Assembly: GCA_003211275.1 (NCBI GenBank)
Contig: QCTE01000005.1
Coordinates: forward strand, 1 to 63,299
Source of the DNA: Synechococcus sp. AG-673-A03
GTDB taxonomy: Bacteria; Cyanobacteriota; Cyanobacteriia; PCC-6307; Cyanobiaceae
Reading direction: 5' to 3'
Length of the DNA: 63,299 bases
Each line of letters opens with the position of its first letter. Position 1 is the stretch's first letter. Positions 1 through 63,299 of this stretch are shown piece by piece. Made by a program: the position numbers and the translations under genes. The notes beneath the pieces are model-generated. The model was not told where the DNA came from. It did no database searches and saw nothing but the letters and a program-made list of their open reading frames with translations.

Positions 1-2882
1 CGCTCCAGCAGGGTCAGAGGAATCAACTCGAGGTCCACCATGCGCCGAGTCGGGCCATCCCAGACGGGTCGTACGCCGAGTAGGGCAAACATCTGCGCGA
101 TGTCTTCGCCTCCATTGCGCATGGTGGCAGTTCCCCAGACCGATAAGGCCAGATGCCGCAGGGGTTCCCCCTCCTCAAGTTCGTAAAGATCCAGCAGCTG
201 TTCCGCGCTGCGGCGACCTAGATCCCAGGCAGCTTCTGTTGGTAGACCTCTTAGATCCACGGAATAGAAGTTTCGCCCCGTTGGCAGAACGTCATCTCGT
301 CCACGGGTTGGGGCGCCAGAAGGACCGCTAGCGATACGCCGGCCGCTCGCTGCCGCTAAGACGGCCTGCTGTTCATGACTGGCGGATTGCTGCAACCGAG
401 GCCAGAGATCAGTCTTGATGAACTGGAGTGGACCGGGCAGTGGCTCTGACAGAAGTAATTGCTGAAAACAGTCATCGAGCGGTATGGCCTGGTCGTGCTG
501 CTTCAATCCATTGCCCTCGATCAGCTGCAGCAGAAGTCGTTCGGCTTGTGCCTCGATCCACTCGACCGCATCACTGAGTCGCCGAGGCTGATGGCAGCCA
601 TGGCGTTCCAGGATGTGTCGATCTTGATCAGACAACAACGCTCCGTCCTCGTCTTTCCAGGGATCGCATTCCAGGCCGACACTGCGGCTCATCCACTGGG
701 TGAGTCCAGAACGATCAGACGCCGGGGAGCGAGCAATCGCCAACAACAACTCAGCCAGTTGGGTTGGTTGTGGATGGTCCCCAAGCCGATGCAGGCCCGT
801 CCTGATCTGCGCTTCTTTGAGTTCACACAAGTAGGTCTCAACCCGTTCGAACAAGTCACCGATCTCTGCTGATGAGCTCTGGCTTTCCAGGATGATCTCA
901 ATCGATGGCCAGTTCAGATCGATCAGCAGTTGAATCAGCTGTTGTTGGATCTGATCGCATCGGGAGGCACCGAGTTGCCTTGCTTCGACGTACTCATCCA
1001 GAAGTGATTCCAGAGACAGCATGGATCCATGCAGACCGGCCCTGCCGAGAGGAGGGGTGAGGTGGTCAAGGATCACCGCATGCCCCCTGCGTTTGGCTTG
1101 TGACCCCTCGCCCGGATCGTTGACGATGAATGGATAGAGGTGGGGGATGGCACCCAGCGCGAGCGCTGGGGCACAAGACGGACTGAGACCGACCGACTTG
1201 CCAGGCAGCCATTCCGCACTGCCGTGCTTCCCCACATGCAGCATCAGTTGACAGTGGTGAATCTCCCTTAGCCAGAGGTACTGAGCTAGATAGCGATGGG
1301 GAGGGGGAAGATCTGGAGAATGCAGATCACTGAGCTGATCGGCGTCATAACCACGACTGGGCTGCACCAGAACCACAACATGGCCGAATCGCACACCGTG
1401 GATGGCGAAGCCGAGTGGCTCAAGATCAACCGCATGCTCTGGTTCACCCCACCGATCCAGAATCGGCAACCTGGCTGCCTCAGGCAGTGATGACCACCAG
1501 CGCTGATAGTGAGAGAGCGGCAGATAGGTGAGCGGTGGCCTGATCCGACTTTCTGGATCGTTGGTTCGACCGTTGAGAACCTGTTGGATCAGCAAATCAG
1601 GATCCTCCGGCAGATGCTGTTCGCCGAGATCAAATCCGTCATCGCGAAGCCAGCGCAGGATGTTGAGACAACTTGCCGGCGTATCGAGACCCACGCCATT
1701 GGCCAGACGACCATTCCTCAGGGGGTAATTCGCCAAGACCAATGCAATTGAACGCTGTTCGGCCTGTGTGGAACGCAAGTCGACCCAGGCCCTTGCGTGC
1801 TCAGCAATCCAGCTCAGCCCGGCAATGTCAGGCTCCAGGCGTTTGACCGCTGTGCACAAGCGCTCATCCGCGTGGTCCACTTCGCGGAAGGCGCCGATCC
1901 GCGTTGTGATGCGACCATCCAGCTCCGGCAGCACAACCTGAAGGGATAGATCAATGGGATCAAGGCCTTGAAACGAGTCCTGCCAGTGCTCACGGGAACG
2001 TCCAGAGCTCAGCATCTGCAGAACAGGACGATCAAGGTCATCCCAGAGGGGTGCACCCAGGCCTGCTTCCGAAAATTGAACCGATGCGAATGATGTAGAA
2101 GTGATCACCAGCTCCACGGCCTGTTGCCGGTACAGATCCTTCACAGCCCTCTGCACGGCAGGATCACGCAGGCTGCTCACCCAGAGTGCTTTTGGCGCCA
2201 GACCGTGCGCTCGCAGGGTTTCGAGCAGAACATCGCACCAGTGAACATCCGCTGATTGACGATGGGCGCGGTAAAGAAGCACCCCGATGTTCGACCCTTC
2301 TTCCTGTCGCCAGTCGTAGGGGTCAGGATCGGGGCTGGCCGTCAATGTCAATGACGGTGCATCGATGGCAGACGTTTCGCCTGAGGCAGTGGACAGGATC
2401 CATTCCAGACCATCGAGCCAACGCTGCAGGTTGTCTGCTCCTCCTTCGCGCAACAGCCTTGCCATGGCATCACAGAAGGGCTCAGGCTGGCTGCTGAGTG
2501 GATGCAGTTCACTGCCCTGGTCCTGAGTTCCGGCCAAAACAAGCAGTTGCCGGCCCTTTTGGTTCGCAAGCCAAGAACAGCACTGTTCAAGGCCATAGGA
2601 CCAGTGACCACGACCTCCGAGCAATCTGATCACGATCAGTTGCGTCTTGTCCGTGCAAAGGGCCAGGTAATGATCGATCTGAGCCGGATGGGACAGGGCA
2701 TCCAGCGGCAGCGCACGGATTCCGTCTTGCCAGAGCGGTTGTGTCTGCGTGTCTAGAACCCTTGCCAGGGCGGAGATGTCCGAGCTGGCGCTGGTCAGAA
2801 ACAAGACCGGTGCAGTGGGTTGCTCCACGTAGGAGATCGGCCCATCGGTGTCGGCCCCCGGCAGGCTGCTTAGGCGATGCAT
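1..2882 (-). CDS. cobN: Cobaltochelatase subunit CobN, 3'-truncated by the window edge
   Basis: This is the large subunit of the ATP-dependent cobalt chelatase, which inserts cobalt into the corrin ring during aerobic-type cobamide synthesis. The minus strand is open from an ATG at 2882 to the window edge, about 960 residues. CobN proteins are usually near 1,250 residues, so the C-terminal quarter lies outside. The product starts MHRLSSLPGADTDG. It ends in the window with the run DGPTRRMVDLELIPLTLLER, which matches the conserved CobN/magnesium-chelatase H-type C-terminal half. Cyanobacterial CobN works with ChlD/ChlI-like AAA+ subunits, which are not seen here. It is divergent from ilvE, with only 72 bases between the starts, and close to metH, the main consumer of its pathway. 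The forward-strand reading frames across this stretch are shadows. Confidence 0.93.
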   Translation of the reverse strand, partial: MHRLSSLPGADTDGPISYVEQPTAPVLFLTSASSDISALARVLDTQTQPLWQDGIRALPLDALSHPAQIDHYLALCTDKTQLIVIRLLGGRGHWSYGLEQCCSWLANQKGRQLLVLAGTQDQGSELHPLSSQPEPFCDAMARLLREGGADNLQRWLDGLEWILSTASGETSAIDAPSLTLTASPDPDPYDWRQEEGSNIGVLLYRAHRQSADVHWCDVLLETLRAHGLAPKALWVSSLRDPAVQRAVKDLYRQQAVELVITSTSFASVQFSEAGLGAPLWDDLDRPVLQMLSSGRSREHWQDSFQGLDPIDLSLQVVLPELDGRITTRIGAFREVDHADERLCTAVKRLEPDIAGLSWIAEHARAWVDLRSTQAEQRSIALVLANYPLRNGRLANGVGLDTPASCLNILRWLRDDGFDLGEQHLPEDPDLLIQQVLNGRTNDPESRIRPPLTYLPLSHYQRWWSSLPEAARLPILDRWGEPEHAVDLEPLGFAIHGVRFGHVVVLVQPSRGYDADQLSDLHSPDLPPPHRYLAQYLWLREIHHCQLMLHVGKHGSAEWLPGKSVGLSPSCAPALALGAIPHLYPFIVNDPGEGSQAKRRGHAVILDHLTPPLGRAGLHGSMLSLESLLDEYVEARQLGASRCDQIQQQLIQLLIDLNWPSIEIILESQSSSAEIGDLFERVETYLCELKEAQIRTGLHRLGDHPQPTQLAELLLAIARSPASDRSGLTQWMSRSVGLECDPWKDEDGALLSDQDRHILERHGCHQPRRLSDAVEWIEAQAERLLLQLIEGNGLKQHDQAIPLDDCFQQLLLSEPLPGPLQFIKTDLWPRLQQSASHEQQAVLAAASGRRIASGPSGAPTRGRDDVLPTGRNFYSVDLRGLPTEAAWDLGRRSAEQLLDLYELEEGEPLRHLALSVWGTATMRNGGEDIAQMFALLGVRPVWDGPTRRMVDLELIPLTLLE

Positions 2883-2954
2883 GTCCCCATTCTCCAGACC
2901 GCAGGACAATCGGGAACTGACGGGTGAGAAGATCTGGTCAACGGACCCTCAGCG

Positions 2955-3872
2955 ATGCATCAGTTCCTTCCCTACGCCTGGTTCCAGGGACGCTGCGTTC
3001 CTTTCGAGGACGCCAAGGTGTCGGTGGCGACGCATGCATTGCATTACGGAACTGGAGCCTTTGGTGGGATGCGGGCCATTCCCGACCCGACCAAACCTGG
3101 AGGAATGCTCCTGTTCCGTGCTGACCGTCATGCCCGTCGGTTGTCTCAGAGCGCCCATCTGTTGCTGGCTGATCTCAGTGAAGAGACCGTGATGGAAGCT
3201 CTCACAGCCATGCTTCATGCCAACAAGCCCACCACACCGATTTATCTGAGACCATTCGTGTACACGAGTGATCTCGGCATCGCGCCACGACTGCACAACA
3301 TTGAGACCGATTTTCTGATCTACGGGCTGGAGCTGGGTGACTATCTCTCCCCGGATGGAGTGAGTTGTCGGATTAGCAGCTGGACTCGGCAGGAAGATCG
3401 CTCCCTTCCTCTACGCGGCAAAATCAGCGGTGCGTACATCACCAGTTCGTTGGCCAAATCGGAGGCGGTCGCCAGCGGTTTTGACGAAGCTTTGCTGATG
3501 AACACCCGCGGCAAGGTCAGCGAGGCCAGTGGGATGAATCTGTTCATCGTCCGTGACGGCCAACTGATTACCCCGGGCGTGGATCAGGACATCCTCGAAG
3601 GCATCACACGGGCGAGCGTGATCGAACTGGCCAAGGGCATGGGCATTGATGTGATCGAGCGGCCTGTTGATAAGACCGAGTTGTTCATCGCTGATGAGGT
3701 GTTCCTTACAGGAACAGCGGCCAAGATCAGTCCGATTCGTCAGCTGGAATCAACGGTTCTCTCTCAACAGAGACCCCTGATGGAAGCACTTCGCTCCAAG
3801 CTGGTCGCCATCACTGAGGGACGTGATGAGCAGTACGCCCACTGGATTACCCGTATTGAACTCGAGAGCTGA
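2955..3872 (+). CDS. ilvE: Branched-chain amino acid aminotransferase (class IV)
   Basis: This PLP-dependent fold-type IV aminotransferase catalyses the last step of valine, leucine and isoleucine synthesis. Its 305 residues match the usual length. Visible signatures are the N-terminal ALHYGTGAFGGMRA segment, the PLP-lysine region RGKISGAYITSSLAKSEA with the lysine expected to form the Schiff base, the EASGMNLFIV strand, and the GITRASVIELA phosphate-binding segment. The ATG at 2955 opens with MHQFLPYAWFQG, a normal start for the cyanobacterial branch. It is divergent from cobN and followed 84 bases later by metH on the same strand, so the two may share a transcript. A D-amino-acid transaminase or aminodeoxychorismate lyase is less likely given the length and the SEASGMN motif. 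Confidence 0.95.
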   Translation: MHQFLPYAWFQGRCVPFEDAKVSVATHALHYGTGAFGGMRAIPDPTKPGGMLLFRADRHARRLSQSAHLLLADLSEETVMEALTAMLHANKPTTPIYLRPFVYTSDLGIAPRLHNIETDFLIYGLELGDYLSPDGVSCRISSWTRQEDRSLPLRGKISGAYITSSLAKSEAVASGFDEALLMNTRGKVSEASGMNLFIVRDGQLITPGVDQDILEGITRASVIELAKGMGIDVIERPVDKTELFIADEVFLTGTAAKISPIRQLESTVLSQQRPLMEALRSKLVAITEGRDEQYAHWITRIELES

Positions 3873-3956
3873 ACCTGGAGTTGTCTGTGGCTTCGGCTTC
3901 ATAAGGGGGTTCTGACGCCCGGCATTTCTTAGGATGGATTTACCGATCCAGTGGTG

Positions 3957-6900
3957 ATGCAGGCAGTTCAGACGAAATCCATCACCGAATCGTCCCGCTT
4001 TCTGAAGCGTCTTCACGATCCCAGTCGTCCCGTTCTGGTCTTTGACGGTGCCACCGGCACCTCCCTGCAGCAGATGGATTTGTCTGCCGATGATTTCGGC
4101 GGTGAAGTTCTAGAGGGTTGCAACGAAAACCTTGTGATCACGCGCCCGGATGCTGTGCAAGCTGTGCATCGCCAGTTTCTGGAGGCTGGGTGTGATGTGA
4201 TCGAGACGGACACCTTCGGCGCAGCGTCTGTGGTGCTAGTGGAATATGACCTTGAAGATCAGGCTTTTGTTCTCAATAAACGTGCAGCGGAGCTGGCACG
4301 TGAGCTGGCTGATGAATACAGCACTGCGGAGAAGCCGCGCTTTGTCGCCGGCTCGATGGGGCCAACCACGAAGCTCCCCACCCTCGGTCACATTGATTTC
4401 GACACGCTACGAGCCTCCTTTTGTGAGCAGGCGGCAGGGCTGATTGCCGGTGATGTGGATCTGTTCATCATCGAGACCTGTCAGGACGTGCTTCAGATCA
4501 AAGCAGCTCTTCAGGGTGTTGAGGACGCCTTTGAAGCCAGCGGCGAACGTCGCCCGTTGATGGTGTCCGTGACGATGGAAACCACGGGAACGATGTTGGT
4601 TGGCTCTGATATCGCAGCAGTGGTCTCGATTCTTGAACCGTTTCCGATTGACGTGCTCGGTTTGAACTGTGCCACAGGTCCTGAGCAGATGAAGGAGCAC
4701 ATCAAGTATTTGGCCGAGTACTCGCCCTTTGTGGTGAGTTGCATTCCCAATGCCGGACTGCCGGAGAACATCGGAGGCGTTGCTCACTACAGGCTCACTC
4801 CCATCGAGCTGAAAATGCAGCTCATGCACTTCGTTGAGGATCTTGGCGTTCAGGTAATTGGTGGATGTTGCGGTACTACCCCTGCTCATATCAAAGCGCT
4901 TTCAGAAATTTCCGACGAACTGAAACCGGCCAACAGAACGGTGAGGACACATCACCTTGAACGCCAGCAGTTGGGTTATGAGCCAGCGGCAGCTTCTCTC
5001 TATGGGGCCACTCCTTACTTCCAGGACAACTCCTTCCTGATCATTGGCGAGCGACTCAATGCGAGCGGTTCAAAAAAGGTCCGTGATTTGCTGAATGAAG
5101 AAGATTGGGATGGCCTTGTTGGTTTGGCACGGGGCCAGTTGAAGGAGAATGCACATGTGCTCGATGTCAACGTCGACTATGTGGGACGCGACGGTGAGAA
5201 AGATATGCATGAACTGGTGACTCGTGTTGTCACCAATGTGAATCTGCCACTGATGCTCGACTCAACTGAGTGGCAGAAAATGGAGGCCGGACTGAAAGTT
5301 GCCGGTGGTAAATGCATCCTCAATTCCACGAATTATGAGGATGGCGATGAGCGTTTTTTCAAAGTTCTTGAACTGGCTCGTCGTTACGGCGCAGCGGTGG
5401 TGATCGGCACCATCGACGAGGAAGGTATGGCGCGAACCGCTGAGAAAAAAGTCGCTATTGCAAAACGTGCTTATAGAGATGCTGTTGAGTTTGGGATCCC
5501 AGCCCGAGAGATTTTTTATGACCCGCTCGCGTTGCCAATTTCAACAGGAATCGAAGAGGATCGCCGCAACGCAATTGAAACGATTGAGTCGATACGCCGA
5601 ATTCGTAGCGAATTGCCAGGAGTTCATATTGTTCTCGGTGTCTCGAATGTCAGCTTCGGACTTTCTCCTGCCGCCAGGATTACGTTGAATTCAGTATTCC
5701 TCCATGACTGCTGCGAGGCAGGAATGGATGCGGCGATTGTTTCTCCCGTGAAGATTCTTCCTCTGATTAAAATTGAGGAGGATCATCAGCAGGTTTGTCG
5801 CGACTTGATCAACGATTCGCGACGATTTGATAGTGATGTCTGCATCTATGATCCACTTACAGATCTCACCACACTGTTTGAAGGTGTCAGCACCAAGGAG
5901 GCCCGCTCCTCAGGTCCTTCTTTGGCCGATCTTCCCATTGAGGAAAGACTTAAGCAGCACATTATTGATGGTGAAAGGATTGGACTTGAAGAGGCTCTCA
6001 ATGAAGGGCTAGGGAATTACAAACCACTTGAAATCGTCAATACTTTCCTTCTCAATGGAATGAAGGTTGTTGGTGAGTTATTTGGCTCTGGTCAAATGCA
6101 ACTTCCATTTGTATTGCAATCTGCTGAAACGATGAAATCAGCAGTCGCTTTTCTCGAGCCGCACATGGAGAAAAGTGACGGCGAGCGGTCGGCGAAGGCA
6201 AAATTTTTGATTGCCACAGTGAAAGGTGATGTTCATGATATTGGCAAAAATCTAGTAGACATTATCCTTACTAATAATGGTTATGAGGTGATCAATTTAG
6301 GAATCAAGCAGGATGTTGGAGCCATCATTGCTGCTCAGGAGCAACATCAGGCTGATTGCATTGCCATGAGTGGACTTCTTGTGAAATCCACCGCGTTCAT
6401 GAAAGACAATCTCTCGGCCTTCAATGAAGCTGGAATCAACGTTCCAGTTGTGTTGGGCGGAGCCGCTTTGACGCCCCGATTTGTCAATAAGGACTGCAGC
6501 GAGGTTTACAACGGCAAGGTTCTCTATGGCAGGGACGCTTTCACGGATCTGCGATTCATGGATGCCTTTGTTGATGCCCGTCAGTCCGACTCCTGGGATA
6601 ACGAACAAGGCTTTCTGAATGGCACTCCTGAGGGACTGACCCTCGGAGGTGAATCGGGTTCGCAATCCGACTCCTCCACATCCGCTGATTCGAAGCCGAA
6701 TGAAGATGAAAAGAAGGTCAAGGCCGACCCTGTGCCGGTCAGTTTCGACCGATCCGACACCGTGCCTGAGGAGACGGCCATTCAGCCCTCGTTCCTGGGT
6801 CCGAAAGTGTTGCAAGGAGACGCTGAAATACCTCTACCTGAGGTGATGGCCTACCTCGACCGACAGGCTCTGTTTGCCGGACAGTGGCAGATGCGCAAGG

Positions 6901-7583
6901 TCAAAGGCCAGTCAAGGGAAGACTATGAGGCTGATCTGCAAGCCAAGGCAGAGCCCGTTCTTCAGGCCTGGCTGCAACGCTCAATCGACGAAAGCCTTCT
7001 GCACCCGGCTGTGGCTTATGGCTATTTCCCCTGCGGACGTGAAGGCAACGATGTTGTTGTTTTTGACCCAGACGGATCGCGCCAGCTTGGCCGTTTTTCT
7101 GTGCCACGCCAGCGAGGCGGCAATCGCTACTGCATTGCCGATTTCTACAGAGACCTCGTTGACGGAGGTCCCAGCGATGTTTTGCCGATGCAAGCGGTCA
7201 CGATGGGGGAACAGGCCTCTGTCTTTGCTCAACAGCTGTTCGAGGCAGATTCCTACAGCGACTACCTGTTCTTCCATGGACTGGCCGTTCAGATGGCCGA
7301 AGCTCTTGCCGAATGGACCCATGCCCGTGTGAGACGCGAATGCGGATTTGCAGATCCTGAAGGGATGCAGCTCAGGGATGTGCTGGCCCAGCGCTATAGG
7401 GGCAGTCGTTACTCCTTTGGCTACCCGGCATGTCCCAACGTTGCGGATTCACGGCAGCAGCTGCTGTGGCTTGGCGCTGACCGTGTCGGCTTGAGCATGG
7501 ATGAGGGCGACCAGCTTCATCCGGAACAGAGCACCACGGCACTGGTGGCATTGCACAGCAAAGCCCGCTATTTCAGCGCTTAA
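3957..7583 (+). CDS. metH: B12-dependent methionine synthase
   Basis: The enzyme methylates homocysteine to methionine using methylcobalamin and 5-methyltetrahydrofolate. The 1,208-residue product has the full domain order. First comes a homocysteine barrel ([10 protein letters not shown] near residue 25; zinc cysteines in LNCATGPEQ and the [10 protein letters not shown] pair). Then follow a pterin-binding barrel (GERLNASGS near 365; [12 protein letters not shown]), the helical cap, and the cobalamin domain with the DVHDIGKN base-off ligand motif near residue 758. The C-terminal AdoMet reactivation domain has [13 protein letters not shown] and [14 protein letters not shown]. An acidic, serine-rich linker of about 50 residues ([13 protein letters not shown] onward) separates the last two domains. 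Two GTG codons lie directly upstream in frame at 3951 and 3954; the ATG at 3957 is preferred. No cobalamin riboswitch is evident upstream. Neighbouring cobN and the later cobU fit a self-made cobamide cofactor. Confidence 0.97.
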
Positions 7584-7593
7584 GCAAGATCAC

Positions 7594-7611
7594 TGCTGCA
7601 GACTGCAGCTT
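7594..7611 (+). terminator. Weak hairpin after metH
   Basis: A short GCTGC-AGACT-GCAGC hairpin followed by TTT lies 10 bases after the metH stop. The stem is only 5 bp and the T-run is short, so it may be a weak or partial terminator before the DUF4090 gene. Confidence 0.25.
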
Positions 7612-7628
7612 TCATCAACCGCATCACC

Positions 7629-7901
7629 ATGGATCTCAGTGGGCCCGGCGCCATCGACGAGGCGATCAATGCAGGGATCGATCTGGATGGGTCACCTCTG
7701 CCTGCTCAGATGCTGACGCTTTACAGGGAAGTGATGACCCTTGAAAGCCAGCGCAAGCGGAGCGGAGTACGTAAATCGATGCGCAACCGGGTGGTCAAGA
7801 CCGGCGCCAAGCATTTCGACCAGGAAACGCTGAATCAGCGCCTGATCGATGCTGGATGGGAGGGTCTGAAGCCCAAGGAGATCAGCTTCTTCTACGGCTG
7901 A
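7629..7901 (+). CDS. DUF4090 family protein
   Basis: This 90-residue soluble protein is highly conserved in cyanobacteria, but its function is unknown to me. Family signatures I recognise are the N-terminal DEAINAGIDLDGSPLP, a basic central segment (KRSGVRKSMRNRVVK), and a C-terminus that ends LKPKEISFFYG. There are no membrane helices, cysteines or signal peptide. The length is the usual one for the family. It starts 45 bases after metH on the same strand, but a weak hairpin lies between them. It is convergent with the small minus-strand gene that ends at 7929. The family assignment is from memory of the sequence pattern. The basic middle could suggest nucleic-acid contact, which is only an inference. 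Confidence 0.85.
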   Translation: MDLSGPGAIDEAINAGIDLDGSPLPAQMLTLYREVMTLESQRKRSGVRKSMRNRVVKTGAKHFDQETLNQRLIDAGWEGLKPKEISFFYG

Positions 7902-7928
7902 CCCAAGCCGCTGATAGAGCTCTGTGGA

Positions 7929-8159
7929 TCATTCCTGGCAGAGCTTCTCCATCGTGTCGATCACTTCCTGTTGAAATTCCTCGAGGGCACTGGATTCGCT
8001 GAGGTCAATCCCCTCTCCCGCAGCATTCTGAGACAGGTCCTGAAAGTGGAATGCCCCCTCACCGTTGGCGAGGAACTCAATCGCCGAGGATTCCCCGCTT
8101 TCGCGGAAGGCGTCGCAGAGGGCGAGGAACGCTGCGTCTTCAGTGAACTCCCAATCCAT
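7929..8159 (-). CDS. Small acidic protein of unknown function
   Basis: This 76-residue, very acidic soluble protein starts MDWEFTEDAAFLALCDAF. I do not recognise a named domain. It is rich in Glu and Asp (ESGESSAIEFL, DLSESSALEEF) with a likely helical C-terminus (VIDTMEKLCQE). It has two cysteines and no signal or membrane segment. It sits convergent to the DUF4090 gene, with a 27-base gap, and divergent from the DUF2237 gene. Its compact fit between neighbours, the clean ATG start, and an overlapping plus-strand frame that looks like a mere shadow all favour a real gene. No function can be inferred. Confidence 0.6.
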   Translation of the reverse strand: MDWEFTEDAAFLALCDAFRESGESSAIEFLANGEGAFHFQDLSQNAAGEGIDLSESSALEEFQQEVIDTMEKLCQE

Positions 8160-8270
8160 CGAGGAGGCATAACTGTTTGACCTTTAACGCCTCGCCCCCG
8201 GGATCCGTCAACCATCTTGTCGCGCAATGTGCCAGTACTTCGGCAGACTCCTCATGGATTCCATGGCGCA

Positions 8271-8678
8271 ATGAGCTCTGAACCATTTCCCGAAACCGAA
8301 GTCCAGGCCAGCGATTTGAATGTTCTGGGTAAGCCTCTGGAGGTGTGCAGTTGTCAGCCCATGACCGGATGGTTCAGAGATGGACATTGTCGAACCGATG
8401 TGGGCGATCTCGGACGTCACAGCGTCTGTTGCGTGATGACAGAAAGCTTTCTCAGCTACAGCAGGGCTCAGGGCAATGATCTGAGCACCCCGATGCCTCA
8501 GTTTGGTTTTCCGGGTCTTCAACCTGGAGATCACTGGTGTGTCTGTGCGCCTCGCTGGAAGGAGGCGCATGAGGATGGAATGGCTCCCCCGGTTCTGTTG
8601 AACTCCACAGAACGCAGCACGGTTGAAATCATTTCACTGGATATCTTGCGAGAGCATGCTCACCATGGAATGTCCTGA
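8271..8678 (+). CDS. DUF2237 family protein
   Basis: This 135-residue protein of the DUF2237 family is found in many bacteria; its biochemical role is not established. Recognisable family segments are NVLGKPLEVCSCQPMTGWFRDGHC near the start and LGRHSVCCVMTESFLSYSRAQGNDLSTP in the middle. The end reads FPGLQPGDHWCVCAPRWKEAHEDGMAPPV followed by the HAHHGMS tail. The many conserved cysteines and histidines suggest metal or redox chemistry, which is an inference. The ATG at 8271 (MSSEPFPETEVQ) is preferred; the frame runs back to a TTG at 8217, but that extension (RQTPHGFHGA) does not look like the family. Its 3' end overlaps the convergent SDR gene by 19 bases. Confidence 0.88.
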   Translation: MSSEPFPETEVQASDLNVLGKPLEVCSCQPMTGWFRDGHCRTDVGDLGRHSVCCVMTESFLSYSRAQGNDLSTPMPQFGFPGLQPGDHWCVCAPRWKEAHEDGMAPPVLLNSTERSTVEIISLDILREHAHHGMS

Positions 8679-9388
8679 CCATCCCAGGCGATAAATCGAC
8701 CGCTGTCGGATGGTGTCTGACCCAGCAGGACATCTAGGAGATGCCCTGCTGCCCTCTCAGGGCTAAACAGCTTCTCCCTGGGTACAAAGCTCTGAAAAGG
8801 CTGCGAAAGGGCTGTGTCTGTCGTTCCAGGATGCAAAAGAGTCACGGTCGCCAGCGGCAGACGTCGACCCCACTCAAGACTCAGGCAGCGCAACATCATG
8901 TTCTGTGCTGCCTTTGCGCCGCGATAGGCATACCAGCCTCCGCTGCGGTTATCGCCAATGCTGCCAACCCTGGCACTCAGGCTGGCGAAATGAAAGGGTG
9001 AATCCCTGCTTAGAACAGGCTCGACTGCCTTGGCTAGCAGCAGTGGACCAGCCGCGTTGATCGCAAACGAGTCGAGCAATGCAGATTGCTCAGCATGTTG
9101 CAGTCGTTTTTCAGGTTGATAGGACGGGCCGTGAAGACGTCCAGTCGCGTTGATCACCACTCTCAGAGGAAGGGAGTCACCCCTGAGTTGTTCGGTCAGT
9201 TTGCTGAGACTGTCCGTGCACTGGAGATCAACCGTCCATTCCTGGTCCGACACCGGGTGACGCGTCGCCAACGTCACCTGCAGGGATGACTGGCGCCGTG
9301 CCAGTTCCGCACTCAATGCCCGCCCGATCCCGCCTCCCCCAACAACGAGAGCTCGTCCCTGCCAGCTATCGGTGCACATTTCAGGCAT
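8660..9388 (-). CDS. Short-chain dehydrogenase/reductase family protein
   Basis: This is an NAD(P)-binding Rossmann protein of 242 residues, the standard SDR length. The nucleotide-binding glycine motif VVGGGGIGRAL lies at residues 15-25, INATG occupies the position of the usual NAG motif, and SLSARVGSIG leads to the catalytic YAYRGAKAAQ (Tyr-x-x-x-Lys). The substrate is unknown. The form resembles C-factor/CsgA-like SDRs often annotated in marine Synechococcus. It is divergent from the SpoIID-like gene with only 24 bases between starts, and convergent with the DUF2237 gene. No signal peptide is present. Confidence 0.9.
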   Translation of the reverse strand: MPEMCTDSWQGRALVVGGGGIGRALSAELARRQSSLQVTLATRHPVSDQEWTVDLQCTDSLSKLTEQLRGDSLPLRVVINATGRLHGPSYQPEKRLQHAEQSALLDSFAINAAGPLLLAKAVEPVLSRDSPFHFASLSARVGSIGDNRSGGWYAYRGAKAAQNMMLRCLSLEWGRRLPLATVTLLHPGTTDTALSQPFQSFVPREKLFSPERAAGHLLDVLLGQTPSDSGRFIAWDGQDIPW

Positions 9389-9412
9389 GATTCCAGCGCC
9401 GCCTCAGCGGGT

Positions 9413-10318
9413 ATGCGTCTCGTTCGACCACTGTTACTAACTCTGCTGGCGAGTGCGGGGCTGGCCGCACTGATCGTCTGGTCCACCAGAGCTGGGCGTT
9501 TCCACTCAGACAGCCAAGACGCAGAGCTCTTGCTCAGCACGTTGTTTGATGCAGAAACTCAGTCCAAAAGCAACGATCAAGTGCCGCCAATAACCTCTGT
9601 TCCTGAGGTGCCTGCACCCAGTGAGAGCCTTGATCCTCAGCTGCGTATCGCCCTGTTGAGTCAGCGGCCATTGCGACAGGTCAGCATCCAGGATGGAGCG
9701 AGCTGTCGGCAGCAGGGAGGAATTCCCGTTCGTCCGGGACAGGTCAACGGGATGCTCGCCAAGGGATCGACAGGTCTCGTGAGTTGTGGTGGTACTGGTG
9801 GATCGGTGTTGGTGAACGGTCGTGCCTACGAAGGAACCATTCATCTGCTCAACAGAGGGCAGGGATGGCTCGCCATCAATCAGATCAACTTGGAGCGCTA
9901 TGTGGCGTCTGTTGTGGGAGCTGAAATGCCCAGCCACTGGAATGGCGAAGCCCTCAAGGCCCAGGCCGTGGCCGCCCGCTCCTACGGCCTCGTACACATG
10001 CTCCGTCCGGCCAACAGCGACTGGAACCTTGGAGACACCACTCGCTGGCAGGCTTATGCCGGGCGAACTAGCAGCAACAAGTCAACAATTCAGGCCACGG
10101 AAGCCACGCGCGGACTCGTGTTGAGTTTCAAGGGTGGCCTGGTTGAGTCGTTGTATGCAGCCACTCAGGAGATCTCCGATGAAGCACACGGACATCTCGG
10201 TGCGAGCATGAGCCAGCATGGTGCTCAGGAGCTGGCACAGCAGGGGCTTCGATTCAACGAGATCCTCGGCAGGTACTACGCAGGGGCATCGCTGGCGAGG
10301 ATCAAATCCGATGGGTGA
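9413..10318 (+). CDS. SpoIID/LytB-domain exported protein
   Basis: This 301-residue protein has an N-terminal hydrophobic anchor or signal (residues 1-22, LLLTLLASAGLAALIVW) followed by a SpoIID/LytB domain. Domain signatures are RIALLSQ near residue 78, the GTIHLLNRGQGWLAINQINLE segment, and LERYVASVVGAEMPSHW. The run LKAQAVAARSYGLVHM follows, then the C-terminal ASMSQHGAQELAQQGLRFNEIL. Proteins with this domain, such as SpoIID and the amidase enhancer LytB, act on or stimulate cleavage of peptidoglycan glycan strands. The Glu in GAEMPSHW corresponds to the SpoIID catalytic position. It probably acts in the periplasm during wall remodelling. The stop overlaps the ATG of the next gene by 8 bases. 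Confidence 0.88.
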   Translation: MRLVRPLLLTLLASAGLAALIVWSTRAGRFHSDSQDAELLLSTLFDAETQSKSNDQVPPITSVPEVPAPSESLDPQLRIALLSQRPLRQVSIQDGASCRQQGGIPVRPGQVNGMLAKGSTGLVSCGGTGGSVLVNGRAYEGTIHLLNRGQGWLAINQINLERYVASVVGAEMPSHWNGEALKAQAVAARSYGLVHMLRPANSDWNLGDTTRWQAYAGRTSSNKSTIQATEATRGLVLSFKGGLVESLYAATQEISDEAHGHLGASMSQHGAQELAQQGLRFNEILGRYYAGASLARIKSDG

Positions 10319-11207
10319 ACAGCAATTCTGGTCGAAGGCGCTGGAGCGCTCCGAACAGGCCTTGAATTGCGGTGCCCTGATCCCTCTCAGCACCTCCACC
10401 ATCGAGCTTTCAGTGGCCAGTGCGGAGCAGTTTGAACTGCGTCAGCTGAATGCGGCTCTGCCCAAACATCACAGACTTGAAGGGCCCAAGCCCAATCCTT
10501 TTCTTCCCTGGGACCCTCAACTGGAGATTGAGCGGATTCACAATCATCACGTTCTGATTCTCAACAAGTACCCCGTACAGCGTGGGCACATGCTGTTGAT
10601 CACCCAAGGCTGGGCATCTCAAATCCACTGGCTTCAACCTGAAGACTGGCGTGCCCTGGTGCAGGTCGACAGGGACAGCACAGGACTTTGGTTCTTCAAC
10701 AGTGGTCCCAGGGCCGGAGCCAGTCAGCCCCATCGTCATCTCCAATTGTTGCCCCGTCATCCGGGTGAGTGCATCTGTCCGCGACTGTCATGGTTTATGC
10801 AGCGTCTCCACAAACCTTCTGCATCGACAGGCAACGAACAAAGTATTGATCCGCTGTTCAAAAACTGTGTCATCGCTGATCGACCACTCTCGAGTGATCC
10901 AGACGAGGAGGCGAATCTCCTTAATGACCTCTATCGCTCCCTTGCCTTGCAACTGGGTCTTGGTGATCAATCCAGCCAACAACCACCAGCAATTCCCTAC
11001 AACCTGCTGCTGACGAAGTCTTGGATGGCGTTGATCAAACGCAGTCAGGAGAAAGTCAAGGGATTCAGCGTCAATGCACTTGGATTTGCTGGTTACTTGC
11101 TGGCGACGGACCGATCAGATTTGACCTGGCTTCAGAGCCATGGTGGTGAACAGTTGCTCAGACAGGTTGTTCCTGACTTCCGTGATTCCACTGATGCAGT
11201 GAGTTGA
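10311..11207 (+). CDS. ATP adenylyltransferase / Ap4A phosphorylase-like protein
   Basis: This HIT-superfamily GafD/Apa-type protein of 298 residues is expected to break Ap4A into ATP and ADP by phosphorolysis. The nucleotide site is visible as GASQPHRHLQLLPRH, carrying the His-x-His-x-Gln signature near residue 146. Other family features are LPWDPQLEI with HVLILNKYPVQRGHMLLI before it and YNLLLTKSWM with FSVNALGFAGYLLA at the C-terminus. The ATG at 10311 is preferred because it begins MGEQQFWSKALER and overlaps the previous stop (ATGGGTGA); the longer in-frame extension only reads through the upstream gene. The overlap implies translational coupling to the SpoIID-like gene, although no functional link is known. 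Confidence 0.9.
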   Translation: MGEQQFWSKALERSEQALNCGALIPLSTSTIELSVASAEQFELRQLNAALPKHHRLEGPKPNPFLPWDPQLEIERIHNHHVLILNKYPVQRGHMLLITQGWASQIHWLQPEDWRALVQVDRDSTGLWFFNSGPRAGASQPHRHLQLLPRHPGECICPRLSWFMQRLHKPSASTGNEQSIDPLFKNCVIADRPLSSDPDEEANLLNDLYRSLALQLGLGDQSSQQPPAIPYNLLLTKSWMALIKRSQEKVKGFSVNALGFAGYLLATDRSDLTWLQSHGGEQLLRQVVPDFRDSTDAVS

Positions 11208-11256
11208 TCAACGATGTCTGTCTGAAGGAGTCAATCCGCTCCAATTGAAGCGCTCC

Positions 11257-11850
11257 ATGAACAGACAGCAGATCAGACGCAATGCACGCGTTGAACAACA
11301 CATGCGGCTTGTGGAACCGCTGGCCAGACATTACGCGGCAAAAAGTGGTCAAGACCCGGACGACCTTCTGCAGGTGGGCTTGATGGGGTTGCTGAGGGCT
11401 GCTGAACGCTATGAAGGCCAACGGGAGATTCCTTTCTCAGCCTTTGCTCGACCCCATATCAGAGGGGCGATCCTGCATTATCTGCGGGACAAAGCCGCGA
11501 TCATTCGGCTTCCGCGATCCTTGCAGAACAGCGATCGCGATGTCGGTGCCGGATTTAATGCAGCCACCCAGCAACGTCGATTGGTGCCACTGGACGATGA
11601 CCTGATCAGCCAAGAGACTGATCCCACGAGTGAACTGGATCGAAGGGAGCATCTGAGGCAGCTCACTCAGGCGCTACAACGTCTCTCAAGACAGGAGCGG
11701 ACCGCGCTTGAGCAAGTGATCCTCAAAGGGCAAAGTTTGCGAGATGTGGGCAATCAAACCGGTGTTAGCGCAATGACCATTCAACGTCGAGTGAAGCGTG
11801 GTCTTGCCCAGCTGCGTCAACAACTCACAGTTCAGTTGGAGCTGGCCTGA
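11257..11850 (+). CDS. Short group-3 (SigF-like) sigma-70 family factor
   Basis: This alternative RNA polymerase sigma factor has 197 residues. Region 2 is clear: HMRLVEPLARHYAAKSGQ, DDLLQVGLMGLLRAAERYEG, and the DNA-melting segment PHIRGAILHYLRDKAAIIRLPRS. Region 4 is the C-terminal helix-turn-helix (LSRQERTALEQVIL with TGVSAMTIQRRVKRGLAQL). Region 3 is shorter than in SigF or FliA, and region 1.1 is absent. The pattern fits cyanobacterial type-III sigma factors. The target regulon is unknown. The ATG at 11257 (MNRQQIRRNARVEQ) is chosen over an in-frame TTG at 11245. The 3' end overlaps the convergent small minus-strand gene by 19 bases. No anti-sigma gene is visible nearby. Confidence 0.9.
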   Translation: MNRQQIRRNARVEQHMRLVEPLARHYAAKSGQDPDDLLQVGLMGLLRAAERYEGQREIPFSAFARPHIRGAILHYLRDKAAIIRLPRSLQNSDRDVGAGFNAATQQRRLVPLDDDLISQETDPTSELDRREHLRQLTQALQRLSRQERTALEQVILKGQSLRDVGNQTGVSAMTIQRRVKRGLAQLRQQLTVQLELA

Positions 11851-12035
11851 TCTCGTTCGATCTGCTGCTCAAGCGTGCTGATTGCTGCTGTTACAGCAGC
11901 GATTTGACGCTCAAGACCGTCCCGCCAGAAGCGCATCATGCGCAATTTGCGCTCTTGGTGATGACGCTGCCAGTCGCCATCAGCACAGGGTGAGCAGCCA
12001 AAAGGAGGAAACATCCGAAGGGTTGTTAACTCCAT
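11832..12035 (-). CDS. Small coiled-coil protein, unknown
   Basis: This is a predicted protein of 67 residues from the ATG at 12035 (76 from 12062). The N-terminal part (FPPFGCSPCADGDW) has two cysteines in a CSPC arrangement. The rest is basic then helical: HHQERKLRMMRFWRDGL leads into a heptad-like region (QIAAVTAAISTLEQQIER) that probably forms a coiled coil. I do not recognise a family. It overlaps the 3' end of the sigma-factor gene on the opposite strand. The CxxC plus tryptophan-rich segment argues for a real protein, but the evidence is only compositional. A link to the sigma factor is speculative. Confidence 0.5.
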   Translation of the reverse strand: MELTTLRMFPPFGCSPCADGDWQRHHQERKLRMMRFWRDGLERQIAAVTAAISTLEQQIERDQASSN

Positions 12036-12148
12036 CCATCCTGGCGAGAACGGCCCCTTCACCGCGTCATTGAGATTGCTTGGCGGTTTTTACTCTGGCG
12101 ATTAAGTTTGGAACTTGAGCCCTTCAAGGCCCCAGTCACCAGTCGCAA

Positions 12149-13768
12149 GTGTCTCACCGAATCCCACTACTGGTCTTGATTGGCGTCTCGACTGCGACAG
12201 TCGCGAGCGACTTTGCGAGACCTGTTGAGGCCTATGTGCCCTTGATGGCTGGTCAACGAGCAAGGGCTCTGAATGGCCGCTTTAACAATGTGCCCGTTCT
12301 TCACTCCAATCAGCCGGAGATTGTCAAAGGACCAGGGATTCTGGTGAATACCTCGCCGGGCAGTTCAATTGCTGCCGAAACAAACCAACCGCTGAAAAAC
12401 TCCACATTCACTTTCAATGGTGAATTTGGAGTGCATATGCATCACAAATATTACCCGCAGGATTCCAGTAAACTGGGAGGCCGCAGAGCCCGAGGCCTGC
12501 TAACTGTTGCTGCCATTGCCATCAATCCCGGCACAACTCCCATCACTCTGCGGTTCAAAAGAGGTTCCGTTAAAAATAGTTTTGAAGCTCCATATCATCC
12601 CAATAAATTGATGGGTGTTAAGCCGTTAGGACCCAGGCCCTGGAACACAGGACCTGGTGATGCAACGGCTGTTCAGATTCTTCGTGGTGAACTTGATCGT
12701 AATCTTGCTAGAGAAGTTGTGATTCCGCCGAACAGCCGCAAGGTGATTGTGAGCTCTGTTTTGCCGGCACGTGGAATCATGAATGGGCTTCTGCGTGGCA
12801 GCAGCAATGGCCCCTTTCAAATGGCTGTAATCGCAGCTGAAGAAACCCAAGACGAACGGGCACTCATAGCTGTGCTTGATCGTGGACGACTTGCACCAGG
12901 AAGAATTTATCTCAATCGCATTCGTGAGATTCAGTCTGGACAAGTGTTCTCCCGCGTTGCTGGAGTTGCTCTTGGTGATGAGTACAAAGCTTCAATTCAG
13001 CACGATCTCACTCAAGGCTCATTGCATGTGCCTTTGACCAGTACGCGAAAGCATCATTTCGGTACTCGAGATATTCAGGTCAATCAACTCAGCACCCGCA
13101 TGGTGGATTCAGCTGTCAATAACGTTGGTACTTACGGAGTCCGTTTTGATGTTGATCTGAATCTTGCCGGTGAGGGTGCTCATGAGCTTGTTCTCAGTCA
13201 TCCTGTTGCTTCCGGCCGCTCACCATTTACGGCCTTTCGTGGATCAATCGGCATTAAAACTGAACGGGGTTATCAAGAAGTCCATGTCGGCATGCGCTCC
13301 GGACAGAGTCTTTCCATCGCTGATCTTGATCTGAAGCGTGGAGCTAACAACCCTGTCACTGTGAGTGTCGTCTACCCTGCCGATGCCACGCCGGGCCACT
13401 TGCTCAGTGTGGTTCCTGTGACGCAGTTGGCCATGCTGCGTGAGCGGCAACAGATGTTGGAAGCGGTCCGTAAGGCGCAGGCTGAAGCCAAGGCGCGCAA
13501 GGTCAAGCCAGACGTGGCGCCACCTGCAGTGACTGCGCAACCCGCACCTGAGGTGAAGCCTGATACGCCCCTAGCCAAGCCAACCCCGCAGCCTGTCAGA
13601 ACCACTGCACCTCCCCCACCTCCGATACTCGTGGCTCCCAGGGGTGGTACCAATGTCATGCCTCCTGCAATGATCATGCCGTCAAGAGTGAACAGCAGCC
13701 TCGAGCAGCGTTACCGTGACGCCATCCGTGCCCAGCAGGAATGGTTGCGCCGTCTGCAGGGTCGATAA
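12149..13768 (+). CDS. DUF3370 family exported protein
   Basis: This 539-residue protein has a signal-like N-terminus (LLVLIGVSTATVASDFARPVEA). The following YVPLMAGQRARALNGRFNNVPVLHSNQPEIVKGPGI segment is what I recognise as DUF3370, a cyanobacterial exported family of unknown role. The body is predicted beta-rich. The C-terminal 120 residues are low complexity: an Ala/Glu/Lys helix (LEAVRKAQAEAKARK) followed by a Pro-rich tract (PAPEVKPDTPLAKP, TTAPPPPPILV) and a final helix (LEQRYRDAIRAQQEWLRRLQ). The start is the GTG at 12149. It may be a cell-surface or periplasmic structural protein. The long Pro-rich tail could span the wall. Confidence 0.85.
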   Translation: MSHRIPLLVLIGVSTATVASDFARPVEAYVPLMAGQRARALNGRFNNVPVLHSNQPEIVKGPGILVNTSPGSSIAAETNQPLKNSTFTFNGEFGVHMHHKYYPQDSSKLGGRRARGLLTVAAIAINPGTTPITLRFKRGSVKNSFEAPYHPNKLMGVKPLGPRPWNTGPGDATAVQILRGELDRNLAREVVIPPNSRKVIVSSVLPARGIMNGLLRGSSNGPFQMAVIAAEETQDERALIAVLDRGRLAPGRIYLNRIREIQSGQVFSRVAGVALGDEYKASIQHDLTQGSLHVPLTSTRKHHFGTRDIQVNQLSTRMVDSAVNNVGTYGVRFDVDLNLAGEGAHELVLSHPVASGRSPFTAFRGSIGIKTERGYQEVHVGMRSGQSLSIADLDLKRGANNPVTVSVVYPADATPGHLLSVVPVTQLAMLRERQQMLEAVRKAQAEAKARKVKPDVAPPAVTAQPAPEVKPDTPLAKPTPQPVRTTAPPPPPILVAPRGGTNVMPPAMIMPSRVNSSLEQRYRDAIRAQQEWLRRLQGR

Positions 13769-13803
13769 TTCAACCTGCTTGACGGTCAGTAAGTCAGATC
13801 CTT

Positions 13804-14886
13804 ATGAGCGGCAAGCGCATCAGCCTGGAATTACCCGAGGAGCTCGTCGACCAGATTGATCAGCTTCGCAAGGATTGGAAGACTCGTTCCAGGGGGGAAT
13901 GCCTTCAACGGCTGCTTGAGGAAATCTTTCAGCCCAATCTTGATCAGGATGAAGCGCCTGGAGCTCTGATTGATCCACTGATTGATCAGTCTTCCGAGGG
14001 CAGAGCCGAGTTAACTGCTCCTGAAGCTGCGGATGGTTCCAAGGCTCCGCTAGTTCCACAAGCGATCCAACAACCTCAATACGACGAGGATCGCGCCATC
14101 GTTCTGGTTGGTTCAGCTGGTGGATTAGAGACGACAGGCCAGGACGCTGGTCGTCCCGCCACGCCCCGACCAACAACACGCAATTCTTCCTCTGTTGGGG
14201 TCGGTATTGATCTGCCCGGTTTCGTTCGCAAGCGCAGCACTGCCATTCGCGAAAGCCTCACACCACAGAACCAACCGAACACGGAGATTCCCGTTGTTCC
14301 GGTGATCAGTGATGAACAAATCAAGGATTGGTTTGAAGTGGCTCATAACCATTGGCTCAATCTTTATGGATCCAACCCTGGCCCCACTGTGATGGAGGCT
14401 GTGATGCTGTGGATGGCTCGTGACATCTGGCCCCATATCGATGGATCCGAGGGGCGCACATTCACTTGGAGTCAGGTCAATCACTCCATGACCGAATTCT
14501 GCAAAAGCTGGATGGTTCCTTCTCCTCGCTTTGAGCAGGTGATCGTTGCTGCCGCCGTTCTTGAGGATCCCTTTGCCAGCGCTTCAGTGACAGATCGAAT
14601 CCCAACGCTGATTCGTCGTTTCGTCAGTCGCTTTAAGCGCAGCCGAAAGGTCACATCCTTCGAAACGCTCGAGTCCACGATGACTCTTCATGGTGCACTG
14701 AAACAACTCGAGTTGCCCACGCAGGCTGGCCAGTCTTTGACATTGCGTTCGATCCGCGATGCCTACAAGCGCAAAGCTGTTGAGGTTCACCCTGACTCCG
14801 GAGGTTCAACCGATGCCATGCGCCGGCTGAACGAGGCTTATCAGATGCTGAAAGAGCTTTATCGCCAGAAAGAACTATCTCAGTAG
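13804..14886 (+). CDS. Ribbon-helix-helix / J-domain fusion protein
   Basis: This 360-residue protein has two recognisable ends. Residues 1-45 (SGKRISLELPEELVDQIDQL, then SRGECLQRLLEEIF) match a CopG/MetJ-type ribbon-helix-helix DNA-binding fold. The last 55 residues (RSIRDAYKRKAVEVHPDSGG, then DAMRRLNEAYQML) are a J-domain with an intact HPD triad, the element that stimulates Hsp70/DnaK. Between them lies a Pro/Ser-rich linker (about residues 46-165) and a globular helical region (WFEVAHNHWLNLYGSNPGPTV onward) of unknown type. This is not a canonical DnaJ, because there is no Gly/Phe stretch or zinc domain. It could link DNA binding with chaperone recruitment, which is an inference. It begins 35 bases after the DUF3370 gene and is followed by the gene-poor region. 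Confidence 0.82.
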   Translation: MSGKRISLELPEELVDQIDQLRKDWKTRSRGECLQRLLEEIFQPNLDQDEAPGALIDPLIDQSSEGRAELTAPEAADGSKAPLVPQAIQQPQYDEDRAIVLVGSAGGLETTGQDAGRPATPRPTTRNSSSVGVGIDLPGFVRKRSTAIRESLTPQNQPNTEIPVVPVISDEQIKDWFEVAHNHWLNLYGSNPGPTVMEAVMLWMARDIWPHIDGSEGRTFTWSQVNHSMTEFCKSWMVPSPRFEQVIVAAAVLEDPFASASVTDRIPTLIRRFVSRFKRSRKVTSFETLESTMTLHGALKQLELPTQAGQSLTLRSIRDAYKRKAVEVHPDSGGSTDAMRRLNEAYQMLKELYRQKELSQ

Positions 14887-15124
14887 TCTTGATTGAGCCT
14901 CTAAACTGGACCCATAGAAATTCTCAAATAAGACTAATAAGAGATTAAGGTATTGCTGTTGATGCAAGCTTGATGGCTTCGGCCTGACGAGGTTCGATTA
15001 TTCCTATCAAGATCACTTTTTTTGATGATTTTATTTGTGGCATGCATGTCTTTGTAGGTGAATCTGGCAGGGTGTCTTTTCCTTGAGCTTGGCTGAATTC
15101 AGCTTCTTGTGATGGATCAGTGGT

Positions 15125-15251
15125 TGTCCAGCGAGCGAATCATTCTGTCCAAGAGCCTGACAGGAGGCCCTCAAAGTCAGTGAGAATCAGCTTTTACTGG
15201 CTTGCGTCTCTGCTGTTGACACAGTGACGCAAGCTTGCTGGACACAGCAAG
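15125..15251. ncRNA. Candidate structured RNA or regulatory element with alternative stems
   Basis: TGTCCAGCGAGC at 15125-15136 pairs over all 12 positions (one G-U) with GCTTGCTGGACA at 15233-15244. A second stem, GCTTGCGTC at 15200-15208 with GACGCAAGC at 15226-15234, is perfect over 9 bp. A third, CTTGCTG at 15234-15240 with CAGCAAG at 15245-15251, is a perfect 7-bp hairpin with a 4-base loop, and it excludes the first stem. A Shine-Dalgarno-like AGGGGGAG and an 8-codon ATG frame (15264-15290) follow directly. Inverted repeats cannot show the strand. This is inference from pairing only; no RNA family is recognised. Confidence 0.35.
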
Positions 15252-15373
15252 GGGGAGCCGGCAATGGCTTTACCTGATCCAATCGATTGATTTGATCAGC
15301 TCAGACGGCCGCACCTGTCACACAGGAACAGACAATCCCATTGCTCTTGAATAAGTCCAAATCAGGACTGGCT

Positions 15374-15502
15374 ATGAGACTTATCCGAGAACTGTGCACT
15401 CCTCGCGAGGCGATGGATTCACGTCTCACGAAGTGCATCAGAGACAGGATTCATCAATCTCAACCAAGACACAACAAAGGTCTAGTGTGCAGACACGCCT
15501 GA
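15374..15502 (+). CDS. Possible 42-residue basic small protein
   Basis: ATG at 15374 opens a 42-codon frame ending in TGA at 15500-15502, with AGGA about six bases upstream as a plausible ribosome-binding site. The product begins MRLIRELCTPREAMDSRL and is strongly basic, with three cysteines. Nothing in it resembles a known family. The same bases also form stems (15351-15357 with 15378-15384; 15395-15400 with 15432-15437), so the region may instead be an RNA. Confidence 0.18.
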   Translation: MRLIRELCTPREAMDSRLTKCIRDRIHQSQPRHNKGLVCRHA

Positions 15503-15558
15503 GACGAGGGAGACCATCAGTTCAGGATTGAAAAGCAGCTGTCGAATCAACCGATCGA

Positions 15559-16053
15559 TCAGGTGCTGGTTTGCATTCCCTTGATCAGATAATCGAAATA
15601 AGGACCTGCAATTTTTTGTTGCTCTTCCGAAAGAAGCACCAGGGATGCTTCCCTCATGCAACGCATGGCATCCACCATCCCAGGCATGGGTACGCCAAGG
15701 CTGTTGTACATCTCACGGGCGCCAATCAAGCCGATCTGCTCGATCATGTCGGTGCTGCCTGCAAGCACTCCATAGGTGACCAACCTCAAATACCAGCTGT
15801 AATCACGCAGGCACTGGGCCCTTTGCTTCTGGCCGTAAGCATTACCGCCTGGAGCGACATATTCAGGTCGCAAGCCGAACAACTGGCGTGCTGACTCATC
15901 GACGATCTTCTTTTCACTGTCGGTGAGGATCCTGACCACAGCCAGACGTACCGCACCCTGACTGAGGTACTCAACCATCGAGCGAAGTTCACCACTGCTC
16001 GGGTAACGCAGGTCGTCATCCGCCTGGAGGATCAGATCCCTTACAACGCTCAT
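15559..16053 (-). CDS. apcD: Allophycocyanin-B alpha subunit
   Basis: This phycobilisome core subunit is a terminal emitter that passes energy to the photosystems. The product (164 residues from ATG 16053) starts MSVVRDLILQADDDLRYPSSG, the ApcD signature. It carries the chromophore-binding cysteine in GQKRAQCLRDYSWYLRLVTYG near position 81, then GLIGAREMYNSLGVPMPGMV and the C-terminal GPYFDYLIKGMQ. These segments separate it from ApcA, ApcB, ApcF and the PEC/PC subunits. A longer form from ATG 16065 (MPAVMSVV) is possible. ApcD usually stands apart from the apcABC operon, as here. It is divergent from rlmD, with 80 bases between starts. The strand downstream of its stop is the structured gene-poor region. 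Confidence 0.95.
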   Translation of the reverse strand: MSVVRDLILQADDDLRYPSSGELRSMVEYLSQGAVRLAVVRILTDSEKKIVDESARQLFGLRPEYVAPGGNAYGQKQRAQCLRDYSWYLRLVTYGVLAGSTDMIEQIGLIGAREMYNSLGVPMPGMVDAMRCMREASLVLLSEEQQKIAGPYFDYLIKGMQTST

Positions 16054-16133
16054 GACGGCTGGCATGCTGGGAACAGTTTAAGGGGCATGAACCCCAGTCA
16101 TGGGTTGGAGCTGAGGGGTGTTACGCCATTGCA

Positions 16134-17534
16134 ATGACAGCGATGAATGAAACGCCGCATCCTGGACTCACCATCGATGTTGTTGGAGAGGATCTCGACC
16201 AGCAGGGTCGCGGTCTCGCGCGCTGGAAGGGTTGGGTCATCACGGTGCCTGAGCTACTGCCTGGAGAGGAGGCCAAGGTCAAAGTTCAGCAGCGTCAGCG
16301 ACGGATGTGGCTGGCCCAAAGAGTGGAGATCATCTCCGCATCTCCCCATGCCCGCCGACCACCGTGCATTCTTGCTCGCGACTGCGGTGGTTGTTCGTTG
16401 CAGCATCTGTCGGTGGAGGCCCAAAACAATTGGAAGCAGGAGCGATTGACCAACTCGCTCACTCGCATCGGCCAGCTGGATCCGGATGTGAACGCCCTGG
16501 TGAGCCCAGACCAGGAATCACTTGGGTACAGAAACCGGGCCTTGATCCCAGTCCGTCGCGATGGACTGAAGGTGCGCCTCGGCTACTACAAACGTGGCAG
16601 TCATCGCATCGTCAATCTCAACCACTGCCCCGTTCTTGATCCACGACTGGATGCATTGATTGCTCCGATCAAGCAGGACCTTGAATCAACCAGCTGGCCC
16701 ATGGATTCAGACCTGCAGGGTGATCCAGGTCTTCGCCACTTGGGATTGAGAATCGGCGTCCGAACCGGTGAGGTGCTGATCACCCTGATATCCGCCACTC
16801 GTTCGCTGCAGGGAGTTGAAGAGCTGAGCGCAGCGTGGATGCGTCGCTGGCCACAGCTGAAGGGTGTGACGCTCAATCTGCAGCCGAAACGCAGCAATGC
16901 CGTGTTTGGTGATCAAACCCTATGTCTTCAGGGCGAGGATGCGATCGAGGAGAGATTTTGTGATCTCTCACTCGAGCTTGGAACCACAACCTTTTTTCAG
17001 GTCAACACACCCCGGGCAGAACGGGTTGTGGAGCTGATCCGCGATTGGATCACTCGCGCTCAGGCCAATCAAAGGGTGATTGATGCCTACTGCGGCATCG
17101 GCACGATTGCCTTACCGCTGGCTGCTGCCGGCCACAGAGTGACCGGCTTGGAAATCAGCTCTGCATCCATCCGCCATGCCGAACGCAATGCACGACGCAA
17201 CAGGCTGACATCAACACAATTTCTGGATGGCGATGTCATTCGGCATTTGCGCGATGTGTTGCCGCTGCACGATGCCCTGGTTGTTGATCCACCTCGCAAG
17301 GGTCTGGATCCCTCAGTTTTGGCCGTGATCCTGGACCATCCACCGCAACGGCTGGTGTATCTGAGCTGTGATCCTGCAACCCTGGCGAGAGATCTCAAAC
17401 AATTGGCTGGAGATTTGGGGCCTTATCGGATTGAACATGTTCAGCCGATGGATTTCTTCCCTCAGACCTCTCACCTGGAATGTCTGGTGTTGATGTCGCG
17501 CTTCAACTGCGCAACTCCACCTGAAACTGCTTGA
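16134..17534 (+). CDS. rlmD: 23S rRNA (uracil-5)-methyltransferase, RlmD/RumA family
   Basis: This SAM-dependent enzyme makes 5-methyluridine in 23S rRNA. The 466-residue product has an N-terminal TRAM RNA-binding domain (VVGEDLDQQGRGLARWKGWV) and the [4Fe-4S] cysteines in CILARDCGGCSLQHL. The SAM-binding motif is RVIDAYCGIGTIALPLAAAG near residue 320. The catalytic cysteine lies in LVYLSCDPATLARDL, followed by the C-terminal MDFFPQTSHLECLVL typical of the family. The exact target uridine (747 or 1939 class) cannot be fixed from sequence alone. The 3' end overlaps the convergent pheT by 32 bases. Confidence 0.93.
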   Translation: MTAMNETPHPGLTIDVVGEDLDQQGRGLARWKGWVITVPELLPGEEAKVKVQQRQRRMWLAQRVEIISASPHARRPPCILARDCGGCSLQHLSVEAQNNWKQERLTNSLTRIGQLDPDVNALVSPDQESLGYRNRALIPVRRDGLKVRLGYYKRGSHRIVNLNHCPVLDPRLDALIAPIKQDLESTSWPMDSDLQGDPGLRHLGLRIGVRTGEVLITLISATRSLQGVEELSAAWMRRWPQLKGVTLNLQPKRSNAVFGDQTLCLQGEDAIEERFCDLSLELGTTTFFQVNTPRAERVVELIRDWITRAQANQRVIDAYCGIGTIALPLAAAGHRVTGLEISSASIRHAERNARRNRLTSTQFLDGDVIRHLRDVLPLHDALVVDPPRKGLDPSVLAVILDHPPQRLVYLSCDPATLARDLKQLAGDLGPYRIEHVQPMDFFPQTSHLECLVLMSRFNCATPPETA

Positions 17535-19959
17535 CCAGTGCCTGGCGCACCTTCTCATGCACAGGCTGAATCATGTCGTCGGTGAGCGTGCTGTCTTTGC
17601 TGCGATAACGCAGCCGGAATGCCTGACTGCATGCATCGGAGCCCAGCTGACCGCCTTCAAAACGATCGATTAATTCGACCGACTCCAACAAGGGTTTGCC
17701 TGCTTTGCGAATGGCCTGCAGAAGCTCTCCTGCCGCCAGGCTGCGTGGAACAACCATGGCCAGATCTCGCTCTGACGAGGGAAGGGTGGAGTAGGTCTTG
17801 AACTGCGGGCTCCAACGATTGCTGCGGGTCGCTGCTTCCAGCAGGCGTGCCAGTTCCAGATCAAACAGATACGTTCCCGCCGGCAGCTCATGGCTTTCAC
17901 ACAGTGCTGGATGCAACTGACCGAAGCAGCCAAGAGGACGACCTTCAACAACAACGTACGCTGCACGGCCTGGATGCAGACGCGGATCATCGATGAGACG
18001 ACGATCCTGAGTCTCTATCCCGAATGAATTCAGAACGGAGGTGAGCACGCCTCTGGCGTCGTAATAGTTGAGAGGTTGAGGTTTGCCGCTGGACTGCCAT
18101 CGCGACAGGCGACGATCGCCGCAGATCACCCCCGAGAGCCGAGCTTCCTGGTTGATCTCGGCGCCATCGGAGCTGAACACATGTCCGATCTCGAACACCC
18201 AGCAACCAGGTTGTGAGGCCTGAAGATTGCGCTGACAAACGTGAAGATGCTCCAGCCAGAGCGCAGTTCGCAGATGGCTGGTCTCCGCCAACAGAGGATT
18301 GCTGATGGCAATGCGAGTGGGATCGGCTTCATCGGGGCCGGTGAGTGACAACGTGGTGATTTCCTGCAAGCCAGAGGCACTTAGACGCTGACGCAAGCGT
18401 CGTTCGGCCTGTTGGATGAGCGTCAGCTGACCGGGCTGAAGCGGGTCTGGAAGATGAGACTGGAAACGATCAAATCCCACCAGTCGCGCGACCTCCTCGA
18501 TCAGGTCAACCTCACGCAACAGGTCCATTCGCCTTGACGGGGGAACGATCACCTTCCATCCATCGGCATCGGCAGAGAGTTCACAGCCCAGTGCTGCGAG
18601 ACAGGCCTCGACCTGACCATCAGCGAGCGGCTCAGGCTGCCCATTGCTGTCAGGGGATTCAAGAGGTCCGAGCAGACGATGCAGTGAGCTGCGTCGCAAA
18701 GTGACCACCGGATCGTCTCCCTGTTCTGCTGAACAAACCCAGGTGTCACCGATCTCAGCACCAAGCATCTCCTTGAACAAGGTCAGTGCGCGGCCCGCTG
18801 CGATCAGGGTGATTTCCCTCGGCAACCCCTTCTCGTAGCGACTGCTGGCATCCGTGCGCTGACCTGTGGCTCGACTGCCGTTGCGGACGGAAGCGGGAGT
18901 GAACAGGGCCGATTCCAGCCAGATTCTGCGGGTGCTGTCGGTGACACCGCTTTCGGCACTGCCGATCACACCGGCCACGGCGACAGCACGATCCCTGCAG
19001 GTCACCACCTGGACACGGGGATCCAGTTCAATTTCACGTCCGTCCAGGCCTTGAAAGAGCTCGTGTTCACGGGCCTGACGCAGTCCGAAATCCTTGGCCC
19101 TAATCTCAGCCCCGCAGAGTGATTCCAGTGCATCGGCATCAAAGGCATGCAGCGGTTGGCCCTGTTCAAGCATCACGAGATTGGTGATGTCGACGATGGC
19201 ATTGACGGGCTTCACTCCGGCACGCGTCAGACGTCGCTGCAACCATTGCGGTGAGCGTGATGAACCATCGACGCTCTTCACTTCGGTCAAGCCGTAAAGA
19301 CCCCCGGCCTGCATGGCATCTGTGGATTGCTGATCTGTTGCCAGCGTTTGCGTGTCTGATGGAGCGGAAGACTCGGGCAGTGAAAGCGGCGCGCCTGTGA
19401 GTGCAGCCACTTCCCTGGCAATGCCCGTCATGGACAGACCATCAGGACGGTTGGCGGTGATGGCGAGTTCGAGAACGCTGTCGTTGAGGCCGAGGAACGG
19501 GGCAACTGGCTCTCCTGGAGCTGGCGCCTCCGCAAGCAGATCCTCGAGGATGGCGATTCCATCCACATCAGTGGTCTGGCCGAGTTCTGAGAGCGAGCAG
19601 ATCATTCCCTCACTGCTCACACCACGGAGTTCACCTGCTTTGATCGTGAGGTTCACGGCTGGAAGAACTGCTCCGATCATGGCGACAGGAACGTGAATGC
19701 CGGCACGCACGTTCTTGGCTCCACAGACAATTTGCAGGGTCTGCTCGGCACCCACATTCACCTCGCAGACACTGAGTTTGTCCGCATTGGGATGCCGCTC
19801 GCAGGCCATGACCTCACCGACAACAACACCTTGAGCCAGCAGAGAGAGATCTTCCAGCTCTTCCACTTCAAATCCAGCCATCGACAAGCGTTCACCCAGT
19901 TGTTCAGCGGGCTCATTCACCTGCACCAAATCCTGCAGCCAGGAGAGAGAAACCCGCAT
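17503..19959 (-). CDS. pheT: Phenylalanyl-tRNA synthetase beta subunit
   Basis: This is the beta chain of the (alpha-beta)2 PheRS that charges tRNA-Phe. At 818 residues it has the full-length bacterial architecture. The EMAP-like tRNA-binding domain (EVMACERHPNADKLSVCEVNVG, KNVRAGIHVPVAMIGAVLP) comes first. It is followed by the B3/B4 editing region (ELAITANRPDGLSMTGIAREVA, VNAIVDITNLVMLEQGQPLHAFD), B5, a degenerate catalytic-like core (SRYEKGLPREITLIAAGRAL), and the C-terminal anticodon-binding FDX-ACB fold (STLPSSERDLAMVVPRSLAA to MIQPVHEKVRQAL). The ATG at 19959 begins MRVSLSWLQDLVQ, the family norm. pheS is not adjacent, as is usual in cyanobacteria. Several long plus-strand frames opposite it are shadows. 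Confidence 0.97.
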   Translation of the reverse strand: MRVSLSWLQDLVQVNEPAEQLGERLSMAGFEVEELEDLSLLAQGVVVGEVMACERHPNADKLSVCEVNVGAEQTLQIVCGAKNVRAGIHVPVAMIGAVLPAVNLTIKAGELRGVSSEGMICSLSELGQTTDVDGIAILEDLLAEAPAPGEPVAPFLGLNDSVLELAITANRPDGLSMTGIAREVAALTGAPLSLPESSAPSDTQTLATDQQSTDAMQAGGLYGLTEVKSVDGSSRSPQWLQRRLTRAGVKPVNAIVDITNLVMLEQGQPLHAFDADALESLCGAEIRAKDFGLRQAREHELFQGLDGREIELDPRVQVVTCRDRAVAVAGVIGSAESGVTDSTRRIWLESALFTPASVRNGSRATGQRTDASSRYEKGLPREITLIAAGRALTLFKEMLGAEIGDTWVCSAEQGDDPVVTLRRSSLHRLLGPLESPDSNGQPEPLADGQVEACLAALGCELSADADGWKVIVPPSRRMDLLREVDLIEEVARLVGFDRFQSHLPDPLQPGQLTLIQQAERRLRQRLSASGLQEITTLSLTGPDEADPTRIAISNPLLAETSHLRTALWLEHLHVCQRNLQASQPGCWVFEIGHVFSSDGAEINQEARLSGVICGDRRLSRWQSSGKPQPLNYYDARGVLTSVLNSFGIETQDRRLIDDPRLHPGRAAYVVVEGRPLGCFGQLHPALCESHELPAGTYLFDLELARLLEAATRSNRWSPQFKTYSTLPSSERDLAMVVPRSLAAGELLQAIRKAGKPLLESVELIDRFEGGQLGSDACSQAFRLRYRSKDSTLTDDMIQPVHEKVRQALVKQFQVELRS

Positions 19960-20087
19960 TGGGAGCTCGAAGTCAGCGCGTGATCCTACGAACTCACACT
20001 CGCTGTTGAAAGCTGGAAGTGGGATGAGGCGGACCTGTAAAGTGGATGTTTGTCATTTCGCTTCGCAACTGCGGCGCTACGTCCTTT

Positions 20088-20288
20088 ATGGCTAAGAACA
20101 AGGGCGTCCGGATCGTTGTCACCATTGAGTGCACCGAATGCCGGTCCGTTCCCGCTTCCGAAAAGCGTTCCCCCGGTGTGTCCCGCTACACGACCGAGAA
20201 AAATCGTCGGAACACCACAGAAAGGCTGGAACTGATGAAGTTCTGCCCGCAGCTCAACAAGATGACTCTCCATAAAGAGATCAAGTGA
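20088..20288 (+). CDS. rpmG: Ribosomal protein L33
   Basis: This 50S subunit protein has 66 residues. From the ATG at 20088 it reads [18 protein letters not shown], and it ends in the typical [18 protein letters not shown]. The two Cys pairs (ECTEC and the later FCP region) partly preserve the zinc ribbon; the second pair has only one Cys, as in many cyanobacterial and plastid L33 proteins. An in-frame upstream GTG/ATG extension ([14 protein letters not shown]) does not belong to the family. It is followed 38 bases later by rpsR in the order standard for cyanobacteria. Confidence 0.96.
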
Positions 20289-20326
20289 GCCTGCTGTTCA
20301 TCCAGTTTTCCAATCGTTTCTGATTC

Positions 20327-20548
20327 ATGTCGAGCTCCTTCTTCAAGAAGCGCCTTTCTCCAATCAAGCCCGGCGATCCCATCGATTACAAGGATGTGGA
20401 TCTGCTGAAGAAATTCATTACAGAGCGCGGCAAAATTTTGCCAAGACGTCTTACTGGCCTCACTGCAAAACAGCAGCGTGATCTCACCAACGCTGTCAAG
20501 CGTGCCCGGATCGTGGCTTTGCTGCCTTTCGTGAATCCCGAGGGTTGA
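20327..20548 (+). CDS. rpsR: Ribosomal protein S18
   Basis: This 30S subunit protein has 73 residues and is the S6-binding partner in the platform. Signatures are [40 protein letters not shown] and [21 protein letters not shown]. It is co-transcribed with rpmG. Its TGA stop at 20546-20548 is in the same frame as the RNase II gene that follows without any intervening in-frame stop, so the next gene has an unusual start situation. Confidence 0.97.
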
Positions 20549-20623
20549 TTCCTGGCCACTACTGACTGCAAACCGGGTGATCTGGTCGGCATCAGCGACC
20601 TGAAATCCGCCCAACTTGCAGTT

Positions 20624-22591
20624 GTGCTCGCAGTCCAGGGCAGCAAACGTCGTTTGAGTGTTGGTTTTCGAGGCAAGGAACAAGTTGTTCCAGCCCGGAC
20701 CATCGATTTAATTCACCCCCAGCCTGGCGACGTTGATCCGCCTGTCCGGCTGGGGGGTTTTCCATGGACATTCGACGCGGAGGATCTTGCTCAGGCCAGT
20801 CCCAACTGTCGCGACTGGGGCGAAGCATGGGTCCTGATTCTTGAATCAGATGAGACTGTTGATCTCACGCAATTCGCGGAGCTGGCTTGCGGGACTGATG
20901 CTGCGATCAGCAAAGCTGCCTGTTGGCTTGCTTTGCATCAAGACCAGGACTTTTTCCGCTGCAAGCAGGGAGTGATTCAAGCGCGACCTGCGTCCGAGAT
21001 CCGCAGCCGACGTGCTGAACGGCGCTTGCAGATCAAGGCTGAACGGCAAAGCAAGCGATGGATCCAGATCTTGAAGACACGACAACCCGTGGTCTTCAAC
21101 ACGCTTGATCCTCTTCACCAGATATGGATCAAGAGCATGCAAGAGCTTGTTGGCGAAGGCGTTGAAGAAGTCCAACTCGATGCTCAGCTGTTGCAGTCAC
21201 TGCAAACCGCGCGCATCGAAGCCAACGCCAGGGATCTCCGTCATCTGCTGATTCAGCTTGACCAGTGGGATGCACATCGACCTGCCTCAATGACGGGAAC
21301 GCCCTGGAACAATGGATTCAGTGAAACGCTGCTCCTTGATTCCAGGCAGCTCGTCGACAACAGTGAAGGAACGCTTCCTGGAGACGAACACAGACATGAC
21401 CTTACGGCTCAGGCCTGCGTCACCATCGATGATGCCGAGACCAGTGACATTGACGATGCGATTGCTCTGGAACGTCGACAAGACGGATCGGAACGTCTCT
21501 GGATTCATATCGCCGATCCAGGTCGCTTGATCCCTGAGGGCTCACCCTTGGATCTTGAAGCTCGACGTCGTGGCAGCAGCCTTTACCTGTCACGGGGCAA
21601 TCTCCCCATGTTTCCAGCTGACCTTTCGACAGGGCCCTTCAGTCTCAGAACCGGGCGCCGCAATGCTGCCTGGAGCACTTGGGTTGATCTCGACCAGCAA
21701 GGAGAAATCAGGGATTTCGGGATCCTGCGCAGCTGGGTCACCCCCCGTTACCGCCTCACTTATGAGGATGCCGATGAACTGATTGATTTCGCTCCACCTG
21801 AAGAGGCAGATCTTTCGGATCTGCATCAGCTGCTTGAACGACGACGACGTTGGCGGACGGATCAGGGCGCGCTGCAGATGGATCTCCCGGAGGGCCGTAT
21901 CCGATGCCGTGATGGTGAGCTGTCCGTGCAGATCACGGAGCCTGGTGCCTCAAGGACGATGGTGGCGGAGGCCATGATTCTCGCTGGTGCCGTTGCAGCC
22001 CGATTCGGATCGACCCACAACTTGGCGTTGCCGTATCGCAGTCAGCTTCCTGCCGAGCTTCCCTCGGCAACAGAGCTTGAGCAACTACCGGATGGAGCCG
22101 TTCGATTTGCGGCCATTAAACGTTGCCTGAGCCGCGGTCTGATGGGAACTCAACCCTCACCTCATTTCAGCCTTGGCCTCAACGCCTATGCCCAGGCCAC
22201 CTCGCCAATCAGGCGCTACGGGGATCTTGTTGTACAACGCCAGATCGCTGCTGTGATCAACGCTGAAACTCCGCTCAGCGAGGAGTCCATGCAAGAGCTG
22301 ATCGACAACTTTGATTCAGCTGTACGCGAAGGTCTCACCATCTCAAGGGAAGATCAGCGTCACTGGCAACAGGTCTGGTTCGAACGTCACCAGAGCCACC
22401 AGTGGCCGGTGGATTTCCTGCGCTGGCTGAGACCTCAGGATCGCCTGGGGTTGGTTCGTCTGGACGATCTAGCCATGGATGTTGCCGCTGAGTGCCCTGC
22501 GGGATCAGTGCCAGGAGACCCTCTCCTGCTGAAGGTCGATCAAGTCGATTCCCAGTGTGATCAACTCAGGCTGCTCGCCTTGGCTCGTTGA
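20624..22591 (+). CDS. RNase II/RNB-family exoribonuclease (catalytic residues intact)
   Basis: This 3'-5' exoribonuclease of the RNB family has 655 residues from the GTG at 20624. The active-site Asp cluster is intact in CVTIDDAETSDIDDAIAL, and the conserved TSPIRRYGDLVVQRQ segment is also present. No full cold-shock pair is obvious at the N-terminus, and the C-terminus (RLGLVRLDDLAMDV onward) may be a degenerate S1 fold. The start is uncertain. Upstream codons from 20552 (CKPGDLVGISDLKSAQL) look like genuine protein, but they contain no ATG, GTG or TTG, only CTG at 20552, directly after the rpsR stop in the same frame. It probably works in mRNA turnover with the ribosomal-protein operon. 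Confidence 0.93.
   Translation: MLAVQGSKRRLSVGFRGKEQVVPARTIDLIHPQPGDVDPPVRLGGFPWTFDAEDLAQASPNCRDWGEAWVLILESDETVDLTQFAELACGTDAAISKAACWLALHQDQDFFRCKQGVIQARPASEIRSRRAERRLQIKAERQSKRWIQILKTRQPVVFNTLDPLHQIWIKSMQELVGEGVEEVQLDAQLLQSLQTARIEANARDLRHLLIQLDQWDAHRPASMTGTPWNNGFSETLLLDSRQLVDNSEGTLPGDEHRHDLTAQACVTIDDAETSDIDDAIALERRQDGSERLWIHIADPGRLIPEGSPLDLEARRRGSSLYLSRGNLPMFPADLSTGPFSLRTGRRNAAWSTWVDLDQQGEIRDFGILRSWVTPRYRLTYEDADELIDFAPPEEADLSDLHQLLERRRRWRTDQGALQMDLPEGRIRCRDGELSVQITEPGASRTMVAEAMILAGAVAARFGSTHNLALPYRSQLPAELPSATELEQLPDGAVRFAAIKRCLSRGLMGTQPSPHFSLGLNAYAQATSPIRRYGDLVVQRQIAAVINAETPLSEESMQELIDNFDSAVREGLTISREDQRHWQQVWFERHQSHQWPVDFLRWLRPQDRLGLVRLDDLAMDVAAECPAGSVPGDPLLLKVDQVDSQCDQLRLLALAR
20716..20761 (+). 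terminator. Terminator-like hairpin inside the 5' part of the RNB gene
   Basis: A perfect 9-bp stem CCCCCAGCC (20716-20724) with GGCTGGGGG (20748-20756) encloses a 23-base loop that itself has a GGCG/CGCC stem. It is followed by G and TTTT (20758-20761). It sits 168 bases after rpsR, within codons of the RNB gene, and could attenuate readthrough from the ribosomal-protein operon. The T-run is short, so function is uncertain. Confidence 0.4.
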
Positions 22592-24358
22592 TCAGCGCAT
22601 TGAGGAGGTCCGAAACCATCCTCCCCATGGGTTGTGGGTGCCTTGAACCATGACGCTTGTCGGTTTGTCGAGCATCTCAAGTCTTGCGTTGACGGCTGGT
22701 TCCAGCGTGATCAACTGGCAGGAGTCAGCTCCCTTGAGTTGGATTGTGTAGGCACCTTCACCGTCTGGACTGACCATGGCGTGCACTGATCTGCCTGAGT
22801 CCAATGTTTCAGGAAGAGCTGCTGTCAGTGGCTTGCGATCGAGGACTGCTGTCTGCCGCTCCAACCACTGACTGTGATGCCAGGCGGTATCCCAGAGCGG
22901 TGCGACTGCGGCTGGTGCCCTGTCGTCTCCGATCAGGCGATTCTGCAGGCTGCGCACCGAGAGTTCAGAGGGTTGCAGGTTCGATTCCACGGCGAGGGCG
23001 GACGCTGCTCCTGCAGCTTGGCCAACGTTCATGATCAATGGCTGCAACCGGGTGGCGCCATTGGCCATGTGACTTGTACTGAATGCCTTATCCGCCATCA
23101 GCAGATTGTCGATTGCCTCACTCAGCAGGGCTCCGAAGGGAATGCAGAAGGGTGTTCCCGTCCAGCGGCCGCCCCAACGGCAACTTTTGGGCGCCAATGG
23201 CCAGTCATCGCCGGGGTAGTGATGGTCATTGGCGTAGTTCCCCACCGCAATCGACTGCAGCACTTCACTGTCATTGACTGGAAGACCAGAGATGCACCCC
23301 CCTTCTTGCAAGGGGAGTAGATCCTGTTCAATCACAGTGGTGCGGCCAATCATCCGTCGGCCTTCTCGCCAGTACGGCATGGCAGCAATCCAAGGCGCAG
23401 GGCTTGCAGAACTGCTGGGAAAGGCCTGGCCAAGTTGCAGCCATCCATCAGTGGCGTTGCGCAACGCATCGGCGAAGCAGAGACTGTGTTGTTGCATCTC
23501 ACTGAACAGCGCAGCTTCCTGACTGGCATCGGCGTGGAATGCTCGTTCCAAACCCAGATGCCAGTCATTGCCGTGCAATGGCCAATTGAGCATCACCAGT
23601 CCTGACGGCAAGCGGCCATAGGTGATCGTTTTTTCCAGCCCGAATGTGGCACAGGCACCACGAAAGGGGGCAGGGAGTCGTGAACCAGATGGAAGTACGT
23701 CTTGCTGCGGGTGATCCGTGAGCTGATCGCTCAGAAGTTGGCCAATCACCACCCAAGTGGGGGACTGAATGGGTTGATCTCTGAAAAAGGGTTCTGTAAG
23801 AAGACGTTGCTGCGATGGAGCGCTGGGCTCATGCCACTGTTCCTGCGGCTCCCAGCCGAATCGAAAGGGAGCATCCGCCAAGGGCAACAAATCACCTCGA
23901 TCGCTGCCGTCGATGACAACGCGGCACTTCACCCTGCGGACCTCTCCTTCCATCTCCACGTGCAAGCCCGTGATCAGAGAGCCCGCGCGCTCAACGTTCA
24001 GCAGCTGACAACCAGACCACCAAAGCAATCTGGACTCCTGATGCAACCAGTTCTGAAGAATGGTTTCCGCTGTTCTGGGTCGATAGCCGAAACAGCTCAC
24101 CCAGTTCTGATCCAGTCCTTCTGCTTCGCCCTGTTCCAGTTCACGCAGGAAAGCCCCCCAAAGCCCCGTTTGCCATGGACTGAGTTCATTGCCATCTGGA
24201 CAGCACACACCGGCAGCACTGACCATCCCACCCAACCATGGACCTGGGGTGAGCAGCAGGGTGGAGGCACCGCCACGGGCCGCCTGAATCGCTGCTGCCG
24301 CTCCGCCAGTGCCCCCTCCCCAGACCAGTACATCCACCGAATCAATGTTGATGGTCAT
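22592..24358 (-). CDS. FAD-dependent oxidoreductase (FAD_oxidored type)
   Basis: This 588-residue flavoprotein of unknown substrate has the dinucleotide motif DVLVWGGGTGGAAAAIQAARGG near residue 9 followed by LGGMVSAAGVCCPDG. The family pairing RVVIDGSDRGDLLPLADAPF comes later, and ADKAFSTSHMANGATRLQPLIMNVGQAAG lies in the C-terminal third. This layout fits the FAD_oxidored family (fumarate reductase/succinate dehydrogenase-like fold). No signal peptide is evident. The stop lies directly next to the convergent RNB gene's stop (22591/22592). It is divergent from metG with a 188-base gap, the likely promoter region for both. Confidence 0.88.
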   Translation of the reverse strand: MTINIDSVDVLVWGGGTGGAAAAIQAARGGASTLLLTPGPWLGGMVSAAGVCCPDGNELSPWQTGLWGAFLRELEQGEAEGLDQNWVSCFGYRPRTAETILQNWLHQESRLLWWSGCQLLNVERAGSLITGLHVEMEGEVRRVKCRVVIDGSDRGDLLPLADAPFRFGWEPQEQWHEPSAPSQQRLLTEPFFRDQPIQSPTWVVIGQLLSDQLTDHPQQDVLPSGSRLPAPFRGACATFGLEKTITYGRLPSGLVMLNWPLHGNDWHLGLERAFHADASQEAALFSEMQQHSLCFADALRNATDGWLQLGQAFPSSSASPAPWIAAMPYWREGRRMIGRTTVIEQDLLPLQEGGCISGLPVNDSEVLQSIAVGNYANDHHYPGDDWPLAPKSCRWGGRWTGTPFCIPFGALLSEAIDNLLMADKAFSTSHMANGATRLQPLIMNVGQAAGAASALAVESNLQPSELSVRSLQNRLIGDDRAPAAVAPLWDTAWHHSQWLERQTAVLDRKPLTAALPETLDSGRSVHAMVSPDGEGAYTIQLKGADSCQLITLEPAVNARLEMLDKPTSVMVQGTHNPWGGWFRTSSMR

Positions 24359-24546
24359 GATCCCTTCCGTTCCTGGATGAGGACGGCACCGGCAGTCTGC
24401 AAATGACCCAGCTCAGAGGCCTGCAGCTGAATCAGATCTCACTCAGTCGCATGCTCCAGGCAGCGGGGTCGCAAGATCAGGGCCCCGGAAAGAGGGTCGT
24501 TAAGATCCAGCCCCAGAGCAAGGGGCCTAAGGAGAGCGCCGAAGCG

Positions 24547-26091
24547 ATGACCTACAGCCTCACAACACCGCTCTATTACGTCAATGCCAAGCCACATCTA
24601 GGCAGCACCTACACAACGATTGCCTGTGACGCTTTGGCCCGTTTTCAGCGCCTTGAGGGCCAGCAGGTTCTGTTCGTCACTGGAGTGGATGAGCATGGTC
24701 AGAAAATTCAGCGCACGGCTGAGGCTCGCCAGATCAGCCCACAGGCTCACTGTGATCAGATCAGCCGCCAATACATGGATCTCTGGTCTCAGTGGGAGAT
24801 CAGTAACGATCGTTTTGTGCGAACCACAAGTGAGCGCCACCTGCCCTTAGTTCAGGAGTTTTTCCATCGCTGTGAAGCTGCAGGTCACATCCGCACAGGC
24901 CATCAGGAGGGTTGGTACTGCGTCGACTGCGAGGAATTCAAGGACGATCCTGCCAATGCCAAATCACCGAGTTGTCCAACCCACCAGAAGCCCCTTGAAT
25001 GGCGCGATGAGGAGAACCTGTTCTTCTGCCTCTCCAAGTTTCAGAAGCCAATCGAATCGCTGATCGCAAAGCCTGGATTCATTGCACCAGCGAGTCGTCG
25101 CAAGGAGGTTGAAAATTTCGTGGCCGGAGGCTTGCGTGATTTCTCAATCTCCCGGGTGAATGTGTCTCATGGGCTACCGGTTCCGGGCCATTCCGGCCAT
25201 ACCTTTTACGTGTGGTTTGATGCCCTGCTGGGCTATCTGACAGCTCTGCTCGATGACGGAGGTTCAGTGGATCTGGATCGTTTGAGCAGTGCCGGCTGGC
25301 CCGTCAGCGTGCACGTCATCGGCAAAGACATCCTGCGTTTTCACGCTGTTTATTGGCCAGCGATGTTGATGTCGGCAGGTTTGCCGTTGCCCAAGAGCGT
25401 CTTCGGCCATGGCTTTCTGACCCGCGAGGGCCAAAAAATGGGCAAATCTCTGGGCAACGTGTTGGACCCTGAACTGTTGCTTGAGCGCTGCGGTACGGAT
25501 GCTGTGCGTTGGTACCTGCTGCGCGACATTCAGTTTGGTGATGACGGTGATTTCCAACAGCAGCGGTTTGTGGATCTGGTGAATAACGATCTCGCCAACA
25601 CGATCGGGAATCTGCTTAACCGCACTTCGTCCATGTCAAGGAAATGGTTTGGCAATGGCTTACCTCCTGTGGCTGAGACAGTTCGCGACGACCATGTCCT
25701 TCGCAGCAAGGCAGAGCTGACGATTCAGCAGGTTCGGACGTCAATGGCGGAGCTCAATTTTCAAAAGGCAGCTGAAGCAGTGCTGAAGTTGGCAATCGAC
25801 ACCAATGGTTTTCTCAACGAACAGGCTCCCTGGAGTCAGATGAAGCAACCAGGCCAGGAAGTGCAGGTTGGTGAAGATCTTTATGCCGTTTTGGAATGTT
25901 CCCGGATTGTGGGCATTCTTCTGCAACCGATCGTGCCTGATCTCAGTCAACGCATCCTTGCTCAGTTGAGTCTTTGCCCGATTTCAGGATCTTGGAACGA
26001 CCATCTGCACTGGGGGAGGCTGGTTCCCGGATCACCGCTGCCCAAACCGGAACCTGTCATGCAGAGACTCGAGCTCGAATCACCACTCTGA
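24547..26091 (+). CDS. metG: Methionyl-tRNA synthetase
   Basis: This class-I synthetase charges both initiator and elongator tRNA-Met. The 514-residue product starts at the ATG at 24547 (MTYSLTTPLYYVNAKPHLGS) with the HIGH-type motif PHLGS. The zinc-knuckle Cys residues lie in YCVDCEEFKDD and SCPTHQKP, and the KMSKS-type motif is QKMGKSLGN. The C-terminal helix bundle (RWYLLRDIQFGDDGDFQ onward) is present, but the EMAP-like dimerisation domain is absent, as is common in cyanobacteria. The frame extends upstream to 24403, but that part does not look like MetG. The stop overlaps the lptC start by one base (ATGA-type junction). fmt, the next enzyme in initiator tRNA handling, is at 53.8 kb. Confidence 0.97.
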   Translation: MTYSLTTPLYYVNAKPHLGSTYTTIACDALARFQRLEGQQVLFVTGVDEHGQKIQRTAEARQISPQAHCDQISRQYMDLWSQWEISNDRFVRTTSERHLPLVQEFFHRCEAAGHIRTGHQEGWYCVDCEEFKDDPANAKSPSCPTHQKPLEWRDEENLFFCLSKFQKPIESLIAKPGFIAPASRRKEVENFVAGGLRDFSISRVNVSHGLPVPGHSGHTFYVWFDALLGYLTALLDDGGSVDLDRLSSAGWPVSVHVIGKDILRFHAVYWPAMLMSAGLPLPKSVFGHGFLTREGQKMGKSLGNVLDPELLLERCGTDAVRWYLLRDIQFGDDGDFQQQRFVDLVNNDLANTIGNLLNRTSSMSRKWFGNGLPPVAETVRDDHVLRSKAELTIQQVRTSMAELNFQKAAEAVLKLAIDTNGFLNEQAPWSQMKQPGQEVQVGEDLYAVLECSRIVGILLQPIVPDLSQRILAQLSLCPISGSWNDHLHWGRLVPGSPLPKPEPVMQRLELESPL

Positions 26092-27278
26092 TGACCTTGA
26101 TCAATGCAACAGGTCGCCTGCGCGGTGGTCTGCTCATCATCCTGTTGCTGCTGACAGGCTGTGTCAGTGAGAGACCCACATCAACAGCTCAGGCGCCACC
26201 CTTTGTCTTTCGCTCGCTGAAACTCGAACAGAAGACCAAGCAAGGACTGATGGATTGGAGTTTGAACAGTCCTGAGGCCCGTTATGAGCTCACTCGTCGT
26301 CTTGTTCGTGCCCGCCAGCCTGTCGGTGTTCTCTACAGGAATGGCAAGCCCTCATTCAGGGTGAAGTCAGATCTGGCTCTCGTGGTTAACGATGGCGAAC
26401 AGATCCTGCTGGAAGGCGATGTCAGGCTGCAACAACTCAATGGTTCCAGACTTCTGATTCAGGGAGACCGTCTGCGCTGGCGTCCGCAGCAGGGAATTTT
26501 GCTGATTGAGCAGCGTCCTAGGGCTACGGACAAAGAATCCAGGATCAGCGCCACCGAAGCACAGCTTCTGCAAACCACGAACGACCTGACCCTCAAGGGT
26601 CTTGTCAAACTTGAGCGCTGGTCCAAGGACTCCGATCCATCCAACCCCGATACAACACTCAGAACCGGGCTGGCCGAGTGGAATCTTGATTCCGGTTTGC
26701 TGAACGCCGAGGGGCCCGTTCTGGCACAGCGACGCGACACGGAAGGAACGGTGCTTGAGCAGCTTGAGGGCAAGACTCTTCAAGGCAATACACGTGTTGG
26801 TGACTTGAAGGTGATGGCTCCGGTCATTGTCCGGATGCCACGTCAAAAAGGAGTTCTTATCGCACAGGACACCACTTGGAATTTTCGAACGCAGATCGTG
26901 CGTAGCGAGCAACCCTTCGAAGCGGAACTCGATCGCACCAGGATCTTTGGCAATGCTTTTGAGGCTGAGCTGAACGACAGCGCGGTGGTGATCAAGGGTG
27001 ACTGCCGGATTGAACAGCCCGGAGAGGCTCTCGATGCGACGACTTGTCGTTGGAACTGGGGCACTGAGGAGGTTCTCGCGGAGGGGAACGTGCTCTTAGA
27101 ACGTGACGCCAATGAACAGTTGACCCGTGCCAGCAAGATGAGGGGGCAGGTTGGTGAAAAGGGCAGGATTACCTTCACTGCTCCAGGTGGAAAGGTTCAA
27201 TCTCAGGTCAGATTTCCTTCGGATCAATCTGGGGATCAGAGTCCTCGACCACGGAAATCAGCTCCAGTTGAGTTCTGA
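26091..27278 (+). CDS. lptC: LptC/LptA-like LPS transport lipoprotein
   Basis: This 395-residue exported protein starts with a lipoprotein signal (LLIILLLLTGC with Cys near residue 24). The body contains OstA/LptC beta-jellyroll repeats: FVFRSLKLEQKTKQGLMDWSL, ALVVNDGEQILLEGDVRLQQ, and the repeated TWNFRTQIV / NAFEAELNDSAVVIKGD pattern. LptC hands lipopolysaccharide from the inner-membrane LptBFG complex toward the periplasmic LptA bridge. The length exceeds that of E. coli LptC, because cyanobacterial versions fuse two or more jellyroll units. It starts at the overlapping metG stop. Its 3' end overlaps the convergent CCB-family gene by 71 bases. Confidence 0.85.
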   Translation: MTLINATGRLRGGLLIILLLLTGCVSERPTSTAQAPPFVFRSLKLEQKTKQGLMDWSLNSPEARYELTRRLVRARQPVGVLYRNGKPSFRVKSDLALVVNDGEQILLEGDVRLQQLNGSRLLIQGDRLRWRPQQGILLIEQRPRATDKESRISATEAQLLQTTNDLTLKGLVKLERWSKDSDPSNPDTTLRTGLAEWNLDSGLLNAEGPVLAQRRDTEGTVLEQLEGKTLQGNTRVGDLKVMAPVIVRMPRQKGVLIAQDTTWNFRTQIVRSEQPFEAELDRTRIFGNAFEAELNDSAVVIKGDCRIEQPGEALDATTCRWNWGTEEVLAEGNVLLERDANEQLTRASKMRGQVGEKGRITFTAPGGKVQSQVRFPSDQSGDQSPRPRKSAPVEF

Positions 27279-27873
27279 GCCTTTCTGCCCAACCCGCCAG
27301 CCATCGTTCATCAGAGCGGGTGAAGCAGCGCTCTGACCAGCCACCCAACACAACCCATCCGCGCTCTCCAAGGGGTTGAACCATCACCGCCGGCAGACCT
27401 GGCAGCACAGCATCAAATTCCTGCCGACCTGGATAGAGAGCGGTTCGAACCAGTGACACCAGGGCCTGCCGATCCGAACTGCGTCGACAGATCTCACCAG
27501 GCGAGAACGGATCCTTGGTAATCAGACCCCGTCTCAGTAGCACCGTCTCGTCCCACTTCACCAGGATCGTCGCCGCCGAGGTTGCCGTTAGAAACTGATG
27601 GCTTCCCCAGGCCAATTCCGTGCGCAGGCTTTCGGATAGTCCAGAGGCGATGTCGAGACCTTGCTGCCCCTCAAGCTTGACGGCCTTGGGATTGCGTGGA
27701 ACTGCTCGAGTCCAGAGCACCGCCACGAGCATCAGGCCAACCGCTGCCATCCCAGACAGCACTTCTGCACGCTGCAGCGCCGGTGTGAAGGTTCCTGCCG
27801 TTAGCGCATTGAATACCGCCAGCCCCAGTACCAGCAGTCCGGAGATCAGACAGAGTCGGGCAGAGCCTGGCAT
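27208..27873 (-). CDS. CCB2/CCB4-type cytochrome b6 cofactor assembly protein
   Basis: This 221-residue protein matches the cyanobacterial family named cofactor assembly of complex C subunit B (CCB2/CCB4, former DUF2930). The family is needed in plants and algae for covalent attachment of heme ci to cytochrome b6. It has two N-terminal membrane helices (LCLISGLLVLGLAVFNAL and VLSGMAAVGLMLVAVLW) and a soluble domain beginning KLEGQQGLDIASGLSESL. The C-terminal VMVQPLGERGWVVLGGWSERCFT is the most recognisable part. The ATG at 27873 (MPGSARLCLISG) is preferred over a GTG at 27906. It is convergent with lptC, with a long 71-base overlap, and divergent from the TerB gene. Confidence 0.85.
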   Translation of the reverse strand: MPGSARLCLISGLLVLGLAVFNALTAGTFTPALQRAEVLSGMAAVGLMLVAVLWTRAVPRNPKAVKLEGQQGLDIASGLSESLRTELAWGSHQFLTATSAATILVKWDETVLLRRGLITKDPFSPGEICRRSSDRQALVSLVRTALYPGRQEFDAVLPGLPAVMVQPLGERGWVVLGGWSERCFTRSDERWLAGWAERLRTQLELISVVEDSDPQIDPKEI

Positions 27874-27940
27874 GGTCTCGAGAGTCCTGCGGTCAGAAGA
27901 GCTCACTCTTGCTCAAATGGGGCAGCACTGACCAGTGGTG

Positions 27941-28348
27941 ATGACGGACGCCGAAGCTTTTGCCTCGATCGCACTCGCTGCAGTGGCCTGTGACGGCACC
28001 CTCGGTCGTGAGGAAGCCCATGCCCTGCGACGATCACTGGAGTACCGAACTCCCTATAAGGACCGCACCGAACAGGAGATGGGAGCCTTGTTCGACCGGC
28101 TATTGGTCACGTTGCGCGAACAGGGGGTCAACCAACTGGTCACTGAGGCATTGCCAGCGCTCAACCCCACTCAACAGGAGACGGCATTGGCGGTGGCTGT
28201 TCAACTCACCCATGCCGACAGGGATGTCTCGCCTGCAGAACAGGTGTTCCTGAACCAACTCTGCGATCGCCTGACACTTCCTAACGGCCGTGCAGTGGCG
28301 GTGATGGAGGCCATCATGGCTTTGCATCGAGACAGCCTTTCCACCTGA
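27941..28348 (+). CDS. TerB-like helical protein
   Basis: This 135-residue all-helical protein has the TerB fold, named from tellurite resistance but broadly a metal-binding or scaffold module. It starts MTDAEAFASIALAAVACDGTLG with the typical acidic A-x-x-D-G segment, and repeats this with LTHADRDVSPAEQVFLNQL in the second half. The pseudo-repeat with acidic residues is the family signature. Two in-frame GTG codons precede the ATG at 27941. It lies 30 bases ahead of the TPM gene on the same strand, so they likely share a transcript. The function in cyanobacteria is not known. Confidence 0.8.
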   Translation: MTDAEAFASIALAAVACDGTLGREEAHALRRSLEYRTPYKDRTEQEMGALFDRLLVTLREQGVNQLVTEALPALNPTQQETALAVAVQLTHADRDVSPAEQVFLNQLCDRLTLPNGRAVAVMEAIMALHRDSLST

Positions 28349-28378
28349 AGGCAGACTGTCAGCACAATGCTCCTGACT

Positions 28379-29056
28379 ATGAAGCGTCTGAACCACCTCG
28401 TCGGAGGGATTCTGTCTGCTGTGTTCTGTCTGTTGCTCGCTGTTCCAGCAGCGGTGGCGGTGTCTGCACAGGATTTCCCGCTGTCTCTGCCGGATGATGT
28501 CGTCCTCGATTCAGCGGATGTGCTGAGCAGGGCCAGCAGAAACGAGATCAGCACGCGTTTGCAAGAGCTTGACCAGTTCCATGTCGATGCTCGTTTGGTG
28601 ACATTGCGACGACTCGACTACGGACTCAGCCTGTCGGGTTTTGGGGACGAACTTCTGGATCGATGGGGCCAGGAATCCAAGTTGACTGATCGCCCTCTGC
28701 TGATCATCCTCGAAGAAACTCAGAGCAAGCAGGCGACGGTTGTTGCGGCTGAAGAATTGTTGGACCAGTTACCAGAGTCGCTGTTACGCAGCACGGGACG
28801 GACGACAATGAGCCAACCATTACGAGATGGCGATCGCTTTCGACAGGCCACCCTCGACGGAGTCAGCCGAATCGAAGTTGTGCTCAATGGAGGAGAAGAT
28901 CCTGGTCCACCCGTGCAGCTTGAGCGTATTTCCAACCCCAGCAATATTCCAACCGCTGAGGAGACTGGAGAAAGCAACGCCTTCACATGGGTTGTCGTTC
29001 TTCTAGTCGTGGGCACCATAGTACCAATGGCGACCTGGTGGATTTTCTCCAGCTAA
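28379..29056 (+). CDS. TPM-domain (Psb32-like) membrane-anchored protein
   Basis: This 225-residue exported protein has a signal peptide (LVGGILSAVFCLLLAVPAAVAV), a TPM domain and a C-terminal membrane helix (FTWVVVLLVVGTIVPMATWWIF). The TPM domain shows VVLDSADVLSRASRNEISTRL, LDRWGQESKLTDRPLLIILEE and QLPESLLRST. Cyanobacterial and plastid members include Psb32, linked to photosystem II protection and repair, and plant TLP18.3. The ATG at 28379 (MKRLNHLV) is preferred over 28367. It is located 7 bases before pxcA, so the two are probably co-transcribed, which suits a thylakoid or cytoplasmic membrane context. Its precise role here is inferred from the family only. Confidence 0.85.
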   Translation: MKRLNHLVGGILSAVFCLLLAVPAAVAVSAQDFPLSLPDDVVLDSADVLSRASRNEISTRLQELDQFHVDARLVTLRRLDYGLSLSGFGDELLDRWGQESKLTDRPLLIILEETQSKQATVVAAEELLDQLPESLLRSTGRTTMSQPLRDGDRFRQATLDGVSRIEVVLNGGEDPGPPVQLERISNPSNIPTAEETGESNAFTWVVVLLVVGTIVPMATWWIFSS

Positions 29057-29063
29057 CAACAAG

Positions 29064-30212
29064 ATGGCAGGACGTAACTGGCTTGGGACCTTCGGTGGAG
29101 CCAAGTCATTCAATGTGAATTCAGAACTGGACCGTGGTTACGAAGCCGCGCTTCTGATTCAAAGTCTTGAGCTTGAATATTACGGTGATAGGCCTATTCG
29201 TCCAGATTTGGAACTCTCCGTTCCATCAACTGTTCAGGCCACGATCCTTCGCAAGTTCAGGGCTGCTATCAACGTCTGCCGCTCATCGCTCGATAAACTT
29301 GAGTATCAACGAGCGCAATTTGACACTCAGGAGCTCAGACAGCTTCAGCTGATTGAAAGTGTTGTCAATCGATATAGTCCTAGGCGTGCAGCCTCTGCGC
29401 CTACCATCAGCCGAGCCCCTGACCCTCTGCCCCGCTCCTTGCTGGGCATCTTTGACACATTGCGTCGTCAACTCAATCCAGCAGCAGAAGCGACATTGGT
29501 TGCTGGTTTCCGGCGCCGTAGAGATTCAACACTGATCTCGCTGAAGGTTCTGCTTCTGCTGATTCTTGTGCCGTTGTTGGTCCAACAAGTCAGCCGCACC
29601 TACATCATTAGCCCTGCAGTTGATCACTTTGCTCCGGACCTGCCATTTCTCAGTTATCCCAAGCCTCAGCTTGAGGAGCAGGCAGTTGAGAAACTGAGGG
29701 TCTTTAAAGCTGAGATTGAATTTGATGCTCTTCTCCGTGGTAATTCAATTCCCACGCAGGAGGAGCTTCAGCAGAAACTGTCTGCAAAAGCCGAAGAATT
29801 GAAGGAAGAAGCTGATTCAGAAAGCACTCATGCTGTAAAGAATGTTTTGGCAGATTTAGCTGCAACGGTGGCATTTGTTGTGGTTTGTCTGTTCAGTCGC
29901 GAAGAGCTGAGGGTGCTTCGTGGTTTCTTTGATGAAGCTGTTTACGGACTCAGCGATTCAGCCAAGGCTTTCGCGATCATTCTCTTCACCGATATTTTTG
30001 TCGGTTTCCACAGTCCTGAGGGCTGGACTGTTCTGTTGGATGGAATCGCCAATCACTTTGGCTTTCCAGCTCGAGAGAACTTTATCCTGCTCTTTATCGC
30101 CACGTTCCCGGTGATTCTTGCGACCATCTTTAAGTATTGGATCTTCAGATATCTCAACCGTGTCAGTCCCTCCTCCGTGGCCACACTGCGCGGCATGAAT
30201 GGCGGGGGCTAA
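29064..30212 (+). CDS. pxcA: Proton extrusion protein PxcA (CemA family)
   Basis: This membrane protein of the CemA/CotA family drives light-induced proton extrusion and pH homeostasis in cyanobacteria. The 382-residue product has the cyanobacterial soluble N-terminal extension (FNVNSELDRGYEAALLIQSLELEYYG) and then the conserved CemA domain. Membrane helices appear at LKVLLLLILVPLLVQQVSRTY, NVLADLAATVAFVVVCLF, the FAIILFTDIFVGFHSPEGW segment and ENFILLFIATFPVILATIFKYWIF. The motif FHSPEGW and the C-terminal KYWIFRYLNR are strongly conserved. It follows the TPM gene by 7 bases, and its 3' end overlaps cobU by 14 bases. Loss of the homologue impairs growth in fluctuating light in other cyanobacteria. 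Confidence 0.93.
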   Translation: MAGRNWLGTFGGAKSFNVNSELDRGYEAALLIQSLELEYYGDRPIRPDLELSVPSTVQATILRKFRAAINVCRSSLDKLEYQRAQFDTQELRQLQLIESVVNRYSPRRAASAPTISRAPDPLPRSLLGIFDTLRRQLNPAAEATLVAGFRRRRDSTLISLKVLLLLILVPLLVQQVSRTYIISPAVDHFAPDLPFLSYPKPQLEEQAVEKLRVFKAEIEFDALLRGNSIPTQEELQQKLSAKAEELKEEADSESTHAVKNVLADLAATVAFVVVCLFSREELRVLRGFFDEAVYGLSDSAKAFAIILFTDIFVGFHSPEGWTVLLDGIANHFGFPARENFILLFIATFPVILATIFKYWIFRYLNRVSPSSVATLRGMNGGG

Positions 30213-30756
30213 GACCTTGTATGGCCTCATCCTTGTGACCGGCCCTAGCCGTGGTGGAAAGAGCCGCTGGGCTGAACATCTGGTCGCTCAATACAGTCCT
30301 GTCAGTTATGTCGCTACATCCGATCCACGCCCTAACGACAGTGGATGGCAGGAGAGACTTCGCTTGCATCGCGAGCGGCGTCCCTCGGAGTGGGATCTGA
30401 TCGAAAGTGGAGCCGATCTGTCGATGGCTTTGAACACCATTCCCACCAATCACACTGTCCTCGTTGATGCGTTGGGAGCCTTCACGGCTTGGCATTTGGA
30501 CGCATCTCCTGTCGATTGGATGGAACTTGAAGCAGAGCTGATCAAAAGCCTTCAGGCGCGACAAAGTCCGGTTGTGGTAGTCATCGAGGAGACAGGCTGG
30601 GGAGTGGTGCCGTCCACAGCCATCGGCGGCCAATTTCGCGATCGCCAAGGCCGGCTGGCCCAACAGCTTGAAACCATTGCCTCAGCGAGTTGGCTCGTGG
30701 TGCAGGGACGAGCTCTTGACCTCCATGCACTCGGATGTCCAGTACCGGATCGATGA
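30199..30756 (+). CDS. cobU: Adenosylcobinamide kinase/guanylyltransferase
   Basis: This bifunctional enzyme phosphorylates adenosylcobinamide and then transfers GMP to it, in the nucleotide-loop assembly of cobamides. The 185-residue product carries the P-loop GPSRGGKSRWAEHL near residue 14, the YVATSDPR segment, the guanylyltransferase-type HRERRPSEWDLIE, and TVLVDALGAFTAWH as Walker B-like strand. The C-terminal QFRDRQGRLAQQLETIASASWLV is typical. The start ATG lies inside the pxcA end, and the TGA overlaps the trmL ATG (ATGA). With cobN at the left edge this is the second cobamide gene in the window. Confidence 0.93.
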   Translation: MAGAKTLYGLILVTGPSRGGKSRWAEHLVAQYSPVSYVATSDPRPNDSGWQERLRLHRERRPSEWDLIESGADLSMALNTIPTNHTVLVDALGAFTAWHLDASPVDWMELEAELIKSLQARQSPVVVVIEETGWGVVPSTAIGGQFRDRQGRLAQQLETIASASWLVVQGRALDLHALGCPVPDR

Positions 30757-31247
30757 CGTTGCATTCCACGCCCTTGATGGTTGCACTGTTCGAACCGAGG
30801 ATTCCCCCGAATACCGGCAGCATTGCGCGCACTTGCGCTGCATTTGGTCTGCCTCTCGCCCTGATCGAGCCCCTTGGATTTTCGATTGACGACCGTCACC
30901 TCAAGCGCGCAGGCTTGGATTACTGGCCTTTTGTTGATCTCTCTGTCCATCCGGACTTCGAGCACTTTTTGAACAGTCTTCCAAAACCATCAAGGTTGAT
31001 TGGCTGCAGCCGTCGCGGAGGGCAGACCCTTGAGACCATCAGTTTTCAAGAAGGCGACGTTCTGTTGTTCGGACGCGAAGACATCGGTCTCCCAGATCCG
31101 ATCAGGACTCAATGTGATCAAATTCTCACGATTCCGATGCCCTGCAGCGCTGCTGACGACGGCAGTGGTGGTGTTCGCAGCCTGAACCTTTCCGTTGCCT
31201 GTGGAATCGTCTGTTATCACGCAGGATTGAAGCTTCAGTTGTGGTGA
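30753..31247 (+). CDS. trmL: tRNA (cytidine/uridine-34-2'-O)-methyltransferase, SPOUT family
   Basis: This knotted SPOUT methyltransferase 2'-O-methylates the wobble base of tRNA-Leu species. The 164-residue product from the ATG at 30753 starts MTLHSTPLMVALFEPRIPPN. Family motifs are TGSIARTCAAFGLPLALIEPLGF, the LKRAGLDYW segment and the SAM-binding knot residues VLLFGREDIGLPDP. The C-terminal IPMPCSAADDGSGGVRSLNLSVACGIV is also typical, although the insertion AADDGSGG differs from the short loop in E. coli TrmL. The start overlaps the cobU stop, giving coupled translation. Confidence 0.93.
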   Translation: MTLHSTPLMVALFEPRIPPNTGSIARTCAAFGLPLALIEPLGFSIDDRHLKRAGLDYWPFVDLSVHPDFEHFLNSLPKPSRLIGCSRRGGQTLETISFQEGDVLLFGREDIGLPDPIRTQCDQILTIPMPCSAADDGSGGVRSLNLSVACGIVCYHAGLKLQLW

Positions 31248-31355
31248 TTGGAGATCTGCCACGAAAGCCCTTGCACTGTTGTGTTCCGCTAGCTACTTTC
31301 AGCCGAATCCCGGGTTGTGGCGGCTCCATCGGGAATGATCTTCAAGCATGCCTGA

Positions 31356-32366
31356 ATGAAGCCCCTTTTTATAGCTGTTACCGCGATTACGTCCAGCAGT
31401 GCACTGTTCGCGGTTTCTCAGCTTTCAGGGCATGCTGAATCCGACCACTACAGCCCTCAGCAGCTTCTTACTGCACTTCCCAACGCATCACCTCCGCCTA
31501 ACCCAAAATCATTGATCTGGGTTGAGCTTTCAGCAGATAGTGATCTGAGTGTGATTGCCAGGGAGCTTGATATTTCTCTGATTGAACTGTCGAAACTCAA
31601 TGAGCAGTCAGCTTCAACGAAGATCAAATCTGGTCAATGGCTCGTTCTGCCTGAGCGCAGTCGTAGTGAAGTCGCTGGTTCATCCCGATTTGTCGCTAGT
31701 TCACTGCGCACAACTGCGCCTTTAAGTTCTCCTCCAATTCCGAAGGATGTGGTCGAGATCCAATCGGATCAGTCCTTGTCTTCCTTTATCAGAGACCATG
31801 GCATCTCGCTTCAACAGCTCAAGGATCTGAACCCTGGTGTCCAGCTCTCGAGAATGTTGGTGATTGGTAGCAAAGTTCGTGTTGCCAATGCTCGCCCTTT
31901 GATGGGAATCCGTCCACTCAGATCCGGAGGAGCGAGCTGGCCCGATCTTCCAGGTTTCACTGGATCTGATGCCTTTAACGCTTCCCAGTCCTTCATCTGG
32001 CCGACCAAAGGTGTTTTCACCTCTGGCTATGGATGGCGTTGGGGTCGGATGCACAAAGGAATTGATATCGCCAATAATGTCGGCACACCGATATTTGCGG
32101 CCAAGGATGGTGTGATTGCCTTCGCCGGCTGGAGCAGTGGTTATGGCTATCTCGTTGAAATGGCCCATGGTGATGGCTCATCATCGCGTTACGCCCACAA
32201 CAGTCGCTTGCTAGTGAAGAAAGGCCAGATGGTTCCTCAGGGCACTCGTATTTCCTTGATGGGCAGCACTGGCCGCAGCACAGGCCCCCACTTGCACTTC
32301 GAGATCCGTCGTCCAGGTGGAGCTGCCCTCGATCCGATGGCAATGCTTCCCGCCCGTCGTGGCTGA
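31356..32366 (+). CDS. LysM/M23-family peptidoglycan peptidase
   Basis: This 336-residue exported protein has a short signal-like N-terminus and two LysM-like segments (VIARELDISLIELSKLNEQ and SFIRDHGISLQQLKDLNPGVQLSRMLVIGSKV). The C-terminal M23/LytM domain has SGYGWRWGRMHKGIDIANNVGTP with the zinc His and Asp. The later SRYAHNSRLLVKKGQMVPQGT and TGRSTGPHLHFEIRRPG carry the His-x-His zinc ligand and catalytic His. The metal site looks complete, so it is expected to be an active endopeptidase, or an EnvC-like activator if substrate binding differs. It acts in the periplasm on the wall. The 108 bases before it probably hold its promoter. Confidence 0.92.
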   Translation: MKPLFIAVTAITSSSALFAVSQLSGHAESDHYSPQQLLTALPNASPPPNPKSLIWVELSADSDLSVIARELDISLIELSKLNEQSASTKIKSGQWLVLPERSRSEVAGSSRFVASSLRTTAPLSSPPIPKDVVEIQSDQSLSSFIRDHGISLQQLKDLNPGVQLSRMLVIGSKVRVANARPLMGIRPLRSGGASWPDLPGFTGSDAFNASQSFIWPTKGVFTSGYGWRWGRMHKGIDIANNVGTPIFAAKDGVIAFAGWSSGYGYLVEMAHGDGSSSRYAHNSRLLVKKGQMVPQGTRISLMGSTGRSTGPHLHFEIRRPGGAALDPMAMLPARRG

Positions 32367-32473
32367 CAACGCTTCATCATGTTTGCTGTTCTTTAACCGT
32401 CATAAAATCAATATTTCTATTTTTAATTGATCAATAACTATAATTATTTTGCTGTTTTTATTGGAAAATTAAA

Positions 32474-32547
32474 TGTCAGAGGAGAGACTTGAACTCTCGA
32501 CCTCAGGGTTATGAATCCTGTGCTCTAACCAGCTGAGCTACTCTGAC
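32474..32547 (-). tRNA. tRNA-Met (CAT anticodon), elongator type
   Basis: Read on the minus strand, the 74 bases form a full cloverleaf: acceptor GTCAGAG/CTCTGAC with discriminator A, D-arm GCTC-AGCTGGTTA-GAGC, anticodon loop TTCATAA, and T-arm GAGAG-TTCAAGT-CTCTC. The anticodon is CAT. The anticodon stem CAGGA/CCCTG has an A-C mismatch at the 31-39 pair. A paired 1-72 position and the lack of three G-C pairs in the anticodon stem argue against initiator tRNA-Met. A lysidine-modified tRNA-Ile cannot be excluded from sequence alone. No CCA is encoded. Confidence 0.93.
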
Positions 32548-32570
32548 GAAAGGCCTACAGGCCAGTTCTC

Positions 32571-32598
32571 ATCATACATCTTGAGATGTCCTGATTGA
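32571..32598 (-). promoter_or_regulatory. Possible tRNA promoter
   Basis: A TATGAT -10 hexamer (complement of 32571-32576) lies 24 bases upstream of the tRNA 5' end. At about the right spacing a weak -35 (TCAATC at 32593-32598) can be read. No transcription start is known. Confidence 0.3.
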
Positions 32599-32599
32599 G

Positions 32600-32881
32600 C
32601 TAGCGCATCTCAATGGCGTTGAGACGTTCTCGGAACGATTTAGGAGACGACTGCGCTGTTCCTACATCTTCCGCTAGAGAGACATGTCCATCGGGAATCG
32701 CATTGGGCCTTCGTTGTTGCCTGACTGGTTGGCCTCGGTGAGGGCGAGCTTTGAGCAGCAACGCCCTTGTTTTTGGGTCGCGTTCTAGTGGTTGGCTGCT
32801 CAGCTCACTACGCACCTGATTCAGCAGTCGAAAATGCCCGGTGCTGCTGAATTTTCTGAGAAGCGCTGGATCCCAGCTCAT
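32600..32881 (-). CDS. Conserved-looking small basic protein, unknown
   Basis: A 93-residue protein from the ATG at 32881 starts MSWDPALLRKFSSTGHFRLL, followed by NQVRSELSSQPLERD. This N-terminal block looks like a conserved picocyanobacterial motif I have seen in proteins without assigned function. The C-terminal half is basic and polar (KARPHRGQPVRQQRRP) and probably disordered. Longer in-frame starts exist at 32920 but lack family character. It sits between the tRNA-Met and the peroxiredoxin gene, divergent from the latter. No membrane or signal segment is present. Confidence 0.6.
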   Translation of the reverse strand: MSWDPALLRKFSSTGHFRLLNQVRSELSSQPLERDPKTRALLLKARPHRGQPVRQQRRPNAIPDGHVSLAEDVGTAQSSPKSFRERLNAIEMR

Positions 32882-33047
32882 GGATGAGTGAATCATGCGT
32901 TGATAATAAGAGTGGACCATGCCGAAGAGGATCCTCGTCGTGCCACGGTCTCTAAGTCAGCCGTGATAACTTATCGCGAGCAATTGGAAGTCGGAACGAC
33001 TACGACCTAGGCCTGTTCACTTCCTTGCCAAACCTCGCATCACTAAC

Positions 33048-33641
33048 ATGTCTTCGCTGCGCGTGGGCCAACAGGCCCCCGATTTCACTGCCACAGCAGT
33101 GGTTGACCAGGAGTTCAAGGACATCACTCTCTCGCAGTATCGCGGCAAGTACGTGGTGCTTTTCTTTTATCCCCTGGACTTCACCTTCGTGTGTCCCACT
33201 GAGATCACAGCATTTAGTGATCGTTACTCAGACTTCTCCAGCAAGAACACCGAGGTTCTAGGCGTTTCAGTTGATAGTCAGTTCAGTCACCTGGCCTGGA
33301 TTCAGAGCCCACGGAATCAGGGTGGTCTTGGTGATATCAACTACCCCCTCGTGGCCGATCTCAAGAAAGAGATCTCCACTGCCTACAACGTGCTCGATGA
33401 AGCAGAAGGTGTTGCATTGCGCGGATTGTTCATCATCGATCCCGAGGGTGTGATTATGCACTCAACCATCAATAATCTTCCTGTTGGAAGAAACGTTGAT
33501 GAAACCCTGCGCGTTCTTCAGGCCTTCCAATACGTTCAGTCCAATCCTGATGAGGTTTGCCCTGCTAACTGGACACCAGGTGAAAAGACCATGAAGCCGG
33601 ACCCGGTTGGGAGCAAAGAGTTTTTTGCTGCCATTAACTGA
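33048..33641 (+). CDS. 2-Cys peroxiredoxin
   Basis: This thioredoxin-dependent thiol peroxidase detoxifies hydrogen peroxide and alkyl peroxides. The 197-residue product has the peroxidatic Cys motif [15 protein letters not shown] (Cys near 51) and the resolving Cys in [14 protein letters not shown] (near 172). The peroxidase-active Pro-x-x-x-Thr/Ser-x-x-Cys arrangement is intact, and the C-terminal helix follows the typical 2-Cys AhpC/Prx1 form. The hyperoxidation-sensitive GG(L)G and YF motifs appear modified ([11 protein letters not shown]-terminal EFFAAIN), so sensitivity is uncertain. A strong terminator follows immediately. Confidence 0.96.
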
Positions 33642-33669
33642 TTCACACATCGATTATAGATGTCTCCAT

Positions 33670-33693
33670 GGTCCGCCTTGAGCGGACCTTTTT
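33670..33693 (+). terminator. Rho-independent terminator after the peroxiredoxin gene
   Basis: A 7-bp GGTCCGC stem, loop CTTGA and GCGGACC, followed by five T residues, lies 28 bases after the peroxiredoxin stop. It abuts the last codon of the convergent UPF0182 gene. Confidence 0.8.
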
Positions 33694-36503
33694 CATGGCG
33701 TTGTGCTGCTTTCCTGTCTACGCCTGTCGAGAAGTGAACTCAATCCAGTGTCTAGATCGGCGGCCATTGCTACACGACGCCCATCACTCACCACGATTCT
33801 GGTCAATGTCGGTAGACCTCCCTGCTGCGCTCGCAGATAAATTGGTTCAACGTATAACAGCGAATCACCAACAGGAACAACAAGCAGATTTCCTTGCACA
33901 ACCTGAGAGCCTGCTCGATCCCAGAGAGCAAACTGCTGACTAATGTCTGGATTTTGATTAATTAGTGCTTGCACTTGCTCTGGGCCAAAGATCGGAATAT
34001 CACTCGGGAATCGCAGGAGAAAGAGTTCTCCATAGTGTTCACCATCATTCCTTGCGGCCAACCAGGCAGATAAATTCGGTCGGGCCAAAGGAGTGAGAGG
34101 CTGCAGCAGAAGAAACTCTGAGTTTTGACTTGGCTTGACCTGGGCAGTGATGTGATAAGGAGCTACAGGGATCTGTTTTTTTCCATATAACTCCATGGGC
34201 ACTTGCCAAACATCGTCTCCGCTGTAGAAAATACGAGGATTGGTGACGTGATAACGAAGTAATTGCTGCACCTGTAATTCAAACTGTGCTTGAGGCACCA
34301 TTAAGTGCCTTCTAAGACTGGGAGGCATCATCTCCAGTGGTTCGAACAGTGATGGAAAAACATTGGTCCAGCCTTGAATAATCGGATCACTTGGTTCATT
34401 GATATAAAGATGAACTTTGCCGTTGTAAGCATCGACAATTGCCTTGACAGAGTTACGGACGTAACGAAGAGGTCGACCATCCGGAAGAGTTGCTGCATAG
34501 GGGACTGTTCTTGATGATGTGAACCCTTCAACAATCCAGTATTGGTGTTGGCCCTCTTGATAGCCACTGGAAGCATCATCCATAGGGACCGAGACAAGAT
34601 ATGGATCTCCCATCAGATCCAGAAAAGGTGCCAGGGTTCTAACTCTCTCTTTGACATCACGTCGAAGAAGCAAACGAGATTCTTCAGTGAGAGCTCCTGT
34701 GTTTAGAAACCTAGGATCAGCAAGATATGTTGCTGCGGTAATTCTCTGCCATAAATGTTCAAGTGAGACGCCAGCAGAACCTGAATAGTGGTTGTAAGTG
34801 TTGTCATCGCCCTCGGGGTAATCAAACTCTTCGATGAGAGTGGGTGCTACTGCATAGGGTGAATGCAGAGCTCCAAAGTAAAGAGCAGCTCGACCAATCG
34901 GCACTTCACGCTCGACATCAGTCTTGGTAATACCCAACGACTTATTACCTTCAATGCTTGTGGATTGGCCCAGATCGCTGATGAAGTAAGCCGGAAGGCC
35001 ATCTGGCTCTTTTGTATTCACAGGATTTAGTGTGAAGCCAAAACCATGGGTGAAAACAAAATGACGATTCTGCCAAGTTCGAGAACGTGCAGGAAGTGCA
35101 GCTTGGTCTAATTCCCGTGCTGAAATAATGACCTGTTGATTCTCATTGCTTTCCGCGTTGAGTGGATAACGATCAACGGAAGCATTCGCAAATTGGTAAT
35201 AAACCCTCAGTTGTTGGAGTTGGCGATTGGTGTCCAGCATCGGTTGGCTGTCCCAGAGTCTGATGTTTTGAAGCGTGCTTGCTCCTTTGACCAGGTCCTC
35301 CTCGCTGATCTCCTGTGTTGGCGTGATGCCACGGGCTTGGATGGAATCCAGTTGATAGGCCTGTCGTGTCGCTGAAATTGAACGACTGAGATAGGGAGTT
35401 TCGAGTTGCAGTTCTCGTGGCCTGACCACCATCCATTGGACAATCGGCGACAGCAAGAGTTCCGCGAGAACGGCGAGCAATGCCAGTGTGAAGAGTGCTG
35501 TTCTCAGCCGTCTTCGTTGTTGTTGGGCCTCTCCCGGCCATGGCAGACAGGTGCCGGCCATCAGCACCAGCAGCAGAGCAACCAACTGACGCAGTGGAAG
35601 CCTGAGATGAACATCAAGCCAGCCTGCGCCCGCAACCAATCCGCTCTGGGTCCAGAGCAATTGGTGACGGACAAGCCATGTGAGTGCCGCTAGCACAAGA
35701 AGCAGCAGGGCCAGTGCAGGCCGTAGCAACGCACGTTCTTGTGAATTCCAGCCAGGAAACCCCCAGTCACTCAGACAGGGAGAACGGGTCATACGACTCC
35801 ATGCCGAGGTGCTCAGAGTCAGCAAGATCTGCAGCAACAGCAGTTCGAGGGCCAGTGCAATCGCTGAAAAACGACCTAACCCGAAACTGAGATCAGCTCC
35901 TAGTAGTGGATCCGTTGTTCCTGAATCAGGGATCGTGATGGCCAGTGCCCAAAGTCCCCAACTGCGACCTGCAACAACACAGAGGCAAAGGCTTCCATAC
36001 ACAAAAGCCAGGTTGATGCGACGCCTTCGTCCAAGCCCCGATGTGATCAATAGGACCAGAACAATGCTGACGATCAGAACGGTCCATTCCGGTTGAAACG
36101 GAACACTCCACCAGTGGGCCAGAAGAAACGGTTGCTTCCATGCCAGCCATGCCAGCCGTGTCGTGATGCCGAGAACGCTCAGAAGAATCGTGAGGCAAGC
36201 GACTAAAGAGAGCGAATAGAAACCACCTCTTAATGCGGGGATCTCTCCGCGTGGTGTCGGGGTATAGGCACGCATCCAGCGGCGTCGCCACCAAGCGGTG
36301 ATGAGCACGAACAGGAGCGCAAAACCAGCTCCTAGGAACTGAAAACCGAGTCGCTGCTCATAGATCCCCTGATGCCCGAACTGAGAAAACCAAGACCACT
36401 CAACCTGGAGCCTGGCGAAGAGCCAGAAAGCGGGCAGCACCAGCAAGAACCACACCGACGATGGACGCAGTAGGGGAGAAATGCCCCGTTTGAGCAGGCT
36501 CAA
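33693..36503 (-). CDS. UPF0182 family large membrane protein
   Basis: This 936-residue membrane protein of the UPF0182 (COG1615) family has an unknown function. About seven N-terminal hydrophobic segments occupy the first 330 residues ([52 protein letters not shown] and others). They are followed by a large soluble domain with the recognisable [33 protein letters not shown] and [35 protein letters not shown] is also typical. Translation starts with TTG at 36503, overlapping the ftsH stop (TTGA), so it is coupled to ftsH. A role with the protease or its substrates is only suggested by this arrangement. Confidence 0.9.
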
Positions 36504-38386
36504 GCCCCAGCCGGCAACTGATCCAGGCTAGAGCTCCTGGAGGGGACGTCGAGTCCTGCCAGAGCATGGAAACGATCGGACTGAAGGGTTTCTTCCTCAA
36601 TCAGAGCCTCGACAAGCCGATCCATCAGCTGCCGCCTCGGGGTCAGTAGATCAATGGCCTGTTGCAAGGCCTCTTGTGCCAACGCGCGAACCCGATGATC
36701 AATTTCTCGACCGGTACTTTCGGCATAGGACTGCCTGGTATTGACCAGATCACGTCCAAGAAAAACTTCCTGATCCTGACCCTCAAGAGCGACTGGGCCC
36801 AGGTCAGAAAATCCGAAACGGGTCACCATTTCTCGTGCGAGCTGCGACACCATTTGGAGATCGCCACTGGCTCCCTGTGTCACCTCAGAGTCTCCGAAAA
36901 CGACAATCTCTGCCGCTCGACCACCCAAGGCCATCACCAACCTTGCTCTCAAGTAGGCACGCGTGACCAGACCAGAGTCAATAATTTCCTCATCAGGGAA
37001 GAAGCGGGTAAACCCTCCAACTCCACCACTGCGTGGCAACAGAGTGACCTTATCCACAGGGTCGGCATGGGGCGTGAGTGACGCCACCAGTGCATGGCCA
37101 ATCTCGTGGTATGCAATTAAGCGCTTCTTTGCGCCGTCCTGGAGCGGAGCAGCTGTCAAGCCCATCGTGATGCGCTCGAGTGCCTCCTCAAGTTCTCTGT
37201 TGCCAAGGAAAGAGGCCCCATGACGAGCCGTAAGAATCGCTGCTTCGTTGAGGAGATTTGCTAGATCCGCTCCTGAAAAACCTGGCGTCCTGCTGGCCCA
37301 TTCAGCAAGCGAAACCTCGTCGGACAACGGTCGTGTTCTGGCATGCACGGCGAGAATTGATTCCCGACCGGGGCGATCAGGGAGACCCACCTGGATGCGT
37401 CGGTCGAACCGACCTGGACGCATCAATGCAGTGTCCAGCACATCAGGTCGGTTCGTTGCTGCCAACAGAATGACCCCCGAGTTATCCGCGAATCCATCCA
37501 TTTCGGTCAGCAACTGATTCAGGGTTTGCTCGCGCTCATCATTTCCACCACCGATCCCTGCACCTCTCTGGCGACCAACAGCATCAATTTCATCGATAAA
37601 CACGATGCAGGGGGCTTTGTCCTTGGCCTTTTTGAACAGGTCTCTGACTCGGCTGGCACCGACACCAACGAACATTTCAACGAATTCAGAGGCCGCAATT
37701 GAGAAAAAGGGAACACCTGCTTCTCCAGCGATGGCTTTAGCAAGAAGAGTTTTGCCAGTTCCTGGAGGGCCAATCAACAACACCCCTCGAGGAATTCGAG
37801 CACCAAGCTTGATGAAGGTCTCGGGCTGTTTCAGAAAGGTGACCACCTCCTGCAGCTCTTCTTTGGCTTCACCGATCCCAGCGACATCTTCAAAACGAAC
37901 CGTGATCTCGTCTTGCGGGCTGGTTCTCGCCTGAGTGCGTCCGAACCCCATGGCCTTATTGGCGGCTTGAGCTGATCGGCGTAACAGCAAAGACAAGCCG
38001 ACAACGATCAGAACAATCAGAGCAAGATTTCCAGCGAGGCCGGCCAGTGCCTGCTCTTGGCGGACATCTTTGACATTCAGGGGCGTGCCGGATGCTTCAG
38101 CAACGCGCAGGATCTGCTGATCATTCGCCAGAACAGGAACTGTGATTTGTTTCCCGTCGCGATAGGTGACGATCACCTGACGGCGAGCAGGTACCAACAC
38201 CAGTTCCTTGACGGAGCCGGACGAAATTTCCTTGAGCAGAGTGCTGTAGCTCACATCCGGTTGCCGTTGAAAAAGGGCGAACGGATTGTTCTGTTGCTCC
38301 TCAGGCTTTGACTTGGGCGCTTGAGTTCCCGGTTCTGACTGGGTCGGTTGCTCTGAACTCACACCGCTGATGCGTTCGAACAACAC
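36500..38386 (-). CDS. ftsH: ATP-dependent zinc metalloprotease FtsH, apparently single-helix
   Basis: This membrane AAA+ protease has 628 residues. The AAA core shows Walker [20 protein letters not shown], Walker [16 protein letters not shown] and the second-region-of-homology [20 protein letters not shown]. The zinc site YHEIGHALV (HEIGH) and the later [15 protein letters not shown] follow. Only one membrane helix is visible ([24 protein letters not shown], near 112-135); the first 40 residues are hydrophilic. The start GTG at 38386 has a stop (TGA) 12 codons upstream in frame and no earlier start codon, so the usual first transmembrane helix is missing. Either topology differs or the gene has lost it. 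It is coupled to the UPF0182 gene downstream. Confidence 0.95.
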
Positions 38387-38449
38387 TAGCGATTTGACGA
38401 GTGGGCTCTTCGAAGTGGATCATGGCTGTTTGGCAGCGAAACGCCCGCG

Positions 38450-38626
38450 ATGGCCGTCCCGAAGAAGAAAACCTCAAAAGGCAAGCGCAACCAGCGACAT
38501 GCAGTCTGGAAGGCCAAAGCTGCCACTGCAGCTCAGCGTGCACTTTCGATTGGCAAGTCTGTGCTCAGTGGACGGGCTCAGGGCTTTGTTTATCCCGTTG
38601 CTGAAGAGGACGAGGCTGAAAACTGA
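38450..38626 (+). CDS. rpmF: Ribosomal protein L32
   Basis: This 50S subunit protein of 58 residues is too small to show in a long-frame scan but clear on reading. It begins [20 protein letters not shown], followed by the [14 protein letters not shown] segment. Cyanobacterial L32 proteins commonly lack the zinc cysteines, as here. The start ATG is at 38450 and the acidic C-terminus (VAEEDEAEN) is normal for the marine Synechococcus form. It is divergent from ftsH. Its 3' end overlaps the convergent glycerate kinase gene by 37 bases. Confidence 0.95.
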
Positions 38627-39549
38627 CGGGGCAAGACGTGGATCTCACGGACCTCCCGTGATTCCGTGAGATCGAACACCACACTGCTCAGGGGAAGGTT
38701 GCGCAACCAGCTCGGTGGCAGTGCGGCAAGCACCATCCGGTTGAAGTCGGCAAGGTCACTGCTGCGGTAGCCCACTCCGCACTGCTGCTCTAAAAAGGCC
38801 AGTTGTTGCTGCTTCCAGCGAGACGACTGGTCGTTTCGAACAGCGCGCAGATGCCAGAGATCATCAAGGAGTGTCCAGACCTGCTGATAGTGAGCCAGTA
38901 AAGACACGGCTCTGGAGCGCCAGGCAAGCTCTTGCTCTGATAATCCTTCAAGGATTTCAGTCTCAACCGAGGGGAGTGGAGATGCCCCCAGAAACCAGCC
39001 TTCGATCAACACCACTTGTGCTCTTGAACTGATGCTTCCGCATCGATCACCTCTGCCATTGCGCAGTGACTTGTCGAATCGTGGAGCCGTGATCCGACCA
39101 GTTTCTTTCCAGGTTGCAAGCGATTGCAACAGCTCATCAATGCTGTGGCTGCCAGGAAGAGCTCTCGGCACCGACCAGGGATTACCCCGCATACTCCTCT
39201 CCAGCTGCTCGGCAGGCCAATAGAAATCATCGAGTGAAAGATGTTCCACCGGCCAGCCCAATTGTTGAGAGGCGGATTTGACCCAGCTGCACAGTGTTGA
39301 TTTACCGCAACCCGGCAGAGCACTTACGCCAAGCACCACGGACTCCCCCTGAAGCAGAGCCGACTCCACTCGGCTCAGCAAGGTCAGGCCAACGACCGCA
39401 ATCCAACCATCCGTAACTGGCACGGACCAATGATGTCTGGCCAGCGTCACACCACCAAGACGTTGCCATCGGTCCCACCATTCCTCAACGTTGGACCAAC
39501 CGAGGCTTGTAAGCAGAGGCTGGACCCCAACAGGAAGCTTCTGAGGCAT
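38590..39549 (-). CDS. glyK: D-glycerate 3-kinase (plant type)
   Basis: This kinase closes the photorespiratory pathway by making 3-phosphoglycerate. The 319-residue product starts at ATG 39549 ([13 protein letters not shown]) and carries a P-loop in [18 protein letters not shown] near residue 95. Further family segments are [40 protein letters not shown] and [13 protein letters not shown]. Cyanobacteria and plants share this GLYK form, unrelated to bacterial GlxK. The frame runs upstream to 39687 but that part is not family-like. It lies in a minus-strand operon with the Ycf20-type gene (16-base gap) and the HAD phosphatase. Other photorespiratory genes are not in view, although the HAD protein could include phosphoglycolate-like activity. 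Confidence 0.92.
38641..38673. repeat. Perfect 11-bp inverted repeat
   Basis: GATCTCACGGA at 38641-38651 is the exact complement of TCCGTGAGATC at 38663-38673, with an 11-base loop. It lies 14 bases after the rpmF stop and inside the 3' coding part of glyK. No T-run follows in either direction, so it may be an RNA 3'-end stabiliser or a chance coding palindrome. Confidence 0.6.
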
Positions 39550-39565
39550 TGAAACGTTTAGGCGC

Positions 39566-39904
39566 TCACGATCCAAGCTTGTAAGCCTCGAGCACAACGG
39601 CATAGACCGTGCCGATGCGCAGGTTGTCGAGGGCAAGCCAGGGGAGAGGCCATGGACCGGAACGCACTCTGCTGCGCATGCGAACAATCAGTTCAATGAC
39701 AATCACCATCACGAGCACCGCTGCGGGACGGTTTTGACCAGATCTCTGAAACCAAATCATCGTCACGTTGCTGCCGATGATGAAGCCGAACAGCAGCGCC
39801 AGAACAGCCACACTGCGTCGTCTCCAAGGACCGACCAGTGTCTGGTTCAATTGCCTGCCGATCCGGCGCTGCAATTGCTCATAGCGAGTGGCCTGAAGCG
39901 TCAT
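39566..39904 (-). CDS. ycf20: DUF565/Ycf20-family membrane protein
   Basis: This 112-residue protein has two membrane segments: SVAVLALLFGFIIGSNVTMIW, which carries the family LFGFxxG core, and AAVLVMVIVIELIVRM. The N-terminal half (RRIGRQLNQTLVGPWRRRS) is typical of Ycf20, a chloroplast-genome-encoded family of unknown role that has been linked in green plants and algae to non-photochemical quenching. The ATG at 39904 starts MTLQATRYEQLQRRIG. Its start overlaps the HAD gene's stop, so translation is coupled. It is in the glyK operon. Confidence 0.85.
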   Translation of the reverse strand: MTLQATRYEQLQRRIGRQLNQTLVGPWRRRSVAVLALLFGFIIGSNVTMIWFQRSGQNRPAAVLVMVIVIELIVRMRSRVRSGPWPLPWLALDNLRIGTVYAVVLEAYKLGS

Positions 39905-40659
39905 CGCGAAGGGGCCGTGATCAGCATCTCCAGGTACTCCAGCGTGATCCGGCCCTCTGCACAAGGGGGGCCGCTCAAGATCCTTGCCTTCTGATCAGCG
40001 TCTCCGAACTGATCGACCACGGCGTCGGCATTTTGCTGCTTGTTGTCAAGCTCCGTATCCCACGGGGATGGGGTCAGCAGACAGGCCAAACCAGCTGCTT
40101 TGGCTGAAAGCAGTCCAGGGGATGAATCCTCGAAAGCGACAACATGGGCCCGATCTGATCGGCTCAGGCCAAGTGCCAGTTGATAAGGATCGGGATGGGG
40201 TTTGTGTCGATCCACATCATCGGCAGTCACCATTCCCTTGAAAATTCCCGCCAATTCGCTTGGTAAAGACTGCAGTAGAGCCTCAACAGAAGCCCGTCCA
40301 CTGCTGGTCACAATCCACTGCTGCACCCTGGCACTGTTGAGTTCTTGAAGCAGTCGACTGACACCAGGACGCAGAGTCACAGCTCCTGAAGACGCGATTT
40401 TCAGGTAGTGCTGTTGCTTCGATCGACGCAATCGATCGAGCAGTTCCAGATCGATCGGGGCTCCCAATTGTTCTGCGTAGCACTGCATGCGCTGGCGTCC
40501 GCCAGGGATGCTCAGCAGTTCGGAGTAGAGCTCTTCATTCCAGTTCCAGTTGAGACCACAGGCGGAGAAAGCCTGATTGAAAGCAGGGCGATGGCCATTC
40601 AGCTCGGTGTCTGCGAGCGTTCCATCCACATCCCAGAAAACAGCCTGCAAATGGGTCAT
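39901..40659 (-). CDS. HAD-superfamily hydrolase (CbbY-like)
   Basis: This phosphatase or phosphomutase of the haloacid dehalogenase superfamily has 252 residues. The catalytic motif I is VFWDVDGTLADTELNGHRPA with the nucleophile Asp and the following acid. Motif II is WIVTSSGRAS, motif III uses KPHPDPYQLA and motif IV is VAFEDSSPGLLSAKAAGL. The cap domain resembles CbbY, which in photosynthetic bacteria acts on xylulose bisphosphate, an inhibitor of Rubisco. The ATG at 40659 (MTHLQAVFWDVDG) is chosen; the longer upstream frame is not family-like. The neighbouring glycerate kinase fits a carbon-metabolism role, but the substrate is not proven. Confidence 0.9.
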   Translation of the reverse strand: MTHLQAVFWDVDGTLADTELNGHRPAFNQAFSACGLNWNWNEELYSELLSIPGGRQRMQCYAEQLGAPIDLELLDRLRRSKQQHYLKIASSGAVTLRPGVSRLLQELNSARVQQWIVTSSGRASVEALLQSLPSELAGIFKGMVTADDVDRHKPHPDPYQLALGLSRSDRAHVVAFEDSSPGLLSAKAAGLACLLTPSPWDTELDNKQQNADAVVDQFGDADQKARILSGPPCAEGRITLEYLEMLITAPSR

Positions 40660-40719
40660 GTTGGAGATCCGACCGGGTCCCAGCTTGATCGATCGCTTTT
40701 GAAGCGATGAGGACCCACA

Positions 40720-42639
40720 ATGCAGCCAACAATCTCCTTCGGCATGGTGGCGGGCGCCCAGGATCAGCAGTGGCGACTCCCACAACCAATCGAAGGGGAT
40801 CCACTGCCCTCAGTGGATCTTCCGCTCGCTCTGAAAGCGATGCTGTTCAGACGAGGACTCCAGAGTCCGGAGCAAGTGATGTTGCTTCTCAGCGATCAAC
40901 CTCTGCCGGCAGCCAATCTCCACTTTCCAGAGCTGACTCCAGCACTCACAAGGCTTAAAAAAGCTTGCCTCAACCAGGAAGCAGTGGCCATCTGTGGCGA
41001 TTACGACGCCGATGGCATGACCAGTACTGCGCTTCTCATGCGTGCTTTTGAGGCCATGGGAGCCAGTCCTCAAGCAGCAATTCCGAGCCGAATGGCCGAT
41101 GGATATGGCCTCAACAGCGGCATGGTGGAGCAGCTCCATGCCGAGGGCATTCGTCTGCTGGTGACAGTCGACAACGGGGTGGCTGCTCATGAAGCCCTCG
41201 AAAAGGCTTCGGAACTTGGCGTCGAGGTGATCCTTACCGACCACCACACCCTTCCTGCCAATCGACCCAAAGCATTGGCACTGATCCATCCAGCAACCAC
41301 TCCGAAGGACTCTCCTTATGGCGGTCTGGCTGGAGTGGGATTGGCCTATGTGCTGGCCAGAGCATTAGCAGCGGAGTTGAAAAATCCCGCGTCGATTACC
41401 ACTGCGAGAGATTTGTTCTGTATTGGCACTGTGGCTGATATGGCTCCACTCACAGGAGCCAATCGAACCCTGCTCCGAGAAGGGTTGACTCATCTGCATC
41501 GGAGCCGTTGCCCGGGGGTTCAGGCCTTGCAGCAGCTCGCTGGACTTGGAGATCGTCCATTACGTGCTGATGACATCGGTTTCCAATTGGCACCGAGGAT
41601 TAATGCGGTCGGCCGCATCGGTGAACCCTCCCTGGTGGTTGACCTGCTCACAGCCGATGACCCCAATCGTGCTTTTGAGCTCGGGCGTCAGTGCGACGCA
41701 CTGAATCGTCAGCGACGCGAGCTCTGCGATGCGATTGAAGCGGAGGCAATCGCATTGCTTGAAAGTGATCCATCCCCTTTGCCTCCCTTTGTGCTGCTTG
41801 CGCAGGGCCATTGGCATCACGGTGTGATTGGCATCGTTGCTGCACGACTCGTTGAGCGTTACCAACGTCCTGCAGCGTTGCTCGCCAGCGACGGCGAAGG
41901 ACGAATGCGGGCCTCGGTACGTGCCCCAGATGGTTTTGCCGTTGATCGTGCGTTGCAAAATTGCAGTGTTCTTCTGGAGCGACACGGAGGCCATCCCGCC
42001 GCTGGCGGATTCACGGTTCAGGTCTCATCTGTGAGTTCATTGCATCAGGCCCTCAACGTTCTCGCTGAGCAATGGCTGCAGGGTCGGGGTGAGGATCTGT
42101 TGGTGGAACCGGAAGCGCTGCTAGAGCTTGATCAAATTGACCATGACTTCTGGCAAGCCCTGCAAAAACTCGAACCCTTCGGTGCTGGTCATCCAAAACC
42201 GTTGTTCTGGTCACGAGGTTGCCGAATCACCGACCAACAATCCCTACGCGGCGGGCACTTACGGCTGAAACTTGAGCAAAACGGAGTGGAACGCCAGGCG
42301 ATTGTTTGGCGCTGGCCTGACAACGCTGTGCTGAGTCAGACAATCGATGCCATGTACACCGTCACCCAGAATCATTGGCGCGGCGAGACCCGTTTTCAAC
42401 TGGAGATCCAGGCTCTTCGACCCCATCATGAAGTGATGGAACTCCTGCGTTCGCGCGGTAGTTATCGAGTCCAGCGCATTGATCGCCAAAGCCTGGAGCT
42501 GATTAATCCGGATGGAGAAACACTGGTGAGTCGTGTCAATCACGAGGGTGTGCTCGAAAGCGACGACAGTCGCGCTTCACACCCTTACGTTTCAGCTCTA
42601 CTGCAGGAGGCCTGTATCGGCCTCGGTTTGCGCCCATGA
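40720..42639 (+). CDS. recJ: Single-strand-specific DNA exonuclease RecJ
   Basis: This 5'-3' exonuclease acts in recombination, mismatch repair and replication-fork rescue. The 639-residue product has the DHH domain with AICGDYDADGMTSTALL and VTVDNGVAAHEAL. The eponymous ILTDHHTLP and the ALIHPATTPKDSPYGGLAGVG segment follow, and DHHA1 with CSVLLERHGGHPAAGGFTV is near residue 415. An OB-type C-terminal domain completes the normal length (LGAGHPKP-type segment, EPFGAGHPKPLFW). It is divergent from the HAD gene, with 60 bases between starts. The stop overlaps the ClC start (ATGA). Confidence 0.96.
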   Translation: MQPTISFGMVAGAQDQQWRLPQPIEGDPLPSVDLPLALKAMLFRRGLQSPEQVMLLLSDQPLPAANLHFPELTPALTRLKKACLNQEAVAICGDYDADGMTSTALLMRAFEAMGASPQAAIPSRMADGYGLNSGMVEQLHAEGIRLLVTVDNGVAAHEALEKASELGVEVILTDHHTLPANRPKALALIHPATTPKDSPYGGLAGVGLAYVLARALAAELKNPASITTARDLFCIGTVADMAPLTGANRTLLREGLTHLHRSRCPGVQALQQLAGLGDRPLRADDIGFQLAPRINAVGRIGEPSLVVDLLTADDPNRAFELGRQCDALNRQRRELCDAIEAEAIALLESDPSPLPPFVLLAQGHWHHGVIGIVAARLVERYQRPAALLASDGEGRMRASVRAPDGFAVDRALQNCSVLLERHGGHPAAGGFTVQVSSVSSLHQALNVLAEQWLQGRGEDLLVEPEALLELDQIDHDFWQALQKLEPFGAGHPKPLFWSRGCRITDQQSLRGGHLRLKLEQNGVERQAIVWRWPDNAVLSQTIDAMYTVTQNHWRGETRFQLEIQALRPHHEVMELLRSRGSYRVQRIDRQSLELINPDGETLVSRVNHEGVLESDDSRASHPYVSALLQEACIGLGLRP

Positions 42640-44000
42640 GTCCGGATAGTCGTCATGAACCAGTCCTGATTCCAGGAACATTGCCCTCACAGAGCCGACT
42701 CAAAGGCGTTGTTCGCCATTTCATCGGTCTGGTTCTGGTCGGAGTGCTGATCGGGCTGGCATGTCTGCCTCTGAATCTTGTCGATGGCGTTCAGGATTAT
42801 CTGTACGGCCTGATGCCGACCTCTGCCAACGAGGGGTGGAGCGGGAAGGGACTGCTTGTCGCCTTCATGCCACTCGTGGTGATGCCGATTCTGCTGCTGC
42901 TTCAGCGCGGTCCCTGGCACGCCGGTGCGGGCTCCGGCATTCCGTCCACGATGAATGGGCTTGAAGACCCCTCTCAACTGTCCAAGGCGATGGCACTTCC
43001 CGGAACCGTCCAGCGTGGCGTGCTCTGGTCTATTGCCACCGTCGCCATGCTTCCGCTTGGAAGGGAAGGTCCAGTTGTTCAGTTCGGTGCAGCAGTTGCG
43101 CGAGCCTGCCATCGACGCTTCCGCGATTGGTTGCCGTCTCTGAATGAACGACAGATTGTGGCCATCGGGGGAGGTGCCGGTCTTGCCGGTGGCTTCAACA
43201 CGCCTCTGCTTGGAGCTGTGTTCATGCTCGAAGAACTCACCGCCGACTATTCGATCGTGACGATCTGGCCAGCGCTGGTAGTCAGTGTTGCTGCAGCTGG
43301 ATTCTCCAACATCAGTGGAGAACCGATGTTTGGACTCGGTGTCCTCAACATCGCCCTTCCCGAAGTCGAGCAACTCATGCTGGCTTTCCCGATCGGAATT
43401 GTCTGCGGACTTGTGGGGGGTCTGTTCAACAAAGGATTGGTCTGGCTCACCAGACGCCTGGCCCCAGTGATCAACAGAAAACCCCTACGAACGGGCTTAT
43501 ATCTCGGTGGTGGTTTGACAGTCCTTGCGCTGCTGAGCTGGGGAACCTCCACGTCTGATGGCGAAGCACTCGTCCGTCAGCTGATTGAACAGGGGATGCC
43601 CAATGCCCTGGGCAATGATCAGAATTTCATTACCGGACTCACCAGCATCTGGATCACCTTGGTCAGGGTAGTTGGGCCAATGCTGGCATTAAGTCCAGGA
43701 GTTCCAGGCGGTCTGATTGACCCTTCCTTAACTTTCGGTGCAGTTCTCGGCTACACGGTTTGCGCCGTTGCCGGAATCAGCTCACAAGTGGGGATCGGCC
43801 TGGGCCTAGCTGCAGGGCTCTCAGGCGCAACCCAACTCCCCCTCGTCTCAATTGTTTTTGCCTGGAGACTTGCAGGTGACCAGCAACTGTTCGCTGGAGT
43901 TGTTCTTGCTTCAGTGCTTGCTGCCTACACCGGACGCTTGGTTTGCAGAGATCCGGTGTATCACGGCCTCAGCAAACTTCAGAGTGCACCACGGCGATAG
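42636..44000 (+). CDS. ClC-family chloride channel/antiporter
   Basis: This membrane protein of 454 residues has the ClC selectivity motifs [12 protein letters not shown] (GxGIP), [13 protein letters not shown] (GREGP) and [18 protein letters not shown] (GxFxP-like region). The central [24 protein letters not shown] segment is strongly conserved. About ten to twelve hydrophobic helices are visible. The gating glutamate in GREGP is present, consistent with an H+/Cl- antiporter, but the proton-glutamate position cannot be aligned by eye. There are no CBS domains at the C-terminus. The start overlaps recJ. Its 3' end overlaps psb30 on the other strand by 22 bases. Confidence 0.93.
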
Positions 44001-44086
44001 AAGAGGATGAAGATGACGGCGGGGCCGGCCAGAGTGATCAGGGCCAGTGCCGCGAAATTGGCGATCAGGTGGAAATCGAATCCCAT
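43979..44086 (-). CDS. psb30: Photosystem II protein Psb30 (Ycf12)
   Basis: This 35-residue single-helix subunit sits at the periphery of the PSII reaction centre near PsbE/PsbJ and helps stabilise the complex. On the minus strand the ATG at 44086 opens [20 protein letters not shown], followed by [15 protein letters not shown], which is the well-known Psb30 sequence. The stop lies inside the last codons of the ClC gene on the opposite strand (22-base overlap). The 135 bases upstream to the YkgJ gene probably hold its promoter. Because of its size it is easily missed. Confidence 0.95.
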
Positions 44087-44221
44087 GGAACGGAAGCAGA
44101 TGAGCGGCATGTTGCCAGATGCAGGCTACGAGGGATTCCCCCTCCTCGTACAGCACGAACTCAACCTCTGTGATGGCTTGTCACAGCCACAAAGTCCTGA
44201 TCAAGCTTCCGAGGTGCTCTC

Positions 44222-44590
44222 GTGACTCGCTCTCAACACCACTGGTCCTGCATGGACCAGTGCGGTGCCTGTTGCCGGCTGGCACCTGATGAACGCCAGG
44301 AAGCCATTGAGGCTCTGAATCCTCTTCAGCAACAGCAATATTTATCGATGGTGGGTGACGATGGCTGGTGCATTCATTTCGACAGTGGTGCAAGGCGTTG
44401 TCGGATTTACGATTCCCGTCCAGATTTCTGCCGCGTCAGCAGTCTGTGTGGCTTATTCGGCATCGAACCCGACCAGATGGACCGATTTGCGATCAATTGC
44501 TGCCGACAACAGATCCGTTCAGTTCATGGAGGTCGCAGCAGGGAACTGCGTAAGTTCGATCGTCTCATCCGTTCAACGGATCCTTTGTGA
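44222..44590 (+). CDS. YkgJ-family cysteine-cluster protein
   Basis: This 122-residue soluble protein is rich in cysteine and belongs to the YkgJ (CxxCxxCC) family, proposed to bind zinc or an Fe-S cluster. Conserved blocks are SCMDQCGACCRLAP, WCIHFDSGARRCRIYDSRPDFCRV and AINCCRQQ. The start is the GTG at 44222. The TGA stop overlaps the ATG of the first GDT1-like gene (TGATG), so the two are translated together. The context suggests a role in metal handling for the downstream transporter, but this is an inference. Confidence 0.88.
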   Translation: MTRSQHHWSCMDQCGACCRLAPDERQEAIEALNPLQQQQYLSMVGDDGWCIHFDSGARRCRIYDSRPDFCRVSSLCGLFGIEPDQMDRFAINCCRQQIRSVHGGRSRELRKFDRLIRSTDPL

Positions 44591-44919
44591 TGACTGATTC
44601 CGGCACACCACCACGTCCTGGTTTCACCACCGTCCTGCTGACAACCTTCACAACGGTTTTTTTGGCCGAGCTTGGCGATAAAACCCAGCTCGCCACACTT
44701 CTACTGTCCGCGCAATCAGGGCAACCTTGGCTTGTGTTTGGTGGGGCAGCACTGGCATTGATCTGCTCCAGCTTGGTCGGCGTTTTGGTGGGACGTTGGC
44801 TGTCAACCGTGATGCAACCGGAACGGCTTGAGCAGATGGCCGGATTGCTGATGCTGGGACTTGGGTTGTGGCTCGGTTCCCAAGCACTGCAGTCGTTGAT
44901 CTCCGCCAACCCTCTGTAG
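44590..44919 (+). CDS. GDT1/UPF0016-type transporter, half-size copy A
   Basis: This 109-residue membrane protein has three predicted helices and one ELGDKTQLATLLL motif, the hallmark of the TMEM165/GDT1 cation family. Family members transport Mn2+ or Ca2+; the Synechocystis Mnx protein is a manganese exporter with two such motifs in one chain. This gene encodes one half. The ATG at 44590 overlaps the YkgJ stop. The second half is encoded 42 bases downstream, so a heteromeric pair is likely. The acid-rich ELGDKT motif is fully conserved. Confidence 0.88.
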   Translation: MTDSGTPPRPGFTTVLLTTFTTVFLAELGDKTQLATLLLSAQSGQPWLVFGGAALALICSSLVGVLVGRWLSTVMQPERLEQMAGLLMLGLGLWLGSQALQSLISANPL

Positions 44920-44961
44920 AAGTCATCTCTCGATCGATTGGCCTTTGAACATCCTCTTGTC

Positions 44962-45267
44962 ATGAATCTGACCCTGCTTCTGTCCACGTTCGCCACCGTT
45001 TTCCTTGCTGAGCTCGGCGATAAAACCCAACTCGCCACCGTGGCAATCAGCGGGACATCCAACCGCCCTTTGGCCGTGTTTATCGGCTCATCATCAGCGC
45101 TTGTGCTGGCAAGCCTGATCGGTGCCATCGCTGGTGGATCACTGTCAGATGTTGTGCCTGCCGATTGGCTGCAGCTTTTGGCATCACTTGGTTTTCTAGC
45201 GATTGGACTGAAACTGCTTTGGCCACTTCTCAGTGGGACGGAATCCACCGCGACGGCCGACGACTGA
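44962..45267 (+). CDS. GDT1/UPF0016-type transporter, half-size copy B
   Basis: This is the second half-size GDT1 family protein, 101 residues from the ATG at 44962 (MNLTLLLSTFATVFL), with the motif AELGDKTQLATVAI. It has three helices and a short polar tail (GTESTATADD). It is only moderately similar to copy A outside the motif. In most cyanobacteria the two motifs lie in one protein of about 200 residues, so here the pair AB probably forms the functional Mn2+ or Ca2+ transporter. An in-frame TTG at 44938 would add eight residues and is less likely. Confidence 0.88.
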   Translation: MNLTLLLSTFATVFLAELGDKTQLATVAISGTSNRPLAVFIGSSSALVLASLIGAIAGGSLSDVVPADWLQLLASLGFLAIGLKLLWPLLSGTESTATADD

Positions 45268-45389
45268 ATCTCCAGGTGCGCTAAGGGCCTTTAAGATTGT
45301 GAAATCAAGGGAAGGCGCGGTCTTTCGCTGCACGCGCACCCGCGATGATTCCTCCCGGTCCTGAAGGCCGGTTCCAGTAAATCGTTCCG

Positions 45390-47756
45390 ATGAAATTCAC
45401 GGTCGCTGACCTGCTAGATCAGGTCCCTGATGAGGGCACTCTTGAGATTGCCAAGCTCGAAAAGATCCTGCGACTGACCAATCGCTCAGAAAAACAGTCT
45501 CTCGAGCTTGCTGTTCAGGGTCTGACAAGGCTTGGAATCCTTGATCTCGATAGCGATCGAGGCATCAGCAGGGGAGCAGCAGTCGATCTGGTCGAAGCGC
45601 GTCTTCGCTGCAGCAGTAAAGGTTTCTGTTTCGCGATTCGTGATGACGGTGGAGATGACATCTATATCCGTGATCATCAACTCAATCACGCCTGGAATGG
45701 CGATCGGGTCCTTGTCAGGCTGACGCGTGAAGGAGGAAGACGCCGTTCCCCTGAAGGTGGAATCCAGTGCATTCTTGAGCGGGCCACGACAAGCTTGCTT
45801 GCTTCGGTGGAACAACAGGATGAACGGGTGATCGCTGTTCCACTCGACGACCGTTTACTGGCGTCGATTGAACTCTCTCCCGACGATGCTTCCCATGCGG
45901 AAAAACCGATTGGCTTAGCAGTTGCTGAGGTCGTACTGGATCGCTATCCAGTCGCACAGTTTCCGGCACGAGGTCATGTCGCTCGATCCCTTCCCCTCGA
46001 TGGTGGTGCTGATGCTGATCGTGAGCTGATGCTCACCAAGGCCAATCTTCACCAGCGGCCGGCGGCTCCTCGCGCGAGTTTCAAATCACCATCAGCCAAA
46101 AAACGTGAGGATCTCAGCGAGCAGCCCGCGTTGATGATCAGCGGCTGGACTTCAGATGCCGCTCCGGCACTGCCAGCTGTTCATGTCATTCCCTACGAGG
46201 GTGGAACCCGTTTATGGATTCATAGCCCCGCCGTGGCCGAGCGCCTGAGCCCAGGGAACAGTTATGACCAATGGCTTCTTAATCAGTCGGAAAGCCTCTG
46301 TCTCGGTGGACAGTGGATTCCGTTGCTAAGCCCTTCCCTTGCGAAGGCCTCTGGCTTTTCCGTCGGGGACGTGCAGGACGCTGTGTCATTGCGTCTGGAT
46401 ATCGATTCCGATGGTGAATGGCGGGATTGGGACTTTTGCCTCAGTCGAATTCGTCCTGTCGCTGAAGTGAACGCTGAAGCTCTCCATGCTTTGCAATCGC
46501 GTAAACCAAAGTCGAGAGCTGTTCCTGCCGCTTTGAAGTCGATCAAAGACCAAATCGGTCAGTTGGAAACACTGATTTTCTGTGCAAGCAAGCTGCATGA
46601 TGCTGAACGGCGAGAAGGTCGCATCGAACTGGATCTAAAGCGAGCTCAAGCGGACGACCTTGGTGATCTCAATCATGTGTCGCCTGATGGTGACGGTCAG
46701 AACTGGTCAACACCATTGAATGCCAGTTGCCCGAATTCGGTTCTCTCTGTATTGATTCGGCACGCCCATCGTGTGTGGGAAGAACACAGTCGAAATCTGG
46801 GTTTGCCAGCGATTCTTCTTGATGCTCCACCGGCGGACGATGCCGCTCTCAATGATGTGGCCAAGGCAGCCATTGCATTGGATGTGTCTCTTGAACTGGA
46901 CGAAGATGGGGTGCCCACACCCTCTGAACTTTGCCAAGCATTGGCGAACAGCGACGCGAGCCATGTCCTCAATCTGCAACTGAGACATGCGTTGCCAGAG
47001 AGTTTCTATCGGGTTTCAAGTTGCAATCAGGAGCCCGGTTCAGAAGGATCTGAACATTCATCAAGTGAGATCACTGTGGATCACTCACCGAAGCATGAAT
47101 CCGACAACAGCGACGCTGATTGTTCGGATAAGCAGCCACTTCAACCCTTTGCACCCTGGTGCTGCCCCACGCTGCATCAGGCAGATGTCATTAACCAGCA
47201 GGTGCTTTGTTCACTGCTCAATGACGGCAAGGATCGTCCAACAGTGCGCCAAAAGAACAAGGTCAAACTTGGGGAAAGAGGCGTTGCTGCCTCCGTCAGC
47301 TGGCCTTTGTTCACAGCGTCTCATGAGCAAAAAATCCTTGACACAATCCGTGAACGCACTGTGCAGAGGTTGAATGCACGTCGACGCCAGGTTGAAGAGC
47401 TCAAACGGGATGTGTTGGCAATGACCAAGGCTCGTAGTGCAGAGCCCATGCTTGAGCAGCAGCAGACCGGTGTCATCAGTGGAGTTCAGAGCTACGGATT
47501 TTTTGTTGAAATTGCTCCTTCAATGGTGGAAGGTCTTGTGCATGTCAGCTCACTGAATGATGACTGGTATGAATATCGATCCAGGCAAAATCGTTTAGTC
47601 GGCCGAAGAAGCAGGCGCGTCTATCAGTTGGGTGACAGCGTCGAAGTGAAAGTGCTCAAGGTTGATGTGTTGAGAAACCAAATCGATCTTGAAGTGGTTC
47701 CTGCCACTGCACCAGTTGCTGAGGATCCTCTGCCGGTGGCTGTGAGCGAGGAATGA
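45390..47756 (+). CDS. RNase R/RNB-like protein lacking catalytic residues
   Basis: This 788-residue protein follows the RNase R layout: a winged-helix start (EGTLEIAKLEKILRLTN), cold-shock-like strands (GFCFAIRDDGGDDIYIRDH), an RNB-like core and a C-terminal S1 domain (TGVISGVQSYGFFVEIAPSM). The RNB active-site Asp cluster should read TIDxxxxxDxDDA. Here the aligned stretch (residues 247-264, 46128-46181) reads MISGWTSDAAPALPAV, without the four aspartates. The FTSPIRRY segment is replaced by FAPWCCPTLHQADV after a disordered acidic insert. The frame is intact, so this looks like a pseudoenzyme, not a decayed gene. Homologues may be annotated as Zam (acetazolamide-resistance) proteins; I am not certain of that name here. 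ubiX follows with an ATGA overlap. Confidence 0.85.
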   Translation: MKFTVADLLDQVPDEGTLEIAKLEKILRLTNRSEKQSLELAVQGLTRLGILDLDSDRGISRGAAVDLVEARLRCSSKGFCFAIRDDGGDDIYIRDHQLNHAWNGDRVLVRLTREGGRRRSPEGGIQCILERATTSLLASVEQQDERVIAVPLDDRLLASIELSPDDASHAEKPIGLAVAEVVLDRYPVAQFPARGHVARSLPLDGGADADRELMLTKANLHQRPAAPRASFKSPSAKKREDLSEQPALMISGWTSDAAPALPAVHVIPYEGGTRLWIHSPAVAERLSPGNSYDQWLLNQSESLCLGGQWIPLLSPSLAKASGFSVGDVQDAVSLRLDIDSDGEWRDWDFCLSRIRPVAEVNAEALHALQSRKPKSRAVPAALKSIKDQIGQLETLIFCASKLHDAERREGRIELDLKRAQADDLGDLNHVSPDGDGQNWSTPLNASCPNSVLSVLIRHAHRVWEEHSRNLGLPAILLDAPPADDAALNDVAKAAIALDVSLELDEDGVPTPSELCQALANSDASHVLNLQLRHALPESFYRVSSCNQEPGSEGSEHSSSEITVDHSPKHESDNSDADCSDKQPLQPFAPWCCPTLHQADVINQQVLCSLLNDGKDRPTVRQKNKVKLGERGVAASVSWPLFTASHEQKILDTIRERTVQRLNARRRQVEELKRDVLAMTKARSAEPMLEQQQTGVISGVQSYGFFVEIAPSMVEGLVHVSSLNDDWYEYRSRQNRLVGRRSRRVYQLGDSVEVKVLKVDVLRNQIDLEVVPATAPVAEDPLPVAVSEE

Positions 47757-48361
47757 TTCCCTATGTGATCGGTATCAGCGGAGCTTCGGCACAACAGCTA
47801 GCTGAACGCACATTGCAGTGGATGCTGCGACGAGATTTGAGCGTTCACGTGATTCTCAGTCGTGGCGCCCACGAGGTCTGGCGCGCCGAGCGATCGATCT
47901 CGGTGCCTGTGGATCCAAGACTTCAGGAACGCTTCTGGCGTGATCGACTTGGGGTGAACGATGGACAACTGATCTGCCATCGCTGGAATGATCAATCAGC
48001 TGTTGTTGCCAGTGGCAGTGTGCGCACCAAAGGCATGGTGGTTGTGCCCTGTTCCATGGGAACAGTGGGTCGTCTCGCGGCAGGACTTGGCGGAGACCTG
48101 CTAGAGCGCTGTGCTGACGTCCATCTCAAGGAAGGGCGTCCTCTCGTGATCGCTCCTCGGGAAATGCCTTGGAACCTGTTACATCTACGCAACCTCACGA
48201 CCCTCGCTGAAGCAGGAGCAAGAATTGCTCCTCCGATCCCGGCCTGGTACACCCAGCCTGAAAGCATCGACGACATGCTCGATTTTCTGGTGATGAGGCT
48301 CTTTGACTCGTTAGGCGAATCCCTCACCGATCAGAAACGTTGGCAGGGGCCTCAGCCATGA
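47753..48361 (+). CDS. ubiX: Flavin prenyltransferase UbiX
   Basis: UbiX joins dimethylallyl phosphate to FMN to make the prenylated flavin used by UbiD-type decarboxylases, needed for plastoquinone-type and other prenyl benzoate routes. The 202-residue product has the flavin-binding start VIGISGASAQQLAERTLQW, the SGSVRTKGMVVVPCSMGTVGRLA segment, and the LVIAPREMPWNLLHLRNL with PPIPAWYTQPES tail. These blocks fit the family well. The start overlaps the RNB-like gene (ATGA), and its stop overlaps the next gene. A matching ubiD is not in the window. Confidence 0.95.
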   Translation: MIPYVIGISGASAQQLAERTLQWMLRRDLSVHVILSRGAHEVWRAERSISVPVDPRLQERFWRDRLGVNDGQLICHRWNDQSAVVASGSVRTKGMVVVPCSMGTVGRLAAGLGGDLLERCADVHLKEGRPLVIAPREMPWNLLHLRNLTTLAEAGARIAPPIPAWYTQPESIDDMLDFLVMRLFDSLGESLTDQKRWQGPQP

Positions 48362-48861
48362 CACCACTCCAACGCCTGTTGCTGATCCCCTGTCTTTCAC
48401 CCCTGCTTCTCACGTTGCTCGTCGGTGGCCTCAACCTCGGGAAGGCAGGCAGTCTTCGCATCCTCACTTGGGAGCTACCCAAGCTTCCTATTGGCGTATG
48501 GATGGCTGTCGCCGCCACATCAGGAGCTGTGCTCGGATCTGGAGGTGTATTGGCTGCAGGATCATCGACACAACAGACCCTGCAACGGGAGGTTCGGCGG
48601 CCGTATTCAAGGCAAGAAGAAATTTCAGAGCCAGACACCCAGCGTGCTGCCACAACAGCAGCAACCATGCCGTGGCCGGAAAGAGACGTGCGTGATCCTG
48701 CGCCCACCGTGTCAGTGCCCTTCAGGGTGATTCGGACCGGTCGATCATCCAAGGACAACGCGACTCGACCGGAGGTGAGTGAGAGACCTGTTTCCGAACC
48801 TGTTCAGACTTCAACAACAGATCTTGATGACTGGAATCAACCGATTTCGACAGAGTGGTGA
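48358..48861 (+). CDS. Two-helix membrane protein, unknown
   Basis: This 167-residue protein starts MTPLQRLLLIPCLSPLLLTL, giving a first membrane helix. A second follows near residue 47 (IGVWMAVAATSGAVLGSGGVL). The remaining C-terminal 100 residues are polar and probably disordered on the cytosolic side. The two-helix start resembles the LapA/DUF1049 arrangement, but I cannot confirm that family. It overlaps the ubiX stop by 4 bases and precedes the DUF2996 gene by 54 bases, so it is in the same run. Function unknown. Confidence 0.65.
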   Translation: MTPLQRLLLIPCLSPLLLTLLVGGLNLGKAGSLRILTWELPKLPIGVWMAVAATSGAVLGSGGVLAAGSSTQQTLQREVRRPYSRQEEISEPDTQRAATTAATMPWPERDVRDPAPTVSVPFRVIRTGRSSKDNATRPEVSERPVSEPVQTSTTDLDDWNQPISTEW

Positions 48862-48915
48862 GGCTGGTGAGAAGTGCCCTGGGCTGTCTACAGTCCCGCG
48901 AGCCATTGATGTCCG

Positions 48916-49833
48916 GTGAGCGAAACCTCCGACACTCCTGCCAAGCCCGAAACGCCTGAGGTACCTGCATCGACTGAAGGTTCAGAAGTTAGGGCGGAAG
49001 CGGAGGTGACTGTCTCCCCAGACAAGCCAACCAAGACCGAACCAGCGGCTAAAGCAGAAACGGCAGAACAAGTCGAACCAGCAGCAGCAGCGGACAAGCC
49101 AGACAAGACGCAAGCACCCTCCAAGCTGGATCAAGCAGAGAAGACCGATCCAGCTCAGGAGAAGGTTGCCCCCGTCAAAGCTGACTCATCAGCCAGTGCT
49201 GATCCTGCTGCGGACAAGCCAGTCAAGACCGAAGCAGCGGCCAAAGCAGAAACGGCAGAACAAGTCGAACCAGCAGCAGCAGCAGCAGACAAGCCAGACA
49301 AGACGCAAGCGCCCTCTAAGCCGGATCAAGCAGAGAAGACCGTTTCAGCTCAGAAGAAGGTTCCCCCCGTTAAAGCTGACCCATCGGCCAGTGCTGATCC
49401 TGCTGCGGCCAAGGCATCAAAGGCTGATGCAACGGATAAACCCGCCAAACCCGCCAAACCTGCTCCAAAGCCCAAACCGGAAGACAAGCCCTTTGCCAAC
49501 TTCATCCAGGAGGATCTGCTGCCATCACTGACCAAATCCTTAACCGCGCGTGAACAAGCACCGATCAGCCTCAAGCTTGTTGAAGGAGAACGCCCGGTGG
49601 TGGGTGGCCAATGTTGGATGGTTCAAGGCGAATTGCCTTCAGAACGACGGTTCTGGCTTTGCTTTGAATCCGATGCGATCACCTCTGGCAAAACGATTGC
49701 TCTTGCTGAATCCGGTTCAGATCCAAGCCTGCTCGAATCGTTTTTGATCGATGAGAAACGCATCAACCAGGCCTTGCTTGAATCCCGACTGCTCCAACGC
49801 CTGAATGGTCAGAAGTGGTTCGGAGGCAACTGA
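48916..49833 (+). CDS. DUF2996 protein with a long repetitive Ala/Lys/Glu/Pro tail at its N-terminus
   Basis: This 305-residue protein has two parts. The C-terminal 115 residues (FANFIQEDLLPSLTKSLTA, GQCWMVQGELPSERRFWLCF, SLLESFLIDEKRINQALL and the final RLLQRLNGQKWFGGN) match the cyanobacterial DUF2996 family of unknown function. The first 190 residues are low complexity and almost certainly disordered, with a 64/65-residue unit present twice (see the separate repeat entry). The start is a GTG at 48916; no in-frame ATG exists nearby. It is on the same strand as acsF, 72 bases upstream. DUF2996 proteins without this tail are the usual form, so the tail is an oddity of this gene. Confidence 0.85.
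   Translation: MSETSDTPAKPETPEVPASTEGSEVRAEAEVTVSPDKPTKTEPAAKAETAEQVEPAAAADKPDKTQAPSKLDQAEKTDPAQEKVAPVKADSSASADPAADKPVKTEAAAKAETAEQVEPAAAAADKPDKTQAPSKPDQAEKTVSAQKKVPPVKADPSASADPAAAKASKADATDKPAKPAKPAPKPKPEDKPFANFIQEDLLPSLTKSLTAREQAPISLKLVEGERPVVGGQCWMVQGELPSERRFWLCFESDAITSGKTIALAESGSDPSLLESFLIDEKRINQALLESRLLQRLNGQKWFGGN
49024..49410 (+). repeat. In-frame tandem duplication inside the DUF2996 gene
   Basis: Two direct copies of a coding unit lie head to tail. The first copy is 192 bases from 49024, the second 195 bases from 49216. Both encode a unit starting KPxKTExAAKAETAEQVEPA, with DKPDKTQAPSK and SASADPAA later. The copies are highly similar, differing by scattered substitutions and one extra Ala codon, which indicates a recent duplication. 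Confidence 0.85.
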
Positions 49834-49905
49834 ACCAATGGGTTACACCCGGCCCCGGCTTAGCCTGGACTGCATTTACGATGAAGAGAACACACGTTGG
49901 ATCTG

Positions 49906-50988
49906 ATGGTGCCTCCCACCGCTGTGAATGACGCAAAATCCGGGGGTTCCGGGGTCACGGTCAAAGATCCGGTCAAAGACACGATCCTGACGCCCCGCTT
50001 CTACACAACTGATTTTGAAGCCATGGCGGAGATGGATCTCCGTCCCAATGAGGCTGAACTCGAGGCGATCTGTGAGGAGTTCCGCAAGGATTACAACCGT
50101 CACCATTTTGTGCGTAACGAGGAATTCGACGGTGCAGCAGACAAACTCGATCCCCAGACGCGTCGCGTCTTCATCGAGTTCCTTGAACAGAGTTGCACCT
50201 CTGAATTTTCAGGTTTTCTTCTCTACAAAGAACTGAGCCGTCGAATCAAGGCCAAGAATCCTCTGCTTGCAGAATGCTTTGCTCATATGGCCAGGGATGA
50301 AGCCAGACATGCTGGCTTCCTCAATAAATCCATGAGTGATTTTGGTCTTCAACTCGACCTAGGATTTCTGACCGCAAACAAGAAATACACCTTCTTCAAG
50401 CCAAAATTTATTTTTTACGCCACTTATCTTTCTGAAAAAATCGGATATTGGCGTTATATCGCAATCTTCAGACATCTTGAGCAAAATCCCGAAAGTAAAA
50501 TTTTCCCTATTTTCAACTTCTTTGAAAACTGGTGTCAGGACGAAAATCGCCACGGAGATTTCTTCGATGCCTTGATGAAGTCACAACCTGCCACTGTTCG
50601 TGGACTTCGTGCCAGGCTTTGGTGTCGGTTCTTCCTGCTTGCTGTTTTCGCCACGATGTACGTCAGGGACGTGGCTCGCAAGGAGTTTTACGAAGCTCTG
50701 GGCCTCGACGCCCGTGAGTACGACCGAATGGTGATTGACAAAACCAACGAGACATCCGCTCGAGTATTTCCAGTTGTTCTCGACGTCAAAAATCCTCGTT
50801 TCTACGAACGGCTGGAAAAAATCATCACGAACAACGAGTCTCTTGAATCTGTGGACAAGAGTTCATCATCAGCTCCTCTCAAATTCGTTCGCAAACTCCC
50901 TCACTGGATTGCCAACGGAGCACAGATGGCATCTCTTTTCCTGATGTCACCTGTTCGCAGTGAAAACTATCAGCCCAGTGTGCGCTGA
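49906..50988 (+). CDS. acsF: Mg-protoporphyrin IX monomethyl ester oxidative cyclase, AcsF
   Basis: This di-iron oxygenase forms ring E of protochlorophyllide in aerobic chlorophyll synthesis. The 360-residue product starts at ATG 49906 ([14 protein letters not shown]). Iron-ligand blocks are [34 protein letters not shown] and [17 protein letters not shown]. Other family marks are [18 protein letters not shown] and [17 protein letters not shown] three codons earlier is possible. Ycf54, which is required for cyclase activity, is also encoded in the window (59223-59543). The stop overlaps the tldD start (TGATG). Confidence 0.96.
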
Positions 50989-52436
50989 TGCAGTCAACTC
51001 TTCAAAAGTCTTTGCCTGGGTTCAATGATTTGGACCCAGGTCATCACCCCTGGCGCCAGCGACTCGATGCGCTGCTGAATGTTGGTGTCAGTGCTGGAGC
51101 TGACCTCGTTGAGGTGTTTCTAGAACGAGCAGACCACCTCGGAGTCCTCGCCGAACAGGACAAGATCACAAGCGTTGGCCCCTCATTCGGCATGGGAGCA
51201 GGTATTCGCGTGTTCCGGGCTGGAAGGGATGGTTTCGTCAGCACCAACGACCTCAGCGATCAGGGACTGGAAGAAGCTCTTCAGCAGGCCCTGGCCATGC
51301 TTCAGCTCAACGCTTCCACCCTGTCTTCTGGAAGCTCATTTGACGGTCTTGGGCCTCTTCGCGACTATGGCTCCTCCAAAAACAACTGGCTAGACCGCAC
51401 TCCTGATCTGGTCACGATCACACAGCGTCTTCTTGAGGGAACTCATTGCCTGGAGAAGCGCGGTCAACATCTCGACGTCCGACGTGGCAGCTTCGCTCGC
51501 GACTGGCAAGAAGTTCTTGTTGCAGCCAGCGATGGAACATTTGCCCGTGACATCAGGCTGCATCAGTCCAGTGGCCTGAGTGTGCTCGCAGCCGATGGCG
51601 AGCATCGCTCCAGCATTGCTCGCCGTTATGGAAGCAGCGACCGTCCTGATGATCTATGCCACTGGAACGTTGATGCCTCTGCTCAAGAGGTCTGTGACAG
51701 TGCCGCCAAAATGCTGCGTGCCGATTACGTCGACGGTGGCCAGATGCCAGTGGTTCTGGCCAATCGATTCGGTGGTGTGATCTTCCATGAGGCCTGCGGT
51801 CACTTGTTGGAAACCACTCAGGTTGAGCGCGGTTCCACTCCTTTCTCCGACAGCATCGGTGAAAGCATTGCTCATTCAGCCGTCACTGCAATTGATGAGG
51901 GCGTGAGTGGTGGAGCCTTCGGATCGATATCCATGGATGACGAGGGTATGGAGCCGCAGAGAACTGTTCTGATTGAGAACGGAATCCTGCAGTGTTTCCT
52001 GAGTGACCGAGCCGGTGAAATGAGAACAGGACACGCCCGCACCGGAAGCGGCCGTCGACAGAGTCATGGCTTTGCTGCTGCAAGCCGCATGCGCAACACT
52101 TACATCGATGCTGGTCCTCACAGCATTGATGATCTGATTAGCTCAGTGGACCATGGTTTGTATTGCAAATCCATGGGAGCTGGAAGCGTCGGTGCAACCG
52201 GTCAGTTCAATTTCTCTGTTGAAGAGGGATACCTGATCAAGAATGGGCAACTCGGTCAACCGGTCAAAGGCGCCACTTTGATTGGTGATGCCAAGGAAGT
52301 CATGCCAAGGATTTCGATGTGTGCTGATGACCTTGAGCTGGCTGCTGGCTACTGCGGATCCGTCAGCGGCAGCGTCTTTGTGACCGTGGGCCAACCTCAC
52401 GTGAAAGTGGATTCAATCACCGTGGGAGGTCGTTGA
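50988..52436 (+). CDS. tldD: Metalloprotease subunit TldD
   Basis: This is the catalytic subunit of the TldD/TldE protease, which processes modified or unfolded peptides such as microcin B17 precursors. The 482-residue product has the zinc motif FHEACGHLLETT (HExxxH), upstream GGVI and later Cys near PRISMCADDLELAAGYCG. The N-terminal half (AGADLVEVFLERADHLGVLAEQ) is the family's nucleotide-like fold. The ATG at 50988 is coupled to the acsF stop. tldE follows 2 bases after the stop. No RiPP precursor is seen next to it, so the substrate is unknown. Confidence 0.94.
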   Translation: MQSTLQKSLPGFNDLDPGHHPWRQRLDALLNVGVSAGADLVEVFLERADHLGVLAEQDKITSVGPSFGMGAGIRVFRAGRDGFVSTNDLSDQGLEEALQQALAMLQLNASTLSSGSSFDGLGPLRDYGSSKNNWLDRTPDLVTITQRLLEGTHCLEKRGQHLDVRRGSFARDWQEVLVAASDGTFARDIRLHQSSGLSVLAADGEHRSSIARRYGSSDRPDDLCHWNVDASAQEVCDSAAKMLRADYVDGGQMPVVLANRFGGVIFHEACGHLLETTQVERGSTPFSDSIGESIAHSAVTAIDEGVSGGAFGSISMDDEGMEPQRTVLIENGILQCFLSDRAGEMRTGHARTGSGRRQSHGFAAASRMRNTYIDAGPHSIDDLISSVDHGLYCKSMGAGSVGATGQFNFSVEEGYLIKNGQLGQPVKGATLIGDAKEVMPRISMCADDLELAAGYCGSVSGSVFVTVGQPHVKVDSITVGGR

Positions 52437-52438
52437 TC

Positions 52439-53806
52439 ATGACCAACGCTCCACTCAACATCAGGTCACTTCAGGATCAACTCCAGTCGCTTGCCCGTCG
52501 TGAAGGAATTTCAAAATGGGATCTGGGTGCCAGCCGCAGCAGCAGTGCGTCAGTGCAGGTTGACCGTGGTCAGGCCAAACAACTGAAAGCTGCACAACGC
52601 AGTTCCATCACGATTCGAGTCTGGAATCAACAGGGGTTGGTTGGCATCACAAGCACCTCTGATCTCTCCGATTCAGGTCTTGAAAAAGCGCTGATGGGCG
52701 CTCACCAGGCGAGTGGATTCGGGAACCCCGACGATGTTCCTGGCTTTTCCCCTCTTGCCACTGCTCCTGAACCGGATCTTGATCGTCCACTCCAAGAGGC
52801 TCAAGGCATTCAGAGTCTCCTCAAGCAACTGCTGGACGCTGAGCAGCAGCTGCTGGGTCGTCATCCGGCTATCGGCACACTTCCCTACAACGCCATGAAT
52901 GAGGGCAGCAGTGAACGGATCTACCTGAATAGTGAAGGTGCATTGCGCCAGGCACAACGCACTCAGGCGAGCATTTTCCTGATGGCACGTGCGGAGGAAA
53001 GTGGTCGCAAGCCCCGCAGTGGCGGAGCAGTGCGACTCGCTCTCGGAAGCCGCGATCTGGATCTGGCGGGATGCATCGACGAGGCGGCAGAGCGCACCAT
53101 CAGCCATCTCAACTACCAGCCAATCGACACTGGTCGTTACCTGGTGTGCTTCACGCCGGAGGCCTTTCTTGATCTGATCGGTTCATTCAGCAGCATGCTG
53201 AATGCCCGTGCCGTCCTGGACGGTGTCAGTCTCAGCAAACCTGATTCGATCGGCGATCAATTGGCCGTTCCTTTTTTCAATCTCACCGATAACGGTCTGC
53301 ATCCAGCCCATGTTGGAGCCATGCCATTTGATGGCGAAGGAACGCCAACACGAGCTCTCCCCCTGATCCGTGAGGGTTGCCTGGCGAACTTCCTGCATTC
53401 CGAAGCCACCGCTCGGCATTTTGGAGTGGATCCAACAGGACACGCAGGCATGGGTGCCAAGGTGTCCGTCGGTCCCGACTGGTTTGAAGTCAATCGCACG
53501 CCCTCCATGAACACGGGAGCCGAGCATCTTGACCACGCCACCAGTGATGACACATTCGTTTTAATTGAAAGCCTCAGTGCCCTTCATGCCGGTGTGAAAG
53601 CCAGTCAGGGAGCTTTCTCTCTGCCCTTCGATGGTTGGCTGGTTCAAGGTGGGGAACGCATTTCCGTTGAGGCCGCAACAGTGGCTGGCGACATCCGCGA
53701 ACTCTTACGTTCAATTGTTCATCTCGAACCGGAATCCGTGATCACCCATGAAGGCGTTAGTCCTTACGTGTGGGTTGATGGTCTGGCGATCACTGGTGAA
53801 GCCTGA
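52439..53806 (+). CDS. pmbA: Metalloprotease subunit TldE/PmbA
   Basis: This is the non-catalytic partner of TldD, 455 residues. The family shape is seen in AQRTQASIFLMARAEESGRKP, LNYQPIDTGRYLVCFTPEAF, and the C-terminal VKASQGAFSLPFDGWLVQGGER. It lacks the zinc HExxxH of TldD, as expected. The ATG at 52439 is 2 bases after the tldD stop, and an in-frame TTG at 52433 would overlap it. fmt lies 24 bases downstream. Adjacent tldD-tldE is the standard arrangement, so the complex is likely produced in equal amounts. Confidence 0.93.
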   Translation: MTNAPLNIRSLQDQLQSLARREGISKWDLGASRSSSASVQVDRGQAKQLKAAQRSSITIRVWNQQGLVGITSTSDLSDSGLEKALMGAHQASGFGNPDDVPGFSPLATAPEPDLDRPLQEAQGIQSLLKQLLDAEQQLLGRHPAIGTLPYNAMNEGSSERIYLNSEGALRQAQRTQASIFLMARAEESGRKPRSGGAVRLALGSRDLDLAGCIDEAAERTISHLNYQPIDTGRYLVCFTPEAFLDLIGSFSSMLNARAVLDGVSLSKPDSIGDQLAVPFFNLTDNGLHPAHVGAMPFDGEGTPTRALPLIREGCLANFLHSEATARHFGVDPTGHAGMGAKVSVGPDWFEVNRTPSMNTGAEHLDHATSDDTFVLIESLSALHAGVKASQGAFSLPFDGWLVQGGERISVEAATVAGDIRELLRSIVHLEPESVITHEGVSPYVWVDGLAITGEA

Positions 53807-53830
53807 ACAGTCTTTGCTGATTCATTGGTC

Positions 53831-54838
53831 TTGAAAGTTCTGTTCTGGGGTACACCCGCTTATGCAGTGCCCACGCTGGACGCCCTGCAGCGTGCAGGGC
53901 ATCAGATCCTTGGTGTTGTGACTCAGCCCGATCGGCGTCGAGGTCGGGGTAAACAATTAATGCCCTCAGCCGTGAAAGCAAGGTCTTTGGAACTTGGCTT
54001 AAGGGTTTATACCCCAGAAAAAATACGCCGAGATCATGGCTGTCAAAAGCAGCTAGAGGATCTTGGTGCCGACCTTTCTGTTGTGGTTGCGTTCGGACAA
54101 ATTCTGCCTCCTGAAGTGTTGACACAGCCACCTTTGGGATGCTGGAACGGCCATGGCTCATTGCTGCCGAGATGGCGGGGAGCAGGCCCAATTCAATGGT
54201 CCATCCTTGAAGGTGATGCTCAGACTGGCGTCGGTGTGATGGCGATGGAAGAGGGGTTGGACACCGGTCCTGTCCTCATCGAAAGGGCGCTCGAAATCGG
54301 ATTGCTTGAGAACGCGCATCAACTCGGCGACCGACTCAGCAAACTCACGGCAGATCTGATGCTTGAGGCCTTGCCACGGATTGAAAGCGCAGGAGCAGGA
54401 CCGGAAGAGGAGCGACTTCGCAGGTTGGGCGTGCGTTACCAGACTCCTGAGGTCACCTACGCACGCATGCTTGTGAAAAGTGACTACCAGATCGACTGGT
54501 CTGCATCGGCACTGGCCATCCATCGCAAGGTGATGGGCCTCTTTCCAGGTGCTGTGACCCTCTGGAACGGGAAACGCCTGAAGTTGCTGGTCACTGAACC
54601 ATTGATCGAGAGACTGCGTCACGATTTAAGCCCCCCCGCGCAACAGCTCCTGGGCCGCTGGCCGACCGGTGGACACCAGCCTGGAACTGTTCTTGAGAGC
54701 AGTGAGGCTGGCTTGGTGGTCAGCAGTTCAGGTTGCCCCTTGCTGATCCGTGAAGCACAGCTGGAAGGCAAGGTTCGGAGCCATGGTCGGGCTCTTGTAC
54801 AGCAATTACAGGCCAGTGCGGGCGACAGGCTTGGCTGA
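53831..54838 (+). CDS. fmt: Methionyl-tRNA formyltransferase
   Basis: This enzyme formylates Met-tRNAfMet for translation initiation. The 335-residue product starts KVLFWGTPAYAVPTLDALQ. The catalytic region HGSLLPRWRGAGPIQWSIL carries the HGSLLP signature, followed by GVGVMAMEEGLDTGPVL; the C-terminal OB domain is normal. The start is TTG at 53831 (or TTG at 53825); no ATG or GTG is close. It is the last gene in the plus-strand run from the YkgJ gene. metG, which supplies its substrate, is at 24.5 kb. Confidence 0.95.
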   Translation: MKVLFWGTPAYAVPTLDALQRAGHQILGVVTQPDRRRGRGKQLMPSAVKARSLELGLRVYTPEKIRRDHGCQKQLEDLGADLSVVVAFGQILPPEVLTQPPLGCWNGHGSLLPRWRGAGPIQWSILEGDAQTGVGVMAMEEGLDTGPVLIERALEIGLLENAHQLGDRLSKLTADLMLEALPRIESAGAGPEEERLRRLGVRYQTPEVTYARMLVKSDYQIDWSASALAIHRKVMGLFPGAVTLWNGKRLKLLVTEPLIERLRHDLSPPAQQLLGRWPTGGHQPGTVLESSEAGLVVSSSGCPLLIREAQLEGKVRSHGRALVQQLQASAGDRLG

Positions 54839-54868
54839 CTGACTGCGCCAACAACCCCATGACGCTGC

Positions 54869-56170
54869 TCAACGTCTGCGCTGGCGGGATACGGGTGTTG
54901 GACTGCGACGCCCGCGTTGATGACTGCGTTGACTACTGCGCCGTTTGCCTCCGCCGAGGTCCAGTGGTGGGGCCGTCAGAATCGTCGGCTCGAAACCTTG
55001 CACCTGTTCTTTGCGCAACGCTTCCCCGGTGAGACGCTCAATGGCCTTCAGTAAAAGTGATTCCTCAGCGGCAACAAGCGAAATGGCATGACCGGTTTCA
55101 CCAGCTCGCCCGGTGCGACCAATGCGATGGACATAATCTTCCGCCACGTTGGGAAGATCCAGGTTGACCACATGCGGCAACTGTTGGATATCAATTCCCC
55201 TTGCAGCAATGTCGGTGGCCACAAGCACCCTGACACTGCCCTGCTTAAAGCCCTGAAGGGCTCGGGTTCGAGCACCCTGACTCTTGTTGCCATGAATCGC
55301 AGCCGCTTCGAGTCCTTCCTTGCTGAGTTTGTCGGCGACGCGATTGGCTCCATGCTTAGTCCGCGAAAATACGAGAACCTGACGCCAGTTGCCGCTTCTG
55401 ATCAAGTGACTGAGAAGTTCCGGCTTCCGTTTCATGTCACAGGGGTGAACGACCTGTTCCACAGAACGTGCGGTCTGGTTTTCGGGCGTGACCTGAATCT
55501 GCAGTGGTTGATGCAGTAATCCGGTGGCCAGTTTTCTGATCTGTGGGCTGAATGTCGCAGAAAAAAGCAGGGTCTGCCGTTGCTCGGGCATCAGGCGAAT
55601 CAATCTGCGGATGTCATGGATGAAGCCCATATCAAGCATTCGATCGGCTTCATCCAGCACGAGGCATTCCAACTGATCAAAATGCACGACCCCCTGCTGA
55701 TGGAGATCAATCAGTCGACCCGGTGTCGCCACCAGTAGATCCACTCCTCCCTGAAGTCGTTGAATCTGCGGATTGATCTTGACTCCACCGAACACCACAT
55801 CACTTCGCAAGGGAAGGTGATGCCCGTAAGCACGGACATTCTCATGAACCTGAGCGGCCAGCTCACGGGTGGGCGTTAAAACCAACGATCTCACCTGACC
55901 ACGCCCGGAGCGTCTGCCATGCCGAAGTCGTTCAAGCATGGGCAGGGTGAATCCGGCTGTTTTCCCAGTGCCGGTCTGAGCTGCCGCCATCACATCACGA
56001 CCATGGATCACAGCTGGAATCGCCTGTTCCTGAATCGGCGACGGGTGGATATACCCCTTGTCCCTCAGCGCTTTGAGAAGGGGTTCACCGAGGCCTAGGT
56101 CTTCGAAGCCGACCCGGGCATTGACCGTGACAGAGGTCTCGCCGATCTTGCTGGAGCCGAATCCTTCACC
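54869..56170 (-). CDS. DEAD-box RNA helicase (RhlE-like) with no conventional start before its Q motif
   Basis: This superfamily-2 helicase shows the full motif set: Q motif [16 protein letters not shown], motif [13 protein letters not shown], Ia [33 protein letters not shown] and [12 protein letters not shown]. The C-terminal 40 residues are basic and Arg-rich ([16 protein letters not shown]). The coding frame is open from 56170, but an in-frame TAG lies at 56171-56173, and an ATG at 56197 would give only eight codons before it. No ATG, GTG or TTG exists between TAG and the GTG at 56011, which lies after the Q motif. Either a non-standard start is used, the stop is suppressed, or the gene is damaged. 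Confidence 0.88.
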
Positions 56171-56329
56171 CTAGGAGGCGGCGAGCTCACGGCCCATCTA
56201 CAAATTTTTAAAGCTCATCATTTCGAACGTCCAACCAGCAAGAACTGATTCTCTGATCAAGAGTTCCTAATTGAGTCTGAGGATTTAATCTTCGAAAAAA
56301 TCTGGAAGTAGTACTCAAACAATAAAAAA

Positions 56330-56791
56330 TTATTCGCACTCGAGGCTTCCATTTTTATTCATAAATATTTTGCATCGATCAAGAGGGACTGAGGCTCCTT
56401 GCCAGATTCCACTGATCGTTTTGCACTGGGCTTTCAGCATCCCATTACTGCGAATAATACTCGTACAACTTTTTCGATAAGACCCTTTCGGAACTTCGCT
56501 TAAGCGCTGTCCTTGTGCATCATTACCAGTACAAGCAAGTTTGCCATCCCAATTTTCAATTTCGCCTTGACATCCTCGTAAATCAACGGAAGTCGATTGC
56601 CACCCCTTATGCAAGCGTTTACAAGAAGCCCTTAATTGATAGCCATCAACTCTGACATTTTTACAGGTCTGCTGGTAGGTTCCGCCTGGAATCTGCAACA
56701 TCGAATCAGCACTCACCATTGATGGCAAGCAAAAATCAACGATCAACCCAAAAAACAAACCTACAGGTAAAAATAATTTTAGGTTTTTCAT
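56330..56791 (-). CDS. Secreted CVNH (cyanovirin-N-like) two-repeat protein
   Basis: This 153-residue protein has a signal peptide (LFLPVGLFFGLIVDFCLPSMVSA) and two tandem CVNH-type repeats. Repeat one (GGTYQQTCKNVRVDGYQLRA, WQSTSVDLRGCQGEIENWDG) and repeat two (KGSYRKSCTSIIRSNGMLKA, WQGASVPLDRCKIFMNKNGS) each carry the Cys pattern and the L-x-A-x-C-K strand of cyanovirin-N. Cyanovirins bind high-mannose glycans. Eight or so cysteines in the mature part suggest disulfides, which suits export. It sits in an AT-richer patch and is flanked by the odd helicase gene, so horizontal acquisition is possible. The exact sugar is not predictable here. Confidence 0.78.
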   Translation of the reverse strand: MKNLKLFLPVGLFFGLIVDFCLPSMVSADSMLQIPGGTYQQTCKNVRVDGYQLRASCKRLHKGWQSTSVDLRGCQGEIENWDGKLACTGNDAQGQRLSEVPKGSYRKSCTSIIRSNGMLKAQCKTISGIWQGASVPLDRCKIFMNKNGSLECE

Positions 56792-57018
56792 GCTGTGGAT
56801 ATCCGCTAGAAAGACATTAACCCAATTCGTTTATCAAAGCAAGAATTAGCTTCCCCAACTTGTTGCAAATTATGACCTAAAAACCCAAGCCAAGAAACCA
56901 ACAAATGAATCGGCTTGTTTAAGGAATTTCTTGATAAACACTGAAGACAGGCAATATATCTTTGACAGCAAATGCTCCACAGCATATCTATCAGTAGAAT
57001 CAAGAAGTCAGAACGAAC

Positions 57019-57249
57019 TCAGTTGATCTTCCAGACAGCATTCTCTGGAATCTCCGGTGCAGCGTGTAGATCGGGTGGCTCCTGCTGGGTCACCCGCCAA
57101 GCGGGAACCCTTGTTTCTCGATAGCTGCCATGTTGAATCAGGACCCCATCCTGTTCATCCGTGGTGGCATAAAAACCACCTTCCCAGTGGGACTTCTGAT
57201 TCAGACCACCACGAAACCAGACCCAACAGCGCTCACGTTTCATCGACAT
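57019..57249 (-). CDS. Small hypothetical protein downstream of the DUF6464 gene
   Basis: This 76-residue protein, from the ATG at 57249, starts MSMKRERCWVWFRGGLNQKS and continues HWEGGFYATTDEQDGVLIQHGS. No signal or membrane segment is visible. The start overlaps the DUF6464 stop (TGATG), so it is likely expressed with it. The block WVWFRGGLNQKSHWEGGFYA looks like a folded beta-type start. I do not recognise a family. A longer frame to 57279 exists. Confidence 0.6.
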   Translation of the reverse strand: MSMKRERCWVWFRGGLNQKSHWEGGFYATTDEQDGVLIQHGSYRETRVPAWRVTQQEPPDLHAAPEIPENAVWKIN

Positions 57250-57584
57250 CACGCCGACCAGTGACTGCAACGTTCGCACGGGCCTTCAGGGATCACAGCG
57301 CAGCGCATCAGTGGACTTCGAGCATTAAAACGACAGGCGGGATCACCAATGACCCAGCCATGCTGAAACCAGCGTGCATCGTCCGGTCTGCTCTGAGGTT
57401 TCACCATCAAAACGACTGAACTCAACTGATAGCGACCGGAATGGAGTCGATAACGGTGACGGCGCTGCATCACAAGGAAACTGCCGTCGTCGTGCAGGAA
57501 CCAGCGGCCCGGGGACGGTGGCTTATCGAGTTCAACACGATCGAGCAGTTGCTCACTGCCACTCTGTCGGATTTCCACGAGCAT
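57249..57584 (-). CDS. DUF6464 family protein
   Basis: This 111-residue protein from the ATG at 57584 starts MLVEIRQSGSEQLLDRVEL. The C-terminal IGDPACRFNARSPLMRCAVIPEGPCERCSHW is the family signature with four cysteines in C-x(10)-C-x(7)-C-x2-C spacing, suggestive of a metal site. The middle (HDDGSFLVMQRRHRYRLHSGRYQL) is beta-rich. It begins 4 bases after the terC stop and overlaps the next small gene, so the three may be transcribed together. The function is not known. Confidence 0.82.
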   Translation of the reverse strand: MLVEIRQSGSEQLLDRVELDKPPSPGRWFLHDDGSFLVMQRRHRYRLHSGRYQLSSVVLMVKPQSRPDDARWFQHGWVIGDPACRFNARSPLMRCAVIPEGPCERCSHWSA

Positions 57585-57588
57585 GCGC

Positions 57589-58308
57589 TCAGGACTCCTC
57601 TGCTGCAGGGGATTCACGTAGGGAAAATCCCCAGACCATCAAGCCAACGACTGCTGCAAGAGTCACCAGTTCGGATGGATGCAGGGTCGGCAGGGCCATC
57701 ATCGCCAGCAGCTTGAGACCCACAAAACCGACCGCAAGGAAACCTGCGGTTTCCAACCGTGGATAGATCTGCAGCCAGCGTATGAACAGTCCCGAGGTGA
57801 AACGCAAAGCGACCACTCCGATCAAGGCACCCGTCAACACAAGTAGCAACTGATCACTGATGGCAACCGCAGCAGCGACGCTGTCGATGGAAAAGGCGAG
57901 ATCGGTGATCGCCAGGGTCAATACCGTTCGACCGAATCGGATGGGCGTGGAAGCTGGTTCAACCGATCCTTCACTGTCCTGTTGGGTCGAAGAATTCCAG
58001 TGACTGAAGCAGATCCAGAGCAAGTAACCACCTGCAATCAATTGAATCGGCGGAAAAGCAAGAACAAATTGAGCCATGAGGATCAGCCCGACGCGCAACC
58101 CGAAGGCCATCACAATCCCAAGGTTCAACGCCCTTCGTTCAAGTCGGGGATCACGTTGTTCACGGGCGATTGCTGCCAGTGCAATCGCATTGTCGGCCGA
58201 GAGAAGCAACTCGAGAGCAACAAGGACTGGCAACAGCGGCAGCAGTTCACCCAGCTGGTCAACGCCGTCCAACCAGGCAGTGAGTGACGACAGTGCAGCT
58301 GTATCCAT
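57589..58308 (-). CDS. TerC-family integral membrane protein
   Basis: This 239-residue protein has about seven membrane helices and the TerC family motifs LELLLSADNAIALAAIA (acidic Asp within the helix) and ITDLAFSIDSVAAAVAISDQLL. TerC proteins include Alx, a manganese exporter in E. coli, and YceF-like paralogues. Conserved Asp residues in helices probably bind metal. The start is ATG at 58308. It is the first of a minus-strand cluster with DUF6464. The GDT1 pair at 44.6 kb is the other candidate Mn exporter in this window. Confidence 0.9.
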   Translation of the reverse strand: MDTAALSSLTAWLDGVDQLGELLPLLPVLVALELLLSADNAIALAAIAREQRDPRLERRALNLGIVMAFGLRVGLILMAQFVLAFPPIQLIAGGYLLWICFSHWNSSTQQDSEGSVEPASTPIRFGRTVLTLAITDLAFSIDSVAAAVAISDQLLLVLTGALIGVVALRFTSGLFIRWLQIYPRLETAGFLAVGFVGLKLLAMMALPTLHPSELVTLAAVVGLMVWGFSLRESPAAEES

Positions 58309-58345
58309 TCCTACAGCCTAGAAATGGAAGACATTGATCAGTGGA

Positions 58346-59146
58346 ATGCGATCCCACGCCCAGCTCTGCCATGTGAGTTCCGACCGATGCGTTGTGCTTG
58401 TTGAGGCCTACGAGGGCACCACACCGCTTGGAAGTGCTCTCGGTGAAGGTCGCAGCGCCATAGAAGCTGAGGATCAGGCTCTTGAGCGACTTCGAGCAAG
58501 GCTGGGTAACTCTGAACCAGCCAGAGCCGAGGAGGCAATGCCAACAACCTCCCAGGCCAGCGTTGAGAGCTTGGTTCCGCCTGGCAAATCAAAACAGCCG
58601 CAGTCGATCAGGCGCGTCGCTCCGCCTGAAATCGCGGAATCCGTAGAAGCCAAGCAGGTCATGAAACCCCAGCAGAAGCAGCCAACTCCAGTTGCCGAAG
58701 CTGCCGAAACCGCGGAAAGGGGGCCAGATCCACAAGCACCCAGCGAATCACCGATCGATCCAGAGGACTGGAGTGAGGAGCTCACTGCCATCGACCTCGA
58801 ACTTCAGAGAATCGGATGGGACCGCGACAGCGAAAAAATTTATCTCGAACGAGCCTTCGGGCATGCAAGCCGCCATCGACTCACGCGCTTCAGTGATCTC
58901 GTGGCGTATCTGAAACGTCTTCGTGATCTGTCTGTAGGAAGTGATCCACAGCACGCGGAGATTCCTTTACGTCGATCCGATTTAGTCGCACAGGGAGACG
59001 AAATTCTCAAACGGCTTCAATGGAACCAGCAACAGGCAAAAGACTTTCTGAATCAACAGCTTCAGGCCAGTTCACGCCAGCAACTGACCGACGAGCAACT
59101 TCTCAACTTCAACATGCTGCTTGAAGAACAACTACTCAGTTCCTGA
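58346..59146 (+). CDS. Conserved cyanobacterial protein with an internal duplication, unknown function
   Basis: This 266-residue soluble protein has a conserved N-terminal block (DRCVVLVEAYEGTTPLGSAL, RSAIEAEDQALERLRARLG), a Pro/Gln-rich linker, and a C-terminal part made of two related helical units. Unit one starts ELQRIGWDRDSEKIYLERAF and continues SRHRLTRFSDLVAYLKRL. Unit two starts LKRLQWNQQQAKDFLNQQLQ and continues SRQQLTDEQLLNFNMLLEEQL. The ATG at 58346 is chosen over an upstream TTG. No membrane segment is present. I do not recognise a named family. Confidence 0.72.
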   Translation: MRSHAQLCHVSSDRCVVLVEAYEGTTPLGSALGEGRSAIEAEDQALERLRARLGNSEPARAEEAMPTTSQASVESLVPPGKSKQPQSIRRVAPPEIAESVEAKQVMKPQQKQPTPVAEAAETAERGPDPQAPSESPIDPEDWSEELTAIDLELQRIGWDRDSEKIYLERAFGHASRHRLTRFSDLVAYLKRLRDLSVGSDPQHAEIPLRRSDLVAQGDEILKRLQWNQQQAKDFLNQQLQASSRQQLTDEQLLNFNMLLEEQLLSS

Positions 59147-59222
59147 ACTGCAATGCCTTAGGAATAATGATCAAAATCAGTAAAGCCATTGCTCAGCAAT
59201 ACGAAAAAAGCTGGTAGAGGTT

Positions 59223-59543
59223 TCAACAAGCTGTTGCGATTGCATCAGGAATCTCAGAACTAGGGGCCTCAAAACGTCCATCAAGGACAAACTCCAGCCT
59301 TAATTTCATGAACGTAATGAAATTGGAATCTGTGGAGATCACAGCCGCAGCAGGCTGAGGGAGCTGTTCACGGATCGTCTTCATCTCCGCTGCGTTGAGA
59401 AAAGCAGGTTGGCGAACAAGCCAGAAATCGACCTCCTTGCCATGTTCTTGATAGTGACGTCGTCTTTCCTTGAGCACTTCATCCAATGGCTCCTCCTCGG
59501 TGAGGAATCGATCGCTTGCTGCAACGAAGTAGTACGTGGTCAT
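59223..59543 (-). CDS. ycf54: Ycf54 (cyclase-associated, DUF2488)
   Basis: This protein is needed for activity and stability of the AcsF cyclase complex in chlorophyll synthesis. The 106-residue product starts at ATG 59543 ([20 protein letters not shown]). Other family blocks are RRRHYQEHGKEVDFWLV, QPAAAVISTDSNFITFMKLR and FEAPSSEIPD. The start overlaps the pdxJ stop (TGATG), so translation is coupled. The joint presence of acsF and ycf54 in this window supports the assignment. Confidence 0.95.
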   Translation of the reverse strand: MTTYYFVAASDRFLTEEEPLDEVLKERRRHYQEHGKEVDFWLVRQPAFLNAAEMKTIREQLPQPAAAVISTDSNFITFMKLRLEFVLDGRFEAPSSEIPDAIATAC

Positions 59544-60310
59544 CAACTTTGGCTGGCGAACAAGGGCTCACGGCGTGGATTCTGAACCAAGAAGCGCATC
59601 TCGCTAACAGCGGTTTTCAAACCGACTGCAAGGGCTCTGGCCACAATCGTGTGGCCAATGTTGAGCTCCTCCATTCCCTCGATGGCTGCGACTGCTTCCA
59701 CGTTCTGATAGGTGAGTCCGTGACCGGCGTTGACGCGTAGGCCTATGGAGCGGGAGAACGCAGTGGCTTCGGTCAAACGGGCCAACTCATGGGGTTGTTC
59801 TGTCCAAGCAGCCTCCGCATAGGTGCCGGTGTGTAATTCAACCCAGCGTGCTCCTGCATCGCGACTGGCCCTCAACTGCGATGGGTCCGGATCTACGAAA
59901 AGGCTGACGGGAATTCCTTGCTCACTCAGTCGCTGCACCATGATTTTCAGCTGCGCAAGCTGACCTGCCACGTCCAGGCCTCCCTCAGTGGTGACCTCTT
60001 CACGACGTTCAGGCACCAATGTGACCATGTCTGGTCTGACACGCAAAGCGATTTCAACCATCTCGTCGGTAGCAGCCATTTCCAGGTTCAATCGGCTGCG
60101 CACTGTTTGCCTGAGCAGATCCACATCACGGTCCTGGATATGACGACGGTCTTCGCGCAGATGCACGGTGATGCCGTCAGCGCCTCCAAGTTCGGCTAAC
60201 AGAGCCATCGGCACAGGATCGGGCTCAACCGTTCGCCTGGCCTGCCGCACATTGGCAATGTGGTCGATATTCACCCCAAGGCTGGCCACGTTGTGTCGTT
60301 GAAATGGCAT
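59543..60310 (-). CDS. pdxJ: Pyridoxine 5'-phosphate synthase PdxJ
   Basis: PdxJ condenses 1-deoxy-D-xylulose 5-phosphate with an aminoacetone phosphate to make pyridoxine 5'-phosphate. The 255-residue TIM barrel has [36 protein letters not shown], and [16 protein letters not shown]. The C-terminal [20 protein letters not shown] and [17 protein letters not shown] are also present. The ATG at 60310 starts [13 protein letters not shown]. It is followed by ycf54 with overlapping codons. The 113 bases to plsC probably contain divergent promoters. Confidence 0.96.
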
Positions 60311-60423
60311 GAATCCTATTCAGCACCTGATCCGTTTCGGCCGAAGGAGCAACTGCCCAGCAGAGTCCTTGGGGTGAGGTCTTCCCCGGTAATTTCTGCT
60401 GAGTGGATTTTTAGTTCAAGGCG

Positions 60424-61119
60424 GTGTCCAGCAGCCTGACGACGCGTTCATCTGCCCTCGATACGGGGATCGATCCCTTCTGGGCCCCTTTTGCCATGGT
60501 TGTGACCCAGGACATGGCTCTTCATTACCTTCGTGGGAGGACCGTTCTGGGTGCGGAGAATCTTCCGAAAAACGGACCAGTTCTTCTGGCTCCAACGCAC
60601 CGTGCCCGCTGGGATGCCCTGATGATCCCTATGGCTGCAGGACGACGGATCACTGGCCGTGACTGCCGTTTCATGGTGACAAGAACAGAAATGTCCGGAT
60701 TGCAGGGATGGTTCCTGCACCGCCTGGGTTGTTTTGCGGTCGACCAAGACAAGCCTTCGCTGACAACCCTGAGATTTGCTCTTGACCTTCTGGAGAGCGG
60801 TCAGCAACTGGTGGTTTTTCCTGAGGGACGGATCAAAAGGACGGACGCACCGATTGAGTTGGAGCAAGGCCCCGTGAGGCTTGCACAACTGGCTCAACGC
60901 CGCGGGATCAATGTCCAGGTCGTACCTGTTGGTCTTGCCTACAACCCTGCTGTTCCAGGCCCACGCAGTCGCTCCGCCATTTGCTTCGAACAACCCTTAG
61001 TGATTGATGGCAAGGGCAAGGAGGAGGCCCTTCGCTTCAATCACTTGCTCGCCAATCGGATGCATACGGCTGAACAAGCGGCCCGAGAGGCCATCGGACG
61101 ACCGCTGAATTGCCTTTAA
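60424..61119 (+). CDS. plsC: PlsC-type 1-acyl-glycerol-3-phosphate acyltransferase
   Basis: This membrane-associated acyltransferase makes phosphatidic acid for glycerolipid synthesis. The 231-residue product has the HX4D motif HRARWDALMIPMAAG and the EGR-type motif VVFPEGRIKRTDAP. LLAPTHRARWDA lies near residue 55 and VVPVGLAYNP near 165. The start is the GTG at 60424; the first in-frame ATG (24 codons later) would leave MVVTQDMALHYL. No long membrane helix is seen; peripheral binding is likely. Confidence 0.9.
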   Translation: MSSSLTTRSSALDTGIDPFWAPFAMVVTQDMALHYLRGRTVLGAENLPKNGPVLLAPTHRARWDALMIPMAAGRRITGRDCRFMVTRTEMSGLQGWFLHRLGCFAVDQDKPSLTTLRFALDLLESGQQLVVFPEGRIKRTDAPIELEQGPVRLAQLAQRRGINVQVVPVGLAYNPAVPGPRSRSAICFEQPLVIDGKGKEEALRFNHLLANRMHTAEQAAREAIGRPLNCL

Positions 61120-61144
61120 AGTCCGCGCACTCAAGATTGGTTCC

Positions 61145-61678
61145 ATGGGCACCCGCCTCCTTTGCACAGCGATTGCCCTGACTGCCGGCTTGTGCATGAC
61201 CCCTGCATTGGCTCAATCGGGATCGGATGCATCTGGCTCAGCCACCAAAGTGCTTGCCTCCAGTGGAACGGGATTCAATGTTTCGTCCGTCGAGGCGTTG
61301 ATACAGCGCGGTGATGCAGCAGTGGCATCCGGCAATCTGGTTCAGGCGAAGAAGGACTACGACAACGCTCGGACGGCTTCCAAGCAGCTTTTGGCGTTCT
61401 ACCGCGACCTCTCAGGTTCCTTCCGTGGTCTTGATGCCCGTATCCCCCGGGAAATGGACACCAAAGGACGCGCGGCTCTGGCTCTGCTCGCTCAGTCCAA
61501 CCTTCGTCTTGCAGCGCTCTTCCGCCGTCAGGGTCAGCCAGAAGTTGCTGTGCCAGTCCTGGTTGAAGTCGTACGACTGATGACGCCTGCCAAACCAGAA
61601 GGTCAGAAGGCCTACCAGAGCCTTCTGGAACTCGGTTTCGTTGACACTCCCTACCGCGGTGCTGCCGCTGGTGAGTGA
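61145..61678 (+). CDS. Exported helical protein of unknown function
   Basis: This 177-residue protein starts MGTRLLCTAIALTAGLCMTP with a clear signal peptide (cleavage likely after ALA, near residue 23). The mature part is helical and TPR-like (SVEALIQRGDAAVASGNLVQ, KKDYDNARTASKQLLAFY, SNLRLAALFRRQGQPEVAVP). The repeated amphipathic helices suggest a protein-binding periplasmic or lumenal role. It lies 25 bases after plsC on the same strand, so co-transcription is possible. I do not recognise a family name. Confidence 0.72.
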   Translation: MGTRLLCTAIALTAGLCMTPALAQSGSDASGSATKVLASSGTGFNVSSVEALIQRGDAAVASGNLVQAKKDYDNARTASKQLLAFYRDLSGSFRGLDARIPREMDTKGRAALALLAQSNLRLAALFRRQGQPEVAVPVLVEVVRLMTPAKPEGQKAYQSLLELGFVDTPYRGAAAGE

Positions 61679-61735
61679 TCCGATTCACATGCGACATTCA
61701 TCTGCCAGCATCAGTTGAGTTCATGCTCCGTTCCA

Positions 61736-61969
61736 ATGGTTCAGCCTGACGCCGTCACCTCTGCCATTCGTCGTGCGATCCCAGATGCTCAGGTGAGCGT
61801 CGAAGATCTCACCGGTGGTGGTGATCACCTTCAGGTGAGCGTGGTGTCGACTGCCTTCGACGGTCTCAATCGCATCCGTCAACATCAGCTTGTTTATCGA
61901 GCCCTGAGGGAGGAGCTGGCTTCAGAGGCCATTCATGCCCTCGCTCTGAACACCTCCACACCCGACTGA
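61736..61969 (+). CDS. BolA-family protein
   Basis: This 77-residue BolA protein starts at ATG 61736 ([20 protein letters not shown]). The class-II KH-like fold includes [37 protein letters not shown] and the tail [14 protein letters not shown]. The conserved His in the RQHQLVY region is the expected Fe-S ligand shared with the CGFS glutaredoxin. grxD follows 30 bases later, the standard pairing for Fe-S and iron regulation. Confidence 0.93.
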
Positions 61970-61999
61970 TTCGCCTCTTTCTCTGATCGACTGATTGCC

Positions 62000-62323
62000 A
62001 TGGACAGCCAGACCCAAGCCCGCATCGAGAGCCTGATCCAAACGAGCCCGATCTTTGTGTTCATGAAAGGCACCAAGCTGATGCCTCAGTGCGGCTTCTC
62101 CAACAATGTTGTGCAGATCCTCAATGCACTTGGCGTGAGCTTTGAGACGTTTGACGTGCTCTCTGATCCTGAAATTCGCCAGGGAATCAAGGAGTTTTCC
62201 GAATGGCCCACCATCCCTCAGGTGTACGTCAAAGGCGAATTCATGGGTGGGTCAGACATCTTGATCGAGATGTACAACGACTCCACCTTAAAGGAGAAGC
62301 TGGAGATCGCTTTAGCCAGCTGA
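62000..62323 (+). CDS. grxD: Monothiol CGFS glutaredoxin (Grx4 family)
   Basis: This 107-residue monothiol glutaredoxin carries the CGFS active site in MKGTKLMPQCGFSNNVVQIL. Other conserved segments are EWPTIPQVYVKGEFMGGSDI and MYNDSTLKEKLE. It binds a [2Fe-2S] cluster shared with glutathione and partners BolA, which lies directly upstream. It acts in Fe-S cluster transfer and iron sensing. Its 3' end overlaps the convergent hydrolase gene by 12 bases. Confidence 0.96.
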   Translation: MDSQTQARIESLIQTSPIFVFMKGTKLMPQCGFSNNVVQILNALGVSFETFDVLSDPEIRQGIKEFSEWPTIPQVYVKGEFMGGSDILIEMYNDSTLKEKLEIALAS

Positions 62324-63190
62324 TTCATCCAACTGAACTAAAAAATCATTGACCACTGCAATGAATGCCTGATTGCGATCGATGTAGGTCTTGTGACCTG
62401 CATCCTTCAGCACTTCCAAGCGGACGCGATCACCAAGCATTGATCTTGCATCCTGCAGGGTCTGTGGTGTGGCCGTGTCGTGTTTTCCGCAGATCAGCAG
62501 CGTTGGATTCGAGATATTCTCAAGGCTTGGGAACAAGTCAAGTTCACTAAGCATTCCCTGATGCTGGAACTCACTTGGTCCCCACATCTGTTGATAGAGC
62601 TTGTTGTTGCCCCTCTGACGCTCACGACGCACTGCATCTTGATCTGATCCTTGATCGGACCGACAGAAGTGTCGACGTTCGAATTCCATCTCCAAATTCA
62701 CCGACTCGCCCAAATCTCGTTGAATGTTGTTGATCAGTTGATTGCAATCGGCAATCCACCGCTGTGTGGACAGCAGTGGAGACGAGAGCAACAGGGCTGC
62801 AACTCGATCTGGGTGATTCAGGCAGAACTGCGTCATGACTGCGCCACCCCATGAATGTCCAAAGACATGGGCACGGGCAATGCCCATTTGATCAAGAATG
62901 CAAAGGGGTTCCGTCGCAAAGCGCTTCAGTGTCATCTGCTCCGGCAGCAGATCGGCAGGGGATGCAAAGGAGCCAAGCTGGTCGTAGAAGATCGTTGGTC
63001 GTTGATCCGCCAGGGGATGCAGAGCGTCATAGAGACCAACGCTGGAACCACCTGGACCACCGTGCGTGATCAACAGAGGAATCCGGTCAGCAGCTTCCCC
63101 ACCATGAGGTAGGTAACAACGCAGCTCAATGCAGCCTCCGTCAACCGAGACCGTCCTTACAGCCTCAAGTGAATGACGATTGATGCCCAT
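62312..63190 (-). CDS. Alpha/beta hydrolase, proline iminopeptidase-like
   Basis: This serine hydrolase has 292 residues. The oxyanion segment LITHGGPGGSSVGLYDAL, the nucleophile elbow VFGHSWGGAVMTQF (Ser near residue 103 in G-H-S-W-G), the acid region LLICGKHDTATP and the C-terminal DAGHKTYID (His) form a complete triad. The pattern matches the proline iminopeptidase S33 family, but substrate specificity cannot be fixed. The ATG at 63190 (MGINRHSLEAVRT) is preferred over an in-frame TTG at 63205. It follows the partial gene at the right edge by 11 bases and may be co-transcribed with it. Confidence 0.88.
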   Translation of the reverse strand: MGINRHSLEAVRTVSVDGGCIELRCYLPHGGEAADRIPLLITHGGPGGSSVGLYDALHPLADQRPTIFYDQLGSFASPADLLPEQMTLKRFATEPLCILDQMGIARAHVFGHSWGGAVMTQFCLNHPDRVAALLLSSPLLSTQRWIADCNQLINNIQRDLGESVNLEMEFERRHFCRSDQGSDQDAVRRERQRGNNKLYQQMWGPSEFQHQGMLSELDLFPSLENISNPTLLICGKHDTATPQTLQDARSMLGDRVRLEVLKDAGHKTYIDRNQAFIAVVNDFLVQLDESAG

Positions 63191-63201
63191 GGCCCGGAGG
63201 T

Positions 63202-63299
63202 TCAATACTGATTCGGATGCCTGTAGAGAGCGCTTACATCCCCATCAGGACCGATGAAACTGGAAGGATCCAGGATCCAGCGTTCAATCAGTGTCTCGA
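63202..63299 (-). CDS. 3' end of a gene cut by the window edge, product unknown
   Basis: The last 98 bases read, on the minus strand, as an open frame ending in TGA (63202-63204). The visible end is ETLIERWILDPSSFIGPDGD followed by VSALYRHPNQY. The acid/aromatic tail is not enough to assign a family. It is upstream of, and on the same strand as, the alpha/beta hydrolase. An 11-base gap separates the two. Confidence 0.5.
   Translation of the reverse strand, partial: ETLIERWILDPSSFIGPDGDVSALYRHPNQY

Follow-up and report, generated by a model that had tools for sequence, protein, structure and literature searches.

In this study, we asked what kind of protein is encoded by a gene of Synechococcus sp. 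AG-673-A03 whose product has the shape of the exonuclease RNase R and lacks its catalytic residues, and what such a protein may still do. The gene lies at positions 45390-47756 (forward strand, as are all features below) of the window, that is, the whole stretch of 63,299 nucleotides that was analyzed, and its translation is an open frame of 788 aa with no internal stops. An earlier note, made from the letters of the DNA, had suggested that the product could be a regulator that binds RNA and does not degrade it.

Domain organization and loss of the active site

Pfam analysis of the frame detected OB_RNB (1.8e-18), RNB (1.9e-33) and S1 (1.7e-12) domains. Together with a fold match over the whole length, these gave the order CSD1-CSD2-RNB-S1, in which the CSD2 score was under the Pfam cut-off (22.7 versus 26.2 bits). 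CSD1 covers residues 67-130 (45588-45779), the RNB core residues 239-611 (46104-47222) and the S1 domain residues 689-768 (47454-47693). An AlphaFold model based on an alignment of 44 sequences (the window protein and 43 loci) had a mean pLDDT of 82.7 and a pTM of 0.82; most of the RNB core exceeded 85 and residues 546-582 fell under 50. The latter belong to a fast-evolving Ser/Glu/Asp-rich insert (residues 546-588; 47025-47153), which is predicted to be disordered. Both the domain order of RNase R and the disordered insert had been recognized in the earlier note, and the confident RNase R-like model of a full-length RNB-family protein agreed with it on both points; a small correction concerned the place of the insert, since the segment equivalent to RRY begins right after it.

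RNase R chains were the best solved-structure relatives by sequence, with 8cdu at the top, and the model was also nearest to RNase R by Foldseek and VIA-align (E 6e-37; Z up to 36). The best Foldseek match was again 8cdu, RNase R on a 30S degradation intermediate, and the top VIA-align match was free Mycoplasma RNase R; the yeast pseudonuclease Ssd1 was among the fold matches (VIA-align Z 30.0). The window protein shares its predicted fold and its domain order with E. coli RNase R (rnr; PDB 5xgu, 8cdu), whereas the four catalytic Asp residues and the SPIRRY segment are missing and its score is far under the NCBIfam cut-off for RNase R (TIGR02063; 177.9 versus 597.85 bits).

The extent of the loss was established by alignment to E. 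coli RNase R. First, ISGWTSDAAPALPAV (residues 250-264; 46137-46181) replaces the metal-binding Asp cluster. D272, D278, D280 and D281 correspond to S251, P259, L261 and P262, so that none of the four metal-binding Asp residues of active RNase R is present and the canonical RNB metal site is absent. Second, FAPWCCPTLHQADV (residues 587-600; 47148-47189) replaces the FTSPIRRYPD block; SPIRRYP reads CPTLHQA here, and the catalytic segment SPIRRY is absent, with CPTLHQ in its place. The earlier note had reported the loss of both elements, and the alignment confirmed it.

The same note had raised acidic residues in a shifted register as an observation that would speak against its reading, which we checked by sequence only. 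D256 is the sole acid within residues 246-263, and 27% of 104 picocyanobacterial sequences have an acid in its column. Columns that are often acidic in the same sequences would favor a shifted metal site, namely column 257 (67%) and, just past the lost cluster, columns 267 (75%) and 270 (82%), at which the window protein has Ala, Ile and Glu, respectively. By sequence, we judged a shifted-register site in the window protein unlikely, as is a metal site built from other acids. We strongly infer that the protein is inactive, and it very probably has no metal-dependent RNase activity.

Identity as Zam and the conserved cysteines

It is almost certain that the gene is zam, which is sll1910 in Synechocystis PCC 6803 (Thomas et al., 2022, PMC9145284). 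No row of our trees carries the name Zam; the protein was identified by its architecture, its cysteines and agreement with the published description. Thomas et al. described Zam as a cyanobacterial RNB-family clade with a degenerate active site, present in every cyanobacterial genome that they searched and conserved mainly in the OB-fold domains (PMC9145284). In PCC 7002, the CSD1 cysteines C73 and C79 were required in vivo, the gel mobility of the purified protein responded to redox state, and deletion of zam reduced phycocyanin synthesis and altered PSI:PSII; the redox response, acetazolamide resistance on zam deletion and the phycocyanin and photosystem effects are published for PCC 7002 and PCC 6803 (PMC9145284). 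Purified PCC 7002 Zam had neither nuclease nor RNA-binding activity, with a caution from the authors about aggregation, and redox-dependent action on RNase E was proposed (PMC9145284).

The window protein shares with published Zam the CSD1-CSD2-RNB-S1 order, the degenerate active site, the invariant CSD1 cysteine pair and the presence of a separate, intact RNase II in the same genome. Thus, the pseudonuclease core of the earlier interpretation is already in print for this family, and the finding is real, not new. The catalytic loss, the retention under selection and the intact second RNB gene all stood and matched published Zam; RNA binding is only putative, as the purified PCC 7002 protein, which was prone to aggregate, bound none (PMC9145284). 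The earlier note had not recognized that the protein belongs to a family already named and studied, and had overlooked the conserved cysteine pair.

This pair is the Zam feature with the best functional evidence. In the window protein, the two invariant cysteines of CSD1 loop L12 are C74 and C80 in RCSSKGFCFA (45606-45635), equivalent to C73 and C79 of PCC 7002 Zam (PMC9145284). They were kept in all 104 picocyanobacterial sequences and in 104 of the 107 other Zams read, so that none of the four Asp residues matches them in conservation. Among the three exceptions, L244 has the first cysteine only and the frame of L229 begins after CSD1. The third, L148 (from genome G051), is a short protein of the Zam clade (691 aa) that has neither CSD1 cysteine and none of the four Asp residues, and so a naturally occurring departure from the cysteine rule.

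Further cysteines separated the two groups. C127 at the end of CSD1 (45768-45770) was Cys in 104/104 picocyanobacterial sequences and in 0/107 other Zams, which have mostly Leu (93) or Val (11) there, and this third CSD1 cysteine could change the disulfide chemistry. C304 was Cys in 97/104 picocyanobacterial and 0/107 other Zams, and C591 and C592 in 81/104 and 82/104, respectively, versus 3/107 each elsewhere. Conversely, C29, C216 and C321 were present in 91, 94 and 79% of other Zams and were not in the majority among picocyanobacteria.

Selection analysis revealed that the whole gene is under purifying selection, with dN/dS of 0.116 for the comparison with a homologue of 94% identity and 0.075-0.095 for those with four others of 84-87% identity; the frame is neither a chance one nor a pseudogene, in line with the earlier note's remark that it is kept. 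Across the five comparisons (L005-L009), dN/dS was 0-0.013 for CSD1, 0.033-0.059 for S1 and 0.071-0.112 for RNB. The lost-Asp stretch (residues 244-270) was looser (0.07-0.40), and the insert reached 0.29-1.1 in four comparisons and was saturated in the fifth. The value of 0.73 for RNB against the 98%-identical L004 comes from 3 synonymous and 7 other changes, too few for use, and L010 and L012 were saturated overall. Counts of positions at least 97% identical among the 104 picocyanobacterial sequences gave a similar order: 37/64 in CSD1, 44/117 in S1 and 48/417 in RNB, with CSD2 (residues 131-238; 20/108) less conserved than CSD1. Constraint is strongest in CSD1 and S1.

Decay of the active site across cyanobacteria

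The 206 BLAST matches came down to 189 after removal of 7 window and E. coli rows and of identical sequences. Picocyanobacterial counts refer to 104 distinct sequences (the partial L054 was left out), all of which have an open frame of more than 700 aa. Of the 107 other Zams, 50 were partly chosen for a high RNB score (L205-L234 have the best 30 scores, and 20 regions were picked by hand from the lists of matches), so that the frequencies of kept residues are biased. Among the matches listed, 119 scored above 300 bits to RNB, compared with 119 bits for the window protein; of the best 30 of them (L205-L234), 29 had D280-D281 and one had E-D. Matches to the window protein were found in 57 of 60 relatives (48/49 among well-complete genomes), and an RNB protein of one kind or another is present in 387 of 388 genomes of its class.

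First, no Zam outside picocyanobacteria kept all four Asp residues: 16 kept three, 31 two, 8 one and 52 none, with the column of D278 uncertain in some rows through loop inserts (e.g. L113, L221). D280, D281, R572 and Y573 were all kept in 46/107, R572 in 104/107 and Y573 in 106/107. In the other 57 sequences, three Asp residues were kept in 2, two in 3, one in 3 and none in 49; D280-D281-R572-Y573 was kept in 4 and R572 in 55. A loss limited to picocyanobacteria was rejected, because other Zams are degenerate too.

Second, picocyanobacteria have also lost the R-R-Y segment, of which most other Zams read keep at least part, and they have conserved residues of their own at the former catalytic places. 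Of the 104 sequences, the D272 column is mixed (Glu in 25), and the columns of D278, D280 and D281 have P in 99, L in 98 and P in 94, respectively, and R572 is His in 90. The replacement itself is conserved (W253 in 103, P259 in 99, L261 in 98, P262 in 94, A263 in 96), as is that of FTSPIRRY (P589 in 101, W590 in 102, C591 in 81, C592 in 82). On the residues read, picocyanobacteria are the extreme end of a graded decay, and their old active site appears to have been rebuilt for structure or binding. The kind of protein is known; among the open-licence papers searched, by titles and abstracts and by passages of the papers cited here, none described such picocyanobacteria-specific rebuilding or its residues. 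In addition, one record titled Bifidobacterium breve (L108) holds a picocyanobacterial zam (49% identity) and has probably been mislabelled or drawn from a mixed bin.

We built two trees, in which picocyanobacteria were represented by the window protein and 15 hand-chosen sequences of the 104, the second without L184, L180 and E. coli RNase II and without active-site columns. Zams formed one clade apart from cyanobacterial RNase II in both (73 rows, support 99; 123 rows, support 100). The second tree, a quick one with no mixture model and with long-branch warnings, required at least 2 changes for D280-D281, 7 for D272 and 5 for R572-Y573, all of these being minima, and a single early loss of the whole active site was rejected on these counts. 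As the two D280-D281 changes correspond to one clade of 76 rows (support 91) and the single row L241, loss of this pair was close to a single event on that tree. In both trees, near-intact Zams diverge close to the outgroup root, again with long-branch warnings, and this basal place may come partly from slow evolution. Since the Zam L145 is degenerate, a species tree could require more independent losses. In the simplest scenario, the cysteine function arose before full catalytic decay.

A comparable order has been argued for the fungal Ssd1/Dis3L2 proteins, whose conserved CSD pattern would precede repeated loss of the active site (PMC8097288). Like Zam, Ssd1 (PDB 7am1) has lost active-site Asp residues and conserved its cold-shock domains, with losses that vary across relatives (PMC8934651, PMC8097288); in Zam, the same combination of conserved CSD and lost RNB metal site was found, with CSD1 as the most conserved part. 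However, Ssd1 derives from eukaryotic Dis3L2 and binds RNA (PMC8934651, PMC8097288), whereas Zam is cyanobacterial, has redox cysteines and binds RNA only putatively. The comparison concerns only how the two proteins work. Zam may be a bacterial counterpart of Ssd1, a scenario that we hold tentatively and to which we give rather less than an even chance: an RNase R-like ancestor would first have fixed a redox-cysteine function of CSD1, its catalytic site would then have decayed stepwise with repeated D272 and R-Y changes, and the dead site would have been rebuilt in picocyanobacteria into a new conserved surface (W253, P259-x-L-P-A and A-P-W-C-C-P, plus C127), some lineages with D280-D281, R-R-Y and sometimes D272 being perhaps weakly active and bifunctional.

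Possible modes of action and genomic context

The best reading of the window protein, which we consider probable, is a redox-controlled pseudonuclease that uses CSD1 and S1 to act, plausibly, on RNase E or RNA. Zam would then derive from an RNase R-like exonuclease and, in the picocyanobacterial branch, would have given up cutting RNA. Oxidation and reduction of C74-C80 would switch the binding surface of CSD1, the switched CSD1 and the S1 domain would recruit RNA or RNase E, and RNA turnover would be tuned to the photosynthetic redox state without cutting by Zam itself. The redox switch on CSD1 is the likelier part of this scheme and has good odds; action through RNase E falls slightly short of an even chance. 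A review reports that Anabaena Alr1240, besides binding RNase E and stimulating it, breaks down unstructured RNA (PMC10989914), and Thomas et al. identified this RNase E partner as Zam (PMC9145284). If both reports hold, some Zams may be active. The RNase E link of Zam rests on this one partner protein. The transcription unit of alr1240 (alr1240-alr1242) has an antisense partner in a study of nitrogen-regulated antisense transcription (PMC10287535).

Zam could also resemble fungal Ssd1 and bind mRNA as a repressor or chaperone, working through an outer CSD surface and not RNase E. The shared pattern of conserved CSDs and lost active site (PMC8097288, PMC8934651), the presence of Ssd1 among the fold matches and conserved R, K and F residues in the CSD1 loop are consistent with this possibility, but purified PCC 7002 Zam bound no RNA among the substrates tested (PMC9145284), and we regard it as doubtful. 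It is more unlikely still that Zam works on the ribosome, binding 30S in the manner of RNase R and blocking or regulating ribosome decay without executing it. The high conservation of S1 points in this direction, as does 8cdu, the top match by sequence and by Foldseek, in which RNase R sits on a 30S degradation intermediate; however, that match may merely reflect a well-resolved full-length RNase R, the top VIA-align row was the free Mycoplasma enzyme, and we came across no sign that Zam binds ribosomes.

Cryptic nuclease activity of the window protein through a non-canonical site would fit the reported activity of Anabaena Alr1240 (PMC10989914), the many other Zams that retain D280-D281 and R-Y, and the frequently acidic columns 257, 267 and 270, but it is very unlikely, as an acid is not the usual residue at any of the four positions in picocyanobacteria, SPIRRY is lost and the window protein is non-acidic at columns 257 and 267. 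Finally, relaxed constraint on a gene heading to loss, which the fast insert, the loose lost-Asp stretch and the RNB value against L004 might suggest, is hardly credible given the overall dN/dS of about 0.1, on which pseudogene decay was rejected, the long frames in all 104 sequences and the matches in 57/60 relatives.

The preferred reading, a redox-controlled pseudonuclease, makes Zam a cyanobacteria-wide candidate for a direct link from photosynthetic redox state to RNA turnover. The graded decay from three Asp residues to none offers a natural series for the change from nuclease to regulator, and the picocyanobacterial proteins point to C127, W253 and W590 as specific residues of interest. 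Picocyanobacterial genera dominate the open ocean.

With regard to genomic context, the gene for the flavin prenyltransferase UbiX (ubiX, 47753-48361) overlaps zam at an ATGA junction, as the earlier note had seen. Where picocyanobacterial loci offer at least 700 nt of room, it lies directly downstream on the same strand, within 300 nt, in 109/109, and the same arrangement occurs in 26/53 non-picocyanobacterial loci (loci not de-duplicated). Just upstream of zam, two tandem small frames (44587-44919 and 44938-45267) encode one GDT1 divalent cation/proton antiporter domain each (PF01169; 1.4e-23 and 1.7e-21), and hence a transporter split over two genes.

The other RNB gene of the window (20624-22591) is RNase II-like and, as had been noted before, intact: the DDDD cluster and SPIRRY are kept in the alignment. 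These two were the only RNB genes in the genome assembly, which is 70% complete. In some cyanobacteria, intact DDDD and SP-x-R-R also occur in a third RNB protein (L185-L189, all under one family code, f31, and L180, L184, L190 and L193); in the first tree, six proteins of this type fell outside both the Zam and the main RNase II branch. In a phylum-wide sample, 75 of 146 genomes had no RNB protein, and all 20 among those listed were outside the window's class. Outside this class, four genomes (G062, G068, G075 and G090) each carry one RNase II-like gene whose Asp residues are intact (L170, L172-L174).
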